NCBI GenBank assembly: GCA_947503525.1
Contig: CANNEA010000005.1
Coordinates: 248,001-312,000, forward strand
Length of the DNA: 64,000 bases
Reading direction: 5' to 3'
Source of the DNA: an uncultured Carboxylicivirga sp.
GTDB taxonomy: Bacteria > Bacteroidota > Bacteroidia > Bacteroidales > Marinilabiliaceae
Part shown: in pieces, positions 1 to 64,000 of the stretch
Layout: each line of letters begins with the position of its first letter
Position numbering within the stretch: position 1 is the stretch's first letter
Notes under the pieces: generated by a model
The model's input: only the letters and a program-made list of their open reading frames with translations
Databases searched by the model: none
What the model was told of the DNA's origin: nothing
Program-made: the position numbers and the translations under genes

Positions 1-561
1 GGAAATGTAAATCCCATTGGTATTCGTTCGTGTTACGATGAGGGCAAACGTTGTGCTGAGAGCCTATTTGTGAATTACAATGAACAGAACAATGTGGATA
101 CCAAAATCATACGTATTTTTAACACTTATGGACCTCGCATGAACCCTGAGGATGGAAGAGTTGTTTCCAACTTTATTATGCAAGCTTTATTGGGCGAAGA
201 AATTACAATATTCGGAAATGGCGAACAAACTCGCAGCTTTCAATATGTTGATGATTTAGTTGAGGGAATGATTAGAATGATGAAGTCAGGAAAAGAGTTT
301 GCCGGACCAGTTAATATTGGAAATCCAAATGAATTTTCAATGTTGGAGTTAGCCCAAAAAGTTATTGAACTCACTAATTCAAAATCTAAATTAATTTTTC
401 AGCCACTCCCAGCTGATGATCCAACTCAAAGGCAACCTGACATAAGTTTAGCTAAAAAAGAACTGGATAATTGGGAACCAAATGTCCAATTAAAAGAAGG
501 TCTTTCTAAAACAATTGAATATTTCGACCAGTTGCTTAAAAATGGTTGGACAAGAAAATAG
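1..561 (+). CDS. UDP-glucuronate decarboxylase-like NAD-dependent epimerase, 5' end cut by the window
   Basis: Reading frame 1 is open from the first base, so the gene begins upstream and only the C-terminal 186 residues are visible. The extended-SDR catalytic motif YDEGK appears at visible residues 12-16, and [10 protein letters not shown] followed by a GDP/UDP-sugar-epimerase type segment ([13 protein letters not shown]) is typical of UDP-xylose synthase (UDP-glucuronate decarboxylase). That enzyme makes UDP-xylose from UDP-glucuronate in the cytoplasm for surface glycans. The NAD-binding Rossmann half is missing, so another sugar-nucleotide epimerase or dehydratase cannot be fully excluded. 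It lies 33 bases before rmlA on the same strand, consistent with one surface-polysaccharide transcript. Confidence 0.82.
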
Positions 562-594
562 AATAATCAAAACTAGTCCCTAAAATATTGAATT

Positions 595-1476
595 ATGAAT
601 AAGCGAAAAGGAATAATATTAGCCGGTGGATCTGGAACTCGTCTTTACCCGGTAACAAAAAGTATTTCCAAACAAATCATACCGGTATATGATAAACCGA
701 TGATTTATTATCCTTTATCAGTTTTAATGTTGGCAGGGATTAGGGAAATATTAATTATCAGTACGCCTCAGGATTTACATCTTTATCAGAATTTATTTGA
801 AGATGGCTCAAGTCTTGGCTTAAAACTTAGTTATGCCGAACAGCCTTCTCCTGATGGCTTGGCTCAGGCTTTTATTATCGGAGAAGAATTTATTGGTGAT
901 AGTAATGTTGCACTAGTATTGGGAGATAACATTTATTACGGATACCAATTTAGTCAAACGTTAGCAGAAGCAGCTAAGGTAGAAGGTGAAGCAGTCGTAT
1001 TTGGCTACTATGTAAATGACCCTGAACGATATGGAGTGGCTGAATTTGACAGCAATGGTAATGTTCTTTCATTAGAAGAGAAACCTGTTTCGCCAAAGTC
1101 GAATTATGCTGTTACTGGATTATATTTTTATCCTAATGATGTTGTTGGCAAAGCCAAAGGTTTAAAACCGTCAAAAAGAGGTGAGTTAGAAATAACAGAT
1201 CTTAACTCATTATACCTTGATGAAAAAAGACTTCAATTAACAAAATTGGGAAGAGGAACTGCTTGGCTAGACACAGGTACACATGACAGTTTACTTCAAG
1301 CCAGTAACTTCATTGCCACTATTGAAAACAGGCAAGGCCTTAAAGTTTCTTGCATTGAGGAAATAGCATTTAAGCGTGGCTACATTAACAAAGAGCAATT
1401 ATTAAAATTAGCAGAGCCTTTGAGTAAAAACGAATATGGGCAATATTTGATAAAAGTGGCTGAACACGAATTGTAA
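595..1476 (+). CDS. rmlA: glucose-1-phosphate thymidylyltransferase
   Basis: The 293-residue protein is full length for RmlA/RfbA. It joins dTTP and glucose 1-phosphate to give dTDP-glucose, the first step of dTDP-L-rhamnose synthesis. The nucleotidyltransferase signature [11 protein letters not shown] is at residues 12-22, followed by [25 protein letters not shown] and the EEKP motif also match the family. It starts the visible rmlA-rmlC-rmlD run. No rmlB (dTDP-glucose 4,6-dehydratase) lies in this window; it may be upstream of the left edge. Confidence 0.95.
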
Positions 1477-1513
1477 TCTGACACAAGTATATATGTTTTT
1501 ACTTGCGTATTAT

Positions 1514-1521
1514 TATCTTTG
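1514..1521 (+). promoter_or_regulatory. candidate Bacteroidetes -7 element (TATCTTTG) before rmlC
   Basis: The gap between rmlA and rmlC holds a perfect match to the Bacteroidetes -7 consensus TAnnTTTG, 18 bases before the rmlC ATG. The -33 position around 1494 carries only a weak TGTTTT. It could start a second transcript for rmlC and rmlD inside the operon. This rests on sequence match alone. Confidence 0.4.
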
Positions 1522-1539
1522 CGCACCAATTATAATTAA

Positions 1540-2091
1540 ATGCAAATAACAAAAACAAATATTCCAGGTTTACTAATTATTCAACCGGATGTTTTCGCCG
1601 ATCCAAGAGGTTTCTTTCTGGAATCGTATAACGAGAAACGATATTTGGAAAATAATATTAGTTCAAATTTTATCCAGGATAATATTTCAGAATCTTGCTA
1701 CGGAACATTAAGAGGTCTTCATTATCAATTAGCGCCTTATTCTCAAGCTAAATTGGTTCAAGTTATTCAGGGTACAGTTTTGGATGTAGCTGTTGACTTG
1801 CGCAAAAAGTCGCCAACCTATGGTCATCATTATGCCATAGAATTAACTGGCGAAAACAAAACTCAGTTTTATATTCCGCAAGGTTTTGCACATGGCTTTT
1901 CAGTTTTAAGTGAAACAGCTATTTTTATGTACAAGTGCGATAATTATTATAACCGAGAGGCTGAAAGAGGACTATCCTACAACGATCCTTCATTGGGAAT
2001 TGATTGGAAATTGCCGAAAGATAAAATCATTACTTCATCCAAAGATGGAATCCTGCCAACCTTGAAAGAAGCTGAGCATAATTTTGTTTAA
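1540..2091 (+). CDS. rmlC: dTDP-4-dehydrorhamnose 3,5-epimerase
   Basis: This 183-residue cupin is the normal length for RmlC. It converts dTDP-4-keto-6-deoxyglucose to dTDP-4-keto-rhamnose. Family motifs are visible: ADPRGFFLESYN near the N-terminus, GTLRGLHYQ with the catalytic histidine, FYIPQGFAHGFSVLSE, and YKCDNYYN. It ends 3 bases before rmlD, which supports cotranscription. Confidence 0.95.
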   Translation: MQITKTNIPGLLIIQPDVFADPRGFFLESYNEKRYLENNISSNFIQDNISESCYGTLRGLHYQLAPYSQAKLVQVIQGTVLDVAVDLRKKSPTYGHHYAIELTGENKTQFYIPQGFAHGFSVLSETAIFMYKCDNYYNREAERGLSYNDPSLGIDWKLPKDKIITSSKDGILPTLKEAEHNFV

Positions 2092-2094
2092 GAA

Positions 2095-2970
2095 ATGAAA
2101 AGGATACTTGTTATAGGGTCTGAGGGGCAGTTAGGCAATGAAATTAAAATCATTGCCTCTAAAATTGATGATATTGAGTTCAAGTTTACGACAATCGAAG
2201 AATTGGATATTACCAATAACTCCTTACTTGAACAAACCATAAAATCGCAGGATTTTGATTACATCATCAATTGCACAGCCTACACAGCAGTTGATAAAGC
2301 AGAATCTGAGGTTCAATTAGCTGATCAGATAAATCATGGCGCTTTGCATACCATCGGAAAGAATGCAGCAAATCAAGACACGAAAGTTATTCATCTTTCA
2401 ACTGATTACGTATTTGATGGCACAAATCATATACCATACAAAGAATCTGACAGTCCGTCTCCTAATTCAGTGTATGGTAAAACAAAGCTTGACGGTGAAA
2501 ATGCCTTGCTTAATGCCAACTCTGAATCAATAATTATTAGGACATCATGGCTATATTCATCTTTTGGTCATAACTTTGTAAAAACAATGCTAAAGCTTGG
2601 TGTTGAAAAAAGTGAACTGAGTGTGATTTTTGATCAGGTTGGAACGCCAACTTATGCTAAGGATTTGGCTGAGGTAATTATTGAAATAATTAAAAAGGAT
2701 ATATCATCTGAAATACCATTTAAAAAAGGGGTATACCATTACAGTAATGAAGGAGTATGTTCGTGGTACGACTTCACATTAGCTATACATGAAATAAGTG
2801 AAATAGATTGTGATGTAAAACCAATTGAAACTAAAGATTACCCAACTGCTGCACCAAGACCACAGTATAGTGTGATGAATAAAAATAAAATTAAAGAAAC
2901 ATACAAAATACAAATACCACATTGGAGGGTAAGCCTAAAAGAATGCCTTTCGGAACTAAATAAAATCTAA
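2095..2970 (+). CDS. rmlD: dTDP-4-dehydrorhamnose reductase
   Basis: The 291-residue SDR enzyme reduces dTDP-4-keto-rhamnose to dTDP-L-rhamnose. The N-terminal glycine-rich loop (GSEGQLGNEI), STDYVFDGT and the catalytic tyrosine-lysine pair in VYGKTK fit RmlD. The C-terminal HWRVSLKECL segment is also typical. It follows rmlC by 3 bases and precedes a phosphohexomutase, a plausible source of the glucose 1-phosphate used by RmlA. Confidence 0.95.
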   Translation: MKRILVIGSEGQLGNEIKIIASKIDDIEFKFTTIEELDITNNSLLEQTIKSQDFDYIINCTAYTAVDKAESEVQLADQINHGALHTIGKNAANQDTKVIHLSTDYVFDGTNHIPYKESDSPSPNSVYGKTKLDGENALLNANSESIIIRTSWLYSSFGHNFVKTMLKLGVEKSELSVIFDQVGTPTYAKDLAEVIIEIIKKDISSEIPFKKGVYHYSNEGVCSWYDFTLAIHEISEIDCDVKPIETKDYPTAAPRPQYSVMNKNKIKETYKIQIPHWRVSLKECLSELNKI

Positions 2971-2992
2971 CACACCATTTATATATTTGAAA

Positions 2993-4738
2993 ATGCAAAA
3001 GGACGTATTAAACTCAGTTGTTGAGAAAGCAGAAGCTTGGTTGAACGGCGCCTACGATGACTCTACCAAAGATGCCATTCGTAAAATGATGAATGATGAA
3101 GATAAAACAGCACTAATTGATTCTTTTTATAAAGATCTTGAGTTTGGTACTGGAGGACTTCGTGGAATAATGGGACCTGGTTCAAACCGGATGAACCGCT
3201 ATACAGTAGGTGCTGCAACACAGGGCCTGGCTAATTACATTAATAAAGAATTTACTGATATAAAAGAAAAAGGTGCTGTCATTGGGTATGACTGTCGTAA
3301 TAACAGTAGGCTATTTGCTGAAGTTGTGGCAGATATTTTTAGTGCAAATGGTATTAAAGCATACTTATTTGAAGATTTGCGTCCAACGCCTGAAATTTCT
3401 TATGCTATCCGTCAATTAGGATGCCAAACTGGTGTTATTATAACTGCTTCTCATAATCCTAAAGCCTATAATGGCTACAAAGCGTATTGGGATGATGGTG
3501 CTCAATTAACTGCTCCACACGATACCAATGTGATAGATGAAGTAAATAATATTACATCCGTTGAAGACATTAAGTTTTCAGGTAATAAGGAATTAATTGA
3601 AGAATTGGGCGAGGAAATGGATAACCGTTTTCTTGATCAGGTACAGTCACTAGTTTTAGATCAGGATTTAATTGATCGTAACAAAGACCTTAAAATAGTT
3701 TATTCTCCTATTCACGGAACTGGAGTTAAAATGATACCGGCAGCTTTAAGGCGATGTGGATTTGAGAACGTGATTAATGTTCCGGAACAAGATGTTGTGA
3801 GTGGCGATTTTCCTACTGTTGTTTCACCTAATCCTGAAGAACCTGCTGCATTAGAGATGGCTCTAAATAAAGCACGCGAAACCGATGCTGATATTGTTAT
3901 GGCCTCCGATCCGGATAGTGATCGTTTGGGTATTGCGGTTAAGAATGAAAAAGGAGACTTTGTTCTAGTTAATGGTAATCAAACAGCCACCTTGTTGACA
4001 TGGTATATCATCAAAAAGTGGAAAGAACAAGGAAAATTCACCGGTAACGAATACATTGTTAAAACCATTGTTACCTCGGAATTAATTAAAGAAATTGCCG
4101 TTAAAAACGAAGTTGAATACTTTGATGTATATACCGGATTCAAATGGATTGCTAAGGTTATCCGCGACTTAGAAGGTAAGAAAAAATACATTTGTGGCGG
4201 TGAAGAATCCTATGGCTTCTTACCTGGCGATTATGTTCGTGATAAAGATGCTGTTGCAGCCATTACAATTACTGCCGAAATAGCAGCATGGGCTAAAGAC
4301 AATGGAAAATCTTTATATGATGTATTGCAAGACATCTATATGGAATATGGTTTTTCTAAGGAAAAAATGATCTATATTGTTCGTGAAGGAAAAAGTGGGG
4401 CTGATGAAATTAAACAATTAATGCAAAATTTCAGGAGTACTCCTCCTCAAACATTGGCTGGTGATAAGGTAAAAATCATTAAAGATTATGCTGATTTGAA
4501 TGCCTTTGATGTATTGAGTGATACTCATGAAGCGATAGATTTACCTGAAAAATCAAATGTTCTTCAATTCTTTACTGAAAAAGGATATAAAGTTTCTGTT
4601 CGTCCTTCTGGTACTGAACCAAAGATTAAGTTCTATTTTGAAGTTCAGGTTCCAATGAATAGTAAGGAAGAGTTTTACCCAGCAAATGAAAAGGCTGATG
4701 AAATTATTGAGGCAATTGTAAAAGACCTTGGTATTTAA
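2993..4738 (+). CDS. phosphoglucomutase/phosphomannomutase family protein
   Basis: The alpha-D-phosphohexomutase family enzyme (581 residues) interconverts hexose 6-phosphate and 1-phosphate. Visible motifs are the phosphoserine loop TASHNPKAYNGYK, the metal loop DPDSDRLG, the sugar-binding loop GGEESYGF and the C-terminal phosphate loop RPSGTEPKIKF. The length matches the long Bacteroidetes phosphoglucomutase-like group. I chose the ATG at 2993; a TTG two codons earlier is in frame but unnecessary. A strong hairpin terminator follows, so this probably ends the sugar operon. Confidence 0.93.
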   Translation: MQKDVLNSVVEKAEAWLNGAYDDSTKDAIRKMMNDEDKTALIDSFYKDLEFGTGGLRGIMGPGSNRMNRYTVGAATQGLANYINKEFTDIKEKGAVIGYDCRNNSRLFAEVVADIFSANGIKAYLFEDLRPTPEISYAIRQLGCQTGVIITASHNPKAYNGYKAYWDDGAQLTAPHDTNVIDEVNNITSVEDIKFSGNKELIEELGEEMDNRFLDQVQSLVLDQDLIDRNKDLKIVYSPIHGTGVKMIPAALRRCGFENVINVPEQDVVSGDFPTVVSPNPEEPAALEMALNKARETDADIVMASDPDSDRLGIAVKNEKGDFVLVNGNQTATLLTWYIIKKWKEQGKFTGNEYIVKTIVTSELIKEIAVKNEVEYFDVYTGFKWIAKVIRDLEGKKKYICGGEESYGFLPGDYVRDKDAVAAITITAEIAAWAKDNGKSLYDVLQDIYMEYGFSKEKMIYIVREGKSGADEIKQLMQNFRSTPPQTLAGDKVKIIKDYADLNAFDVLSDTHEAIDLPEKSNVLQFFTEKGYKVSVRPSGTEPKIKFYFEVQVPMNSKEEFYPANEKADEIIEAIVKDLGI

Positions 4739-4757
4739 TCGAGATATCTAAAAACAG

Positions 4758-4792
4758 AAGGTGTGTACAATATACTTGTACGCACCTTTTTT
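4758..4792 (+). terminator. rho-independent terminator after the phosphohexomutase
   Basis: Thirteen base pairs (4758-4770 with 4776-4788, one G-T wobble) close a five-base loop and are followed by a T-run. It ends the rightward sugar operon and faces the leftward helicase gene. Confidence 0.85.
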
Positions 4793-4816
4793 ATACTCAA
4801 AAATTCAGGTTAATCT

Positions 4817-6241
4817 TTAATCAAGAAAGAACTCATCCTTAAAGTTAACAAGATAAATTCGATCAGTTGCCCTGGTAATAGCCGTATATAACCACCTTAG
4901 ATAACTCTTACCCATTTGTTCTTCGGGCACATATCCTTGATCAATAAAAACGGCCTTCCACTGCCCCCCTTGAGACTTGTGGCAGGTCATTGCATAAGCA
5001 TATTTAACCTGCAAAGCATTATAATACGGATTTTCTTTTACCTTCTCATATTGCTTTCTACGTGATTTCTCATCTTGATAATCCTCCATCACATTGTTAA
5101 AAAATGCCTCTTGTTCCTCTTTTGCAAAACCGGCAGTATCACTATGCAGAGCATCCAGAATTATTTTAGCATCAATTTCCAACAATTTATAATCTGCCAA
5201 ACGTAAGGTAACATTGGCAAAACGACGATCATATAATTCTTCGTAACCATTTATTCTTACAATTTCAGCAATATCACCGTTCGCAATAAAATCAGCTTCC
5301 TTACTGTCTTTAAGCCAATGGTAATTATTTTTCATTATTAACAGATGGTCAGTCGCAGTCAGTTCTTCTTCTCTATAGAGAATACTATTTCTAATCCCTT
5401 GATTAAAAAGGTTCGCCCTTTTATTGGATCGGCATACCACCAATGTTTCATCCAAGCCATAATTATCCTGACACCAGGTTAGTTCGTCAATAAGCTCTTC
5501 TCCATTTATTCGACGAAAATCAGGATAGCCTTGAGTTTCCAAATCAGGAAACACAGGCTCAGAAATAACTTCATCGAGTAGAAATCGAAGCTTTGTAGCG
5601 TTATGCAAAATACCACTATCCTCCTCTTGACGAACTACTTCACTAAGAAAAAAATCTGAAACGTTAAGCCCTAAACTCCTTAAGTTATCCTTATCTAAGG
5701 CCGGACTATCTTCAAATCCCACAGGAGGCAACTGAGCTACATCTCCGATAATAATAAGCTTACACTTGCCCTTACCAAATACAAAATTGAGTAAATCCTC
5801 AAGTAATCGTCCAGAACCAAACATGGTGTATTCCAAACTACTATTCGAAATCATCGAAGCTTCATCCACAATAAAGATGGCATCCTTTGTTTTATTATAG
5901 TTTAAATTAAAATTAGCAAAATCATTATTAGATGATTCTCTACGATAAATCAATTTATGAATGGTATAAGCCGGCTTTTGGGTGTACGAACTTAATACTT
6001 TAGCAGCCCTACCCGTTGGCGCCATTAATTGAAAAGGCATTTTAAGTTCATTTAATACATCTGTAAAAGCCTTCATCAATGAAGTTTTACCAGTTCCGGC
6101 ATAACCTTTTATTAAACAAACTGAATCTGACTCTTCACTCAATACAAAATCACCCAATCCATCTATCAATTTAGACTGCGATAAGGTTGGTTTAAAACTA
6201 AATTTGTCCTCAATTAGAGTTGAAATGTGATTATTTAGCAT
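4817..6241 (-). CDS. SF1B (RecD/Pif1-like) DNA helicase
   Basis: A 474-residue single-domain superfamily 1 helicase. The Walker A loop GYAGTGKTS is near residue 45, Walker B is IFIVDEASM, followed by IIGDVAQLPPVG, and the C-terminal UvrD-C-2 type motif is AMTCHKSQGGQWKAVF. It would unwind DNA in an ATP-dependent way and is likely cytoplasmic. There is no N-terminal RecD2 helix-hairpin-helix region, so it is the short Bacteroidetes type rather than RecD2. It stands alone on the minus strand between rightward genes. Confidence 0.85.
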   Translation of the reverse strand: MLNNHISTLIEDKFSFKPTLSQSKLIDGLGDFVLSEESDSVCLIKGYAGTGKTSLMKAFTDVLNELKMPFQLMAPTGRAAKVLSSYTQKPAYTIHKLIYRRESSNNDFANFNLNYNKTKDAIFIVDEASMISNSSLEYTMFGSGRLLEDLLNFVFGKGKCKLIIIGDVAQLPPVGFEDSPALDKDNLRSLGLNVSDFFLSEVVRQEEDSGILHNATKLRFLLDEVISEPVFPDLETQGYPDFRRINGEELIDELTWCQDNYGLDETLVVCRSNKRANLFNQGIRNSILYREEELTATDHLLIMKNNYHWLKDSKEADFIANGDIAEIVRINGYEELYDRRFANVTLRLADYKLLEIDAKIILDALHSDTAGFAKEEQEAFFNNVMEDYQDEKSRRKQYEKVKENPYYNALQVKYAYAMTCHKSQGGQWKAVFIDQGYVPEEQMGKSYLRWLYTAITRATDRIYLVNFKDEFFLD

Positions 6242-6329
6242 TTTTAATGTAGATAAAGTCTTTTAGAAAATCATAATTTGATTTTTTTTTTAAATTTGTG
6301 CTATCAAACTAAAACAAAATTCCAATATA

Positions 6330-6962
6330 ATGAAAACAGTAATTCAGATTGTCCTTATCGTTGCTATAATTGCTTTAGGCTATTTGTGTGTTGAAAGTAT
6401 TAATAAACCTATTCGATTCCAAGAACAACATGCTCTAAGAGAGGAAGCGAATGTTGAAAAATTAATTTATACTCGTAATGCTCAAGTTGCATACAAGTCT
6501 GTTTACAACAAGTATACGGGAAGCTTTGATACACTTATCAACTTCATATTAACTGATTCACTGCCGTTGGTAAAAAAAGAAGGAAGCTTAACTGATAGCA
6601 TGCTAGAGGCTGGCATGACTGAAATTAAAGCTCTTGCTTTAGGAATTATCAAAAGGGATACGATTCGCGTAAGTGTGAAAGATTCGTTATTTCCAGAAAA
6701 CTATCCTGTAGATTCATTAGGATTTATTCCTTTTATTGATGGATTAGAATCGTACGAAATGGGCGCTGGAGTAGTGATAACAGGATCTGGTGTGAAAGTA
6801 CAAGTATTTGAGGCGAAAGTTCACAACAACATCTACCTTAAAGGCTTGGAAGCGCAAGAGGTTATTAATTTAAATGACAAAACTCAGAAATTAGAAAGAT
6901 ATCCTGGATTGAAAGTTGGTTCTTTAGAAGAAGCTAACAATAATGCAGGTAACTGGGAATAG
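6330..6962 (+). CDS. conserved hypothetical membrane-anchored protein
   Basis: The 210-residue protein begins with one hydrophobic helix (about residues 5-24) and then a mainly polar domain, so it is probably anchored in the inner membrane with the bulk outside the cytoplasm. I recognise no catalytic motif. Its position directly before DUF3822 and rsmD suggests a conserved Bacteroidetes gene order, but no function follows from that. A TAAATTTG -7-like element sits at 6291-6298 without a clear -33. Confidence 0.6.
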   Translation: MKTVIQIVLIVAIIALGYLCVESINKPIRFQEQHALREEANVEKLIYTRNAQVAYKSVYNKYTGSFDTLINFILTDSLPLVKKEGSLTDSMLEAGMTEIKALALGIIKRDTIRVSVKDSLFPENYPVDSLGFIPFIDGLESYEMGAGVVITGSGVKVQVFEAKVHNNIYLKGLEAQEVINLNDKTQKLERYPGLKVGSLEEANNNAGNWE

Positions 6963-6966
6963 TACA

Positions 6967-7821
6967 ATGACGAATACATACGTTATTGATACGTCATTCG
7001 ACGAAAGTATAACTACATCATATTTCTTGTCCATCCGATCAGCATCGGATGGACTTTCTTTTTGTGTACTGGACCCGGTCATAAATTGCTATGTTGCGTA
7101 TGCTCATATTCCATTTAAAGATTTGAGTAACGATAACATTAAAACGCAAGAACTTCTTATCAAGGAGAAATTATTAAACATGCCTTACAAAAAGGTACTG
7201 TTTATGATTGAGTCATCAAAATCAACACTTGTTCCATCGGCACTCTACGATCCATCAAAAAAGGAAAAGATCTTTAGCTTGAATCATGAGTATAGTGAAA
7301 ATGAACACATCCTTTGCGCTCATAAAATAAAAATGGCTGATGCATGGAATGTATTTAGCGTCCCTAAATTTCTGTACCACTTAGTGAAAAACCAGTTTGA
7401 GTACATCTCATTCTATCAGCATTACTCGCCGTTTATAGAAACTTGTTTATTATCCGCTCAAAACAAGAAGTCTACATCAATATTAAATATTGATTTACAC
7501 GACCATTTTTTCGATATTGTACTTATGGAGTCCCGATCCTTGAAACTTTGCAATTCATTTCAGTATTCCAACATTAATGACTTTATCTATTTTGTTTTAT
7601 TCACCTTCGAACAATTAAAATTATCGCCCGACGATACTTTAATTAATATCTATGGTATACACGACAGACAGAATAGCTATTATCAAGCTCTAAAGCAATA
7701 TTTACGACAAACAAAGATTGCTGACACTACCAATCATTTTGAATACAAGGATGGTTTAAAAATAAAAGAAAGTCACAAACAAGAGCACCACAACCTTTTT
7801 AACTTAGCAATATGCGTGTAA
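6967..7821 (+). CDS. DUF3822 family protein
   Basis: The 284-residue protein fits the Bacteroidetes DUF3822 family, which has an actin/hexokinase-like ATPase appearance and is usually found immediately before rsmD. I chose the ATG at 6967 (MTNTYVIDTS), four bases after the previous stop; an upstream in-frame ATG at 6943 would overlap the previous gene. It overlaps rsmD by 10 bases, suggesting translational coupling. Function unknown. Confidence 0.75.
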   Translation: MTNTYVIDTSFDESITTSYFLSIRSASDGLSFCVLDPVINCYVAYAHIPFKDLSNDNIKTQELLIKEKLLNMPYKKVLFMIESSKSTLVPSALYDPSKKEKIFSLNHEYSENEHILCAHKIKMADAWNVFSVPKFLYHLVKNQFEYISFYQHYSPFIETCLLSAQNKKSTSILNIDLHDHFFDIVLMESRSLKLCNSFQYSNINDFIYFVLFTFEQLKLSPDDTLINIYGIHDRQNSYYQALKQYLRQTKIADTTNHFEYKDGLKIKESHKQEHHNLFNLAICV

Positions 7822-8345
7822 TTAGCGGTTCACTTAAAGGAAGGCGATTTAGTCCACCCAAAAGTTTTAAAGCGAGACCTACAACTGATATTGCAAAAGA
7901 AAGCCTTTTCAATATTTTAGGCAATCGCTTGGATTTGGAGGAACTTGTAATTTTAGATTTATTTTCCGGAACCGGAAGCCTCTCCTATGAATTTGCATCA
8001 CGTGGTTGCTCCGACATAACATCTGTTGAATTTAATTATCGTCATTTTACATTTATAAAAAATACCATTAAAGAATTTGAGCTCGAAAAGAAAATAAAAC
8101 CTTTCAAGGCTGATGCATTCAAATTCGTAAAAAAATGCAACCAAAAATTCGACCTTATTTTTGCAGACCCTCCATTTGATCTGAAAACTTTCGACAACGT
8201 TCCAAATGCGGTTTTAGACAACGACCTGTTATCAGCTGATGGCATTTTTATATTGGAGCATTCTGATAAGAAATCATTCGAATCTCACCCCCGATTTCAA
8301 GAAGTAAAAAAATACGGTAAAGTGCACTTCTCTTTTTTTGAATAA
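7812..8345 (+). CDS. rsmD: 16S rRNA (guanine966-N2)-methyltransferase
   Basis: RsmD methylates G966 of 16S rRNA using S-adenosylmethionine. The 177-residue length is normal. The protein begins MRVISGSLKGRRF and continues RPTTDIAKESLFNIL as in the family; the SAM motif is LDLFSGTGSLSYE and the catalytic motif is DPPF. It overlaps the end of the DUF3822 gene. Confidence 0.93.
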   Translation: MRVISGSLKGRRFSPPKSFKARPTTDIAKESLFNILGNRLDLEELVILDLFSGTGSLSYEFASRGCSDITSVEFNYRHFTFIKNTIKEFELEKKIKPFKADAFKFVKKCNQKFDLIFADPPFDLKTFDNVPNAVLDNDLLSADGIFILEHSDKKSFESHPRFQEVKKYGKVHFSFFE

Positions 8346-8413
8346 TCCTGTATCACTACTCGTATAATAAATTTCAATATAAATAGCTAAAAAAGCATTT
8401 AATTTTCTTGATT

Positions 8414-8461
8414 ATTATGAGCATATGCTTAATTTAGCATTTCACAATTATGAGCATATGC
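8414..8461 (+). promoter_or_regulatory. duplicated palindromic element, candidate operator of the DUF134 gene
   Basis: The 15-mer ATTATGAGCATATGC occurs exactly at 8414-8428 and again at 8447-8461, 33 bases apart. Each copy is centred on the palindrome GCATATGC; the first extends to AGCATATGCT. The second copy covers the likely start codon of the DUF134 helix-turn-helix protein. Two dyads three helical turns apart at the start of a regulator gene suggest autoregulation; this is inference. Confidence 0.5.
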
Positions 8462-8745
8462 CAAGAAAGAAAAATCATCGAAACGTGTGTGGCTCTCCAA
8501 ATGCCACTTACTATAAACCGGCTGGCATTCCTCTTCGTCATCTGACTGAAGTGGAACTTAGTTTAGATGAGTACGAAAGCATTCGTCTTGCTGATAATGA
8601 AGGTTTATACCAGGAAGATGCTGCTCAAAAAATGCAGGTCAGCCGACAAACTTTCGGAAGAATATTAAGTTCAGCCCACAAAAAAATTGCAGATGCATTG
8701 GTGAATGGTAAAGCCATTGCAATTAGAAACGAAACAATTGAATAA
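8458..8745 (+). CDS. DUF134 family helix-turn-helix regulator
   Basis: The 95-residue protein matches DUF134 from its first residues (MPRKKNHRNVCGSPNATYY) through AGIPLRHL, LDEYESIRLAD and the helix-turn-helix region ending VSRQTFGRILSSAHKK. Members are sigma-70-region-4-like DNA-binding proteins often found beside NifX/NifB-type iron-sulfur or Fe-Mo cofactor-binding proteins, as here. The start at 8458 fits the family; the ATG at 8425 would add 11 residues encoded by the operator repeat. Confidence 0.85.
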   Translation: MPRKKNHRNVCGSPNATYYKPAGIPLRHLTEVELSLDEYESIRLADNEGLYQEDAAQKMQVSRQTFGRILSSAHKKIADALVNGKAIAIRNETIE

Positions 8746-8761
8746 ACTTAAAACTATCATT

Positions 8762-9130
8762 ATGAAAATTGCAATACCAACAAAGAACAATCAGGTAGAT
8801 GATCATTTCGGTCATTGTGACAATTTTAGTATTGCCACTATTGAAAACAAAACTTTATCAAGCATTGAGTCCGTTCCTTCTCCCAAAGGATGTGGATGTA
8901 AATCAAACATTATTGACACCTTAAAATCCAAAGGAGTGACGATTATGCTTGCCGGTAACATTGGACAGGGTGCTGTGAACAAAATAAATCAAGCCAACAT
9001 TAAAGTTGTACGTGGTTGTTGCGGAAATATTAATGATGTAATTACGGACTATTTAAATGGCAACATTTCTGATTCAGCAATCAATTGTAATCACGCACAT
9101 CATACAGAAGGGCATCAATGCAATCATTAA
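8762..9130 (+). CDS. NifB/NifX-type dinitrogenase iron-molybdenum cofactor-binding family protein
   Basis: The 122-residue protein carries the NifX-like fold: MKIAIPTKNNQVDDHFGHC at the N-terminus and LAGNIGQGAVNKI in the middle. Such stand-alone proteins bind metal-sulfur clusters in anaerobes without nitrogenase; no nif structural genes are in view. A GCGCK motif near residue 42 and a CCGN motif near residue 85 add cysteines. The last 16 residues form a Cys/His-rich tail (CNHAHHTEGHQCNH) that looks metal-binding. I chose the ATG at 8762, 16 bases after the DUF134 stop, so both are probably one transcript. Confidence 0.85.
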   Translation: MKIAIPTKNNQVDDHFGHCDNFSIATIENKTLSSIESVPSPKGCGCKSNIIDTLKSKGVTIMLAGNIGQGAVNKINQANIKVVRGCCGNINDVITDYLNGNISDSAINCNHAHHTEGHQCNH

Positions 9131-9558
9131 TTAAAGAAACAGGGTTTAAATACCAACATAGGGTCTCTTATTCGGAGACAGATCAAATGAACTTTCTACA
9201 TCACTCCAATTACGCAAGAATATATGAAAATGCCAGATGGGAGTTTTTCCGCTCTCTGGATATTCCGTATTCCAAAATTGAAATGAGCGGTGTGCTTATG
9301 CCAGTTATCAATATGGATTTCAAATTTATTAAACCGGCTATTTATGATGACCTATTAAATATTGAAGTCCGGATTACCAAGATTAGTGGTGCAAAAATCA
9401 CATTTACATATTGTACTTTCAATAGTGAAGAGCAGCAAATAAATACTGCATCATTAACCATAGCATGCATTGGAAAAGCGGATCATAAACCAATTCGTAT
9501 CCCATTATTTATTTTAAATACGCTTTATTTACATCGAGAGCTGGCACAAGTTGTATAA
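9118..9558 (+). CDS. acyl-CoA thioesterase (4HBT/YbgC-like hotdog protein)
   Basis: This 146-residue hotdog-fold protein has the YbgC/4HBT signature with the catalytic aspartate region SYSETDQMNFLHHSNYARIYENAR. It probably hydrolyses short or aromatic acyl-CoAs in the cytoplasm. Its start codon lies inside the end of the NifX-like gene (13-base overlap), which implies translational coupling, although no functional link is obvious. A terminator follows immediately. Confidence 0.88.
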   Translation: MQSLIKETGFKYQHRVSYSETDQMNFLHHSNYARIYENARWEFFRSLDIPYSKIEMSGVLMPVINMDFKFIKPAIYDDLLNIEVRITKISGAKITFTYCTFNSEEQQINTASLTIACIGKADHKPIRIPLFILNTLYLHRELAQVV

Positions 9559-9565
9559 ACGAAAA

Positions 9566-9590
9566 AAGGGAGCTATTAGCTCCCTTCTTT
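9566..9590. terminator. bidirectional hairpin terminator between the thioesterase and the tRNA-Asp pair
   Basis: A nine-base-pair stem (AAGGGAGCT with AGCTCCCTT) closes a three-base loop. It has A residues on the left and T residues on the right, so it can end the rightward thioesterase transcript and the leftward tRNA transcript. Confidence 0.8.
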
Positions 9591-9591
9591 G

Positions 9592-9665
9592 CGGTCTGGA
9601 CGGGACTCGAACCCGCGACCTCCGGCGTGACAGGCCGGCATTCTAACCAACTGAACTACCAGACC
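9592..9665 (-). tRNA. tRNA-Asp (GTC), copy 2
   Basis: The reverse complement folds as a complete 74-base tRNA: acceptor stem GGTCTGG/CCAGACC with discriminator G, anticodon loop CTGTCAC (anticodon GTC) on a CCGGC/GCCGG stem, and T arm with GGTTCGAGTCC. CCA is not encoded. It is identical to the copy 21 bases away. Confidence 0.96.
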
Positions 9666-9686
9666 CAAAATAATAAAAAAGAAAAG

Positions 9687-9760
9687 CGGTCTGGACGGGA
9701 CTCGAACCCGCGACCTCCGGCGTGACAGGCCGGCATTCTAACCAACTGAACTACCAGACC
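9687..9760 (-). tRNA. tRNA-Asp (GTC), copy 1
   Basis: A 74-base tRNA identical in sequence to the neighbouring copy and first in the direction of transcription. Anticodon GTC decodes aspartate codons. The 21-base spacer and the single upstream promoter suggest one precursor that is processed into two tRNAs. Confidence 0.96.
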
Positions 9761-9888
9761 AGTTTAGTAACATTACAGTATTTTGAGCTTTAATTAACTT
9801 CCTTTGAAATTAAACACTTTCTTCTGAAAACCTTTGTCAGTAAGAGTTTCCTCTTTCTTCATTGCCTTTTCTTATTCTGAAAGCGATG

Positions 9889-9918
9889 CAAAGATAAGGC
9901 TTCTTTTCTATTATGCAA
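9889..9918 (-). promoter_or_regulatory. Bacteroidetes-type promoter of the tRNA-Asp pair
   Basis: On the minus strand a TTG (9916-9918) is followed after 19 bases by TATCTTTG (9889-9896), matching the Bacteroidetes -33/-7 consensus (TTG, 19-21 bases, TAnnTTTG). It lies about 130 bases before the first tRNA. The rest of the 306-base gap 9761-10066 shows no open reading frame of note. Confidence 0.55.
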
Positions 9919-10066
9919 TACCAAATACAAATTGAAAGTAGGTTTTTACACACACCATAATCCTTCCTACTTTTGTTTCAATATTTTAAGACTCAAACAT
10001 CAGAGAAAAAAACATAAAAAAAGTGTCGATTACATGAACCATCACTTAAAATTCATATTTGAATAC

Positions 10067-11491
10067 CTAATCTTTATCTACTTTTTTAAGTAAATCTTTC
10101 ACGGTAATAATTTCCAAATAAGTGGTTCCTCCACCAATACCAAAGCTTCCACCCAGGTATGCAACTAAATCCTCTTCTCCTAAAACATCTTTTTTCATGA
10201 GTTTATGAAGTGTTTTCTTTAAGATGTCTTTCTTGTTGGACCCTTCTTCCATCATACGAGGAAATACCCCATAAGATAATGAAAGCTGACGTCCTACATT
10301 TGGATTATAACATAAAGCAAATACAGGGCAAACACCTCTAAAAGCAGCTAAATACCTCGCTGTTTTTCCCGTAAGACTATCCGTTAGTACAGCTTTTAAT
10401 TCCAATAATTTACTGGCATTAACAGCTGTATCTGCCAAATAAGCGGTTACATCCTGCTCATCTTTAGGCACAGGAATATCGTTGCGTGAATCTTTTGAAG
10501 CTTCGACCTCTTTGGCAATTTTTGCCATTGTTTTAACCGACTCCACCGGGTAATTACCATATGCAGTTTCTCCACTCAACATTACCGCATCAGTACGATA
10601 ATATATAGCGTTAGCCACATCAGTAACCTCAGCTCGTGTTGGTCGAGGATTTTTAATCATCGTATGCAACATCTGCGTAGCAACAATAACAGGTTTTTTA
10701 GCTTCAACACACATTCTAATCATCTTGCGCTGAATTCCCGGAACCTTCTCCTGAGGAACCTCAATACCTAAATCACCTCTTGCAACCATTACTCCATGAA
10801 CATGCTCAAGAATTTCCTCTAGATTATCAACACCTTCCTCATTTTCGATTTTGGCAATAATCTTCATAGGACTTTCCATCTCATTAAGGATTTGCTGTAC
10901 TTCAATTACATCCTCCTTATTTCTTACAAATGAATGCGCTACAAAATCAATATTTTTTTCAGCAGCAAATTTTATAAATGTCCTATCCTTCTCTGTAACA
11001 GAAGGCAAATTAATTCTGACTCCTGGAACATTAACACTTTTTCTACTTCCAACTATACCATCATTCGTTACCTGACATGTCAAGTATTCTTCATCCTTTG
11101 AAATCACTTTTAAGGCAATTTCACCATCATCAATTAAAATTTCACCATCAACAGGCAAATCTTCAACGAAACTACTGTAACTTACACAAATACATTCCTT
11201 TGTTGATTTACAGTTAATATCCCCTTTTACCTTAATGGTATCACCAGTACTCAAGGCAATATCACCATCTGATGCTGTCGTTCTGATTTCGGGTCCTTTG
11301 GTGTCAATCAAAACAGCAATCTTGTCAGATACTTGTCTAACGCTGTTCAAAACCTTCTCAACACCTTCAAAGTCTTGATGAGCTGTATTCAACCGCACCA
11401 CGTTCATCCCTGACTTATACAACTTTTTAAGAAAATCGACTTCGCAATGGCGATCCGAAATTGTAGCAACAATTTTGGTAAACTTCTTCAT
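10067..11491 (-). CDS. pyk: pyruvate kinase
   Basis: The 474-residue enzyme transfers phosphate from PEP to ADP, giving pyruvate and ATP at the end of glycolysis. Motifs: NVVRLNTAH, IDTKGPEIRT, the catalytic IAKIENEEG, ARGDLGIEVP, TRAEVTDVANA and MLSGETAYG. The length is standard, with no extra C-terminal PEP-utilising domain. It stands alone, opposed to pckA further right, which runs the PEP pool in the other direction. Confidence 0.96.
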   Translation of the reverse strand: MKKFTKIVATISDRHCEVDFLKKLYKSGMNVVRLNTAHQDFEGVEKVLNSVRQVSDKIAVLIDTKGPEIRTTASDGDIALSTGDTIKVKGDINCKSTKECICVSYSSFVEDLPVDGEILIDDGEIALKVISKDEEYLTCQVTNDGIVGSRKSVNVPGVRINLPSVTEKDRTFIKFAAEKNIDFVAHSFVRNKEDVIEVQQILNEMESPMKIIAKIENEEGVDNLEEILEHVHGVMVARGDLGIEVPQEKVPGIQRKMIRMCVEAKKPVIVATQMLHTMIKNPRPTRAEVTDVANAIYYRTDAVMLSGETAYGNYPVESVKTMAKIAKEVEASKDSRNDIPVPKDEQDVTAYLADTAVNASKLLELKAVLTDSLTGKTARYLAAFRGVCPVFALCYNPNVGRQLSLSYGVFPRMMEEGSNKKDILKKTLHKLMKKDVLGEEDLVAYLGGSFGIGGGTTYLEIITVKDLLKKVDKD

Positions 11492-11596
11492 AATTAAATT
11501 TTTCTGGAGGTATGCAACTATTAATAATTAATTGAACCCAGCCCTTCCCCTGCTTGATTCAAAATGATACAAATTCTTTATTCTGATAATACTATT

Positions 11597-12019
11597 TTAT
11601 TTATCTTCTAAAATGGCTTCCAATGCCAATCTATATGAATCCAGCCCGAAACCACATATACTTCCTACACAAACCGGAGTTATAAATGAATGGTGGCGCA
11701 CAGCTTCACGTTTAAACACATTACTAATGTGTACCTCAATTACCGGACTATTAACAGCCGAAATAGCATCAGCAATAGCTAATGAAGTGTGAGTAAAAGC
11801 TCCTGCATTTAATATTATACCATCAACCTTAAATCCACTTTCATGAATTTGATTGATAAGTTCACCTTCAACGTTAGATTGGAAATAACTTAAATTTACA
11901 TTCGGATAACGACTAAGCAATTCTTTAAAATAATCTTCAAAACCTTTTGATCCATAAATCGTTGGCTCTCTTTTACCAAGCAGATTCAGATTAGGTCCAT
12001 TAATAATTATTATATCCAT
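11597..12019 (-). CDS. aroQ: type II 3-dehydroquinate dehydratase
   Basis: AroQ dehydrates 3-dehydroquinate to 3-dehydroshikimate in the shikimate pathway. The 140-residue length is normal for the dodecameric type II enzyme. Visible are INGPNLNLLGKREP with the following catalytic tyrosine (IYG), NAGAFTHTS, the catalytic EVHISN histidine, and the arginine/histidine patch REAVRHHS. It diverges from xerD; a minus-strand TAATTTTG at 12045-12052 is a possible -7 element with a weak -33. Confidence 0.95.
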   Translation of the reverse strand: MDIIIINGPNLNLLGKREPTIYGSKGFEDYFKELLSRYPNVNLSYFQSNVEGELINQIHESGFKVDGIILNAGAFTHTSLAIADAISAVNSPVIEVHISNVFKREAVRHHSFITPVCVGSICGFGLDSYRLALEAILEDK

Positions 12020-12208
12020 ATATTATCAGTTGATAACTATGCCACAAAATTACAATTGTTTATTGGAAAATGAAACAGATTCCTGTCCGTAAAAAGATTA
12101 ATTACTATTTATAATAGTATTTTTTAGTAAAACCCTTGATCGTTATTAATGTAATATTTATTTTTACCTATACTAACAATCGGGAAACAGTAATAAACTT
12201 AAAAAATT

Positions 12209-13108
12209 ATGAATTGGGAATCAGAACTAAGCGAGTTTCGAAATTACCTTAAAATTGAGAAAGGTCTTTCAGAAAACTCTATTCATGCTTATGTGACAGA
12301 CCTCACAAAGCTCGTTGCTTTTTTAGAAGAAAAAGGCGATAAAAAAGGACCGGAAGATGTTGTTCTTGCAGACCTAAAGGAAATGATGGAATGGATTGGT
12401 AATCGGGGGATCAGTCCAAGAACTCAGGCCAGGGTTATTAGTGGAATTAAATCTTTCTATAAGTTTCTTTTAATTGAAGAGAAAGTTGACAGAGATCCTA
12501 CTGCGTTATTAGAATCTCCTAAAATCGGCAGAAAACTTCCGGATATTTTATCTGTTGAAGAAATTGATTCAATTATCAATGCCGTAGACATACGTAAACC
12601 CGAAGGGCAGCGTAACAAGGCCATATTAGAAACTCTGTATAGTTGTGGCTTACGCGTATCTGAATTAATTGAACTAAAAATTTCAAACCTATTTTTCGAA
12701 TCTGGATTTATCAAAATCGAAGGAAAGGGAAATAAAGAGCGTCTGGTTCCTATTAGCACTAAAGCCATTAAGGAAATCAACCTATATTTAAGTGAATACC
12801 GTCGTAATCTAAAGATTTATACTGATGATGAGGATATTCTTTTCCTTAATAGACGAGGCAAGAAATTGTCAAGAGTAATGATTTTTACGATCATTAAGAA
12901 CTTGACTAAGCGTCTTGGATTTGAAAAGAATGTAAGCCCACACACTTTCCGTCACTCATTTGCAACCCATTTAATAGATGGCGGAGCAAACTTAAGAGCT
13001 GTTCAGGAAATGCTGGGACACGAATCGATAATCACTACAGAGATTTATACACATCTTGATAAGGAATATTTAAAGAATACTCTTATTCAATTCCATCCAA
13101 GATCGTAA
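12209..13108 (+). CDS. xerD: tyrosine recombinase XerD
   Basis: A 299-residue tyrosine recombinase with an N-terminal SAM-like core-binding domain (about 1-85) and a C-terminal catalytic domain. The catalytic set is visible: arginine in SCGLRVSEL, HTFRHSFATHL, LGHESI and the nucleophile in TTEIYTHLD. Length and continuity fit chromosomal XerD, which resolves chromosome dimers at dif with XerC. It sits beside aroQ with no attachment repeats or phage genes, so I do not read it as a mobile-element integrase. Confidence 0.9.
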   Translation: MNWESELSEFRNYLKIEKGLSENSIHAYVTDLTKLVAFLEEKGDKKGPEDVVLADLKEMMEWIGNRGISPRTQARVISGIKSFYKFLLIEEKVDRDPTALLESPKIGRKLPDILSVEEIDSIINAVDIRKPEGQRNKAILETLYSCGLRVSELIELKISNLFFESGFIKIEGKGNKERLVPISTKAIKEINLYLSEYRRNLKIYTDDEDILFLNRRGKKLSRVMIFTIIKNLTKRLGFEKNVSPHTFRHSFATHLIDGGANLRAVQEMLGHESIITTEIYTHLDKEYLKNTLIQFHPRS

Positions 13109-13139
13109 AAATAGAATAGCATTAGTTGCTTAAAATATT

Positions 13140-13170
13140 AAAGCACATCCGATTAGGATGTGCTTTTTTT
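13140..13170 (+). terminator. terminator after xerD
   Basis: An 11-base-pair stem (AAAGCACATCC with GGATGTGCTTT) closes a five-base loop and is followed by a run of T residues. Confidence 0.88.
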
Positions 13171-13635
13171 ATATATTCACTTCAATGCTTCAAATTCACA
13201 TCCTCCAAGAAAAGGATTATCAATAATCATTCTAAACATCACACATTATTGATTTACTTATACTTACACACATTCTTCACTTTCATTTCGTAAGTTATTC
13301 TATGATTTTTGTCAAGGTTTAATTTGTATCTACTTATATATCTGTCTTTTAGAAATGATTGAAAATTTATATTTGTGAAATTGTTGCTTTTTGCAAAACT
13401 ATTAACAAATATTAGTGGTTACAAATGTGTCTGTAAGAAGCAAAGACTCCCATAACACATTGAATTAATGAATGTTTTCTTTAATCAATGATGTTAATAT
13501 TTGTTTTTTATTGTATTTATTGTGTAATTTTAGTTTAAAAGATATGACTATAAATGAATCAACAAACAACTATTTCAGGACATATCTACATTTTTAAGTT
13601 ATAATTTATAAGCAACCCCAATTCAATCAAACAAA
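13171..13635 (+). promoter_or_regulatory. 465-base intergenic region upstream of pckA
   Basis: This very AT-rich gap has no plausible gene. It holds one exact TAnnTTTG element (TATATTTG, 13368-13375) about 260 bases before the pckA start, and a near match at 13496-13503, neither with a clear -33 box. The long leader could carry regulation of gluconeogenesis or fermentation, but I see no recognisable riboswitch. Confidence 0.3.
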
Positions 13636-15252
13636 ATGGAAGCAGTAAAACCAATGGTAAACCTTGAATTACATGGCATTAATGATGCATATGACATCAT
13701 TTACAATCCATCATTTGAGTTTCTTTACAATGAAGAGATCAATCCCAATCTTAATGGTTATGAAAAAGGTGTAGTCTCCGAATTAGGAGCGGTAAATGTA
13801 ATGACAGGTGACTTTACAGGCCGTTCACCAAAGGACAAGTATATTGTTGAAGATGCAATAACCAAAGATACAATTTGGTGGAATTCTGAACATGCAAAGA
13901 ACGATAATAAGCCAATATCGCAAAAAGTGTGGAATGAACTAAAGGAAACGGTAGTGCAGCAACTTTCCAATAAACGATTATTTGTTATTGACTCGTTTTG
14001 TGGAGCAAATGCAAATACAAGATTGAAGGTTAGATTCATTACTGAAGTTGCTTGGCAAGCACATTTTGTAAAAAACATGTTTATTCGTCCAAGCGAAGAA
14101 GAACTAGCTGATTTTGATGATCCTGACTTCGTTGTTCTTAATGCTTCTAAAACCACTAATCCAAACTGGAAACAGCAAGGCTTAAATTCAGAGGTATTCA
14201 CCGTTTTTAACCTTAGCGAAAAGATGCAACTTATTGGTGGCACTTGGTATGGTGGAGAAATGAAGAAAGGCTTGTTTGCGATGATGAATTATTATTTACC
14301 TCTCAATGGAATTTCTTCAATGCATTGCTCTGCCAACAAGGGTGCAAATGGTGATGTTGCTGTATTCTTTGGATTGTCAGGAACAGGAAAAACAACTTTG
14401 TCAACAGACCCAAAGAGGGAATTAATTGGTGATGATGAGCACGGATGGGATGACGAAGGTGTTTTCAACTTTGAAGGAGGTTGTTATGCAAAGACTATAA
14501 ATTTAGATGCAGAAAGTGAACCAGACATTTACAATGCCATTCGAAGAAATGCTCTATTGGAGAATGTTACGGTAGATGCCAATGGTAAAATTGACTTTAC
14601 AGACAATTCAATAACTGAGAATACAAGAGTTTCATACCCAATTGATCACATTGATAATATTGTACAGCCCGTATCAAAAGCCGGACATGCCAATAAAGTT
14701 ATCTTTTTAACCGCAGATGCCTTTGGAGTAATGCCACCTGTATCAAAACTTACTCCGGAACAAACCAAATATCACTTTCTATCCGGCTTTACAGCAAAAA
14801 TAGCAGGAACAGAAAGAGGAATTACTGAACCTAAACCTACCTTTTCGGCCTGTTTTGGCGAAGCATTTCTTTCTCTGCATCCTACTAAATACGGTGAGGA
14901 GTTAGTCAAAAAAATGAATCAACATGGCGCTCAGGCTTATCTTGTAAATACGGGATGGAATGGGACCGGAAAACGAATATCTATTAAGGATACCCGGGCA
15001 ATCATTGATGCTATTCTTGATGGATCTATCGAAAAAGCCGAAACTTCAAAAATTCCAATATTTAATCTTGAAATACCAAAGGCGCTTCACGATGTTGATC
15101 CAAACATATTAGATCCGCGGGACACTTACGCTAATAAAAGTGATTGGGATGTCAAGACGAAAGACCTGGCAAGTCTTTTTATTAACAACTTTAAAAAATA
15201 TACCGACAACGACGAAGGAAAGTCATTAGTACAAGCCGGACCTCAGCTATAA
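13636..15252 (+). CDS. pckA: phosphoenolpyruvate carboxykinase (ATP)
   Basis: The 538-residue ATP-type PEPCK interconverts oxaloacetate and PEP. In many anaerobic Bacteroidetes it runs toward CO2 fixation on PEP to feed fumarate respiration. The kinase-1a P-loop is [13 protein letters not shown], followed by GDDEHGWD; earlier motifs include [11 protein letters not shown] and MHCSANKG. With the fumarase at 40589-42193 it fits a succinate-producing reductive branch. It ends in a terminator shared with the opposing gene. Confidence 0.96.
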
Positions 15253-15268
15253 TACAACTTATAAAGAG

Positions 15269-15298
15269 AAATTCCCGTAGTAAATACTGCGGGAATTT
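15269..15298. terminator. bidirectional terminator between pckA and the TIGR01777 gene
   Basis: The inverted repeat AAATTCCCG...CGGGAATTT with additional inner pairs is flanked by A-rich and T-rich runs, so it can serve both converging genes. Its right end touches the stop codon of the minus-strand gene. Confidence 0.78.
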
Positions 15299-16182
15299 TA
15301 TTTTTTACACAATACATTCAAAGCTGATTCTAAAGTAGGGAAGGCAAAATGAAAATCATCTTTCAGCATTCGTTTTGGGATAACTTTTTGTCCGTTCAAC
15401 AACATTTGAGCACCCTCGCCAAACATTAATTTCAACATGAATTCCGGCATCTTCAACCATAATGGCTTTCTTAACTTTTCAGCTATTGCAGTACTCATCT
15501 CTTTATTAGAGACCATTTCAGGTGCTACAAAATTATAAATACCTCCTGAAGCTTCCCTTTTCAACAGGTACCAAAAACCACTTAAAACATCATTTATATG
15601 GATAAAAGGAAAAACCTGATGACCATCTCCTAAAGTTGCTCCCAAGCCCATCTTAAATGGACGGATAAGTTTTGGAAAAGCTCCACCTCCATTCCCCAAC
15701 ACGACTCCCAATCGAGCAATACATAAACGTACCCCATTGGATTTACCAACTTTAAATGCCTCAGCTTCCCATTTTTTGCAAACTTCACCTAAAAAGTCGT
15801 TTGCATAATTGGTTGAAAACTCATCATGAACTTCATAAGAATCATATATTCCAACAGCTGATGCCGATATTACCAAATTTGGTTTATCAATAGTCCCATC
15901 AATAGCTTCAACTATTTTACGAGTCACATTTAACCTACTGTATAAAATTTGTCCTTTAACCTTTTCAGTCCAGCGTCTTGAAATAGGAGCTCCAGCCAGA
16001 TTAATAACTGCCTCACAGCCATTAATTAACTTCGATAATCCTTCAATCGGCCCTTTAAGATGAGCTCTTGTAATAAGCTCAACCTGATAACCATTATATT
16101 CAAGAAACTGACACAACTGAGTTCCAATAAAACCAGTTGCACCGCTTAAAGCTATTTTATTTATTTCTCCTTTTAACGACAT
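15298..16182 (-). CDS. TIGR01777 family NAD(P)-dependent epimerase/dehydratase-like protein
   Basis: The 294-residue extended SDR has GATGFIGTQL near residue 14, INLAGAPISRRW, and a C-terminal DUF1731-like end (PKRMLKDDFHFAFPTLESAL). These are hallmarks of TIGR01777/YfcH proteins, whose substrate is not established. The active-site tyrosine region (SASAVGIYDSYE) is kept. It is downstream of cdaA with a 50-base gap and may be cotranscribed. Confidence 0.88.
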   Translation of the reverse strand: MSLKGEINKIALSGATGFIGTQLCQFLEYNGYQVELITRAHLKGPIEGLSKLINGCEAVINLAGAPISRRWTEKVKGQILYSRLNVTRKIVEAIDGTIDKPNLVISASAVGIYDSYEVHDEFSTNYANDFLGEVCKKWEAEAFKVGKSNGVRLCIARLGVVLGNGGGAFPKLIRPFKMGLGATLGDGHQVFPFIHINDVLSGFWYLLKREASGGIYNFVAPEMVSNKEMSTAIAEKLRKPLWLKMPEFMLKLMFGEGAQMLLNGQKVIPKRMLKDDFHFAFPTLESALNVLCKK

Positions 16183-16232
16183 TTAAAATGACGATTCAAA
16201 CCCTATTATTAATTCCTCAAATCTCTCTTACG

Positions 16233-17000
16233 TCAGACTTTATCTAAAAGTTCCTGTAATTCTTCAGAACTTACACCCATCTCCATTTGACCTTTGCTAA
16301 AATAGGAAATTCGCCCTGTTTCTTCCGACACAACAATAGCCACAGCATCAGTCGTTTCGGTAACACCCATTGCTGCCCGATGCCTTAATCCCACTTTTTT
16401 AGGCAAACTAGTATTTTGAGAAACCGGCAAGATACATCCCGCAGCTTTAATCTTATTTCTTGTAATAATTACTGCACCATCGTGCAAGGGACTATTTTTG
16501 AAAAAGATATTCTCAAGCAATTGAGTAGATATAACAGCATTGATTAATTCACCGGTTTGCACATAATCAATTAATTCTGAATTTTTTGAAATCACTATTA
16601 AAGCACCCGTTTTCGTCTTCGTAAGCGCAGTACATGCTCTTACAACCGGTTTATTGTAAATATTCATCATCCCTTTGGACTCCGACATAAAGACCTTTTC
16701 CATTGAAAACTTAGTGGATAAATTATATTTTGATCCAAGCAATAAAAGGAAGCGTCTTATTTCTTGCTGAAAAACAACAATAAAAGCCAAAACCCCAACA
16801 TTAACAAAGTTATCCATGATACTGGCAGACAACTCCATGTTAAATGCCTTAATCAACAACCACAAAAGCACAAAGGCAAAAATACCTATGAGTATATTTA
16901 AGGCAACTGTTCCTTTAATTAACTTATAGACCTTAAACATCAAATAAGCTACCAGAACAATGTCGACAAGATCAATTAAACGTATATCTAAAAATGTCAT
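16233..17000 (-). CDS. cdaA: diadenylate cyclase CdaA
   Basis: A 255-residue membrane diadenylate cyclase that makes c-di-AMP from two ATP. Three hydrophobic helices occupy about residues 8-85, then the DAC domain with HDGAVII and GLRHRAAMGVTE, the two catalytic signatures. In Bacteroidetes c-di-AMP controls potassium and osmotic balance. The start is 3 bases after the folP stop, a gene pair I know from other members of the phylum. Confidence 0.93.
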   Translation of the reverse strand: MTFLDIRLIDLVDIVLVAYLMFKVYKLIKGTVALNILIGIFAFVLLWLLIKAFNMELSASIMDNFVNVGVLAFIVVFQQEIRRFLLLLGSKYNLSTKFSMEKVFMSESKGMMNIYNKPVVRACTALTKTKTGALIVISKNSELIDYVQTGELINAVISTQLLENIFFKNSPLHDGAVIITRNKIKAAGCILPVSQNTSLPKKVGLRHRAAMGVTETTDAVAIVVSEETGRISYFSKGQMEMGVSSEELQELLDKV

Positions 17001-17003
17001 TTA

Positions 17004-17855
17004 TTACTTAGCCTTTAAAAGTTGACGCACTAATTTAACACATTCTACGCCTTCTTTAACATCATGTACGCGTAAAATATTTGCACCGTTAAGTAAAGCT
17101 ATGGTATTTAGGGATGTAGTACCGTTTAACGCTCCCGTTGAATCCAACTCCAGAAACTTGTATATCATTGACTTACGAGACAATCCGACTAATAAAGGAA
17201 GGTTAAAAAGTTGCAACTGTTTCATTTCGCGTAATAAGGTATAATTATGATCAAGATTCTTTCCAAAACCAAATCCTGGATCAATTATTATATCATTATG
17301 CCCCAATAAAGACAACTCTCTAATCTTAGCCGAAAAATAATTTGAAATTTCCTGAATAAGATTTGTGTAATTTGGCTCATTCTGCATGTTCTGAGGAGTG
17401 CCTTTCATATGCATCATTATATAGGGCACTTTAAGCTTGGAAATGGTTTCAAACATATTCTTATCCATTTCACCTGCGGAGATATCATTGATAATATCTA
17501 CGCCATAATCTTCAACAACTCTTTTGGCTATTCCTGAACGAAAAGTATCTACTGAAATGATGGCATCCGGAAATTCCTTTTTAATCCAGTCGAGACTTTG
17601 TAATAGACGATCAATTTCATCTTCTTCAGATATATGCTTTGCTCCCGGTCGTGAAGAATATGCACCAATGTCAATTACATCTGCCCCTTCAGTTAATACT
17701 TGCTCACAGCGACTTAACACATCCGATTTAATATTATATTTCCCACCATCGTAAAATGAGTCAGGTGTAATGTTCAAAATACCCATGACCATGGCTTGAT
17801 CAAACGTATAAAGTTTCCCTTTAAGATTTATAGTTTTCTCGAATTGTATACTCAT
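17004..17855 (-). CDS. folP: dihydropteroate synthase
   Basis: FolP condenses pterin pyrophosphate with p-aminobenzoate in folate synthesis. The 283-residue protein shows MGILNITPDSFYDGGKY, DIGAYSSRPGA, SVDTFR, NDISAG and DPGFGFGK, covering both family signatures. It leads the folP-cdaA pair. Confidence 0.95.
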   Translation of the reverse strand: MSIQFEKTINLKGKLYTFDQAMVMGILNITPDSFYDGGKYNIKSDVLSRCEQVLTEGADVIDIGAYSSRPGAKHISEEDEIDRLLQSLDWIKKEFPDAIISVDTFRSGIAKRVVEDYGVDIINDISAGEMDKNMFETISKLKVPYIMMHMKGTPQNMQNEPNYTNLIQEISNYFSAKIRELSLLGHNDIIIDPGFGFGKNLDHNYTLLREMKQLQLFNLPLLVGLSRKSMIYKFLELDSTGALNGTTSLNTIALLNGANILRVHDVKEGVECVKLVRQLLKAK

Positions 17856-17966
17856 AGCTTATTTATCTATTATTCCAATCACCAATGCAATTGTTAATAA
17901 TGTCTGCAAAATAAGCCAATTTGATTGAATAAAATGATCACTTTTAAGAATAAAGAAAAATAGGCA

Positions 17967-18692
17967 TTAGCGAGCAACTCCCGGAAAGTTCAAAACTTTT
18001 GCAATACTGTTTTTGTAACTTCTTCCTACCGGTAGTTCTTTGTTAAAAACTTCAATAGTACTTGCACTAAATGCCTCTATCTTATGCAAGGACACAATAT
18101 ATGATTTATGAATTCTTATAAAATCATTTTCAGGTAATTGCTCTTCCATCCAGGCCAGCGATAACTTAGTAATAATCCTTTTTTCTTTTGTGTATATTTT
18201 TATATACTCACTAAATCCCTCAATGTAAACAATATCGTTAAATACAACCTTAACATACCGCTTATTCTCCTTCACATAAATAAAACGATCTGATTCAACA
18301 GTGCCATCATAGGATACAATCGGCATCATATTCGATTCCTGTATTTGACAAAAGCGGGAAATCGATTTAAAGAAACGTTCAAAGGTAATGGGCTTTAATA
18401 AATAATCAACAGCATCTAACTCAAACCCATCGATAGCATATTCACGATAGGCGGATGTAATGATCACTTTGGCCTTTACATTTAAAGTTCGAAGAAATTC
18501 AAGCCCGGTAATTTGAGGCATCTGAATATCTAAAAACACCAAATCAACTTGTTTAGCACGCAAAAACATCATGGCCTCCATAGCCGAAGCACATTCGCCA
18601 CCAACCTCAAAACCCGGCACTTTTGACAAGTGATCCTTTATTAATTCTCTTGCTAAGGGTTCATCATCTATTATTAAACACATTGTTTTCAT
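17967..18692 (-). CDS. LytTR-type response regulator
   Basis: The 241-residue protein has an N-terminal receiver domain (about 1-120; acidic pocket IIDDEP, phospho-acceptor Asp55 in LVFLDIQMP, lysine in YLLKPI) and a C-terminal LytTR DNA-binding domain (about 140-238; RIHKSYIVSLHKIE, LPVGRSYK). It starts 15 bases after the histidine kinase stop, so it is the kinase partner. Targets are not visible; the adjacent SusCD genes are candidates. Confidence 0.93.
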   Translation of the reverse strand: MKTMCLIIDDEPLARELIKDHLSKVPGFEVGGECASAMEAMMFLRAKQVDLVFLDIQMPQITGLEFLRTLNVKAKVIITSAYREYAIDGFELDAVDYLLKPITFERFFKSISRFCQIQESNMMPIVSYDGTVESDRFIYVKENKRYVKVVFNDIVYIEGFSEYIKIYTKEKRIITKLSLAWMEEQLPENDFIRIHKSYIVSLHKIEAFSASTIEVFNKELPVGRSYKNSIAKVLNFPGVAR

Positions 18693-18707
18693 AGATATAT
18701 ATTTAGG

Positions 18708-19793
18708 TTAAACAAGTGAAATGAATTCATTATTTTGAGCATAATATTGATCAGTCTTAGGCTCACCAATTAATGTTAGATCTACAATAAAACAGTCTTT
18801 CATATCTCTTATGCTTAATTTATGAGTATCTGTATATAATATTTCTAATCGTTTTCTGGTATTTTCAATGCCAATACCTTGTTTCTTGTCTTTAAATTCA
18901 GACGAATTATTGGGTTTGGTATTTGTTATCTGGCACTTTATTTTTTCATCGAATGCATTTATGGAAATGTTGATTTTTGGTTCGTTCGGATCATTACTGC
19001 AACCATGTTTATAACAATTTTCTACAAAAGGGAATAATAACAACGGAGCCACTTGTTTATTCAAAACCTGAGGATCATAATCAATAGAAAACTTTAATCG
19101 CTTACCATATTTCATCCCTTGTAGTTCAGCATAGGTTTGAATCAATTCAATCTCATCACTAAGCAAAACCAATGGTTTGTTACTTTGATACAGCATAAAT
19201 TCAAACAAGTTTGATAATCTGGCAATCAACTTCGGAGCTTTATCCGATTTGCTAATTGTTAGAGAATATAAGTTATTCAAAACATTAAATAAAAAATGTG
19301 GATTAAGCTGTGATTTCAGCATACTCAATTCTGCTTCCAATCTATTCTTAATTAACTCAGATCTTTCTTTCTGCATTCTTACAGAAGCCATGTAAAACCT
19401 CATTAGAACCAAAAGGATGGAAGGCAAACTAACCCAAAATAAATTACGTCCAATATGACTTAAGGTAAAATAATTATTTGGGGCTAGTTCATTGGGCAAA
19501 TAAAGGCTATAAAAGACCTCATAAGTGGTAAGTAATTTTACCAAACTAGCCAATAAAGATAGAGCGACAACAGATCCCACTAACCAAAACACATTCCTTT
19601 TTTTATAATTAGGATATATCCAATAGGCCAATGGATAGGCAAATAAAAACACTGCAGGTAAATCAAATAAAAAGTGGAGCCAATAAAAGCCGAACGAAAA
19701 ATTACCTTCAATACTGATTAACACAGCAAAGAAAGTAATGTATATCACCCAAAATTGGAAATGAATCCTACCTTTACCCATAACACTTCTCAT
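18708..19793 (-). CDS. LytS/YehU-type sensor histidine kinase
   Basis: The 361-residue protein has four hydrophobic helices (about residues 12-30, 36-60, 68-90, 115-135) with little extracytoplasmic sequence, then a His_kinase domain (His166 in QLNPHFLFNVLNNLYSL) and an HATPase domain (PFVENCYKHG, GIGIENTRKRL). It lacks its own large sensor domain. The start codon overlaps the stop of the lipoprotein gene (ATGA), so the two are translationally coupled and the lipoprotein may be the sensor. Confidence 0.92.
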   Translation of the reverse strand: MRSVMGKGRIHFQFWVIYITFFAVLISIEGNFSFGFYWLHFLFDLPAVFLFAYPLAYWIYPNYKKRNVFWLVGSVVALSLLASLVKLLTTYEVFYSLYLPNELAPNNYFTLSHIGRNLFWVSLPSILLVLMRFYMASVRMQKERSELIKNRLEAELSMLKSQLNPHFLFNVLNNLYSLTISKSDKAPKLIARLSNLFEFMLYQSNKPLVLLSDEIELIQTYAELQGMKYGKRLKFSIDYDPQVLNKQVAPLLLFPFVENCYKHGCSNDPNEPKINISINAFDEKIKCQITNTKPNNSSEFKDKKQGIGIENTRKRLEILYTDTHKLSIRDMKDCFIVDLTLIGEPKTDQYYAQNNEFISLV

Positions 19794-21391
19794 ACGCTTT
19801 CCTGATAGATATATTTTAAATATTCTGGATTTATACCCTCTCCCGTTAGTCGTTTTACCAATTCATCCCATGGTATTGAATTACCATACGCCAAGAAATC
19901 ATCATTAAAACTAACTTTAAAATCATTGAATTTGTTGCTTGCGTACAGGAATTGAGAAGCCAAAACAATACTGTATAAATCAATACGCGCAGATCCATCT
20001 AATGCCAAAATATAAGGATCATTAATCCATTCTGCATTCTGCTTTTGTTTTTCAATATTTATAAACAAATATTGTTCAATTTTGCTCCAAAATAAGACGG
20101 TCAAATCTTGATCAGGATTCTCAAACATTTCTTGTTCCATTTCAGCCAGAACCAATAAATAACGAATTTTGAATAACAACCATGGATTCTGAATGCCACA
20201 ATCCAATTGGTCCTCCAAATGACCAAGCTCCAACTTCCTCCTTACCTTTTCGGACACAAAAGAAAGATTGGTAAAAAAAGAAGCAATGGCTTCCTCAATG
20301 ATTGGATTATGTTGTCGAAGAAAATAAGGAACAGATGAATCAACTTCAGCGGCAGCCAACAGGCGCCCCATATCTCCAAGATATAAAACCATGCCTCTGT
20401 CAGTTAAGGGAGTAGTGCAATAGCTTCGAAGATCATAATAATTATCACAATTTAAGATTATGGATTTGTAACGACCTTGTTTACATCCTGCCACCACAGC
20501 TTTATCAATGTACGATTCAAAACCTTCCACATATTCCCGAAACACCTCTGCACATGAACTTTTAATACCAATGCTGCTTCTTTCTCTATTCCATTGATTT
20601 GGATGCTGATATTGCTGCATAAAATAATAATAATGCTTTAATTTCAAATCACTTGAATTCAGATTCAAACTGTCACAAAGCAATTGTTCAGCCTTCTCTT
20701 TCAGCCTCCTATAATCCAATCTTGTGCTTAATTCAATTTGATTTAGAACCTTTCTTGAATTAGATTTCGTCACTTCGTTTCTTTCCATGACAAAATCGAA
20801 ATAATTATCATATCCGGCCAACACGGCAAATTTATTGGCAGAAATGAGGAAAGCATTTAAATCATAATGTAAAAGCTGCAATTGTTTTTTAAAGTCGTTG
20901 AAGAGGGTATCATTCCTTCTCCAATTTAGAGATTTGTGATTATTAAGAAGAGTAAAACTTTCTATTAATTCTGATCGCTTTAGTTCAATGCTATCATGAC
21001 CATAATTACTTGCCTTGAATCTATTCAAAAGTTCTTCAATTTGTCGATTCAAAAGTTGGTCATTAACAAGACCTGATTGCTTCACCCCCATTAAGAACCT
21101 ATAATCCGAGAAGTCACTAAAGAGTTGGCCTATATTGGACTGAAGCTCCATATATAAACCTTGTTTTCGATGAAGTGATCTGCAAAAATTTTGCAAGCTG
21201 TCGCTATTATCAACCTGCTGAGCAAATTGCCAATATGACTTATTAAATTCAGTTTGATATAACTTTACTTTTTCCTCTTGTTCACCTATAAAGTCCCTGA
21301 CAAGCGCATCGGTATTAGCCGATTTATTAAAACATGATGATAGCAAAAGAAATAGTAAGCTAAGTGTGTAGTTAGCATACCTGTAAATCAA
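19790..21391 (-). CDS. lipoprotein with degenerate M2 (ACE-like) peptidase fold, predicted pseudo-enzyme
   Basis: The 533-residue protein has a lipoprotein signal (hydrophobic residues 9-19, lipobox LSSC, Cys20). The alpha-helical body looks like the M2/M3 gluzincin fold: LAGYDNYFDFVMERNE, then at 339-343 GDMGR where ACE has HEMGH, and NPIIEEAIASFF where ACE has NPGFHEAIGD. The spacing from the first motif to Glu367 is 28 residues, exactly as between His383 and Glu411 of ACE. Both zinc histidines and the catalytic glutamate are replaced (Gly339, Asp340, Arg343), so no peptidase activity is expected. A later stretch around 460-490 and IPWDELVKRLTGEG also resemble the M2 C-terminus. The only usable start is TTG. 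It is coupled to a LytS kinase and LytTR regulator, so a ligand-binding sensor role is inferred. Confidence 0.75.
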   Translation of the reverse strand: MIYRYANYTLSLLFLLLSSCFNKSANTDALVRDFIGEQEEKVKLYQTEFNKSYWQFAQQVDNSDSLQNFCRSLHRKQGLYMELQSNIGQLFSDFSDYRFLMGVKQSGLVNDQLLNRQIEELLNRFKASNYGHDSIELKRSELIESFTLLNNHKSLNWRRNDTLFNDFKKQLQLLHYDLNAFLISANKFAVLAGYDNYFDFVMERNEVTKSNSRKVLNQIELSTRLDYRRLKEKAEQLLCDSLNLNSSDLKLKHYYYFMQQYQHPNQWNRERSSIGIKSSCAEVFREYVEGFESYIDKAVVAGCKQGRYKSIILNCDNYYDLRSYCTTPLTDRGMVLYLGDMGRLLAAAEVDSSVPYFLRQHNPIIEEAIASFFTNLSFVSEKVRRKLELGHLEDQLDCGIQNPWLLFKIRYLLVLAEMEQEMFENPDQDLTVLFWSKIEQYLFINIEKQKQNAEWINDPYILALDGSARIDLYSIVLASQFLYASNKFNDFKVSFNDDFLAYGNSIPWDELVKRLTGEGINPEYLKYIYQESV

Positions 21392-21453
21392 GATAGATAT
21401 TTTTGAGATTTGGAACTTGGGACATTGAAAAATACAAATATTTTACGATAATA

Positions 21454-21482
21454 AAAAGCCAGGAATTATATTCCTGGCTTTT
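21454..21482 (-). terminator. terminator after the SusD gene
   Basis: A 12-base-pair perfect stem (AAAAGCCAGGAA with TTCCTGGCTTTT) closes a five-base loop just past the SusD stop. It separates the SusCD transcript from the pseudo-peptidase/kinase/regulator operon that starts about 60 bases further on. Confidence 0.85.
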
Positions 21483-21490
21483 ATTACTAT

Positions 21491-22900
21491 TTATTTGTCC
21501 CACCATATTGGTGTATTGACGTCATCATTAGGTACATTTTGTGAATTAGTACTAAATTCATCATAAGGATAAGGAAATCGTACAGGAATTCGATCTGAGT
21601 TCTGATTGTTTGCAGCAGGCATTAAACCAGGTTGACCATTTCTTCGCCACTCACTGTATGCCTCAAGTCCTTGATCAAAAAGTGCGATCCATTTTTGCAC
21701 ATATAATCCATTCAAATTTGAATATGGATTGTTACTTAAGAAAGTATTTGCTTCAGTATCATCAACATTCCACTGCTTCATTGATTCTAAAATGGCCGAG
21801 TTGTATAATGGTACCGGATCTGCACTTGTAAAACCTCTAGCCGCCGCTTCTGCTTGTAAAAAATAGGCTTCAGCACTCGTCATTAACAAGGTTGGTCGTT
21901 TCATTCCATCCTGATTAGTTCTATCATACCACCAATATGGTAATCTTGACAAATCATCCACGACACTTGTTCCATGACCATTTGGATTACCAACATAAAT
22001 AGTTGCTCCTTCAGCCAATTCAAAATAACTGGCACGACGAGGATCATTTGTTGTATTCATCAGATCTACTATCGAAGAGGACGGAGCTAAATCATTAGCA
22101 CGTCCGGCTGAAGTAAATCGTTCGAATAAAGGATTAAAATTATTTGTCGCTATACCATATCCAAATGTAGCATTATCAACATTTGCTGTAATAAATCCAC
22201 CTTCACCAATTAAAGTTTCTACATCGGAAGAATTAAACCCACTGGTGTTGCTCATACGCATAAGCAAGCGTAATTTTAAGGTCTGAGCAAAAGCCTTCCA
22301 TTGAAGTAAATTTCCATTGTAAATAACATCTTGAGTTGCTAATGCAGTTTCATTATCACCTTCCATCATTTCAACAGCATCATCAATCATTGAAATGAGT
22401 GCCGGATAAATGCTGGAAACCTCATCATACTCTGGCGTTAAGAACTCATCGATCTGCATTGCCTGCGTAAAAGGAACATCTCCCCACATGTCTGTAATTG
22501 CCTGATAAGCATAAGCCTGTAACAACATCGCAATGGCTTTCATATTAGGTGTATTTCTTTCTTCTGACAATTTAATGGCGGCATTAAGGTCCGACAAAGA
22601 TTGACCATAAAAATTACTCCAATGATTATCAAAATCAGTTGGTAACAACCTATATTTATCAACATCCCAATATTGGGTATATATACTGGACCAATGTTGG
22701 CAAATTAAGGATGCATCACGATTAACCTCAAAACCCATATAATAGGCTAATGCCCCTTCGCCCGCTGCAATCAAATATTCAGTTTCTACTTCCGTTGGAT
22801 CATTGGGGTTCTGATTAACATCCAGAAAATCTGATTCACAGCCCCATATTAATATTAATGATCCCAAAAGGACTAAACTATATTTATATATTTTCTTCAT
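21491..22900 (-). CDS. SusD/RagB-family nutrient-binding outer-membrane lipoprotein
   Basis: I chose the ATG at 22900 (MKKIYKYS), giving 469 residues and a clean lipoprotein signal ending LIWGC; the longer frame would overlap susC. Family features are FLDVNQNPNDPTEVE after the signal, the helical repeat region (AYAYQAITDMWGDVPFTQA), and a C-terminal EAYSEWRRNGQPGL. It resembles the SusD-like-2 group. It forms the surface lid of a SusC transporter encoded 13 bases upstream. No polysaccharide hydrolase is adjacent, so peptides or other small substrates are as likely as glycans. Confidence 0.92.
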   Translation of the reverse strand: MKKIYKYSLVLLGSLILIWGCESDFLDVNQNPNDPTEVETEYLIAAGEGALAYYMGFEVNRDASLICQHWSSIYTQYWDVDKYRLLPTDFDNHWSNFYGQSLSDLNAAIKLSEERNTPNMKAIAMLLQAYAYQAITDMWGDVPFTQAMQIDEFLTPEYDEVSSIYPALISMIDDAVEMMEGDNETALATQDVIYNGNLLQWKAFAQTLKLRLLMRMSNTSGFNSSDVETLIGEGGFITANVDNATFGYGIATNNFNPLFERFTSAGRANDLAPSSSIVDLMNTTNDPRRASYFELAEGATIYVGNPNGHGTSVVDDLSRLPYWWYDRTNQDGMKRPTLLMTSAEAYFLQAEAAARGFTSADPVPLYNSAILESMKQWNVDDTEANTFLSNNPYSNLNGLYVQKWIALFDQGLEAYSEWRRNGQPGLMPAANNQNSDRIPVRFPYPYDEFSTNSQNVPNDDVNTPIWWDK

Positions 22901-22913
22901 AGCTTTCGCGTTT

Positions 22914-25900
22914 TTAAAATTCAAGACTTAAACCAAATGAGAAACTCTTAGTTGATGGACTGTTTGCATATTCATATCCATGAAGGTTTCCTGTAGTAGC
23001 ACCTGCATCAACCTCAGGGTCAATATGTGGTATGTTTGTACCAAACAATAACAGATTTCTTCCTGAAGCATAAATATTACCCGCGTTGAAGAATTTTGTT
23101 CTCTTTAAAAGATTAGCCGGTAATCGATATGTTAAGGTAACCTCACGAAGCTTGATATAGGAAGCATCAAATACAAACTGATCATCCACAGCGAATAAAT
23201 TATGCCAATGGTAATCATTAACTGTTGTTGTTGTTGAATTGGGCTGATAACTCACATTGCCATTTCCATCATCAATTTTATTGACTGAATTAGGTAGTAC
23301 AAAATCATCTTCTCTACTATGTCCAAACATGGATTCTGTTTCAATTACCTGTCCGGAATGGCGTAAAATAGCGATTGAAGTTGAATATAAATCACCACCT
23401 TGTTTAGTATCAAATAAAACACTTAAAGAAAGGTTTTTGTATGAAAAGGTATTGCGCATACTACCCATCCAATCCGGATTAGGATCTCCTATTTTCTGAG
23501 GATCATTTTGAATTACCGGCAAACCATCATTGGCATTTACCACCAAATTTCCATCAGGATCCTTTTCATAATACGATCCATATATAACCCCAAATGGCTG
23601 ACCTACCCTCACCTGAAAACTTGGACTTGTAAATCCGCCAGGAAGAGTAATAGCATCAACACCTTCAGTTAAACTAAGAACTTTGTTCTTATTTTTTGAA
23701 TAATTGAAATCAATATCCCAACTAAAGTTTGCTGTTTTTATAGGGTTAAACCTAAGAAGCACCTCAATTCCCTTATTCTCAATCTCTCCGGCATTAATGT
23801 AGTTTTGACTATATCCGGTAGTTGGTGAAACGGCATGTCGGATAATTTGATCTTTAGTCGTCTGATTATAATAGGTTAAATCCAGACCAATTCGATTATT
23901 GACAAAATACAATTCCGTACCAATCTCAAAATTGGTTTGCATTTCAGGTTTCAGGTTAGGATTCTTTCTGGATTGTTCAACCGAAAATCCATTGACCTGA
24001 CCAACCGGAAACTTAAAATTATCACTTAACGGATCATGCACATCCGTTCGTTCGTAAACGCTCTGTATTCTATACGGAGGCGCATCATTACCTACCTGAG
24101 CCCAGTTTAAACGTATCTTACCATGATTAAGAATCGAGGGGTTGATATCAAGCAAATTAGTAAATAAAAATCCCAGACCCGCTGATGGATAAAAATAACT
24201 GTTATTGTCTGTTGGTAGCGTTGACGACCAATCATTACGAGCAGTTACATCAAAAAACAGATAGTTTTTATAACCAAAATTTAAAGATGCGTATATACCA
24301 TGCAAGCGCCGTATTGATTTATAATCGGTTGATTGTACAGTTGTTGCATTATCTAAACTATACAAACCATTATTAATTAATTCGGCTGCTTCTAATCTTG
24401 TATCAGCAAATTTACGTTGATTAATATTATGTCCAAGTATAGCATTAAGATCTAAATCATCGCTTAGCTTTGCATTATAGCTTAAAAAATAGTCAGCTGT
24501 AATTTGTGATGAATTAACAAAGTAGTTAATAAATCCACCTCGTGGTTTATCTGTACTAAAACCACCAAACGCGAACTTCTCGGCCCTATCGTCATTATAT
24601 GTATCAATTCCTATACGACCTATTAAAGATAAGCCCTTCGCTAATTTCAAATCAGCTTCAACGTTTCCAAAAAAGCGTGTACGGCTATCATCATTCGGAT
24701 TTTGTTCTAAGATAAACCATGGGTTATCCCACCAGAATGATTCATAGAATCCCAAATATTGACCATTTTCATCCTTCAAATTACGCATTTCGCGCCAATC
24801 GAAATTTCGTCCTGACCATAAAAACATGGCATTAATACCACCATAATCGTATTGCCCTTGAGGATCACGATTATGAGCTGATGATAATACAAGGTTAGCC
24901 GAAGAAGATACTTTTAAGCGATCATTTGGTCGAAAACTGCCATTAAAAGAAAACTGATTCTTTTTAAAGGTACTTGTCGGCATTATACCTTTCTGATCCA
25001 AATTGGTCCATGAAAATCGATAATCAAATTGATCAGACTTTCCAATTATTGATAAATTATTGCTATACAATATGCCTGTATCATAAAAATCTTTACGGTT
25101 ATCCGGCTTAGGTGTTAAGGCTACCGACTCACCGGTTATGGGATGTAACTCCATGCGTCCATCCATTTCTGGTCCCCAACTTTCATCAGGAGCATAACCG
25201 AAATTATCGACAGCATAACCCAATCCTTCATTGAAATAACCCTGTGCATATTTATTTTGGTAGTCAGGTAATTTCAAAGGTGAGGAAAGAGATACTGAAA
25301 AATTATAAGTTACACCAAATTTATTCTTGGCATCCTGTCCACTTTTTGTTGTAATGATAATTGCTCCATTAGCCGCTCGTGATCCATATAAAGCAGCCGC
25401 GGTACCTCCTTTAAGAACAGAAATATCGGCAATGTCATTTGGGTTAATGTCCATAGCAGCATTACCATAATCAATACCTCCACGACTATAGCCATCGGCA
25501 GCACTCGAATAATTACCATTGTCTAAAGGAATCCCATCCACAACAAACAAAGGTTGATTATTGCCTGTTACTGAAGACCAACCACGCATTATAACACGAG
25601 ATGAAGACCCAATTGATCCATTGGATTGAGTAACCTGAATACCTGCTACTTTTCCTGTCAGGTTATTAACAAAGTTAGTTTCTTTGGCTTTAACCATTCC
25701 ATCCGTATCCACCTTCTCAACTGCATATGTCAAACCTTTCTTCTCTCGCGAAATACCCAGTGCCGTCACAACCACTTCATCAACAGCAACTGCATCCGGT
25801 TTAAGCACAACGTTGAGCTCACTTCGACCACTTGCATTGTGCTCTTGAGTTTCCATTCCGATAAATGAAAACACTATTAGTTGTGTATCACTATTAAGGT

Positions 25901-26096
25901 TAATACTATAGGCTCCATCATTTCCGGTTATTGTACCAATGGTAGTTCCTTTAACTAAAACAGATACTCCGGGAATTGGAGATCCATCTTCTGATGAAGT
26001 TACCACGCCACTAACTGTTTGCTGAGCCTGTACGAAGCCGGTAAAAAACAGGGCTCCAATTACAAATAGAAATAAATGTTTTCTTTTCATACTCAT
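22914..26096 (-). CDS. SusC/RagA-family TonB-linked outer-membrane transporter
   Basis: The 1060-residue protein has a signal peptide (about 1-25), a carboxypeptidase-regulatory-like domain (QTVSGVVTSSEDGSPIPGVSV onward in part), a TonB plug (about 115-255, with GSRAANGAIIITTKSG) and a long C-terminal beta barrel ending in SFSFGLSLEF with terminal Phe. It imports a ligand captured by the neighbouring SusD across the outer membrane using TonB energy. ATG at 26096 or 26090 are both possible. The 280-base upstream gap has a minus-strand TACTTTTG (26313-26320) without a good -33. Confidence 0.94.
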   Translation of the reverse strand: MSMKRKHLFLFVIGALFFTGFVQAQQTVSGVVTSSEDGSPIPGVSVLVKGTTIGTITGNDGAYSINLNSDTQLIVFSFIGMETQEHNASGRSELNVVLKPDAVAVDEVVVTALGISREKKGLTYAVEKVDTDGMVKAKETNFVNNLTGKVAGIQVTQSNGSIGSSSRVIMRGWSSVTGNNQPLFVVDGIPLDNGNYSSAADGYSRGGIDYGNAAMDINPNDIADISVLKGGTAAALYGSRAANGAIIITTKSGQDAKNKFGVTYNFSVSLSSPLKLPDYQNKYAQGYFNEGLGYAVDNFGYAPDESWGPEMDGRMELHPITGESVALTPKPDNRKDFYDTGILYSNNLSIIGKSDQFDYRFSWTNLDQKGIMPTSTFKKNQFSFNGSFRPNDRLKVSSSANLVLSSAHNRDPQGQYDYGGINAMFLWSGRNFDWREMRNLKDENGQYLGFYESFWWDNPWFILEQNPNDDSRTRFFGNVEADLKLAKGLSLIGRIGIDTYNDDRAEKFAFGGFSTDKPRGGFINYFVNSSQITADYFLSYNAKLSDDLDLNAILGHNINQRKFADTRLEAAELINNGLYSLDNATTVQSTDYKSIRRLHGIYASLNFGYKNYLFFDVTARNDWSSTLPTDNNSYFYPSAGLGFLFTNLLDINPSILNHGKIRLNWAQVGNDAPPYRIQSVYERTDVHDPLSDNFKFPVGQVNGFSVEQSRKNPNLKPEMQTNFEIGTELYFVNNRIGLDLTYYNQTTKDQIIRHAVSPTTGYSQNYINAGEIENKGIEVLLRFNPIKTANFSWDIDFNYSKNKNKVLSLTEGVDAITLPGGFTSPSFQVRVGQPFGVIYGSYYEKDPDGNLVVNANDGLPVIQNDPQKIGDPNPDWMGSMRNTFSYKNLSLSVLFDTKQGGDLYSTSIAILRHSGQVIETESMFGHSREDDFVLPNSVNKIDDGNGNVSYQPNSTTTTVNDYHWHNLFAVDDQFVFDASYIKLREVTLTYRLPANLLKRTKFFNAGNIYASGRNLLLFGTNIPHIDPEVDAGATTGNLHGYEYANSPSTKSFSFGLSLEF

Positions 26097-26376
26097 AGGT
26101 TTTAGAATAATTAACTATGAGTGAATTTACATTTATTAACACTGTTAAATTTTTAAATTCAACCAGTTACAACTTGCGAGGTGGCATTAATTGACTACTG
26201 TCTGTATATGACATTTACCCCTACATATACGTTGTTAACATACTATTTAGTGCTATATACAGATGCTGATAATAATATGAATAATAAAAGCAGAATAATT
26301 TTAGATAATATTCAAAAGTAATTGTGGTTCATTGATAATTTGCTACCGTTCATAGCTAATGCGAATATTCGAACTT

Positions 26377-28161
26377 TTAATTTAATTGTTGTTCAATGCC
26401 TTGTAATGTAGATAGCTTTTTATAAACACCTTTATCCAAATCTAACAACTCCTCATGTTTACCCTGCTCAACTATTGTCCCTTTATCCATTACAAAAATT
26501 TGATCTGCATTCCTAATTGTTGAAAGGCGATGAGCGATGACTATGGTAGTTCTACCCTGCATTAATGTTTTAAGAGCGTCCTGCACCAACTTTTCAGAAT
26601 GCGAATCCAATGCCGATGTAGCTTCATCTAATATCAGTATGCGAGGGTTACGCAATAACGCTCTGGCTATTGCTATTCGCTGACGTTGACCACCTGATAA
26701 TTGTGTTCCACGTTCGCCTACAACAGTATCCAGGCCTTCTTCAAACTCCTCTATAAATTCCCAGGCATTGGCACTTTTTGCAGCACTTATTATTTCTTCT
26801 TCACTGGCATTTGCCCTTCCATAAGCTATATTCTCGCGAATACTACCTCCAAAAAGAAAGATATCCTGCGGAACAAGCGCCATCTGGTATCGCAATTCCG
26901 ATAATTCCATTTCATCTGAAGACTTATTATCAAACAGAATTGAACCTTTACTTATTTCATGTAAACGATACAATAAAGCCGTTATGGTGGTTTTTCCGGC
27001 ACCGCTCGCCCCAACTAAAGCAACCATTTGATCTGGCTCAACCCTAAAACTTATATCCTTTAAAACTTCTGTGTCCGGCCTTGAAGGATAAGCAAAAGAC
27101 AAATTTTTAATTTCTATTCCTCCTTTTAACAAACTACTTGCCGGCAATTCTTTTATCTCTTTTAGGTCCTCTTCTTTTTCACGCGTGATTTTAAATACAT
27201 CTTCAATAGCGCCTAAAAAGCGTTGAATACGCGTATAAACATTGGCCATACCCCCAATGGTTCCTCCAATTATACCCGAATACATTACAAAAGAAAACAG
27301 ATTACCCGAATCCATTTCACCCGAAGCTAAAAGCGAAGATGCTCTCCATACAATTGCCACTAAGGATCCAAATAATCCAAATACTAAAAAAGAACCAAAA
27401 GCTCCACGATAAACTCCTCCTTTAACGCCGGCCTTTGCTATTTCTTCAACCTTTTGCTTATAACGGGTCATCTCCAAAAACTCATTGGTATATGACTTCA
27501 CACTCTGTATTCCTTGTAAAGTTTCTTCAACTATTGTAGTAGAATCCGCTACCTCTGACTGCGCCTTCTTGGAATATCGCCTAATAAATCGACCAAATAC
27601 TACCGCAATTAAAACAACAGCAGGTATTACCGCTAACATAAAAAGCGTCAAATTAGGGTACTCATAAATGATATAACCAATACCACCTATTATAATAATT
27701 AATTGTCTGATTAATTCTGCCAAGGTAGTTGTTAAGCTTTCCTGCATAAGAGTAACATCTGCAGAAAGGCGGCTAGTCAATTCCCCAACCCGTCGTTTTT
27801 CAAAAAAGAACAGAGGTAATTTAATTAAATGATTATAGGTATACTGACGTAAATCAGACAAAGTCTTTTCTGTTACTCTTACAAACAGCAAGGTTCTGAA
27901 ATAAGAAAAGAAGGCCTGTATTAACAGAAGCACCCCCAAAAGAAGTGCTATTCCGTTTATTTTTTCCGCTAACAAACCACTACTACCGGCATTCACTAAA
28001 TCACCTAGTAGCTTTGGAAATACTAACATGGTTAAACTTGAACCTACCAGGGCCACCATGCCCAAATAAAATTCAAAGCGATAAGGTTTTATAAAACGAT
28101 ATAATTGAGCAGCCTCTTTGAGACTGCTTTTGCTTATTTTTTTCTTCTTGATTTCTGTCAT
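26377..28161 (-). CDS. MsbA-like ABC exporter, fused permease and ATPase
   Basis: The 594-residue half-transporter has six hydrophobic helices (about 30-320) and an ATPase domain (about 355-590). Walker A is GASGAGKTT, signature LSGGQRQRIAIARAL, Walker B ILILDEATSALD, and the switch histidine is in IAHRLS. It would act as a homodimer exporting lipids or drugs; the substrate is not readable. The adenylate kinase gene lies 62 bases upstream on the same strand. Confidence 0.92.
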   Translation of the reverse strand: MTEIKKKKISKSSLKEAAQLYRFIKPYRFEFYLGMVALVGSSLTMLVFPKLLGDLVNAGSSGLLAEKINGIALLLGVLLLIQAFFSYFRTLLFVRVTEKTLSDLRQYTYNHLIKLPLFFFEKRRVGELTSRLSADVTLMQESLTTTLAELIRQLIIIIGGIGYIIYEYPNLTLFMLAVIPAVVLIAVVFGRFIRRYSKKAQSEVADSTTIVEETLQGIQSVKSYTNEFLEMTRYKQKVEEIAKAGVKGGVYRGAFGSFLVFGLFGSLVAIVWRASSLLASGEMDSGNLFSFVMYSGIIGGTIGGMANVYTRIQRFLGAIEDVFKITREKEEDLKEIKELPASSLLKGGIEIKNLSFAYPSRPDTEVLKDISFRVEPDQMVALVGASGAGKTTITALLYRLHEISKGSILFDNKSSDEMELSELRYQMALVPQDIFLFGGSIRENIAYGRANASEEEIISAAKSANAWEFIEEFEEGLDTVVGERGTQLSGGQRQRIAIARALLRNPRILILDEATSALDSHSEKLVQDALKTLMQGRTTIVIAHRLSTIRNADQIFVMDKGTIVEQGKHEELLDLDKGVYKKLSTLQGIEQQLN

Positions 28162-28223
28162 AATACAATCTTACTTGTATACTAACAATCGTCAAGGAAA
28201 ATGTTTTTGAATAGTTTATTTTT

Positions 28224-29393
28224 TTAATCCAATGTTTTAAAACTACTTTCTATTTCTTTTGAAATTCGCCCAAATACCTCATCAAAAGAAGCCATACCAT
28301 CAACGGCAGAAACATCATGTATTTCTTTGTACTTCTCAATTACCGGTAGGGTTTTATCTTTATGTTCCTGCAAGCGTTTAACGATCTTTTCAGTGCTTGA
28401 ATCGTAAGGCATGCGTTCATTCGTTTTGCTCCTTTGATTCAGTCGACGAATCAACTCCAAAGTATCAACATCTAAGTCGATGATTTTATTAATAAATGAA
28501 TCATGCTTTTTAAGGATTCCATCCAGAATATAAGATTGAACCAATGTACGTGGATAACCTTTAAATATAAATCCTTTGGCATTTTTCGATTGCTCAATCT
28601 TCTTTTCAATCAGTCGGATCACGATCTCATCAGGCACCAGTTGCCCATTCTCATATAGTTCTTTAACTTTCTTTCCAATCTCAGTTCCTTTTTCAATCTC
28701 TTCATCAAGCATGGTACCTGTTGAAATAAACTCCAATTTGTACCTTTCTGCTATAGCTCTTCCCAATGAGCCACGGCCAGAACCCGGATAACCAAATAGC
28801 ACAATATTCAGATGCTTTTTACTTAACACATGATTGACATGTTTTTTAATCGCTGAAGTCACCTTTTTGATGGATTGCAAGCCGTTAACTGCAACATAAT
28901 TGCCCCGCTCTCTATAAAAATTAAGAACAGGTAAGGTTTTTTCGTCGTATTCTCTTAATCGATTACGAATCACCTCTTCATTGTCATCCAGGCGACCAGA
29001 TGTTTCTCCGCGCGATAATAAGCGCTGTATGGATTCCTCTTGAGGGACTTCTATACTAATTAGTTTATCTAAGGTGGTATTTAACTTTATCATTAAGCCC
29101 TCCAGTATATATGCCTGTACAAAAGTCCTTGGGAAACCATCAAATAAAAAACCATTGGCATCCGGATTATTCTTAATCGTCTTCTCGATAATCTGGACAA
29201 TTATCTCGTCAGATACCAATCCTCCTTTTGCTATTATACTCTTTGCCTCCAATCCCAACTTTGTTTCTTCCGCAAGTTCCTGACGTAAAATATCTCCGGT
29301 AGAAATGTAGAATAAATTATATTTTTTGATTAAAAATTCCGATTGCGTGCCTTTACCAGCACCGGGAGGTCCAAAAAGAGCAATGTTTAGCAT
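28224..29393 (-). CDS. adk: tandem adenylate kinase: active N-terminal domain fused to a degenerate C-terminal copy
   Basis: The 389-residue protein is about twice the usual adenylate kinase length and has two end-to-end kinase domains. Domain 1 (about 1-190) keeps the P-loop GPPGAGKGT (8-16), AMP site STGDILR, FDGFPRT and a LID arginine, so it should convert ATP and AMP to two ADP. Domain 2 (about 194-389) keeps the fold (GLVSDE versus QLVPDE, GYPRT, DKTLPV) but has P-loop GYPGSGRGS with the lysine replaced by Arg207, STGTMLD in place of STGDMLR, and FKGYPRT in place of FDGFPRT. It is probably a regulatory pseudokinase. The reading frame is continuous through the joint. Confidence 0.88.
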   Translation of the reverse strand: MLNIALFGPPGAGKGTQSEFLIKKYNLFYISTGDILRQELAEETKLGLEAKSIIAKGGLVSDEIIVQIIEKTIKNNPDANGFLFDGFPRTFVQAYILEGLMIKLNTTLDKLISIEVPQEESIQRLLSRGETSGRLDDNEEVIRNRLREYDEKTLPVLNFYRERGNYVAVNGLQSIKKVTSAIKKHVNHVLSKKHLNIVLFGYPGSGRGSLGRAIAERYKLEFISTGTMLDEEIEKGTEIGKKVKELYENGQLVPDEIVIRLIEKKIEQSKNAKGFIFKGYPRTLVQSYILDGILKKHDSFINKIIDLDVDTLELIRRLNQRSKTNERMPYDSSTEKIVKRLQEHKDKTLPVIEKYKEIHDVSAVDGMASFDEVFGRISKEIESSFKTLD

Positions 29394-29535
29394 AGTGACA
29401 AGGTTTTATGTATATATTTAAATTTGAGACTTTTGAAAATATCAAAAAAAAACGGCATCACCAAACTGTCTCTCCTTGTTAAAATATTATCCATTTTTTT
29501 TGTAAGTGATTTGATTTTTATTCGACAACCTTATC

Positions 29536-30387
29536 ATGAAATACATCTTAATACTACTTTTTAGTACAGTTTACCTTTCAAACATATTGTCGCAAGGTTG
29601 CAGTGATGCCGGCATTTGCTCAGTAAAACCAGGCTTTAATGAAGATAACAGCAGTTCAAAGTTTCATTATAGTGCTTTACAATCAGTCGCTCTGGGAGAG
29701 CAAAGCATAGTGCATTTAGCAACACGCGCTCAAATTGAATGGCAACAGGGCTCCTACCAATTGCAATTTTCAATACCATACTTATTTCACATTTATGATG
29801 GATCTCAATATAATGGCTTTGGAGATATTACCATTTTAAATAAATATAGTTTTGCTCCTGATTGGAAAGTTCTTGCTGGACTTAAGATACCAGTAAATGA
29901 TGCGAATCAAACTAACTCCAACAATGAAACTTTACCCATGCCATTACAAACCAGTCTGGGAACCTTCGACTTAATAGCATTATTAAGTAAACGATTCAAT
30001 AAGTGGACAATAAATATTGGATGGCAACACCCACTAAATCAAAACAAAAACTCGTTTACAAGCAATGAGTTCTACCCTGATTTTTTAACAACAAATAACT
30101 TTGTAAGAGGAGACGATTTGATGGCTGGGGCAGATTGGAAACTGAATAACAAGTGGCATTTTTCAGCGGTATCGGTCTACAGGTTAAATGGTGATTATGC
30201 AAATGGAGAATTTATAAGTGGATCGGAAGGATTGAGCATTAATCTTAATGCTCAGTACACTAAACAACTTAAAAATAATCTTCAATTAGATTTCTTAGCA
30301 GCAGCTCCAATTCTGGTAAGAAAGGTTAGGCCGGATGGAACAACCCGTTCGTTTATTGTAAGTGTTGCACTAAGTGGGGTTCTCTAA
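29536..30387 (+). CDS. predicted outer-membrane beta-barrel protein, function unknown
   Basis: The 283-residue protein has a signal peptide ending near residue 19 (SNILSQ), a short cysteine-containing stretch (GCSDAGIC), then alternating amphipathic strands typical of a 10-14-strand barrel, closing with FIVSVALSGVL. It resembles small Bacteroidetes transporter-like barrels. No motif identifies a substrate. It is transcribed divergently from the adenylate kinase gene. Confidence 0.6.
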   Translation: MKYILILLFSTVYLSNILSQGCSDAGICSVKPGFNEDNSSSKFHYSALQSVALGEQSIVHLATRAQIEWQQGSYQLQFSIPYLFHIYDGSQYNGFGDITILNKYSFAPDWKVLAGLKIPVNDANQTNSNNETLPMPLQTSLGTFDLIALLSKRFNKWTINIGWQHPLNQNKNSFTSNEFYPDFLTTNNFVRGDDLMAGADWKLNNKWHFSAVSVYRLNGDYANGEFISGSEGLSINLNAQYTKQLKNNLQLDFLAAAPILVRKVRPDGTTRSFIVSVALSGVL

Positions 30388-30415
30388 TCAAAAAAGGGTG
30401 CTACGTTTAGCACCC
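30388..30415 (-). terminator. terminator of the activase-chemoreceptor operon
   Basis: The perfect stem GGGTGCTA/TAGCACCC with a four-base loop is followed on the minus strand by a T-run (AAAAAA on the plus strand), so it ends the leftward operon. It may also shield the convergent outer-membrane protein gene. Confidence 0.75.
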
Positions 30416-30484
30416 ATGAAGTTGAATTAAAGTTAGATTCAGAATACTAAATTGTATATCTTAAAACTGAATTGTCCTATTCAT

Positions 30485-31612
30485 TTAGTTCACCATCGTT
30501 TCATATTCATAAGATGATACAAGGCCTTTTAAACCTTTAGCCTCATCAAGCAGTTGTTCAGAAGATGCACTCAGTTCTTCAGCGGAGGCCGCATTTTCTT
30601 GGACTACTCCATTTAACTCATTGATAGCTGAATTAATCTGGGTTGCACCTAAATTCATTTCTTCACTCGCAGCAGCAACCTCCTGAACCAAGCGAGCTGA
30701 CTCTTGGGTTTTACTGACTAATTCATTTATTTCGCTTACCACATCATTTACCTGATCAACTCCTTCTTTAGCCATTTTTACAATTTCACCGGCTGCTTCA
30801 TTCGATTGCTCTGCCAGTGAACGTACCTCTTTGGCAACTACCGAAAAACCTCTTCCGGCATCACCGGCTTTTACAGCTTCAATTGAAGCATTTAAAGCCA
30901 ATATATTAGTCTGCTCGGCAATTTGACTCACATAGGCTGTTTGTTCATCGATTTTACTCATTAACGCAACGTTTATCTTCACCTTTCGATAGGCTAAGTC
31001 GAGTTGCTTTTGAACTTGCTCGCTTATCTGACGTGATTTAACGGCATTATCAGCATTGTTCATAATGTTAGCAGTCATCTCTTCCACTGAAGTGGATATT
31101 TCTTCTATCCCACTCGCTTGTTCTGAAGCTCCCGAACTGATATTGGAAGAACTGGAGGTAATATTAGAACTCGATCCAACTATGACTGAAGAACTATCAT
31201 CCAACATCTTAACCATTTCACGATTAGAAGCTACCAACTTTTTTACTGCCAAAGCAATATCCTGAATCTCGTACTGTCCCTTTAAAAAACGATCGTCAAC
31301 ATCATCTTTTAAATCCTTCTCACTCATCTTTTGAAGTAATAATGTTAGGTGTTGAATAGGATCCTTTACCTTTTTTGAAAGCACAAAATATGAACTTAAT
31401 ATGGCAACAATAGCCACAGGTACAGCCCAAACAAGATGAATCAGCCCTTTATTTCCTACAACAAAACCAAAGCATGCAACCACATCTATAACTGCCAAAA
31501 ACACTGTTCCTATTAGGAGAACAAAGGACTTTTTGAAAGCCCAATAAACAAACAACCAACAGAGTGCTCCTGCCAAAACAATCAATATTACGCCAAGTGT
31601 AAAAATGTCCAT
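30485..31612 (-). CDS. methyl-accepting chemotaxis-type receptor without an extracytoplasmic sensor domain
   Basis: The 375-residue protein starts with three hydrophobic helices (about 4-24, 29-52, 58-76), then a HAMP-like linker and a coiled-coil MA signalling domain. The hairpin tip is clear: [20 protein letters not shown] followed by [18 protein letters not shown]. No periplasmic ligand domain and no C-terminal NWETF-type pentapeptide are present. It follows the HgdB-like/activase fusion by 12 bases, so the pair is an operon. No che genes are in the window. Confidence 0.88.
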
Positions 31613-31624
31613 TTTTATGAAATT

Positions 31625-33760
31625 TTAATGTACTGAAAGGGCCGTTCCAAACGCCACCATAAATTGTGGGTGAATATCCTTTTCAGGTGTTATTAATGTA
31701 TATCCTCGTTGTTTAAACACTTCTTTAAGTGTCTCATGATTTGCCACGCCTCCGGTCAAATAAACTTCATGTCCATTTTGTAGTTTTGTTGGCAAAAGCT
31801 TAATGGCCTGAGTAGCCACATAATCGTAAAGTCCTCGCAAAATTGCTTTTCTTCTTCTATCAGATGCTTGTACCAATGCAGAAACAACATTTGTTACGGC
31901 AAAAATACCGCAAGTGGTATTTATTACTTCACTTTCTTCCGCCTCTAAGGCTAATTTATCTAAAGTATCAAACGTAAAATTTGGCTTGGTCTGTTTCCAT
32001 CGCTCAAGTATTTGTACCAAAACCATTCCTGTACCAGCTCCACAACTTTTATTTGTATTGATCCATGGAGCACTATGCATATTTTCAAAATTCAAAATTT
32101 TAACATCTTGCGTACCTATGTCAATTACCAAAAGATCTTCCCGTTCCATAAATAATTGACGACATGATCCTATTAAGGCATTAATTTCGGTGGTCTGATT
32201 GTGCACCATATTTTTAAATACAGGATTATCGCTACCTATACCTGCAACTCCTAAACGAACCGGACCATCAATCGCCAGTTTATTAGTGATATCGTGGAGC
32301 AAGCCAGGATAATCAATTCCTGATGATATAACGCCACTTTTCATGATATCTAATTTCTCGTCCAAAAGCATGTATTTACTAAAACCACTTCCAAAATCAA
32401 CTCCCAGACGATAGCCTGCTTTTAGTTTTTTTCCTTGCAGTGGCTTAAAAGAATTATAATCAACATTTGGTAGAGCAACATTTGTTATTGAAGAAAGAAA
32501 GGTGCGCAACCTAAAGCTAGTCGGCCCCTTAGGCATGCCTAAAATACAATCGCCACCCAAGGACACAACCTTCAAGTCATTTTGTGTTGCTTCGTTCTCT
32601 AATTCGTGCAATCGAGGAGCCAATAATTGACAATGTTCGTGGGAAATTATCATCATTCCCTTGGCGCCCATATCATGAGCCTCTTTCATAAAGAATTTTG
32701 ACTTCTCAATGATATTACCTCCTCGCATGGGAACATTTATCAAATTCTGAGCAAGGTTTTCAAATAAATCATCAATACTAAGTTGTTCAAAAGTATCGAT
32801 TGAAGGCAAAACATAATCACCCAGAAAATTAACTCCTTCAAACGCCATATAAGCATTGTTTTCATTTAAAATGCGCCACATTTCTGTCCTTCCGTATGGT
32901 ATTAAACCAAAGAACCCAATAGGCACAGCGGAATCATCCACCTGATTATTGTTTACGTAATCAATTAATTCGTCCTTTAAACGTTTACAGATACCATATG
33001 CTTTTTCATCACCCCACATCGGCAAAAACTGCATATGCCAGTGAAGAGGTTCCAATCCAAGATTGATAGGCCCATGTTCATGCCTAAACTGCCACATTTC
33101 CAAAAACTCTTTCCTGGCTATGGTACTTTGATACATTACCTTCTTAAAGTTATCCAAGGCTTCAGAATGATCCATCCCAACTGAATCAGCCATTTTAAGA
33201 AATAAACTCTTGATTTGTTGAGCTAAATCAGGTACAGCATCTTTATTGGCATAAACAGGTAAATCAATATGAAAATGATCTGTTCCAAACTCTTGACGAA
33301 AATCCTCAAATACATAGCTAACTCCTTCGCAATATGCTGAAGAACTAACCATCAAATCGGGCATTGGAATAAGATTTTCCAATAATGCCCCTTTGACAGA
33401 ATTAATAAAACTGCACCGTGGCGCAGTTAAACTACCTTTATTCGATAAATCAATAATTTTAGAATGAGAAGCCAACAGACTGCTAAACATTTCTAAATTT
33501 AACGGAATACAGTTTAAAGCCCAGGCTAACTCAGATGGTACCAGTAGTGAAGTAGCCATAACATTTACATCAGGCTTAAAAGACTCACGAAGTAGTGTGG
33601 TTCTGCGAGTAATCAAACTTCTTGTAGAGCGAAGTTGAATTGGAGATGCTGAACTAAGGGTTTCGCCACTTTGCCCTGAATCCTTGTAAAATTTTCTAAA
33701 CGACTCGAACGACTTACCTCTAAGGTAAGACTTCTCTTCTTTTGATGTGTGTGTCATCAT
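31625..33760 (-). CDS. fusion of 2-hydroxyacyl-CoA dehydratase (HgdB/double-cubane)-like domain with BadF/HgdC-type activase ATPase
   Basis: The ATG at 33760 gives 711 residues; the frame extends 12 codons to a TTG. Residues about 65-430 resemble the HgdB/BcrC/double-cubane cluster protein family with cysteines at 84, 116, 144, 377 and 405 as candidate cluster ligands. Residues about 450-711 are an ASKHA ATPase of the activase family: GVDFGSGFSK, DIGTQDVK, SCGAGTG (Cys573), CGIFAVTNV (Cys617) and LTGGVANH. In known activases the two corresponding cysteines hold a shared [4Fe-4S] cluster used for ATP-driven low-potential electron transfer. Here electron donor and acceptor domains are in one chain. 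No acyl-CoA pathway genes are nearby; the partner is a chemoreceptor. Confidence 0.8.
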   Translation of the reverse strand: MMTHTSKEEKSYLRGKSFESFRKFYKDSGQSGETLSSASPIQLRSTRSLITRRTTLLRESFKPDVNVMATSLLVPSELAWALNCIPLNLEMFSSLLASHSKIIDLSNKGSLTAPRCSFINSVKGALLENLIPMPDLMVSSSAYCEGVSYVFEDFRQEFGTDHFHIDLPVYANKDAVPDLAQQIKSLFLKMADSVGMDHSEALDNFKKVMYQSTIARKEFLEMWQFRHEHGPINLGLEPLHWHMQFLPMWGDEKAYGICKRLKDELIDYVNNNQVDDSAVPIGFFGLIPYGRTEMWRILNENNAYMAFEGVNFLGDYVLPSIDTFEQLSIDDLFENLAQNLINVPMRGGNIIEKSKFFMKEAHDMGAKGMMIISHEHCQLLAPRLHELENEATQNDLKVVSLGGDCILGMPKGPTSFRLRTFLSSITNVALPNVDYNSFKPLQGKKLKAGYRLGVDFGSGFSKYMLLDEKLDIMKSGVISSGIDYPGLLHDITNKLAIDGPVRLGVAGIGSDNPVFKNMVHNQTTEINALIGSCRQLFMEREDLLVIDIGTQDVKILNFENMHSAPWINTNKSCGAGTGMVLVQILERWKQTKPNFTFDTLDKLALEAEESEVINTTCGIFAVTNVVSALVQASDRRRKAILRGLYDYVATQAIKLLPTKLQNGHEVYLTGGVANHETLKEVFKQRGYTLITPEKDIHPQFMVAFGTALSVH

Positions 33761-34214
33761 TAAGTAAGTTTTAATAATTGTACAATCATTTTTCAAGTCG
33801 AAAATCAGCTCCTAAGCCCTTTTCCTGATCCCATAATTAATGGGCTAATTCAACCAGATTTCATCTGTTAATTGCATATTAGGTCAATCGTAACACTATT
33901 TTTTGGTGGAATTTTAATTCTTTTTTTCAAGACCTCCCTATGCTGCTGATTTAATTTTACTTATAGAATACAAAAAAAATTATTTATAACGAATAAAAAT
34001 AACAACTGTTAAATAGAAAACTATGAACTACCGATGCCTTCAATCAAAATAGTGTTAACAAAATGCCAAGGGTCTTTACCTTGATAACTTGGTTGTTTAG
34101 CCATAGATGTATGGTATTTACTGAACTAATAAACTTTCAATGAAAGATGCATTTATATTGCATGATAATACCCCATTTGTTAGCTGTACACATTATACTT
34201 AAAAGACCGAACTT
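33761..34214. other. intergenic region between the activase fusion and the small secreted protein
   Basis: The divergent genes are separated by 454 AT-rich bases. I see no gene, no clear TAnnTTTG promoter and no strong hairpin. It must hold the promoters for both directions. Confidence 0.3.
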
Positions 34215-34694
34215 ATGAAAACAGTAGTGAAATTTGCAGGTATCATTTGTATTCTATGCTTTAGTTTAGAAACTGCTTCTGCAAAAAAAATAAAAGGCCA
34301 AAGCAATACAGAAATGGGCAAATACGAAATAGTGGAAAGTGAAATCAGTATTGAGCATAAGGGTAAAACATTGGAAACCTATACACTTTGCTATGAGAAT
34401 TGCACTAAAAAGATGTTTATAGGAATTGAGAAACAAAAAGATTGTAAAAACTTTATTGTAGTAATTGAGGACATGAAAATCATTTACACATGTAACAATG
34501 GAGTATTCGGAACGAAAAAATTGCCTAAACAAAAAAGTACTTCGCTGTCAATAGATGACGCAATTGATCGGCAACAGTTCTATTATCAAAAAGTAATTAC
34601 AAAAAAGCCAAAAACAGAAAAAGAATTATTGGCTCTAATTGCATGCTATTACCCCCAGTTAATTAATGAAAATTATATAGAGAATAAGGTTTAA
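34215..34694 (+). CDS. small secreted protein, unknown function
   Basis: The 159-residue protein has a signal peptide ending ETASA about residue 23. The mature part is lysine-rich with four cysteines (CYENC, then two more at about 76 and 92) that could form two disulfides outside the cytoplasm. I recognise no family. It is monocistronic, followed by a terminator. Confidence 0.55.
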   Translation: MKTVVKFAGIICILCFSLETASAKKIKGQSNTEMGKYEIVESEISIEHKGKTLETYTLCYENCTKKMFIGIEKQKDCKNFIVVIEDMKIIYTCNNGVFGTKKLPKQKSTSLSIDDAIDRQQFYYQKVITKKPKTEKELLALIACYYPQLINENYIENKV

Positions 34695-34767
34695 GCATAG
34701 GGATGAATTAATCCTTGTATTAAAATATTCGAAGAACGCTTCGTAGACTAAAGGTTTAAGTTAAGAT

Positions 34768-34805
34768 AACGAGAAGGAATTAAGACAGCCTTCTCGTTTA
34801 TTTTT
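34768..34805 (+). terminator. terminator after the small secreted protein gene
   Basis: The ten-base-pair stem AACGAGAAGG/CCTTCTCGTT with an 11-base loop is followed by a T-rich run. The rest of 34695-34997 shows only AT-rich sequence upstream of the glutamine synthetase gene. Confidence 0.75.
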
Positions 34806-34997
34806 ACTATTACTCACGCTACCCCATATTTTCTTTTATTTTCTTCAGTATTTTTTCATTTATTACATTCTCTACCCTACCATTTGTATTTTTTATGCCC
34901 TATAACATATCACATTCTGATTTAAACCCCATTTCAATGATTAATCTCATCGTTTAAGAATTGCACATCCCCCATCTTGCATCCATCAAATTTAAAT

Positions 34998-36503
34998 ATG
35001 GTGATGATGAATAATTCAGTGACGCTAAATCCAAATCCTCTGGTTCAATTTCTAAATAAATCAGCCAATCAATTTAATAAGGAAGACATTATTAAATATA
35101 TGGAAGAGAACGAAGTTCAAATGTTGAACTTTCGGTATGTGGCTGAAGATGGAAGGTTAAAGACGCTAAATTTTGTGGTTTCCAGTCGCGAACATCTGGA
35201 TGCCATACTTTCGGCTGGTGAACGGGTTGATGGCTCAAGCCTTTTTTCCTTTATGGAAGCTGGAAGCAGTGACCTTTATGTTGTACCCCGTTATCGCACA
35301 GCATTCTTGAATCCTTTTTCAGAAGTTCCATCATTAGAAATCCTGTGTTCGTTTTATGACCACAAAGGACAAGCTTTGGAATCGGCTCCTGAAAATATTT
35401 TAAGAAAAGCCATTAATCAATTCAGATCCAACACTGGAATGGATATGAAGTTCCTGGGCGAACTAGAATACTATGTTAATAGTGAACGAAACAGCAACTT
35501 CCCTGCATCTGATCAAAAAGGCTATCACGAATCTGAACCATTCGCCAAATTTGAAAGCATGCGCAAGGAAGCATTGAAACTTATTGCCCAATGCGGTGGT
35601 CAAATAAAATATGGCCATTCGGAAGTTGGCACGTTTACCAGTGAAAATGAAGCCTTTGAACAACATGAAATAGAATTTCTACCAACTGATCCTGAATTTG
35701 CGGCGGATCAACTTTTAATTGCAAAATGGGTTCTTCGCATGTTGGCTGAGAAATTAAATGTTGAAATTAGTTTTGCACCAAAAATCACTGTTGGTAAAGC
35801 AGGTAGTGGACTTCATTTTCATATGTTAGTTGAAAAGGATGGCCAGAACATTATGCTTGAAAACGATAAACTAAGTGATGAAGCCAAAAGAGTTATTGCT
35901 GGTATTCTTGATGTGGCCGATGCTTTAACTGCATTTGGAAATACAATTCCAACATCGTACTTAAGATTAGTACCTCATCAGGAAGCACCTACAAATATTT
36001 GCTGGGGAGATAGAAACCGTTCTGCTCTTGTAAGAGTACCTTTGGGATGGACCGGGCAAGTTGATCAAATGATATACGATGCCAATCCAAATGTAGACAT
36101 TAAACCTTTTGATACAGGCAGCAAACAAACTGTTGAATTCCGCGCCCCTGACGGATCTGCAAACATCCACTTAATAATAGCAGGCTTGATTGTTGCCGCT
36201 GAACATGGATTAAGCATGGACAATGCCTTGGAGATTAGCTCAAGACTATATGTAAATGGCAATATTTTTAAATCCATGCCAGAAGAAGGTTTGGAACAAC
36301 TGCCATCGTCATGCTTCGACTCTGCCATATGTTTAGAAAGTAAACGCGCTTTTTTCGAAAAAAACTCAGTCTTTCCGGAAAATGTAATTGATCACACCAT
36401 TGAGAAATTAAAAAACTTCAATGACAAAGACTTAAGTGAACGTCTATATGGTAAAAATGATGCACTAAGAGATCTGGTTCTTGAATACATTCATTGTCAA
36501 TAG
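34998..36503 (+). CDS. glnA: glutamine synthetase (type I-like)
   Basis: From the ATG at 34998 the protein has 501 residues; an in-frame TTG lies 7 codons earlier. It shows the beta-grasp N-domain and the catalytic domain with GELEYYV (metal glutamates), KAGSGLHFHML, RNRSALVRVP and EFRAPDGSANIHL. It makes glutamine from glutamate, ammonia and ATP. It differs from typical GlnA in several motifs (for example HMLVE instead of HQSL), so it may be a Bacteroidetes-specific subclass. It ends in a terminator. Confidence 0.85.
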   Translation: MVMMNNSVTLNPNPLVQFLNKSANQFNKEDIIKYMEENEVQMLNFRYVAEDGRLKTLNFVVSSREHLDAILSAGERVDGSSLFSFMEAGSSDLYVVPRYRTAFLNPFSEVPSLEILCSFYDHKGQALESAPENILRKAINQFRSNTGMDMKFLGELEYYVNSERNSNFPASDQKGYHESEPFAKFESMRKEALKLIAQCGGQIKYGHSEVGTFTSENEAFEQHEIEFLPTDPEFAADQLLIAKWVLRMLAEKLNVEISFAPKITVGKAGSGLHFHMLVEKDGQNIMLENDKLSDEAKRVIAGILDVADALTAFGNTIPTSYLRLVPHQEAPTNICWGDRNRSALVRVPLGWTGQVDQMIYDANPNVDIKPFDTGSKQTVEFRAPDGSANIHLIIAGLIVAAEHGLSMDNALEISSRLYVNGNIFKSMPEEGLEQLPSSCFDSAICLESKRAFFEKNSVFPENVIDHTIEKLKNFNDKDLSERLYGKNDALRDLVLEYIHCQ

Positions 36504-36531
36504 AAAAAATACACACAACTATACCTCAGAG

Positions 36532-36563
36532 AGGGAACGAATTAATATGTCGTTCCCTTTTTT
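36532..36563 (+). terminator. terminator after glutamine synthetase
   Basis: The stem GGGAACGA/TCGTTCCC (36533-36540 with 36550-36557) closes a nine-base loop and is followed by six T residues. Confidence 0.87.
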
Positions 36564-36626
36564 CTTTCTGTATAGTAGCTTTATTTGTTTTTACTTAACT
36601 TTAGCACTGCAACAACAAAATTAATC

Positions 36627-37103
36627 ATGGCCATTTTCGGAACTATTAAGACACTTATAAAACAGTGCGATAAACTAAAGTTTTATAAGGCTCTTCAATA
36701 CCTACAATCAACTAACCTAAATGAAATCTTCTTGCAGGTTAAAGAAGGACATCCCATTGAAATTGAAATTGATGGTCGTTCAGTTTACGCCATATTTCAA
36801 TGTTATGAAACTAAAGCCATAGAAGAGGCTAAAATTGAAGGCCACAAAAAATTCATCGACATTCAGTATATACATAGTGGAACGGAGCAAATATTAGTTT
36901 CTCCTTCATCTCGAATGATAAAGGATGCCGATTACAATGAAAAAAAGGATGTCTATTTTCCAAAAGCAGCAGATTACTCCAGTATTCGTTTAAATTCTGG
37001 AATGGGTTGTATTCTATATCCCGAAGATTTGCATGCTCCCGGCATCAGAGTTGATGCTCCGGCTAAGATTGAAAAGATTGTGATTAAAGTAGCTATTGAA
37101 TAA
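36627..37103 (+). CDS. YhcH/YjgK/YiaL family protein
   Basis: From the ATG at 36627 (MAIFGTIKTL) the cupin-like protein has 158 residues, normal for the YhcH/YjgK/YiaL (DUF386) family. Visible family features are EGHKKFIDIQYIHSGTE and ILYPEDLHAPGIRV, which include the metal-binding histidine, glutamate and aspartate positions. Members act on or bind sialic-acid-type and other unusual sugars; the exact reaction here is not established. Confidence 0.85.
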   Translation: MAIFGTIKTLIKQCDKLKFYKALQYLQSTNLNEIFLQVKEGHPIEIEIDGRSVYAIFQCYETKAIEEAKIEGHKKFIDIQYIHSGTEQILVSPSSRMIKDADYNEKKDVYFPKAADYSSIRLNSGMGCILYPEDLHAPGIRVDAPAKIEKIVIKVAIE

Positions 37104-37131
37104 AAAAGCACCTAACTAATGTTAAGTGCTT
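37101..37131 (-). terminator. probable terminator after the GH20 gene
   Basis: An imperfect stem (AAGCAC...GTGCTT, inner TAAC/GTTA) has an A-run on its plus-strand left side, so in the minus direction a T-run follows. It overlaps the YhcH stop codon. Confidence 0.5.
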
Positions 37132-37158
37132 CAATCTATGCCATTGTATCAATATCAC

Positions 37159-38679
37159 TTATTTCCAAGGAACTAATTTGGAAGGATAATAATTTATTTC
37201 CTTTCTTTTTAACTGTTTGGCATGCTTGGCTAAGCGATGTTTATATAAATCCCAATCCAAATATTTTTCATCCGACCAGGCAATTTCAGCATGTCCCAAA
37301 ATCCTTGGAAAAACCATATATTCGATTTCTTCCATATTGGTAATCGTTTCAGTCCAAAGTGGTGATTCAATACCCAGAATATCATCTTTGTTCACGCCAT
37401 CTACCAATGATTTAGGACTCCATATATAAGCACTGTCCACTTCTATATATGCTGCCCAATGCAGTCCAAGGTGAGTTGTGGAATCGTATTGCATATCTAA
37501 ATAAACACGCTTCGACGGAGACAAAACAACCTTTGCTCCTTTCTCAACAGCAAGCGTAGCATTTTCATCCTTCGCCCAGTATTGCACAACATCATTTGAA
37601 TCAATATCTGCCAAAGCAATTTCGTCCCATCCCATCATTGTTTTGTTATGGCTTTTAACTATCTCATTAGTCCGGTTGATAAAAGAGATATAATCATCTT
37701 TTGCTGTAACATGTGACTCATCGCCACCAATATGTATATATGGCCCCGGGGTAATTTCCGCCAATTCTCTTATCACATCATCAACAAATTGGTATGTTAT
37801 TTCTTTATCCGTGCACAAAGTACTGAAACCTACCTTAGTTCCTGTATAGAGTTCAGGTGCTTTACCATTACAATTCAGCTCAGGATAACTTGCAAGAGCA
37901 GCGTTAGTATGGCCCGGCATATCAATTTCAGGAATGATTGTTATAAATTTCGAACTGGCATACGCCACTATTTCTTTATAATCTTCCTGAGAATAATAGC
38001 CTCCCATATCACCATCTACTGCAGTACTCCCTCCTATTTCGCTTAATTTTGGCCAGGATTTAATTTCAATTCGCCAGCCTTGATCATCGGATAAATGAAG
38101 ATGTAATACATTTAGCTTATATGCTGCAATTAAATCAATAAAACGCTTTACATCATTCACGCTAAAAAAATGACGTGCCACATCAAGCATGGCACCTCTA
38201 TATTCAAATTTAGGGGCATCCTTAATTAGTCCTGACGGAATTATCCAGGCATCAAAATCAGCTGAATACTCAATAGCTTGTAACAAAGTGTGAACCGCAT
38301 AAAACAAACCTGCTTCATTATTCGCCTTAATAGCTATTTGATTCTCTTCAATACTAATTTCATAAGAGTCATTGGCCGATAAAGCTTGATCTATTTCTAA
38401 ACTAATTGAATTACCATTACTAACATCCTGAACTACCGGTTCAAAACCACTAATCTCAAAAATTTGCTTTGATAATAAATCAGCCTGATCTATACTGTTT
38501 TGATCTGAATTGTATTCAATCAGAAGTTTCGGCTTAATTTCAAATGCTGTTCCTGTTGCCTCAACTGAAAGAGGGTGCGGGATAAAACTTACATCAGATA
38601 AATCTGCCGGAATACTTTTTTTACATCCCATAAAAAAAAGGGCAATAACTAGAATGGATAAGAAATTATAAATTTTCAT
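37159..38679 (-). CDS. beta-N-acetylhexosaminidase, GH20, lipoprotein
   Basis: From the ATG at 38679 the protein has 506 residues with a lipoprotein signal (lipobox FMGC). A GH20b N-terminal domain (about 25-140) precedes the catalytic barrel, which begins EYRGAMLDVARHFF and holds the catalytic pair in HIGGDESHV. It removes terminal beta-linked GlcNAc or GalNAc from glycans at the cell surface or periplasm. The longer frame to 38733 would place a non-signal segment in front and is rejected. Confidence 0.93.
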   Translation of the reverse strand: MKIYNFLSILVIALFFMGCKKSIPADLSDVSFIPHPLSVEATGTAFEIKPKLLIEYNSDQNSIDQADLLSKQIFEISGFEPVVQDVSNGNSISLEIDQALSANDSYEISIEENQIAIKANNEAGLFYAVHTLLQAIEYSADFDAWIIPSGLIKDAPKFEYRGAMLDVARHFFSVNDVKRFIDLIAAYKLNVLHLHLSDDQGWRIEIKSWPKLSEIGGSTAVDGDMGGYYSQEDYKEIVAYASSKFITIIPEIDMPGHTNAALASYPELNCNGKAPELYTGTKVGFSTLCTDKEITYQFVDDVIRELAEITPGPYIHIGGDESHVTAKDDYISFINRTNEIVKSHNKTMMGWDEIALADIDSNDVVQYWAKDENATLAVEKGAKVVLSPSKRVYLDMQYDSTTHLGLHWAAYIEVDSAYIWSPKSLVDGVNKDDILGIESPLWTETITNMEEIEYMVFPRILGHAEIAWSDEKYLDWDLYKHRLAKHAKQLKRKEINYYPSKLVPWK

Positions 38680-38878
38680 GTTGAAATAAATGGTTATACA
38701 CTTCAAGCTACTAATAGTATTATTGAAGCCCAAAGATAATCACTTTCGAAACTTTACGAAATACTATTCGAAAGTTATCGTAAGATATGATGCAAATCAT
38801 CATTAGCCCCAAATCTCAAATTGTTCTTACAATTAAAGGTTTGGGGCCATAAAATGTCTAACTACCACTATGTAATAT

Positions 38879-40393
38879 CTATTGAAAATTCTTTTTTAGA
38901 AATTCATATCCATTATTATAAAACATGTCGTCTACAAATTGATCAACATTTGGAATGTCAGTAAAAGCGAAGCGATTAATGTTTTCTTTTAACTGATCGT
39001 ATAAATTACCATATTGAGCTGCTGTAGTGCACGAGTCAATAGTATTTACCAAGCCATCCAAATCAGATCCTATAACTATGTGTTTACGGGCATCAATTCC
39101 AACACTTTTGCCAACACGAACGATATGTACGATATTATTCACCAGATAACGCAGGTGAAGGTGAGCTTTTGAAATATCACGAGAATGACCACCTAACTTT
39201 AAAAATTCACGCTCAATATTTTCATCTAATTCATCCTCATTATCAAAATCAACAGATTCGTCCTGAACCACATAATCACCCGGATTCAAGAACACATCCT
39301 CTTCATCCATGCTAACAAACTCCTTACTTCTCTCCTTCTCAATCCAATCCGGAACTAGTTTTTTATTGGAATAGCCTAAAACACGCTCATCTAAAATCAA
39401 ACCAATTAATCCGCCAGATTTTAAAATATTTTCAATGTCCTCATCATACAAATTAATACTATTTGGATTAAAGTATGTACCTGGTAAATATCCTTTCTGC
39501 TTATCATACACCACCTTAAGCCATCCTTTTCGCTTACGGCGCTTCACCTTACTAATTGGCATTGCCTCATAACTGCATCCGGTTACAGCAACATGAGATG
39601 CAATAATCGGATGGTCGGTTCCATATGTATTATAAAACTCTATCCTTGACTTCAAACTAAGATGTTTGATATCAATGAAAATAGGTTTGGTGGAAGCGTT
39701 ATCTTCAAGACAAGCCTTAATTACTTTATGGCCTAATTCTGTAATTCCATTTCCGGATGGAGCAAAATCATTTTTGGAAAATATTTTCATTCCATAGGCA
39801 TGATTAGCCATAGCATTCTGACTCAGGTGAGATAAAGTAATGTAAAGCAAACGTATTGGATCACCTTGCCTAAACTTTTTGACTTTAGCAACTACCTTCT
39901 CATGATCACTGTATTCGTTTTTTCCATAATATAAAGTGTGCCCACCTTCCAGACTTCCAATTAAATGAAGTGTCTTATTATCGTTTTTATTGTACTCACC
40001 AAATGATTTGATGAAGCGCATTTTATTCCCATCATCACTCTGGGCATTATTTATTACACTCGCTATTTCCTGATCCAACAATTCGGAATATGTGCAACCC
40101 ACTTCCATATCTCTGATTTTCCACAATTGCCTTTTATCGATATTATCAGCCCAACCTGCTGCTATCTGAGCCAACACCTGATCAGCAAAAGCCCTTTCAA
40201 TAGCCATTAGTCCAACACAAGCAATATTACAGTTGCCAATTAACAGCTGATCAGGATTACTTTGTGAGTCATAAATATTGTCAGCGATATTATCCAGTTT
40301 TATCTGGATATTGTACCACGGGGAATTACGATTTTCCTTAAGCGTTAACAAAGGCTTTAAGGTTGGATGACAATGTAAATCAAATGCTTTCAT
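38879..40393 (-). CDS. M19 (renal dipeptidase)-like metallohydrolase
   Basis: The 504-residue protein has an amidohydrolase layout: metal motif FDLHCH at residues 4-9, LEGGHTL about residue 170, IDIKHLS, ASHVAVTG and the late SDLDGL aspartate. The order fits membrane dipeptidase (M19), although it is longer than usual and carries an acidic insert about residues 375-415. No signal peptide is seen, so it is likely cytoplasmic. It may cleave dipeptides; substrate uncertain. Confidence 0.72.
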   Translation of the reverse strand: MKAFDLHCHPTLKPLLTLKENRNSPWYNIQIKLDNIADNIYDSQSNPDQLLIGNCNIACVGLMAIERAFADQVLAQIAAGWADNIDKRQLWKIRDMEVGCTYSELLDQEIASVINNAQSDDGNKMRFIKSFGEYNKNDNKTLHLIGSLEGGHTLYYGKNEYSDHEKVVAKVKKFRQGDPIRLLYITLSHLSQNAMANHAYGMKIFSKNDFAPSGNGITELGHKVIKACLEDNASTKPIFIDIKHLSLKSRIEFYNTYGTDHPIIASHVAVTGCSYEAMPISKVKRRKRKGWLKVVYDKQKGYLPGTYFNPNSINLYDEDIENILKSGGLIGLILDERVLGYSNKKLVPDWIEKERSKEFVSMDEEDVFLNPGDYVVQDESVDFDNEDELDENIEREFLKLGGHSRDISKAHLHLRYLVNNIVHIVRVGKSVGIDARKHIVIGSDLDGLVNTIDSCTTAAQYGNLYDQLKENINRFAFTDIPNVDQFVDDMFYNNGYEFLKKNFQ

Positions 40394-40533
40394 TTCAAAA
40401 GTTTTAATAATTGCTTAAGTACGTGAATTGTTAAAGTAGACTCTCACATCTTTCTTATGCGAAATCTTCATTCTGGCGGGTGATCGAAAATAAGAAAGAA
40501 TTATACTTTTGTCAATAAGAAACAGACAGGAAA

Positions 40534-40567
40534 GCACAAAAAAACCGCCTGATATCATCAGGCGGTT
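40534..40567 (-). terminator. terminator after fumarase
   Basis: A perfect 11-base-pair stem (AACCGCCTGAT/ATCAGGCGGTT) with a three-base loop is followed on the minus strand by seven T residues. Confidence 0.9.
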
Positions 40568-40588
40568 ATATTTAACTATCTTGTTTAC

Positions 40589-42193
40589 TTATAGTTTGGC
40601 AAAGAAATCATTCCCTTTATCATCCACAATAATAAATGCAGGAAAGTTTTCAACACGTATCTTACGAACAGCTTCCATTCCCAATTCTTCGAAGTCCAAT
40701 ACTTCAACCGATTTAATAGAATCTTTAGCTAATATTGCAGCAGGTCCGCCTATTGAACCCAAATAGAATCCTCCATTATCCTTGCATGCATCAGTCACCG
40801 CTTTTGAGCGATTACCTTTGGCAACCATAATCATTGAACCACCATTCTTTTGAAACAGATCCACATATGGATCCATACGACCAGCAGTTGTAGGACCAAA
40901 ACTACCTGATGCCATTCCTTTTGGAGTTTTCGCAGGACCCGCGTAATAAACCGGGTGCTTTTTCAAATAGTCAGGCATTGGTTTGCCTTCCTCCAACAAT
41001 TGTTTGATTTGAGCATGTGCAATGTCGCGGGCAACAATTAAAGTTCCCGATAGATTTAAACGCGTTTTAATAGGGTATTTTGAAAGTTCCTTCAATACCT
41101 CATCCATTGGACGGTCCAAATCAATATCTACAGCAGGTGCCATATGAGGTGCTTCTTTTGGCACAAAACGAGCAGGATTCTTCTCAAGTTGCTCCAGGAA
41201 TATACCTTCTTCAGTTATCTTTCCTTTCACATTACGATCGGCACTGCAACTAACACCCATTCCAACAGGACACGAAGCCGCATGGCGAGGTAAACGAATT
41301 ACACGAACATCGTGTACAAAATATTTACCACCAAACTGAGCTCCAATTGTACTTTCCTGACAAATCTTTTGCACCTTCTCTTCCCAAATTAAATCACGAT
41401 AGGCCTGCCCTCCATCATTTCCTTCGGTAGGTAAATGATCGAAATAGCCGGCCGATGCTTTCTTAACGGTTGCTAAAGTGGCTTCAGCAGAAGTACCTCC
41501 TATAACCAAAGCAAGGTGATATGGCGGGCACGCTGATGTTCCCAGGTCTTTAATTTTTTCTTGTACAAACTTTGTTAAATTCTCTTCCGTCAAAAGGGCT
41601 TTGGTTTGCTGGTATAAAAAGGTTTTATTACCCGAACCACCTCCTTTAGTCATAAACAGAAACTCATATGCATTCCCTTGATTGGCATAAATATCAATTT
41701 GTGCAGGCAGATTACTTCCCGTATTCTTTTCTTCAAACATCGAATAAGGTACCACCTGTGAGAAACGCAGATTGCGATCGCGATAAGTTTCGTAAACACC
41801 TTGTGACAGATGTTCGGCATCATTTACACCGGTATAAACATCCTCACCTTTTTTACCCATAACAATTGCCGTTCCCGTATCCTGACAAGTAGGCAATTCA
41901 CCTTCAGCAGTAACCACCTGATTCATCAACATGGTATGAGCAACAAAACGATCATTATCCGAAGCTTCCTTGTCTTCCAAAATATTGGCCAACTTTTGCA
42001 AGTGAGTTGGTCGCAAAAAGAATGAAACATCGGCAAAGGCCTCCTTTGAAAGCAACTCCAATCCCTTAGGATCTACTTTCAATATTTTTCGTCCATCAAC
42101 TTCAATAGTTGAAACATAATCATTGGTCAACAAACGATATTCCGTTGTATCCTTTTGAATAGGAAATGGTTTCTGATATTTAAAATCACCCAT
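40589..42193 (-). CDS. fumA: class I fumarate hydratase
   Basis: From the ATG at 42193 ([10 protein letters not shown]) the protein has 534 residues, normal for the iron-sulfur class I enzyme. Cluster cysteines are visible in PTCQDTGT, and in [17 protein letters not shown]; the C-terminal beta domain includes [14 protein letters not shown] and PGTPxG-like [23 protein letters not shown] in part. It interconverts fumarate and malate. With PEP carboxykinase it fits succinate-forming metabolism. The longer frame to 42331 encodes no family sequence. A minus-strand TACTTTTG at 42213-42220 may be the -7 element. Confidence 0.95.
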
Positions 42194-42354
42194 AACAATT
42201 AGTATTTTTAAGCAAAAGTAGGTTATATATCGATTTAATAATTGTTCAATTATCATTATTAAATCAGAATCATATTTTCTGAACTGCAAATCTAAGATAA
42301 TTGCCTCTTTATTGAAATATTTGCAGAACAATTAGGATTAATTACCTTTCCATT

Positions 42355-43722
42355 ATGGAACAATTTGAAAATGCCATTATTAAATTCAGTGAATTTATTT
42401 GGGGCACGCCACTCTTAATCTTACTCATCGGAGGTGGATTCTTCTTTATGATATATTCTAAACTTATGCCTTTTCGATATATCGGGCATGCAGTTGATAT
42501 TTTGAGAGGTAAATACGACGATCCAAATGAAGCTGGTCAGATAAACCATTTTCAAGCGCTATCAACTGCTTTAGCAGCTACAGTTGGAATGGGAAACATT
42601 AGTGGTGTTGCCGTTGCAATTAGCGCAGGAGGACCGGGAGCCATCTTTTGGATGTGGGCCAGTGCTATCATCGGCATCACAACCAAATATTTCACCAATA
42701 CTTTAGCAGTTATGTTTCGATCTAAAGATGATAAGGGTGAAATTCAAGGTGGCCCGATGTACATCATAACTGTTGGCTTAGGTCAGAAGTGGAAACCAAT
42801 GGCTGTATTTTTTGCCGTAGCAGCCATGTTTGCAGTACTCCCAGTTTTCCAAAGCAATCAGTTAACGCAGGTATTTAGAGATGTGGTATTACAGCCCAAT
42901 GGCGTTGAAACCGGATTTACCAGTGATTTGCTAACGGGGTTTATAATAGCCGGAATAATGTCTGCAGTTATTTTTGGTGGCATTAAGCGAATAGGTAAAG
43001 TCACCTCCCGGATTGTACCACTGATGGTGGTATTGTATATTCTGGTTGTTTTTTACATCATCTTTTCTCATCCGGATCAATTGTTGGGTGCAATAACATT
43101 AATATTTAGGGATGCCTTTACGGCCGAAGCCGCTCTGGGTGGAGCCGTGGGTACCATTATAATAACTGGAATAAAACGAGCAGCCTTTTCGAATGAAGCA
43201 GGTATCGGAACCGCTCCTTTGGCTCACGGAGCAGCAAAAACAAACGAACCTGTACGGGAAGGATTAGTTGCAATGCTTGGCCCTATCGTGGATACATTAA
43301 TAGTATGTACCATGACTGCTTTAGCTATCCTGGTAACCGGCGTTTGGGAAACAAGTGATGCCGATGGAATTACCTTAACGGCCAATGCTTTTGAAAAAGC
43401 CATTCCGACCTATGGTCCGTATCTGCTAATTTTATGCGTTATATTTTTTGCCTTATCAACATTGTTTGCATTTCCATATTACGGCAATAAATGTTCGTCG
43501 TATTTGTTTGGTACACGCTCAAAAAACATCTACAATATTGTAAGTGTAGGAAGTGCGGTTATAGCAGCTGTAGTATCAATTGATGTGGTTATTGCTTTCA
43601 TTGATTCTGCATACGCATTAATGGCCTTTCCAAATATGATAGCCGCAATACTTTTGGCGCCACATGTGAAAAAAGCAACCATAAAGTACTTTAGTAAACT
43701 AAAGAATGATCCAAAATTGTAA
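42355..43722 (+). CDS. AGCS-family sodium:alanine/glycine symporter
   Basis: The 455-residue membrane protein has about 11 hydrophobic helices and the AGCS signatures ATVGMGNISGVAVAI, GGPGAIFWMWASAIIG and FSNEAGIGTAPLAHGAA. It imports small neutral amino acids with sodium across the inner membrane. It is divergent from fumarase, with 161 bases between the start codons. Confidence 0.93.
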   Translation: MEQFENAIIKFSEFIWGTPLLILLIGGGFFFMIYSKLMPFRYIGHAVDILRGKYDDPNEAGQINHFQALSTALAATVGMGNISGVAVAISAGGPGAIFWMWASAIIGITTKYFTNTLAVMFRSKDDKGEIQGGPMYIITVGLGQKWKPMAVFFAVAAMFAVLPVFQSNQLTQVFRDVVLQPNGVETGFTSDLLTGFIIAGIMSAVIFGGIKRIGKVTSRIVPLMVVLYILVVFYIIFSHPDQLLGAITLIFRDAFTAEAALGGAVGTIIITGIKRAAFSNEAGIGTAPLAHGAAKTNEPVREGLVAMLGPIVDTLIVCTMTALAILVTGVWETSDADGITLTANAFEKAIPTYGPYLLILCVIFFALSTLFAFPYYGNKCSSYLFGTRSKNIYNIVSVGSAVIAAVVSIDVVIAFIDSAYALMAFPNMIAAILLAPHVKKATIKYFSKLKNDPKL

Positions 43723-43771
43723 CTTCAGCTTATGATGAAGCGTCATAATTAACAGACTAAAACTATTTATT

Positions 43772-44467
43772 ATGAAGACCATATTTTCTCGATCCATTAC
43801 CATGTTATTTTTGATTCTATTTGCCTTATCTATCCAGGCACAGGAAAAAGAAACCCGCACTGTTGGCGACTTTACAAAAATAAATGTTTCATCAGGTATC
43901 AATTTATACCTTACCCAGGGAGATAAAATAGAAGTTGTTGTTGAAAGTGATAAAAGCGACATGCATAAAATCATCACTGAGGTAGATGGAAATACTTTAC
44001 GTATCTATAATAAAAAGAGCTATAACTGGGGCATGCATAAAGCACCCAAAGTTTATTTAACCGTTAAAGACATAGATTATATATCTTCAAATGGTGGTGC
44101 TGATGTGTATGGACAAAATTTAATTGTTACCGAGAAACTTAAAGTCTCAACTTCAGGTGGTGCTGATGCCTATTTAGAAATACAATCTTCCGATGTTGTA
44201 TTATCAACAAGTGGTGGATCTGATATTAAAATAAAAGGAAGTACAGTTAATCTGGAAGCCTCTGCAAGTGGCGGATCAGATATAAACGCTAATGAACTGA
44301 AAGCTCAGATCGTTCATGTAACAGCTTCAGGAGGTGCAGATGCCACTGTGTGGGCTGAAAAACAAATTACTGCCAAAGCTTCAGGTGGTGGCGACATTGA
44401 TTATTTTGGTAATCCGGAGATTAAAAATATTCATGAATCCGGTGGAGGTGACATAAGCAAACGATAA
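43772..44467 (+). CDS. head-GIN (DUF2807) domain secreted protein
   Basis: The 231-residue protein has a signal peptide ending SIQAQE about residue 25, then a DUF2807 head-GIN beta-helix. Seven rungs each carry an SGG(A/S/G)D-type motif (NGGADVY, SGGADAY, SGGSDIK, SGGSDIN, SGGADAT, SGGGDID, SGGGDIS), spaced about 15-25 residues apart. Proteins of this type are envelope-associated in Bacteroidetes with unknown roles. A bidirectional terminator follows. Confidence 0.9.
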   Translation: MKTIFSRSITMLFLILFALSIQAQEKETRTVGDFTKINVSSGINLYLTQGDKIEVVVESDKSDMHKIITEVDGNTLRIYNKKSYNWGMHKAPKVYLTVKDIDYISSNGGADVYGQNLIVTEKLKVSTSGGADAYLEIQSSDVVLSTSGGSDIKIKGSTVNLEASASGGSDINANELKAQIVHVTASGGADATVWAEKQITAKASGGGDIDYFGNPEIKNIHESGGGDISKR

Positions 44468-44469
44468 AT

Positions 44470-44503
44470 AAAAAAGGGAAAAACAATCATGTTTTTCCCT
44501 TTT
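44470..44503. terminator. bidirectional terminator between the head-GIN and DUF4382 genes
   Basis: The 14-base-pair stem AAAAAGGGAAAAAC/GTTTTTCCCTTTTT with a six-base loop serves both converging genes. Confidence 0.85.
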
Positions 44504-44523
44504 TCCTTATAGGTGATATTAAA

Positions 44524-45300
44524 TTATTTCTGAAATTCTATCAAACCCAAGTTAGTACTCACGCCTATTTGTACTTCAACATCCTCAATTTCCTTCTTCG
44601 TGTATTCATCCTTGGGGATTAACTCAATATCATAGATCCCTTCATTCAAGCCTTTAATCATAAAAGCTCCACTTACAGTATCCGAATAGGTTCCAAAGGT
44701 ATCACGAGATGCAGATATTGCCATCACATATGGTCTTGCATCAACAGGCTCTACATTGCCTTCAATGGCTCCACTCGTTGCTTCCGTATATGTTCGAATA
44801 ACAGGCTTCAACGAATAACTCCCATTCCCTTTCTTAACAACCGATCTTCCTGCATCAAAATCGAGCCATAAACGATAGGTAATACCTTCTTCCAATTGAG
44901 CATGAATATTCAGTTTCAAGCCCGAAGTCTGTCCTGAAGGCGTTTTAAGATCATAATATTCTCCATCCACTTTCACTTGATTGTTGTCTCCCAGAACAAG
45001 TCGCATTTGCGAAATCTTTCCAGCCGGCATCGAATGTTCACCAAGTAAAGTATCCAAGCCATTTGTAAAATCCAATAGGTTATAAACACCATGATTAACA
45101 TCATCCAGGGATCTCCATCCACTTTCCTCATCATCAGCACTTAAATTAATGGTCACATCCTGAATATCAATAAGCACTTCCTCATAGCTTGCAGGAGCAT
45201 CTGTTAACCTAAGTTCTAATCTGGCTTCTTGCTTCGAATCTTCGCAAGCATACATCAATACCAGCAACATCATAATGGTCCACTTTATCATTCGCCTCAT
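44524..45300 (-). CDS. DUF4382 domain lipoprotein
   Basis: The 258-residue protein has a lipoprotein signal (LVLMYAC, Cys19) and a DUF4382 domain beginning LELRLTDAPASYEEVLIDIQ in part, ending in a small carboxypeptidase-regulatory-like beta domain (GAIEGNVEPVDA to the C-terminus). Such proteins are envelope lipoproteins of unknown role in Bacteroidetes. It converges with the head-GIN gene. Confidence 0.88.
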   Translation of the reverse strand: MRRMIKWTIMMLLVLMYACEDSKQEARLELRLTDAPASYEEVLIDIQDVTINLSADDEESGWRSLDDVNHGVYNLLDFTNGLDTLLGEHSMPAGKISQMRLVLGDNNQVKVDGEYYDLKTPSGQTSGLKLNIHAQLEEGITYRLWLDFDAGRSVVKKGNGSYSLKPVIRTYTEATSGAIEGNVEPVDARPYVMAISASRDTFGTYSDTVSGAFMIKGLNEGIYDIELIPKDEYTKKEIEDVEVQIGVSTNLGLIEFQK

Positions 45301-45490
45301 CTTCTACATGTTTTAAATTACGTTCTGAGTAAAATTCAAAATTAAAAAAAATTCAACCAACAGCCATAAGATGGCATCTCTAATTTTTAAACAGTCTTTA
45401 TAAGGCATTATTAGTAAAATAATAGGGTAAAAACATCAATCGAAAAACTACATTACATAAAAAACTACTATATTCAAAACAAAAACGTTA

Positions 45491-47335
45491 ATGCTCCGAA
45501 CCCTTACCTTATCTCTTTTGCTGAGCTGTTGTTTAATGTCTTATACTCAAATAAAACATTGTGAAGTCAACAAATACAACACATACATATCTATTAATGG
45601 GAAAAAGCTAGTAAAAACGATTGAAGTTGAGATAAAGATCAACACTGCAAAAGGTACCAATGAAGCTGAAATTGATATCCATTATGTTGACGACAGCGAT
45701 ATAAAGGATATAAGTGCGAGTATTGAATCCATCAATGGTAAAGAAATCAAAAAACTACGCAAAAAAGACATAGAATACAGCAATGCCTATTCACACGACA
45801 CCTTCCATAGTAATGACAAAGTCATGTCCTTTGCCTTAATTCATAATCGTTATCCTCACATTTTAAAATACAGTTACACAAGAGTTATCGGGAGCTATGT
45901 AAGTCTGGTCAATTGGATTCCACTTTATGACAATAACATAGACATCAAAACAGCTAAGCTGGAAATAACTTTGCCTAAAGACTTTAAATTTAAAAGCATC
46001 GAAAACAAAATTGACTCTTCATATTCCGTCAATGCAGGTGATGATATTACTTATGGATGGATCGTAACTTATCCCGAAAATACAGAACGTCAAAATTATG
46101 CTCCACCAGTCTATTCCATTCTTCCTAGAGTGGAAATTGTACCTGAAAAATTCCAATATGGAATTGAAGGATCTACACAAAGCTGGGCCACTTATGGTGA
46201 ATGGCATCATCAACTTAACCAAACACTTGGCGAACTGACATTAGAAGAAAAACTAAAAGTTCATCAACTAACTGATCATCTTAATTCAGATGAAGAAAAA
46301 GTAAAAGTGCTTTATCATTATATGCAGGACAACACGCGCTATATTAATGTATCCTTGGAATTAGGAGGTTTAATCCCCCACCCGGCCAGCTATGTTTGTC
46401 GTAATAAATATGGAGACTGTAAGGCCTTGAGCAATTACATGAAAGCACTTTTGAATCAAGTAGGAATTAAATCCCTGTATACTACCGTCTACGCCGACAC
46501 TAATCCAATTTCAGTAGATACTGCAAACGTGTCTCAACAATTTAATCATGTTATTTTGTGTGTTCCGCAAAAGAAGGACACCATATGGTTGGAATGCACC
46601 GATAACACTGCCCCTTTTAATTATTTGGGAACATCTACTCAAAACCGAATGGTTTTAGCTGTAGATGCTAAGGAAAGCAAATTAATTAAAACAAGGGCTT
46701 TAAGCCTAAGTGATTGTACAAACACCTACAAAACAACTGTCCAGGTTAATCCAAATGGTGAATCAAATCTTGAATTACATGCTAGTATAAGGGCTGGACT
46801 GTTTGAGTTTCTGAAGGGTTTTGAAAAAGATATTCCGGAAAGCAGAATGGCTGACATTATTGATCGCACCAATCTAATGCAAAACGGAGACATCAATACA
46901 ATCAACATTACCCGCCCCCATCGCGATTCAAGCTATGTTGATCTGGAATTGAATGCAAGGGTCATTAATATGGCTGAACGCATCGGTTCAAAACTATTAA
47001 TTCGTCCTGTTCAGTCATTCACAATGAAATTAGATAAGCCGCAAAAAAGAACCCAGTCAATATCATTAGCCTATCCCCGATCCAGAATTGACTCCACGCA
47101 TTACATACTAAATCAAGAGATTGCTGAAGTTTCAGGAAAAGCAGATATCAAGGTAAATTCAGCATATGGGACTTATGAAAAACAAATAATAATTAAGGGT
47201 AATAAATTAACTATTGTACGAAACATTTCTATATCATCCGGCACTTATGAAATTGACGAATACGATTCCTTTTATCAATTTATAAACGAGATGAATAGAT
47301 ATGAAAATGAAAAACTTTTAATCACAACTAAATAG
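45491..47335 (+). CDS. DUF3857/transglutaminase-like secreted protein, catalytic residues intact
   Basis: The 614-residue protein has a signal peptide (about 1-19), a DUF3857 beta domain (about 40-240), a transglutaminase-like core and a C-terminal beta domain. The core keeps Cys310 in YGDCKALSN and His353 in FNHVIL, followed by an aspartate in LECTDNT, the full papain-like triad. It may act as a periplasmic protease or amide-forming enzyme. The next gene, 28 bases on, encodes a paralog that has lost these residues. Confidence 0.87.
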   Translation: MLRTLTLSLLLSCCLMSYTQIKHCEVNKYNTYISINGKKLVKTIEVEIKINTAKGTNEAEIDIHYVDDSDIKDISASIESINGKEIKKLRKKDIEYSNAYSHDTFHSNDKVMSFALIHNRYPHILKYSYTRVIGSYVSLVNWIPLYDNNIDIKTAKLEITLPKDFKFKSIENKIDSSYSVNAGDDITYGWIVTYPENTERQNYAPPVYSILPRVEIVPEKFQYGIEGSTQSWATYGEWHHQLNQTLGELTLEEKLKVHQLTDHLNSDEEKVKVLYHYMQDNTRYINVSLELGGLIPHPASYVCRNKYGDCKALSNYMKALLNQVGIKSLYTTVYADTNPISVDTANVSQQFNHVILCVPQKKDTIWLECTDNTAPFNYLGTSTQNRMVLAVDAKESKLIKTRALSLSDCTNTYKTTVQVNPNGESNLELHASIRAGLFEFLKGFEKDIPESRMADIIDRTNLMQNGDINTINITRPHRDSSYVDLELNARVINMAERIGSKLLIRPVQSFTMKLDKPQKRTQSISLAYPRSRIDSTHYILNQEIAEVSGKADIKVNSAYGTYEKQIIIKGNKLTIVRNISISSGTYEIDEYDSFYQFINEMNRYENEKLLITTK

Positions 47336-47363
47336 ACTAATTCAAAAGCCAATTCAAGATAAT

Positions 47364-49352
47364 ATGAGAATCCTAACACTAAGTCTGATTACTTTATTAA
47401 CGATTACAGCAATAGCTCAAAACAATGCAAGTAAATTTGGATTATTAAATCCGGCCGACCTTGATCTAAAGTCCTGTGCATTTGAATCGGATGCCCCTGC
47501 TGTGGTTTTGTTTGATCGTGGTGAATCCAAATTCATACAAGATGACACCCATGGTTTTATATTAACATTTACTCGTCACACGCGCATTAAAATTTTCGAA
47601 GAAGGCGGATTTGATCAGTCGGAAATTGAGATTTATCTATCCATTGGAAAAGGTGCAAGAGAAACCGTAAGAAAGATAAAGGGCTATTCGTACAATTTGA
47701 TTGATGGAAAGCTAGTTCAAACAGCTCTAGATCCTACTCAAATTTTCCAGGAAAAGGTTAATGAGTACTGGTACATGAAAAAATTTGCTATGCCAAAAAT
47801 CAAAAAAGGCACTATTATTGAGTTTAGCTATACCATTGATTCGCCATTTTACAACCATTTTAGAGATTGGAAATTTCAGAGCGACATACCAACAATGTAT
47901 AGTGAATATAAAGTAGGTATGATACCCTTTTATTCCTATAGATATCGCTTGCAAGGGGCTTCTCGTTTGCACAAACAAAAAAAATACGAGCACACGGGTA
48001 TTAGTCGAACTTTTGCCGGAATACCTTTCAAAGATATGGTCTATGAGTTTGGATTAAAAAACATTCCTTCATTCAAAGATGAAAACTTTATCTCTTCAAG
48101 AGAGGATTATATTAAGAAAATAGAATTTCAACTGGCTGAAATCAATTACCCCTCTGGATATAGACGTAAATACATGGATACCTGGCCAAATTTAGCCAAT
48201 GAATACCTGGAAGCCGATCGCTTTGGCAGATACCTCAAAAAATCGGAAAAGTGGGCAGGTAAAAATGCCAACAGTTTCAAGACAATGGACGAAGAACAAC
48301 GATACAATGCTATTCTTGACTTTGTTAAAAGCAATTATAAATGGAATGAATATTCAGGTGATTTTGCTCTATTATCTTTCAAAGATTTTCAGGATGAACT
48401 TAGTGGTAACATTGCTAACATAAACCTTCTCACCATAGGTATAATGAGAAGCAATGGAATCGAAGCCAATCCGGTAATCATCAGCACACGTAACAATGGT
48501 AAGGTCCAGCAACAATTTCCTAATTCCGATGCATTCAACTATGTGCTTATTTTGGCGAAGATAAATGATAAACTAAAGTTATTAGATGCCACACAAGGTT
48601 TCTGTCCCAATCAACTCATCCCTTCAAAATGTATTAATGGTAAAGGATTTATTATTACAGAAGACAGCGAAAATTGGATTACCATTAGTAACAATGCACC
48701 CTCTATTGAAGAAACTAAGCTTGAGTATACCATTAATCAGGATAATTATACCATTGATGGTGTTTGTGAAAAAACAAGTACCGGATATTTGGCAATCAGA
48801 GATCGTCGCAATTACTACAATGACAATGAAAACTTTAAAACTAATTTAAAAAAATATGGCTTTAACGATGACGAAAGTTTTGAGGTTAAATACCTAATGG
48901 AAGAGGATCAACCATTTGAATATCAATTTGACTTTACTCAGGATATCGATATCATTGACAATCAAATCATACTCGCTCCCTTTGCGCATTTATCACCCGA
49001 AGATAATCCATTCAAGCAGGAAAAAAGGGAAATGCCAATAGATCTGGTAACCAAAAAGGCATACCGATACAATGTAATTATTAATATTCCGAAAGGGTAT
49101 AAAGTGGATGTTATGCCTGTGAATAAAACACTTAAATCTGAAAATGTTGAATTTAATTATATGGCTCAAAAAATTGAAGAGAATAAGATTAGATTATTTG
49201 CCATTTATAATTTCAAAAAACCTAACTATCCTTCGAAATCATATCGAGAGTTAAAAAACTTTATGAATACGGTCACTAAAAAGTTAAACTCAAAAATCGT
49301 TTTGATTAAGGATGAATCCATTTCAGACGTATCGGAAAATGTAAGCCAATAA
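47364..49352 (+). CDS. DUF3857/transglutaminase-like secreted protein, catalytic triad lost
   Basis: The 662-residue protein has a signal peptide (about 1-18, ending AIAQ), a DUF3857 domain and a transglutaminase-like core in which the cysteine position is Ile350 (SGNIANIN for YGDCKAL) and the histidine position is Tyr393 (FNYVLIL). The aspartate region is LLDATQG. It is therefore probably not catalytic and may partner the active paralog encoded 28 bases upstream. Similar active/inactive pairs are common in the phylum. Confidence 0.85.
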   Translation: MRILTLSLITLLTITAIAQNNASKFGLLNPADLDLKSCAFESDAPAVVLFDRGESKFIQDDTHGFILTFTRHTRIKIFEEGGFDQSEIEIYLSIGKGARETVRKIKGYSYNLIDGKLVQTALDPTQIFQEKVNEYWYMKKFAMPKIKKGTIIEFSYTIDSPFYNHFRDWKFQSDIPTMYSEYKVGMIPFYSYRYRLQGASRLHKQKKYEHTGISRTFAGIPFKDMVYEFGLKNIPSFKDENFISSREDYIKKIEFQLAEINYPSGYRRKYMDTWPNLANEYLEADRFGRYLKKSEKWAGKNANSFKTMDEEQRYNAILDFVKSNYKWNEYSGDFALLSFKDFQDELSGNIANINLLTIGIMRSNGIEANPVIISTRNNGKVQQQFPNSDAFNYVLILAKINDKLKLLDATQGFCPNQLIPSKCINGKGFIITEDSENWITISNNAPSIEETKLEYTINQDNYTIDGVCEKTSTGYLAIRDRRNYYNDNENFKTNLKKYGFNDDESFEVKYLMEEDQPFEYQFDFTQDIDIIDNQIILAPFAHLSPEDNPFKQEKREMPIDLVTKKAYRYNVIINIPKGYKVDVMPVNKTLKSENVEFNYMAQKIEENKIRLFAIYNFKKPNYPSKSYRELKNFMNTVTKKLNSKIVLIKDESISDVSENVSQ

Positions 49353-49897
49353 AAAATATGCACTAAACCATATGGCGGAAGGTTCTGTTGTTCAAATAAG
49401 TCGAAAAGAAAGAACAGATCCTCAATTGACCATTGCACTGAGCTATTTTAATTTTTAGTAAATTCGCATCTTAATTAATGGCGGCGTAAAGAATAGGGTG
49501 GATTAAAGGCGGTAATCACACAATGTTTTATAAATGCAAATGTGCAACGGAATGTATGTAATTTGATCACTAACAAACAAATCAGTATACACCAAATATT
49601 AAGTTGCATTAAATTGTATTGTTACCTAAAAAAATCACCACTCTAAAGTTGCAACTATAGCACCTCTTTCGCGTAACAAGCCTTTGTTAACTCGCACTTT
49701 TGTGACTGAGGAGGCGAAGCTATGGAATAGCTGGACGACGAAGTGTTGAGCGGAGCGAAATCCCGATTCATCGGGAAGGAGGCGAAGCTGTATTTAGGTG
49801 TTTGGTTCTAGGTGTTAGGATTTAGGTCTTGGATAATTGGAGAAATTTATCACAAGTACGCATTATACTGATACTATAAGTTTGATTTAGTATTGTT
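49353..49897. other. 545-base spacer with repeats before the accessory region
   Basis: I see no convincing gene. A 28-codon reading frame at 49371-49457 has no supporting features. The right half holds a direct repeat with a hairpin (49711-49790) and a low-complexity TAGGTNTT-rich stretch (49795-49836), both like the spacer sequences further right. Confidence 0.5.
49711..49790. repeat. direct repeat GGAGGCGAAGCT flanking a hairpin
   Basis: GGAGGCGAAGCT occurs exactly at 49711-49722 and 49779-49790. Between them is the perfect hairpin TCCCGAT/ATCGGGA (49762-49777) with a two-base loop. The G-rich content stands out from the AT-rich surroundings, as in REP-like extragenic elements. Confidence 0.6.
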
Positions 49898-50266
49898 ATG
49901 GATATAAAATCATTTAAGGATTTAATTGTTTGGCAAAAATCTCTGGCGTTTGCAAACGAAATAATTGAGCTTACTGAAAACCTTAACACCAAGTCAAAAC
50001 ATTATAGACTTATAGAACAAATAGAAGCAAGTTCTTCCTCAGTGCCACAAAACATTGCTGAAGGTAAAGGACGACATACAATAAAAGAATATAAACAGTT
50101 TTTATACTATTCCAGAGGTTCTTTATACGAAACCATAACACTGTTAAACCTTTTTCATTTACGAAAATGGATTACTGATAAAGAATTAGCAGACCTTGAA
50201 AGAAAAGCTGACGAAATAGGCAAAATGCTAAATGGTTTATTGAACAAACTAAAACCTAATAACTAG
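49898..50266 (+). CDS. S23-type four-helix bundle protein
   Basis: The 122-residue protein matches the 23S-rRNA-intervening-sequence/four-helix bundle family: FKDLIVWQKSLAFANEI at the start, QIEASSSSVPQNIAEGKGR in the middle, and FLYYSRGSLYETITLL. Members occur as solitary cassettes in Bacteroidetes surface-sugar and other accessory regions; their function is unknown. A broken relative lies at 58689-59021. Confidence 0.9.
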   Translation: MDIKSFKDLIVWQKSLAFANEIIELTENLNTKSKHYRLIEQIEASSSSVPQNIAEGKGRHTIKEYKQFLYYSRGSLYETITLLNLFHLRKWITDKELADLERKADEIGKMLNGLLNKLKPNN

Positions 50267-50285
50267 AACCTAAGCCCTAGTAAAT

Positions 50286-51086
50286 ATGCAATACGAAGAA
50301 GATCTTCCTCTGGAAGAATATATATATACCGAAGCTTTAAAAGAGCGGCACCATGACATTGAACGCTTTAAGCAACTGATTAGCATTGAGAATAATCAAA
50401 ATGAAGAGGATTCGATTGAATTACTTTATGTGAGTAAAAGGTTATTTTATAATTTTCATGGTGAGGAAAAGGTGATCCAGGCACGACAGCAGATGATGCA
50501 TTTCCTTGACATTGAAATTAATGACGAACGGATTCCGATGAGCATGAGTGGCAGCAATGGTACAGAGCATGATGAGAAGATAGAAACACTGCTGAATGCC
50601 ATGGATGATCTGGAAGACCTTAAAAAGCTTAAACTTAAAAAACTGGCTCAGGATTATCCTGAAGTGCCCTTCTTTACGCACATGAAAATTGTGATGATGT
50701 ATGTTAAGGAAATGGCTCCCAAAAGAATTATAGCTCAGATAGAAGATGCTCTATCCATAACACCGGAAGATACAATTCTACAATTAGAACGAGATAGCCT
50801 CTTGGCCAGAGAGGGTAAAACATGCCAGTATTTAAATGCGGACACCATTGAGAAAGGCAGTCTTAAGAAGCTATTCAATAATCGGGAATGGATTCATTCA
50901 TTTGAATTGATGACGGCCCATACGGCCATATTCGAATATCTGGTTTCAAAAGAAGATTTGCTTTCGCTGGATGCATTTATATTTGCCACCAATACCCTTC
51001 ATCCTGAATGGGAAGAATCCTGGGCCGATAAGGAATTGTATAGCGAATTACTCAAGGTTCAGTTCTGTAAGAATTTCATCCACTAA
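50286..51086 (+). CDS. hypothetical protein, possibly TPR-like
   Basis: The 266-residue acidic, helical protein has no signal peptide. A segment about residues 125-170 (HMKIVMMYVKEMAPKRIIAQIEDALSITPED, cited in part) looks like a degenerate TPR. I recognise no family. The stop codon and last residues fall inside a dispersed intergenic repeat (51077-51105), so the C-terminus may have been reshaped by it. Confidence 0.55.
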   Translation: MQYEEDLPLEEYIYTEALKERHHDIERFKQLISIENNQNEEDSIELLYVSKRLFYNFHGEEKVIQARQQMMHFLDIEINDERIPMSMSGSNGTEHDEKIETLLNAMDDLEDLKKLKLKKLAQDYPEVPFFTHMKIVMMYVKEMAPKRIIAQIEDALSITPEDTILQLERDSLLAREGKTCQYLNADTIEKGSLKKLFNNREWIHSFELMTAHTAIFEYLVSKEDLLSLDAFIFATNTLHPEWEESWADKELYSELLKVQFCKNFIH

Positions 51087-51105
51087 TTACACGAATTAAG
51101 CGAAT
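51077..51105 (-). repeat. intergenic repeat family A, inverted copy
   Basis: The reverse complement reads ATTCGCTTAATTCGTGTAATTAGTG, close to the forward copies at 51558-51590 and 54725-54760 (AATTCGTG...AATTAGTG...). It overlaps the end of the preceding coding region. Confidence 0.5.
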
Positions 51106-51122
51106 CATTTTCCTTTAAAGAT

Positions 51123-51515
51123 ATGCCAGACTTACTCAAAAATAAAGAATTAATTTACAAAGAAGACGCCTATAAAATAGTAGGTGCTTGTATGGCTGTT
51201 CATCGTGAACTTGGTTGTGGTTTCCTAGAGGCAGTATATGCTGAAGCATTAGAAATGGAATTTGAAAAACAAAACATTCCTTTTCAAAGAGAAGTATCAG
51301 TAATCATTAAGTACAAAGGCAAAGCTTTGAAAAAATCATACATAGCAGATTTCATTTGTTATGACAAAATAATTTTAGAGTTAAAGGCAGTGAACTCTTT
51401 GGATACAGTTCATGAATCTCAGGTATTGAACTACCTCAAAGCAACCGGTTTCAAGTTAGGATTATTGGTAAACTTCGGAGAACAGTCATTGAAATATAAA
51501 AGAATAGTTTTATAA
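51123..51515 (+). CDS. GxxExxY family protein (PD-(D/E)XK nuclease fold)
   Basis: The 130-residue protein has the naming motif GFLEAVY at about residue 33 and the nuclease-fold core YIADFICYDKIILELKA (Asp and Glu-X-Lys). Stand-alone members are widespread accessory genes whose substrate is unknown. It lies between two repeat copies. Confidence 0.9.
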   Translation: MPDLLKNKELIYKEDAYKIVGACMAVHRELGCGFLEAVYAEALEMEFEKQNIPFQREVSVIIKYKGKALKKSYIADFICYDKIILELKAVNSLDTVHESQVLNYLKATGFKLGLLVNFGEQSLKYKRIVL

Positions 51516-51557
51516 TCCTGATCACCATGCAACAAGCACGAATCACTCTTATTAAAT

Positions 51558-51590
51558 AAATTAGTGTTCATTAGTGAAATTCGTGGATAA
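51558..51590 (+). repeat. intergenic repeat family A, forward copy
   Basis: The sequence AATTAGTGTTCATTAGTGAAATTCGTGGATAA (cited in part) shares the AATTAGTG, CATTAGTG and TCGTGGA words with the copy at 54725-54760 and with inverted copies at 51077-51105 and 52612-52630. Confidence 0.5.
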
Positions 51591-51619
51591 ACATTAACAA
51601 AAAGCACAATTAGCGGATA

Positions 51620-52585
51620 ATGAAAAACTTTGCATTAATAGGAGCAGCCGGATACATAGCACCAAGGCATTTAAAGGCAATTAAAGAAACCAATAACCAG
51701 CTGATTGCGGCCGTTGATCCCTATGATGGCGTGGGAATTATGGATAGTTATTTCCCAAATGCTGACTTTTTTGTGGAGTTTGAACGCTTCGATCGTCATA
51801 TTGAAAAGCTAAAAAGAGCCAATATGCCTTTGGATTTTGTATCGGTATGTTCACCTAATTATCTGCATGATTCTCATATTCGTTTTGGACTGCGCAGTGG
51901 AGCCGATGTCATTTGTGAAAAACCTATTGTGCTTAATCCATGGAATATTGATGCCTTGGAAAACATAGAAAAGGAATCCAAAGGAAATATTTATACCATC
52001 CTGCAATTGCGTCACCATCCGAGCATCATAGAATTAAAAAAGAAAGTAGAAGAAGGAGATCCAAATAAAATATATGATATCGACCTCTCCTACCTCACCT
52101 CACGAGGCCATTGGTATTATACTTCCTGGAAGGGGGATATCAGTAAATCAGGTGGTATAGCCACAAATATTGGTGTACACTTTTACGATATGCTTACCTG
52201 GATCTTCGGTCCGGTAAAAAACAACACAGTGCATATCCACTCGCATGATCGTGCAGCCGGCTATCTGGAGCTCGAAAAAGCCCGTGTACGTTGGTTTCTA
52301 TCCATCAATTACGACACGATTCCACAGGAGATAAAAGATAAAGGCATGCGTACTTATCGTTCCATCACATTGGATGGTGAAGAAATAGAATTTAGCGGTG
52401 GTTTTACCGACCTGCATACAGTCAGTTATCAGCATATCCTGGATGGCACAGGCTATCGAATCGGCGATACACGACAAGCCATAAACATTGTGCACGACAT
52501 ACGTAATCAGGAAGCCATAGGACTGGTTGGGGATTATCACCCATTAGCTAAAGGAGAATTGACAAAGCATCCATTTGATAAATAG
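51620..52585 (+). CDS. wlbA: Gfo/Idh/MocA sugar dehydrogenase of WlbA/WbpB type
   Basis: The 321-residue oxidoreductase closely follows the WlbA/WbpB pattern: MKNFALIGAAGYIAPRHLKAI, SVCSPNYLHDSHIRFGL and CEKPIVLNPWNID (catalytic lysine). WlbA/WbpB oxidise C3 of UDP-GlcNAc-uronate on the way to diacetylated 2,3-diamino-uronic acids of O-antigens. The usual partner aminotransferase and acetyltransferase for this path are not beside it. Confidence 0.88.
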   Translation: MKNFALIGAAGYIAPRHLKAIKETNNQLIAAVDPYDGVGIMDSYFPNADFFVEFERFDRHIEKLKRANMPLDFVSVCSPNYLHDSHIRFGLRSGADVICEKPIVLNPWNIDALENIEKESKGNIYTILQLRHHPSIIELKKKVEEGDPNKIYDIDLSYLTSRGHWYYTSWKGDISKSGGIATNIGVHFYDMLTWIFGPVKNNTVHIHSHDRAAGYLELEKARVRWFLSINYDTIPQEIKDKGMRTYRSITLDGEEIEFSGGFTDLHTVSYQHILDGTGYRIGDTRQAINIVHDIRNQEAIGLVGDYHPLAKGELTKHPFDK

Positions 52586-52611
52586 GTGTTAGGTCTTAGC
52601 AAAAATAAAAA

Positions 52612-52630
52612 TGTCCACTAATGACATTGG
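52612..52630 (-). repeat. intergenic repeat family A, short inverted copy
   Basis: The reverse complement CCAATGTCATTAGTGGACA matches TGACATTAGTGGACA in the copy at 54725-54760. Confidence 0.5.
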
Positions 52631-52766
52631 CTTGCAAAGTCATAGATAAGTACACTCAGTTGAAAGATTCTCTTGCTAAATAAAAAGCGGTAAGTTATTT
52701 TTCAAGTACGTTCTTATTACAGAATTATTAAATCTTAAGTATATTGTATAACAAAAGAAAAGTAAA

Positions 52767-52976
52767 ATGAAACAGTTCACTGTATCAATACAAGATGATA
52801 AAACAAAACTTTTTCTTGATATACTGAATGAATTATCCTTTGTTGAGAATATTCAAGATTTAAGCAGCATTGATATTTCTGAAGAGCATAAAAATATTGT
52901 TAGGGAAAGAATTACGAATTACGGTGCTGATAAATATCAAGACTGGAATGATATTGAAATAAATTTTGACAAATAA
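52767..52976 (+). CDS. antitoxin-like protein of a ParE/RelE pair
   Basis: The 69-residue acidic protein lies 2 bases before a ParE/RelE-type toxin gene. Its sequence (MKQFTVSIQDDKTKLFLDIL, ending in DWNDIEINFDK) resembles Bacteroidetes addiction-module antitoxins that neutralise the toxin through a C-terminal tail. No DNA-binding motif is clear. Confidence 0.72.
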   Translation: MKQFTVSIQDDKTKLFLDILNELSFVENIQDLSSIDISEEHKNIVRERITNYGADKYQDWNDIEINFDK

Positions 52977-52978
52977 TT

Positions 52979-53284
52979 ATGAATTACAGTATTAGGTATA
53001 ACCCTGAAGTCAAAAAGGATATACAGGATGCTGTATCATGGTATAATAAAAAGCAATCTAGTTTAGGTAAACAGTTTTATAAGGAACTAGAGTTTTATAT
53101 TTCTATATTAAGAAAATCAGCCCATTGTTTTGCGCATCGATATGATAAAATTCGATGCTTGCCATTACGCAAATTTCCTTATATGATTCATTACAGGTTA
53201 AATATAAAAACTAATGAGGTACGTATAGAAGCTGTTTTGCATACAAGTATTAATCCGAACAAATGGATAAAAGGAGTCGAGTAA
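52979..53284 (+). CDS. ParE/RelE-family toxin
   Basis: The 101-residue protein has the ParE/RelE fold pattern: YNPEVKKDIQDAVSWYNKKQSSLG, then a PYMIHYRL strand and a final EVRIEAVLHTSINP strand. It is expected to block growth (by gyrase poisoning or mRNA cleavage) unless bound by the antitoxin encoded just before it. Confidence 0.88.
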   Translation: MNYSIRYNPEVKKDIQDAVSWYNKKQSSLGKQFYKELEFYISILRKSAHCFAHRYDKIRCLPLRKFPYMIHYRLNIKTNEVRIEAVLHTSINPNKWIKGVE

Positions 53285-53401
53285 ATATTGTTTCATTTTT
53301 TTTTAAATGAATTTATGTAATTAACACCCATATGCAGTCGGCAGAGTCGAAAAATAAACACTTGTCCCGGTACTTCCTCAAGCTATAAATCATCAATCCT
53401 T

Positions 53402-53497
53402 GTAAATCTGCGTAATCTGTGGACCAAGAGTTTCTCGCAAAGTACGCTAAGATAAGCGCTAAGGAAAGAGAGATGAGAAGTGAGAAGTGAGAAGTGG
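53402..53497 (+). repeat. intergenic repeats, family A-like word then family B
   Basis: Positions 53402-53424 read GTAAATCTGCGTAATCTGTGGAC (in part), related to 54486-54510. Positions 53429-53497 are family B: TTTCTCGCAAAG, GCTAAGGAAAGAGAGATGAGAA, then GTGAGAA iterations. Family B recurs at 54316-54420. The whole gap 53285-53627 has no gene apart from the promoter of the next operon. Confidence 0.65.
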
Positions 53498-53604
53498 GTT
53501 ACACCCCTCTACCTGTGACGCAATCAATAATAATTAGAACTAATCGTATTTTTATCGTAAAATACTAGCTAGCCCCTAAAGTTTCCCAATAAGGAAATAA
53601 TTCA

Positions 53605-53612
53605 TATCTTTG
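53605..53612 (+). promoter_or_regulatory. -7 promoter element (TATCTTTG) of the HigBA-type operon
   Basis: An exact TAnnTTTG lies 15 bases before the toxin ATG; a GTTT about 20 bases upstream is a partial -33 box. The leader would be about ten bases, as often seen for autoregulated toxin-antitoxin operons. Confidence 0.5.
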
Positions 53613-53627
53613 CATTAAAAGTTTAGA

Positions 53628-53969
53628 ATGATAAAGTATGCTATAATATTTCTGGAATGGGCAGAAGAATTTATAGGAAGTCTGGATGACAAAACCAGAA
53701 AAAAGGTGCTTTATAATGTATGGAAGTCTCGTGATGTCAATGACCCAGAATTATTTAAAAAGCTTGACGGCAATATTTGGGAGTTCCGAACGAAGTTTTT
53801 AACGAAACAAATTAGGCCACTTGCCTTTTGGGATAAAACAAAGAAGACTGAAACGCTTGTAATTGCCACTCATGGCTTTATAAAAAAAACTCAAAAAACA
53901 CCTAAAGCAGAAATTGAAAAGGCTATAAAAATTAGAGGCGAGTATTTTAACGAAAACGGAGGGAAATAA
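53628..53969 (+). CDS. higB: HigB/Gp49-like RelE-superfamily toxin
   Basis: The 113-residue protein has the Gp49/HigB pattern: WAEEFIGSLDDKTRKKVLYNVW, KLDGNIWEFRTKF, then TLVIATHGFIKKTQKTP with the basic patch used for mRNA cleavage on the ribosome. The toxin gene precedes its antitoxin, the higBA order. Confidence 0.9.
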   Translation: MIKYAIIFLEWAEEFIGSLDDKTRKKVLYNVWKSRDVNDPELFKKLDGNIWEFRTKFLTKQIRPLAFWDKTKKTETLVIATHGFIKKTQKTPKAEIEKAIKIRGEYFNENGGK

Positions 53970-53970
53970 G

Positions 53971-54285
53971 ATGAAAAAGTTCACATTAGAAGAATTGACA
54001 GATAAATATATAGGTGAAAAAGGAACAGAAAGTAGGGACGAATTTGAATTTGAACTGAAACTTGATGTTCTTGGAGAAATGATAAAAAAAGCTCGAAAAG
54101 AACAAAATTTAACACAAGCTCAATTGGGCGAAATTATTGGAGTTCAAAAGGCACAGATTTCTAAGATTGAGAATAATGCAAAAGATGTAAGATTATCAAC
54201 AATATTAAAAGTGTTCAATGCCCTAAAAGCTAAGGTGAAAATGACAATTGACTTTGACACAAATACTCATTTAGAAATAGCTTAA
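53971..54285 (+). CDS. higA: HigA-type antitoxin with XRE helix-turn-helix
   Basis: The 104-residue protein has a Cro/C1 helix-turn-helix (about residues 34-88: RKEQNLTQAQLGEIIGVQKAQISKIE in part) and begins one base after the toxin stop. It should bind the toxin and repress the operon promoter. Confidence 0.92.
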   Translation: MKKFTLEELTDKYIGEKGTESRDEFEFELKLDVLGEMIKKARKEQNLTQAQLGEIIGVQKAQISKIENNAKDVRLSTILKVFNALKAKVKMTIDFDTNTHLEIA

Positions 54286-54315
54286 AAACAACAAATCAGT
54301 GTATAGGGAACAAAA

Positions 54316-54420
54316 AGTTTCTCACAAAGACGCCAAGTGTAACGCTAAGGAAAGAGAGATGAGAATTGAGTGGTGAGATAAGAGAAATAAGAGTTGAGCG
54401 TAAAGAAGTGAGCAGTGAGC
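54316..54420 (+). repeat. intergenic repeat family B, second copy, in a 551-base spacer
   Basis: AGTTTCTCACAAAGACGCC, AACGCTAAGGAAAGAGAGATGAGAA and purine-rich GTGAGA/GAGTTGAG iterations repeat the element at 53429-53497 with substitutions. A short third copy (GTTCTCGCAAAG) lies at 54580-54594, and a CTGTAAAATCTGTGGAC word at 54486-54510. The spacer 54286-54836 shows no gene. Confidence 0.65.
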
Positions 54421-54672
54421 AAACCAATTGCACAGCAATTAATCCATTAAATCATTTTAGGGAAGCTGCCAATCAATAATCATTTTAATCTGTAAAATCT
54501 GTGGACAAAAATGAGATGAGCGGTGAGATGTGAGTAATGAGATTTACCAAGAGCTTGCCGAAGTGGAGACAAGAAAAACAGTTCTCGCAAAGAATTAGTG
54601 AATATCACACATCTTTAAATCAAATATCATCGATCAAACGTCTCTACATCATATATCACCAATGCCAATCAT

Positions 54673-54715
54673 TCCCCACCTGAATTTTAGGAGGGGTGCC
54701 GTAAGGCGGGGTGGT
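54673..54715. repeat. REP-like GC-rich hairpin element
   Basis: This 43-base GC-rich block in AT-rich sequence contains the hairpin GCC-GTAA-GGC with a GNRA-type loop, plus CCCC and CCACC that can pair with later GGGG and GGTGG. Only one copy is in the window. Confidence 0.5.
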
Positions 54716-54724
54716 ATACTAAAA

Positions 54725-54760
54725 TAAATTCGTGTTAATTAGTGACATTAGTGGACAAAA
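54725..54760 (+). repeat. intergenic repeat family A, forward copy
   Basis: The words AATTCGTG, AATTAGTG and CATTAGTGGACA link it to 51558-51590 and to inverted copies at 51077-51105 and 52612-52630. Confidence 0.55.
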
Positions 54761-54836
54761 AAAAAGCACGGGTCACAATATCTCGGGAAGCTATAAATCA
54801 ACATCATAAATAATAATTCATCCATCATATATCCAA

Positions 54837-55427
54837 ATGAACAACATACACCCTACTAACATCTACCTTAATCGCGACGACAAGGAACAATACCTTAAGC
54901 AAAATGCAAAGGTAATATGGATCACCGGCTTATCCGGTTCAGGGAAAAGTACCTTAGCTCAGGGTTTGGAGCGTAAGCTGGCAGAGCGAGGTTACCTTAC
55001 TCAAGTCTTAGATGGTGATAATGTACGCACCGGAATTAACAATAACCTGGGCTTCTCGGATAAGGATCGAACAGAAAATATACGCCGCATTGCAGAGATC
55101 AATAAACTCTTCCTCAACTGTGGCATCATTACCATTAATGCCTTTATTTCGCCCACCAATGAAATACGCCAGATGGCACGTGATATAGTAGGTAGCAAGG
55201 ACTTTATTGAGGTGTTTGTGGATGCTACTTTTGATACCTGTGCCCAGCGCGACCCCAAGGGACTCTATAAAAAAGCTTTGGCTGGTGAAATTCTTAACTT
55301 TACCGGACTGGATGCCCCTTTTGACCGACCTGATGCTGCAGAAGTAACTGTTAATACGGACGATTTAAGTATTGAAGAAGGGATTGATAAAGCATACGAA
55401 TATATTAGAGCTGCTGTAAGATGGTAG
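54837..55427 (+). CDS. cysC: adenylylsulfate kinase (APS kinase)
   Basis: The 196-residue kinase has Walker A GLSGSGKSTLA (about 32-42), DGDNVRTGIN and FISPTNEIR, the normal APS kinase set, and makes PAPS from adenylylsulfate. There is no cysD, cysN or PAPS reductase nearby. In a surface-sugar region it may supply PAPS for glycan sulfation, but no sulfotransferase is in the window. Confidence 0.92.
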   Translation: MNNIHPTNIYLNRDDKEQYLKQNAKVIWITGLSGSGKSTLAQGLERKLAERGYLTQVLDGDNVRTGINNNLGFSDKDRTENIRRIAEINKLFLNCGIITINAFISPTNEIRQMARDIVGSKDFIEVFVDATFDTCAQRDPKGLYKKALAGEILNFTGLDAPFDRPDAAEVTVNTDDLSIEEGIDKAYEYIRAAVRW

Positions 55428-55580
55428 TTTCAGCATCCTTCAGTAAGCTCATGATTCAAGCTCAACATTCTGCTCAACTAGCATTTGATTAACTCGATAT
55501 ATTTATTCAAAAACTTAAACTACAAATAGTTACTTCGTAAATCGAACATTTCAACAAGCTTAATCATAACATATCCTTAA

Positions 55581-57344
55581 ATGAACAACCTTATACTCTC
55601 AAGCATAAAACGCATACTTCAGGTACTACCACCGGGTTATAAAAAGAAAAGTGCCAAAATGATGTTACTCTTATTTCTGAATTCGGTTATGGAGTTGTTT
55701 GGTTTGGCAGCCTTCCTCCCCCTCTTTTCTGTGATACTACAGGATGGAATGATTACAACGCATCCAATAATAAGTAAAATGTATCTCTTGGGTGGATTTA
55801 CCAGTGAAAATCAGTTTATACTTAGCCTGGCCGGCTTCATAGTGTTTGCCATAGTCTTTAAAAATGTGATGAGCTTATGGATTGCCAGGTCTCAAGCAAG
55901 CTTTTCATTAAGCTTATACCAGTATTTCGCCATTCGCTTACATTCCTATTTCTATTCTAAAGGTTTCCCCTACTTTAAAAGTACCAACAGTAATGTCATT
56001 ATGCGGGACGTGAATGCAATCCCTCAACGCTTTGCTCAAAACATGGTATTGCCACTCTTTAACTTCCTCAACGAACTATTCGTGCTTAGTTTTATTTTAG
56101 TAAGCTTAGTGCTCTATGATTGGAAAGCAATACTATTATTAGGTGGTACTATCTTACCCATATTTCTTTTGTTTTACCGCTGGGTGAAAGAACGATCAGC
56201 TAAAATAGAAACGGAAGCCAATGAAATTCAACCCTTACTTGGAAAAAGTATTTTCCAAAGCATTTTTGGCTTTACTGATGTTGAAATAACTAACTCACAT
56301 GAACGTTTCCGTAATAAAATTAGCTTCTACCTGGCTAAAATAGTTAAGCTAAGTATCAAACGAACAGTATACTCATTAGCTCCCACAAAGGTTATTGAAG
56401 CAGGTATGGTCATCACCATCTTTGCCATTACGACATATGGTTTATATTTTCTTCCAGATCGGGCCGGTTTGGCGGCTCTCCTCGGTTTATTTGCTTTGGC
56501 AGCCTATCGCATTCTACCCTCGGTCAATCGCATAATGATTGCGCTTATTAGCATAAAAGGAAATCAATTTACTTTTGATACGATTTCGCAAGTGAAAGGC
56601 TATACTCCGGAAAGAAAACAAGAGGAAGAACTATCTTTTCACAATGAGATTAACCTGAATCACATAAATTTCCGTTTCCCCGATGCCGAGCAAAACTTAC
56701 TAAATGGAATTAACTTAACAATTACAAAAGGAGATAATATTGGTTTTATAGGTCCTTCCGGTGCCGGAAAAACCACGCTAATGAACATCTTATTGGGTTT
56801 TTGGTCACCAAGTTCAGGCGAAATCAAAATTGATGATCGTTTACTAAACTCTACCACACTTAAATCCTGGCGTGATAAAGTCGGCTATGTGCAGCAGGAA
56901 GTATATATTTTGGATGGTACTCTAGCCGAAAATATTGCTTTCGGATTAGATAATAACGAAATAGATCCAGCTAAGTTGGAGAAGGTACTTAAACAAGCCA
57001 GTCTTTGGGACTTTGTGCAGGACTTACCGAATAAACAAAGAACCATGATTGGCGAACGTGGCACAAAACTATCCGGTGGACAAAGGCAGCGCGTAGGCAT
57101 TGCACGAGCATTATATTCAGGGGCAACCATCCTCTTTTTTGATGAGGCCACCTCAGCCTTGGATACCCAAACCGAAGAAGAAATAACCGAAAGTATTCGA
57201 CAACTAACGGATGGTGAGTTAACCATTATTGTTATCGCACATCGAACAAGTACACTTAAGTATTGTAATCGAATTATTGAGGTGAATGAGGGTGAGATTA
57301 AGAGAGAGGTGACATACGATAATCTTATCGGCAAATCGGTCTGA
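55581..57344 (+). CDS. PglK-like ABC flippase, fused permease and ATPase
   Basis: The 587-residue half-transporter starts LPPGYKKKSAKMMLLLFLNSV in part, like the PglK lipid-linked-oligosaccharide flippase group. Six helices occupy about residues 20-320. The ATPase has GPSGAGKTTL, LSGGQRQRVGIARAL, ILFFDEATSALD and IAHRTS. Its place beside nonulosonate genes supports export of a lipid-linked glycan. Confidence 0.88.
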   Translation: MNNLILSSIKRILQVLPPGYKKKSAKMMLLLFLNSVMELFGLAAFLPLFSVILQDGMITTHPIISKMYLLGGFTSENQFILSLAGFIVFAIVFKNVMSLWIARSQASFSLSLYQYFAIRLHSYFYSKGFPYFKSTNSNVIMRDVNAIPQRFAQNMVLPLFNFLNELFVLSFILVSLVLYDWKAILLLGGTILPIFLLFYRWVKERSAKIETEANEIQPLLGKSIFQSIFGFTDVEITNSHERFRNKISFYLAKIVKLSIKRTVYSLAPTKVIEAGMVITIFAITTYGLYFLPDRAGLAALLGLFALAAYRILPSVNRIMIALISIKGNQFTFDTISQVKGYTPERKQEEELSFHNEINLNHINFRFPDAEQNLLNGINLTITKGDNIGFIGPSGAGKTTLMNILLGFWSPSSGEIKIDDRLLNSTTLKSWRDKVGYVQQEVYILDGTLAENIAFGLDNNEIDPAKLEKVLKQASLWDFVQDLPNKQRTMIGERGTKLSGGQRQRVGIARALYSGATILFFDEATSALDTQTEEEITESIRQLTDGELTIIVIAHRTSTLKYCNRIIEVNEGEIKREVTYDNLIGKSV

Positions 57345-57386
57345 GATTCTAATAAAATAGTGATATAGGCTTAGAATAAGTAGATA

Positions 57387-58574
57387 ATGAATATACTAAA
57401 TTTAATAGGAAGGAACGAAGAACTATTTACCGATGACCTAATTCATCATCAGGACAAGTTGGAAGAGATTGTTTCTTCTTCATCGTTTTTAGTAATTGGT
57501 GGTGCCGGATCCATTGGACAAGCCGTTACAAAAGAAATCTTCAAACGTAAGCCTCTAAAACTGCATATTGTTGATATCAGTGAAAATAACATGGTGGAAT
57601 TAGTACGCGACATCCGCAGTTCCTACGGATATATCGATGGTGATTTCCAAACCTTTGCCTTAGATATCGGATCCATTGAGTATGACGCCTTTATTGAGTC
57701 CGATGGAATATATGATTATGTACTTAATTTATCGGCACTCAAACATGTACGTAGTGAAAAGGATCCTTTCACTTTAATGCGAATGATCGATGTTAATGTG
57801 TTTAACACAGATAAAACCATACAACAAGCTATTAAAAAAGGTACAAAGAAATACTTTTGTGTATCTACCGACAAAGCAGCCAATCCGGTTAACATGATGG
57901 GTGCTTCCAAGCGCATAATGGAATTGTTTTTGATGAGGCGTAGCAAAGAGATCTCTATCTCTACAGCTCGTTTTGCCAATGTGGCTTTTTCTGATGGTTC
58001 ACTACTCCATGGTTTTAACCAACGTATCCAGAAAAAGCAGCCCATTGTAGCACCAAAAGATATTAAGCGTTATTTTGTCGTTCCTAAAGAATCAGGCGAA
58101 CTATGTTTAATGTCATGCATATTTGGCGATAACAGAGATGTTTTTTTTCCAAAACTAAGCGAAAGTCTTCATTTAATTTCATTTGCGGATATTGCTGTAA
58201 GGTATTTAAATGACTTAGGTTACGAACCCTATTTATGCGAATCGGAAGATGAAGCTCGTAAACTGGTCCATTCTCTTCCTGAAAAAGGAAAATGGCCTTG
58301 CCTTTTTACTAATAGTGACACAACCGGCGAAAAAGACTTTGAAGAGTTCTATACAGACAATGAGGTGCTTAACATGTTACGTTTTGAAAACCTTGGAATC
58401 ATTAAGAATGAGCTGAGTTTTGAAGATGATAAACTGAAGCTATTTACCCATAAGATAGAGCAAATGAAGGATAATAGAAGGTGGACTAAAGAAGAAATTG
58501 TAGAATTGTTTCATCAAATGATTCCCGGTTTTGGACATAAAGAAACAGGTAAATACCTGGATTCAAAAATGTAA
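57387..58574 (+). CDS. legB: UDP/GDP-GlcNAc 4,6-dehydratase, LegB-like (polysaccharide synthesis type 2 SDR)
   Basis: The 395-residue soluble SDR has GGAGSIGQAV (about 39-48), LSALKHVRSEKDP, and the catalytic STDKAANPVNMMGASKR, matching CapD/FlaA1-type dehydratases without the N-terminal membrane part. The size and C-terminal extension fit LegB, first enzyme of legionaminic-acid synthesis. The neighbouring aminotransferase, NeuD, NeuB, NeuA and PtmE-like genes support that reading; FlaA1-type use in another pathway is the alternative. Confidence 0.85.
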   Translation: MNILNLIGRNEELFTDDLIHHQDKLEEIVSSSSFLVIGGAGSIGQAVTKEIFKRKPLKLHIVDISENNMVELVRDIRSSYGYIDGDFQTFALDIGSIEYDAFIESDGIYDYVLNLSALKHVRSEKDPFTLMRMIDVNVFNTDKTIQQAIKKGTKKYFCVSTDKAANPVNMMGASKRIMELFLMRRSKEISISTARFANVAFSDGSLLHGFNQRIQKKQPIVAPKDIKRYFVVPKESGELCLMSCIFGDNRDVFFPKLSESLHLISFADIAVRYLNDLGYEPYLCESEDEARKLVHSLPEKGKWPCLFTNSDTTGEKDFEEFYTDNEVLNMLRFENLGIIKNELSFEDDKLKLFTHKIEQMKDNRRWTKEEIVELFHQMIPGFGHKETGKYLDSKM

Positions 58575-58688
58575 AGGATAAGGTTTAGGTTTAGGTTGAG
58601 AAGCTTTTAACCTACTCTATACCTTTAACTCAATCTCAGTCTCAATCTAAGTCTTATTGTATGTATACCAGTTTCACCGAAATGCAGT

Positions 58689-59021
58689 ATGCAAAAGACC
58701 CATGATTTATCCCTAGAGTTTTTTAAGTTGAGTGTTGATTTACTAAAGTCTGAAGATTATGGTTTTACATCGCAGATCAGGTAAGCTGCCAATAATGTTT
58801 CATCCAATATTTCAGAAGGATTTAGCAGGAAAACTAAGAAAGATAAATGTAACTTTTATATTATAGCCAGAGGATCAGCCTTTGAGACCCAAAATGATTT
58901 ATTATATAGTAATCGGGTCAACTATTTTGACAAGAATAAAACCGATGATCTATTCAATCAATATAATGACCTTATATTCGAACTAAACAAGATCATCAAA
59001 AACCTAAGCACCCCCGCTTAA
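58689..59021 (+). pseudogene. S23-type four-helix bundle protein gene broken by one stop codon
   Basis: A 110-codon frame begins MQKTHDLSLEFFKLSVDLL, reaches FTSQIR, hits TAA at 58782-58784, and continues in the same frame with AANNVSSNISEGFSRKTKK, YIIARGSAFETQNDLL and an ordinary stop at 59019. Related proteins read QIRRAA...SNIAEGFGR here, so the stop stands where an arginine is expected. There is no frameshift. It lies between the LegB-like and LegC-like genes; no full-length reading frame remains. Confidence 0.85.
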
Positions 59022-59052
59022 ACTAAACCTCAACCTTAGCCGCATTCTAATT

Positions 59053-60201
59053 ATGGATAAATACCATCAACTCATAAAATTTATAAGGGACGCCTATTCT
59101 ACTCCCGAAGCATTTATACCCTTGCATGAGCCTCGTTTTATCGGAAATGAAAAGGCCTATGTAAATGATGCCATCGACTCTACTTTTGTTTCCTCCGTTG
59201 GAGCATACGTTAATCGCTTTGAAGAGATGATGTGTGAGATTACAGGTGCCAAATATGCAGTGGCTACTATCAACGGCACCTCGGCATTACAAGTGGCCTT
59301 ATTATTGGCAGGCGTTGAATCAGGTGATGAAGTAATAACTCAAGGACTTTCTTTTATTGCCACTGCCAATGCCATTAATTACTGTGGAGCTAATCCGGTT
59401 TTTTTGGATGTCGATAAAACAACTATGGGACTATCCCCTTCTGCCTTAATTGGATTTTTAGAAGAGTATGCACAACTAAAAGATGGCGTTTGTTATAATA
59501 CTAAATCAGGAAAAAAAATAGCAGCTATTGTACCCATGCATACCTTTGGGCATCCGCTTGAAATAGAGAAGTTAATTAATATTGCTAATGCCTATAATAT
59601 ACTTGTTGTTGAAGATGCCGCTGAATCATTGGGAAGTTATTATAAAAATCAACATACAGGAACGTTTGGCCTCTTGGGAACATTTAGCTTTAATGGTAAT
59701 AAAACCGTGACCTGTGGTGGTGGCGGAGCTATCGTATGCAATGATGAAGAATTAGCGAACTTAGCCAAGCACATCACAACTACAGCAAAAGTCCCCCATC
59801 CTTATGAATATACCCATGATATGATTGGCTATAATTATAGGATGCCGAATCTAAACGCCGCATTAGCTTGTGCGCAGTTGGAAAAGCTGGAAGAATTTAT
59901 AAATAACAAACGATCTTGGGCTTGTCAATTAAGTGAATTCTGCCATAACAATGGGATTAACTTCATAACTGAACCCCAAGGTACTAAATCGAACTATTGG
60001 TTAAATGCTTTATGTCTTGAAAGCCGAGAACAGCGAAATGAGGTTTTGGAATATTTGAACCAAAAAGGTGTTATGTGTCGTCCAATCTGGACATTACTTT
60101 TTAAAATGCCAATGTATTCTAACTGTTATCATGATGAGCAATCAAATGCACAGTGGCTTGAAGATCGTATTGTTAATATACCAAGCAGCGTTATAATTTA
60201 A
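59053..60201 (+). CDS. legC: DegT/DnrJ/EryC1 aminotransferase, LegC-like
   Basis: The 382-residue PLP enzyme shows NGTSALQVALLL, VVEDAAESLGS and the PLP lysine in FNGNKTVTCGGGG. LegC-type enzymes add the 4-amino group to the 4-keto-6-deoxy sugar made by LegB. The N-terminal region (FIPLHEPRFIGNEKAYV) is typical. It follows the S23 pseudogene by 31 bases. Confidence 0.9.
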   Translation: MDKYHQLIKFIRDAYSTPEAFIPLHEPRFIGNEKAYVNDAIDSTFVSSVGAYVNRFEEMMCEITGAKYAVATINGTSALQVALLLAGVESGDEVITQGLSFIATANAINYCGANPVFLDVDKTTMGLSPSALIGFLEEYAQLKDGVCYNTKSGKKIAAIVPMHTFGHPLEIEKLINIANAYNILVVEDAAESLGSYYKNQHTGTFGLLGTFSFNGNKTVTCGGGGAIVCNDEELANLAKHITTTAKVPHPYEYTHDMIGYNYRMPNLNAALACAQLEKLEEFINNKRSWACQLSEFCHNNGINFITEPQGTKSNYWLNALCLESREQRNEVLEYLNQKGVMCRPIWTLLFKMPMYSNCYHDEQSNAQWLEDRIVNIPSSVII

Positions 60202-60262
60202 AGTTTAGGCTGAGATCAGGATTGAGAATTCTTAAGCTAAACCTTATCCTTAATCTTATAAG

Positions 60263-60877
60263 ATGGAGAAACTTATACTAATAGGCGGTGGAGGACATTG
60301 TAAATCATGTATCGATGTAATTGAGCAAGAAAACAAATATCAAATTGCTGGCATTGTTGATCCCAATGAACCAATTGGTGAAAAAATTCTTGGATACCCA
60401 ATAATTGGTTGTGATGATGATCTACCTGAATTGATAAAGGAGTATAAAAATGCTTTAATCACCGTCGGTCAAATTAGATCAGCTGCCCTAAGAATCAAAC
60501 TTTACCGCTTGGCAAAAGAGGCCAAAGCCAATTTGCCAATAATTATTTCACCACTTGCATATGTAAGTAAGCATGCTAAAATAGATGAAGGAACTATAGT
60601 CATGCACCATGTGCTGGTAAATGCTGAAGCCCAAATTGGCATTAATAATATAATTAACAGTAAAGCTTTAATTGAGCATGAAGCCGTTGTAGGCAATCAC
60701 AATCATATTTCAACCGCCGCCAAACTAAACGGACAGGTAAAGGTACAAGATGAGTGTTTTATTGGTAGTGGATCTACAATCGCCAACAATGTATCAATCG
60801 TTAATAATGTGATTGTACCGGCCGGCAGTAGTGTATATAAAAATATCAATAAAGCTGGTATCTTTATCAGACGCTAA
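60263..60877 (+). CDS. NeuD/PglD-type sugar O/N-acyltransferase
   Basis: The 204-residue protein has an N-terminal Rossmann-like segment (LILIGGGGHCKSCIDVI) and a left-handed beta-helix of hexapeptide repeats (about 95-200), as in NeuD and PglD. In this cluster it probably acetylates the 4-amino sugar (LegH role), but an O-acetylase of the finished nonulosonate is also possible. The spacer before it holds an imperfect inverted repeat. Confidence 0.87.
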   Translation: MEKLILIGGGGHCKSCIDVIEQENKYQIAGIVDPNEPIGEKILGYPIIGCDDDLPELIKEYKNALITVGQIRSAALRIKLYRLAKEAKANLPIIISPLAYVSKHAKIDEGTIVMHHVLVNAEAQIGINNIINSKALIEHEAVVGNHNHISTAAKLNGQVKVQDECFIGSGSTIANNVSIVNNVIVPAGSSVYKNINKAGIFIRR

Positions 60878-60911
60878 CTCAACCATAGCCTCAATCTAAA
60901 TCTCAATTACA

Positions 60912-61775
60912 TTGCGAAACAATACGGCTTTTTTAACAACGGTTTACCCAATGCCCAAAATGTATTTGGAGCAGTTTTTTGACTCGCTGGTAGGGCAAAC
61001 TTTTTCCAAATGGGATTTAGTCATTGTAAATGATGGTTTTGATGGATTGAAAAGCCTGCTAAAAAATTACAGTCAACTTAATATTTACATAATAAATGGA
61101 CTAAATAATATCGTTAAAAACAGGGAAATCGCCATAAGATATGCCCGTTCAAACGGGTATGAAAACATTATTTTTGGAGATGCTGATGATTACTTTTCTT
61201 CCAACAGAATAGCACATTCCATTGAATTACTAAGAACTTATGATATTGTTGTTAACGACTTAAGTTCAGTTGATTCAAATGGACAACCAATTGTAGACAA
61301 ACTCTTTTCAGCACGAATTAAGAATAATCAAATCATTGAAAAAAAGTTTACGCGCGAAAAGAATATTTTTGGCTTGTCCAACACGGCTACAAAAGCCCAT
61401 TTTTTTGACAATATTGTATTTGATGAACGGGTAGTGGCATTAGACTGGTTTATATTTAGTCAGATATTGTCAAACGGTGATATTGAAGCTATTTTTACAA
61501 ATGAAGTTCTTACGTATTATCGACAGCATGAATTGAACACAGCTGGTATAGGGAAAGCTATAACCCCTGAATTAATAATAACGGAACTTAGAATTAAACG
61601 ACTGCACTACAGTGCACTTGCCGATATAGATTCTTCGTACAGTGATCTACTATTAAAAACAGAAGAGCTGTCGCTGGTATTTGAGAATAATCCAATCAGA
61701 TGTAAAGAATATTGCGATTCCATCATTCACTTAGGTTTAGAACCTGTTTTTTGGTGGGAAAGTATAACACTATAA
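60912..61775 (+). CDS. GT2-family glycosyltransferase
   Basis: The 287-residue protein has the GT-A pattern: TVYPMPKMYLEQFFDSLVGQ, WDLVIVNDGFDG and the metal motif FGDADDYF. The start is TTG at 60912; an in-frame stop lies just upstream and the first ATG would cut into the first strand. It probably adds a sugar to the surface glycan. It begins a tight run with the NeuB, NeuA and PtmE-like genes (gaps of 10, 1 and 10 bases). Confidence 0.82.
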   Translation: MRNNTAFLTTVYPMPKMYLEQFFDSLVGQTFSKWDLVIVNDGFDGLKSLLKNYSQLNIYIINGLNNIVKNREIAIRYARSNGYENIIFGDADDYFSSNRIAHSIELLRTYDIVVNDLSSVDSNGQPIVDKLFSARIKNNQIIEKKFTREKNIFGLSNTATKAHFFDNIVFDERVVALDWFIFSQILSNGDIEAIFTNEVLTYYRQHELNTAGIGKAITPELIITELRIKRLHYSALADIDSSYSDLLLKTEELSLVFENNPIRCKEYCDSIIHLGLEPVFWWESITL

Positions 61776-61785
61776 AGATTAAAAA

Positions 61786-62850
61786 ATGCACAATAAGATA
61801 CAGTTAACTCAGAAAAAGACCATATATAACTTTTGTGAACCTTATATAATTGCAGAATTGGGCTCCAATCACAATGGAGACATGGAATTGGCCAAAAAAC
61901 TAATTTCAGAAGCTAAAAATGCCGGGGCTGATTGCATAAAGTTCCAAAGTTGGACAAAGGACACCATTTTTGCTAAGAAGCAATATGAAGATAACTTTTT
62001 TTTAACGGATGATTACAGAGACCGCAGTGATTACACCTTAGAGCAGATAGTTGAGGAGTTCTCAATCTCAGAAGAACAATTGATACAGATGAAGCATTTT
62101 GCCGATGAAATCGGGATTGATTGTACATCTACACCATTCTCAAAAAAAGAAGTAGACTTCTTGATCGATAAGCTTAAATCTCCGTTCATTAAGGTGGCAT
62201 CTATGGATTTGAACAACTTGCCTTTTCTTGAATATATTGCCGGTAAGAACCGACCCGTTGTTCTTTCTACGGGTTTAAGTTCTTTAGCGGAGATTGATAA
62301 AGCAATAGAAACGATTGAAAACATGGGCAATAAACAAATTATACTACTCCATTGTGTTTCAATATATCCGCCTGATGACGAACAAGTTCATTTAAATAAT
62401 ATTGAAACCCTTCAAAAACAATACCCCTATCCTATTGGCTTTTCAGATCATACAATTGGAACTTCTATTCCTTTAGCCTCGGTTGTAAAAGGTGCATGCA
62501 TTATTGAAAAACATTTTACGCTCGATAAAGAAATGTTTGGTTGGGATCATAAAGTATCAGCGGATGCCAGTGAATTGAAGAGTATTGTAGTTGATTCAAA
62601 AAGAATACATAAGGCATTAGGTAGTCATCGTGTACAAGTGGTAGAAGATTTGGAAAGACGAGGTGAGTTTAGACGCAGTATTGTAATACAAAGATATATT
62701 CAGGAAGGTGAAATCATAAAAATTGATGATCTGGATTTTAAAAGGCCTGGTACTGGCATAAGTCCAGCAGAAATAAATTATGTTGTTGGAAGAACAGTTA
62801 AAAATACTTTGCAAGAAGATAGTGTAATCAAATGGGAAGATTTAGTTTAG
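61786..62850 (+). CDS. legI: NeuB-family nonulosonate synthase, LegI-like
   Basis: The 354-residue protein has the NeuB barrel (YIIAELGSNHNGDMELAKKL in part, DCIKFQSW, ASMDLNN, LLHCVSIYP, GFSDHT, EKHFTLDK) and a C-terminal SAF antifreeze-like domain (RRSIVIQRYIQEGE onward). It condenses PEP with a 6-carbon amino sugar to form a 9-carbon acid. The LegB/LegC context points to legionaminic rather than N-acetylneuraminic acid. Confidence 0.92.
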   Translation: MHNKIQLTQKKTIYNFCEPYIIAELGSNHNGDMELAKKLISEAKNAGADCIKFQSWTKDTIFAKKQYEDNFFLTDDYRDRSDYTLEQIVEEFSISEEQLIQMKHFADEIGIDCTSTPFSKKEVDFLIDKLKSPFIKVASMDLNNLPFLEYIAGKNRPVVLSTGLSSLAEIDKAIETIENMGNKQIILLHCVSIYPPDDEQVHLNNIETLQKQYPYPIGFSDHTIGTSIPLASVVKGACIIEKHFTLDKEMFGWDHKVSADASELKSIVVDSKRIHKALGSHRVQVVEDLERRGEFRRSIVIQRYIQEGEIIKIDDLDFKRPGTGISPAEINYVVGRTVKNTLQEDSVIKWEDLV

Positions 62851-62851
62851 T

Positions 62852-63529
62852 ATGATCGCATTAATACCAGCTAGAGGTGGATCCAAAGGTCTACCAGGAA
62901 AAAATATTAAATTACTAAATGGTGTTCCTTTAATTGCCTATACTATAAAGGCAGCTATGAATGCCAAATTTATAACAAGGGTAATTGTGTCAACAGACTC
63001 AGATGAAATAGCTACAATTGCAAGTGCATTTGGAGCTGAGGTACCGTTTATGCGACCTAATTATCTGGCCAATGATACCTCCGCAGCAATAGATACTTAC
63101 CTATTTACAATTGATGAATTAGAAAAAAGAAATAAGATCACCATCGAAGAAGTTATTATCTTATTACCAACGTCACCCTTAAGAACGTCTGAAGATATAA
63201 ATAATGCTATTTCAATCTTCAAAGAAAAAAAAGCAGAGAGTGTCATTTCATATACAGAAGAACATCATCCTATTAGCTGGCATAAATATATAAATGAAGA
63301 GTTAAAGTTTGAGAACATTTTCCCGCCTAATATCAAAAACAGACAAGAACTAAAAAATACTTACTATCCTAACGGCAGTATTTATATTTTCACAAAAAAC
63401 ACTTTGAAAAATGGCAACTATTATCCTGAAAACTCCTTTGCATATATTATGCCGCGAAATCGATCTGTAGATATTGACTCCATTGAAGACTTTCAATATG
63501 CAGAATTTCTTATAACTAAAGAACTTTGA
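62852..63529 (+). CDS. legF: CMP-nonulosonate cytidylyltransferase, NeuA/LegF-like
   Basis: The 225-residue protein begins [19 protein letters not shown], the CMP-sialate synthetase signature, with STDSDEIA and LLPTSPLR. It activates the nonulosonate as the CMP sugar. It starts one base after the synthase stop codon. Confidence 0.92.
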
Positions 63530-63539
63530 TCGAATTAAT

Positions 63540-64000
63540 ATGAAAGATTTTTCAAATCATACCATTCAACAAACTTCGCCATTAATAGAAGCATTTAAAC
63601 AATTAAATAAGGTAACCGTACATCAGACCTTGTTCGTACTCAACAGCGATCAACAACTAATAGGTACGCTAACAGATGGTGACATTAGAAGAGGGTTTAT
63701 AGAAAATAAAACACTCAATGATTCTGTTGACATGTTTATGAATAGAGAATTTCATTTTTTAATGAATGAAATCTCGCCCCAAAAAATTAAAGAATTCCGA
63801 AAGAAATTCGTCAAACTTATTCCATTATTAGATGAGAATAAAAAGATTATAAAGGTTTTTGACCTGACGAGGCTAAAAACAATTTTACCAATGGATGCTT
63901 TAATAATGGCAGGAGGTAAAGGAGAAAGATTACGACCATTAACTGATCGTAAACCTAAGCCAATGTTAACATTAGGCGACAAACCGATCATTGAACACAA
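63540..64000 (+). CDS. ptmE: CBS-domain nucleotidyltransferase, PtmE-like, 3' end cut by the window
   Basis: The frame is open from the ATG at 63540 to the window edge (153 codons). Residues about 8-120 form a CBS-domain pair ([31 protein letters not shown]), then a sugar-nucleotidyltransferase starts [19 protein letters not shown]. This architecture is that of PtmE, the glucosamine-1-phosphate guanylyltransferase that supplies GDP-activated precursor for legionaminic acid in Campylobacter jejuni. It overlaps no other gene. Confidence 0.87.

Follow-up and report, generated by a model that had tools for sequence, protein, structure and literature searches.

Three adjacent genes in the 64,000-nucleotide stretch of an uncultured Carboxylicivirga sp. 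analysed here (hereafter the window) on balance probably form a three-component operon, in which a degenerate lipoprotein of peptidase family M2 (angiotensin-converting enzyme, ACE) does the sensing outside the cytoplasm for a LytS-type histidine kinase with short outer loops. The lipoprotein has lost nearly all of the positions that bind zinc and inhibitor in ACE, and its association with the kinase is more than chance; the same four genomes of the family carry both genes side by side.

Organization of the locus

The features of the locus are as follows.

19790..21391, minus strand: M2-peptidase-like lipoprotein (pseudo-peptidase), 533 aa, TTG start, Cys20, GDMGR at 339-343, Glu367
19790..19793, minus strand: ATGA overlap of the lipoprotein stop and the kinase start
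18708..19793, minus strand: LytS-type sensor histidine kinase, from Pfam and hydropathy
17967..18692, minus strand: response regulator with receiver and LytTR DNA-binding domains, from Pfam
17004..17855, minus strand: folP, found downstream of the triplet in all four genomes and serving as anchor of the synteny, outside the system
21454..21482, unstranded: stable hairpin in the susD/lipoprotein intergenic region, z -7.0

The coordinates and motifs reported in a preliminary description of this DNA (GDMGR at 339-343, the NPxxxEAI motif, here NPIIEEAI at 362, and Glu367) were recovered unchanged on the minus strand, as were the lipoprotein stop lying on the kinase start, here seen as ATGA, and the LytTR regulator 15 bases beyond the kinase (18693-18707). 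In the four genomes that have it, the lipoprotein gene directly precedes the kinase gene, with a 4-base overlap in two and a gap of 1 or 4 bases in the other two. The hairpin is also listed by a pattern scan, although that scan returned 2 sites where chance alone would give 2.2. It is likely the point at which transcription of SusCD stops, which would probably leave the triplet as a transcript of its own.

Homology of the lipoprotein to M2 peptidases

The window protein has the lipobox LLSSC with Cys20 (read by eye), as expected of a bacterial lipoprotein. Cysteine also occupies the lipobox column in the related proteins of MAG16 and JC017, the AYSC box of the latter not being the usual one. 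The A049 contig begins right at the lipoprotein gene (L019 1-90), and its signal peptide is therefore not assessable.

As a single sequence, the window protein gave no credible match in searches of Pfam, NCBIfam and the PDB, and a four-row profile of the kinase-linked lipoproteins gave none against the PDB. Its affinity to family M2, claimed in the preliminary description, was seen through intermediates and is well supported by them. A search of 100 relatives matched 14 genomes, namely the window's own, three with proteins at 32–37 % identity and ten at 23–26 %, with HExxH present in seven of those ten. Peptidase_M2 (Pfam) was matched by six of eight homologues scanned, at 4.5e-19 to 3e-29; three of the six had HExxH (all those scanned from a set of 23 Bacteroidales HExxH homologues) and three belonged to a second clade without it, while the two without a match were the kinase-linked proteins of JC017 and MAG16. 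Compared profile to profile with the 23 HExxH homologues, the four-row profile aligned over 506 columns with probability 100 and E=3e-52. A 32-row profile including the kinase-linked four reached human ACE at 4.7e-23, with the HEMGH and the second His region of ACE aligned. Judged from these profile comparisons, the window lipoprotein is homologous over its length to M2 peptidases. The 23 Bacteroidales homologues resemble it in this full-length homology and in the lipobox-column Cys, found in 22 of 23 rows.

In these comparisons, identical loci were counted once, the class-wide search covered matches at least as strong as E 1e-40, and one locus set comprised loci from 30 places. The 32 rows of the alignment, A2, leave out seven of the 39 distinct homologues (L008, L026, L029, L033, L039, L041 and L050).

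Two AlphaFold models built from four-row alignments were poor, with mean pLDDT of 46 and 45. Foldseek searches with these low-confidence models returned mostly M2, M3 and M32 peptidases by title, the top listing including ACE, ACE2, neurolysin, oligoendopeptidase F and M32 carboxypeptidases. For one model, ranks 1-37 were peptidases or ACE2 complexes by title, apart from uninformative titles at ranks 20, 27 and 31; for the other, ACE or ACE2 was named in 48 of the best 50 matches and the remaining two were spike complexes whose visible titles were silent on the point. With a best E of 1.8e-3 and TM of about 0.2, the structural matches point weakly to M2/M3/M32 peptidases, in a test of the gluzincin fold that the preliminary description had called for.

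Loss of catalytic residues

Ten positions equivalent to the zinc ligands and lisinopril contacts of ACE were read from alignment A2 and carry what we take to be the corresponding tACE residue numbers. The zinc- and lisinopril-binding residue set itself follows PMC3235092. All ten were retained in 23 of 23 HExxH homologues, three of them by construction since the rows were chosen for HExxH. The window protein differs sharply. It keeps one of ten, the Glu411 equivalent (Glu367), which lies at +24 after residue 343 and is the sole zinc-site residue left; GDMGR replaces HExxH, and the equivalents of His353, Lys511, His513, Tyr520 and Tyr523 are K, D, Y, A and D. It thus has neither the full set of zinc ligands with the catalytic Glu nor the ACE-type substrate residues of an active M2 enzyme, which bears out the loss of catalytic residues described earlier.

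The other kinase-linked proteins retained two of ten in MAG16 (Glu384 and Glu411 equivalents), one in A049 (Glu384, with a Glu near 411 one place off by eye) and seven in JC017, including HELAH, the third-ligand Glu and both Tyr equivalents; His353, Lys511 and His513 equivalents were absent from JC017 in alignment A2. In best single pieces, the HExxH-homologue profile matched JC017 at 110 bits, MAG16 at 68, the window protein at 60 and A049 at 48, although in summed pieces A049 ranked above the window protein. JC017 contradicts the idea that HExxH disappears whenever the kinase is adjacent: in the same operon, its protein retains the three zinc ligands as well as the catalytic Glu.

Across the four lipoproteins, which have open frames throughout and are 32–37 % identical to the window protein, 81 residues are invariant. 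Around the old zinc site (window residues 326-350) none is invariant, while eight are in residues 351-375, and the segment SVPYFLR near the site is invariant in all four. With the equivalents of the ACE cleft contacts mostly gone and no invariant residue in 326-350, a conserved peptide clamp is not evident.

A cleft left unconserved within an otherwise conserved fold would suit a lipoprotein that binds no peptide and instead restrains or activates the kinase structurally, reporting the state of the envelope in the manner of CpxP or LpqB. The faster evolution of the lipoprotein (32–37 % identity) relative to the kinase (50–58 %) would fit such a role too. We nevertheless consider such a ligand-free role rather unlikely, as the invariance of SVPYFLR speaks against it and a retained fold of more than 500 residues is, in our judgement, much for a simple brake.

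A second, separate clade of M2 homologues (100/100 support) was also observed. Its members have YE-x-x-[F/I] where HExxH would stand, and Asp at the position of the third ligand, but retain the Lys511, His513 and both Tyr equivalents. Its genes include the following.

L009, 544-2265: second-clade (YE-type) gene
L011, 1477-3222: second-clade (YE-type) gene
L014, 1432-3081: second-clade (YE-type) gene
L036, 1426-3159: second-clade (YE-type) gene
L043, 1429-3159: second-clade (YE-type) gene

The stretches compared around these genes contained neither a LytS-type kinase nor a related regulator. One YE-type gene (L126) has an M28 peptidase upstream and a sigma-70 factor downstream (3030-4316 and 6987-7481), and another is divergent from the gene of a large sensor that combines two-component propeller repeats with Y_Y_Y and SpoIIE domains (L128 3164-6469).

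Kinase and response regulator

Short-outer-part LytS-type kinases are frequent in Bacteroidales, and their signals are mostly unknown. By Pfam the kinase and regulator are ordinary: His_kinase (PF06580) matched the kinase at 2.7e-23 (82.4 bits against a cut-off of 25.2), and Response_reg and LytTR matched the regulator at 2.1e-22 (79.8 bits) and 2e-20 (73.2 bits). Hydropathy indicated about four membrane helices in the kinase, with outer loops at about 29-40 and 90-113, roughly 12 and 24 residues long, the inside and outside being assigned from Lys and Arg positions. Loops this short agree with the earlier statement that the kinase lacks an external sensor domain.

Among the four kinases, 18 of 36 outer-loop residues are invariant, compared with 0/10 in the inner loop, 29/80 in the helices and 97/211 in the kinase core. 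The invariance is mainly that of the first outer loop (8/12), and the second (10/24) does no better than the core and three of the four helices (0.40-0.42), so that outer-loop conservation is not strong evidence for contact. In eight sister kinases, seven of the 36 outer-loop positions are invariant and one holds the same residue as in the four, a rough comparison given that the two sets differ in divergence. This pattern suggests that the first outer loop may be a better candidate docking site than the second.

At 15 sister-kinase loci inspected by eye, a same-strand upstream ORF was seen once (L106), glycosidase-like by eye; at the other 14 the next upstream ORF within the 1.5 kb flanks was short or on the other strand.

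Distribution and co-inheritance

The lipoprotein was found in four of 71 genomes of the family: the window genome and the Marinilabiliaceae bacteria A049 (G006), MAG16 (G022) and JC017 (G032), A049 being congeneric with the window genome. Kinase and regulator adjoin the lipoprotein gene in all four, giving each the accessory partner gene of a three-component system, and the triplet stands upstream of folP and cdaA in every case, with at least one extra ORF between regulator and folP in JC017. The three-gene order is thus conserved wherever the lipoprotein occurs in this sample of four genomes, one a MAG and one interrupted by a contig end. Two patterns derived from the group matched A049, MAG16 and JC017 and no further genomes among 84,980 species genomes, a collection that may omit the window's own genome and a search that would miss members lacking the patterns.

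A profile of the four kinases scored 654-676 bits for the four and 248 for the best other kinase listed across the 71 genomes; by this search a kinase orthologue is absent from the other 67 genomes of the family. The lipoprotein and kinase trees have the same shape, JC017 branching outside MAG16 and MAG16 outside the pair of window and A049, with moderate support for the inner branch (90/79 and 88/92 in the lipoprotein and kinase trees respectively) and with long branches flagged by the program in the lipoprotein tree. Together, the shared set of genomes, the gap in score and the concordant trees indicate a tight, conserved link between the lipoprotein and this particular kinase.

Other folP neighbourhoods, compared in 40 of the 63 other folP-bearing genomes, contained the lipoprotein in none, several of them ending at contig ends. 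Three (L062, L070 and L088) had only distant kinase or regulator homologues at 27–33 % identity, and three from the window's genus (L054, L055 and L065) had the ABC transporter gene that borders the block in the window directly before folP, that is, an empty site. Among 41 distinct M2 homologues with flanks, a same-strand LytS-type kinase was found solely beside the four; the flanks of the other 37 (about 1.5 kb, some shorter) had none, and one of these (L024) had a kinase of this type, with a regulator, close by but encoded on the other strand. The Bacteroidales HExxH homologues thus differ from the window protein in genomic context as well as in catalytic positions.

A search of the 71 genomes with PF01401 for an active M2 enzyme found none (0/71), missed all four triplet genes as well and gave 0 in 14 control genomes; a positive control gave five of five. 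The 23-row profile matched 12 of the 71 genomes. Four of these matches were to the triplet genes, and those in the eight other genomes were weak and partial (<=28 bits); one additional match of this weak, partial kind (<=28 bits) occurred in JC017.

Proximity and co-inheritance are also what would be expected of a regulator and its target, as if the lipoprotein did something else outside the inner membrane and were simply under the control of the two-component system. We regard functional separation of this kind as improbable, given that the kinase is a lineage of its own, absent from the other 67 genomes, and that the lipoprotein gene abuts it so closely, overlapping it in two of the four.

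Neighbouring genes

In the window the ABC transporter gene and folP enclose a SusC/SusD pair (21491-26096) together with the triplet; in three congeners the same two genes are direct neighbours. The nearest solved structure to the window SusC is BT2264 (563 bits), and according to PMC7782687 Bt2263/64 binds a peptide. A link to peptide transport through SusCD was considered as evidence for a peptide ligand and rejected. Other structures match the window SusD better (148 bits) than BT2263 does (96 bits). The MAG16 triplet adjoins a SusD of the SusD_RagB family, while that of the window is SusD-like_2. The JC017 locus has no SusCD, and in the window the hairpin parts susD from the triplet. No conserved clue to the ligand emerged from the neighbourhood, as SusCD adjoins the triplet in two of the three genomes with a visible upstream side and comes from different SusD families.

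Upstream of the triplet, MAG16 (L018 541-1008) and JC017 (L020 4707-5180) encode proteins of 155 and 157 aa that look secreted and, by eye, resemble each other; neither had a Pfam match. No convincing shared DNA site emerged when three upstream stretches were aligned.

Proposed function and evolution

The C. elegans protein ACN-1 is an animal protein with a role in moulting, and we know of no kinase partner for it. Like the window protein, it belongs to the ACE family and lacks the metallopeptidase active site, so that an ACE-family pseudo-peptidase is already known in animals (PMC3235092). A bacterial ACE-family pseudo-peptidase paired with a two-component system was not found among titles and abstract openings of the open-access literature.

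The nearest working models are XylFII-LytS and CuaDSR of Clostridia, each comprising a binding protein, kinase and regulator, with cuaDSR forming an operon; there the binding protein is reported to join the outer portion of its kinase (PMC9769921, PMC10384115). These systems resemble the triplet in bringing together an extracytoplasmic protein, a sensor kinase and a response regulator. They differ in that their partner is a sugar-binding protein of solute-binding fold rather than a degenerate M2 peptidase, and in that their LytS has a four-helix outer domain, whereas the triplet has short outer loops and a LytTR-type regulator. In Sinorhizobium, JspA/LppA with ExoR-ExoS-ChvI likewise involves a lipoprotein metalloprotease that modulates a two-component pathway, but JspA is proposed to take part in ExoR degradation as a working protease, and the abstract describes no such operon (PMC10659215).

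We consider the best explanation of these comparisons to be that the lipoprotein is a co-sensor, which would place the triplet among the kinase systems that have an accessory protein on the outside, with an unusual recruit in that role. Within this co-sensor reading we infer physical contact, a ligand, a direction of signalling and a set of target genes. The lipoprotein would meet its ligand outside the inner membrane, the likeliest being a peptide in the old substrate cleft, since the ancestral fold is a peptide clamp. On binding it would change shape and touch the outer loops of the kinase, which would phosphorylate the LytTR regulator and so alter transcription of the target genes. Peptide binding by the lipoprotein and signalling through the kinase are accordingly the two steps that we infer for it.

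The position of JC017 outermost in both trees makes kinase pairing first and zinc-ligand loss later the simplest order. The simplest reading of the four genomes would be that pairing, along with loss of the His353, Lys511 and His513 equivalents, preceded a single loss of the zinc ligands in the common ancestor of MAG16, A049 and the window genome. In a fuller form, which we put forward tentatively as possible, a peptidase became a kinase receptor subunit stepwise, pairing while its zinc site was intact, losing its substrate-handling residues first and its zinc ligands last, with JC017 as a living intermediate whose zinc-loaded cleft may still bind, and perhaps cut, the signal peptide. That the protein is still an enzyme, at least in JC017 and perhaps with another specificity, the kinase sensing product or occupancy, is very improbable, since despite the HELAH, third-ligand Glu and both Tyr equivalents of JC017 that protein has no His353, Lys511 or His513 equivalent and the window protein is down to one of ten positions.

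If the lipoprotein is indeed the sensing subunit, the triplet would represent a LytS-type kinase with a dedicated, co-inherited outer partner, in a group of kinases whose signals are mostly unknown. In the four-genome series the kinase pairing seems to predate zinc-site loss, and the conversion of an enzyme into a receptor would thereby become testable in a small system.
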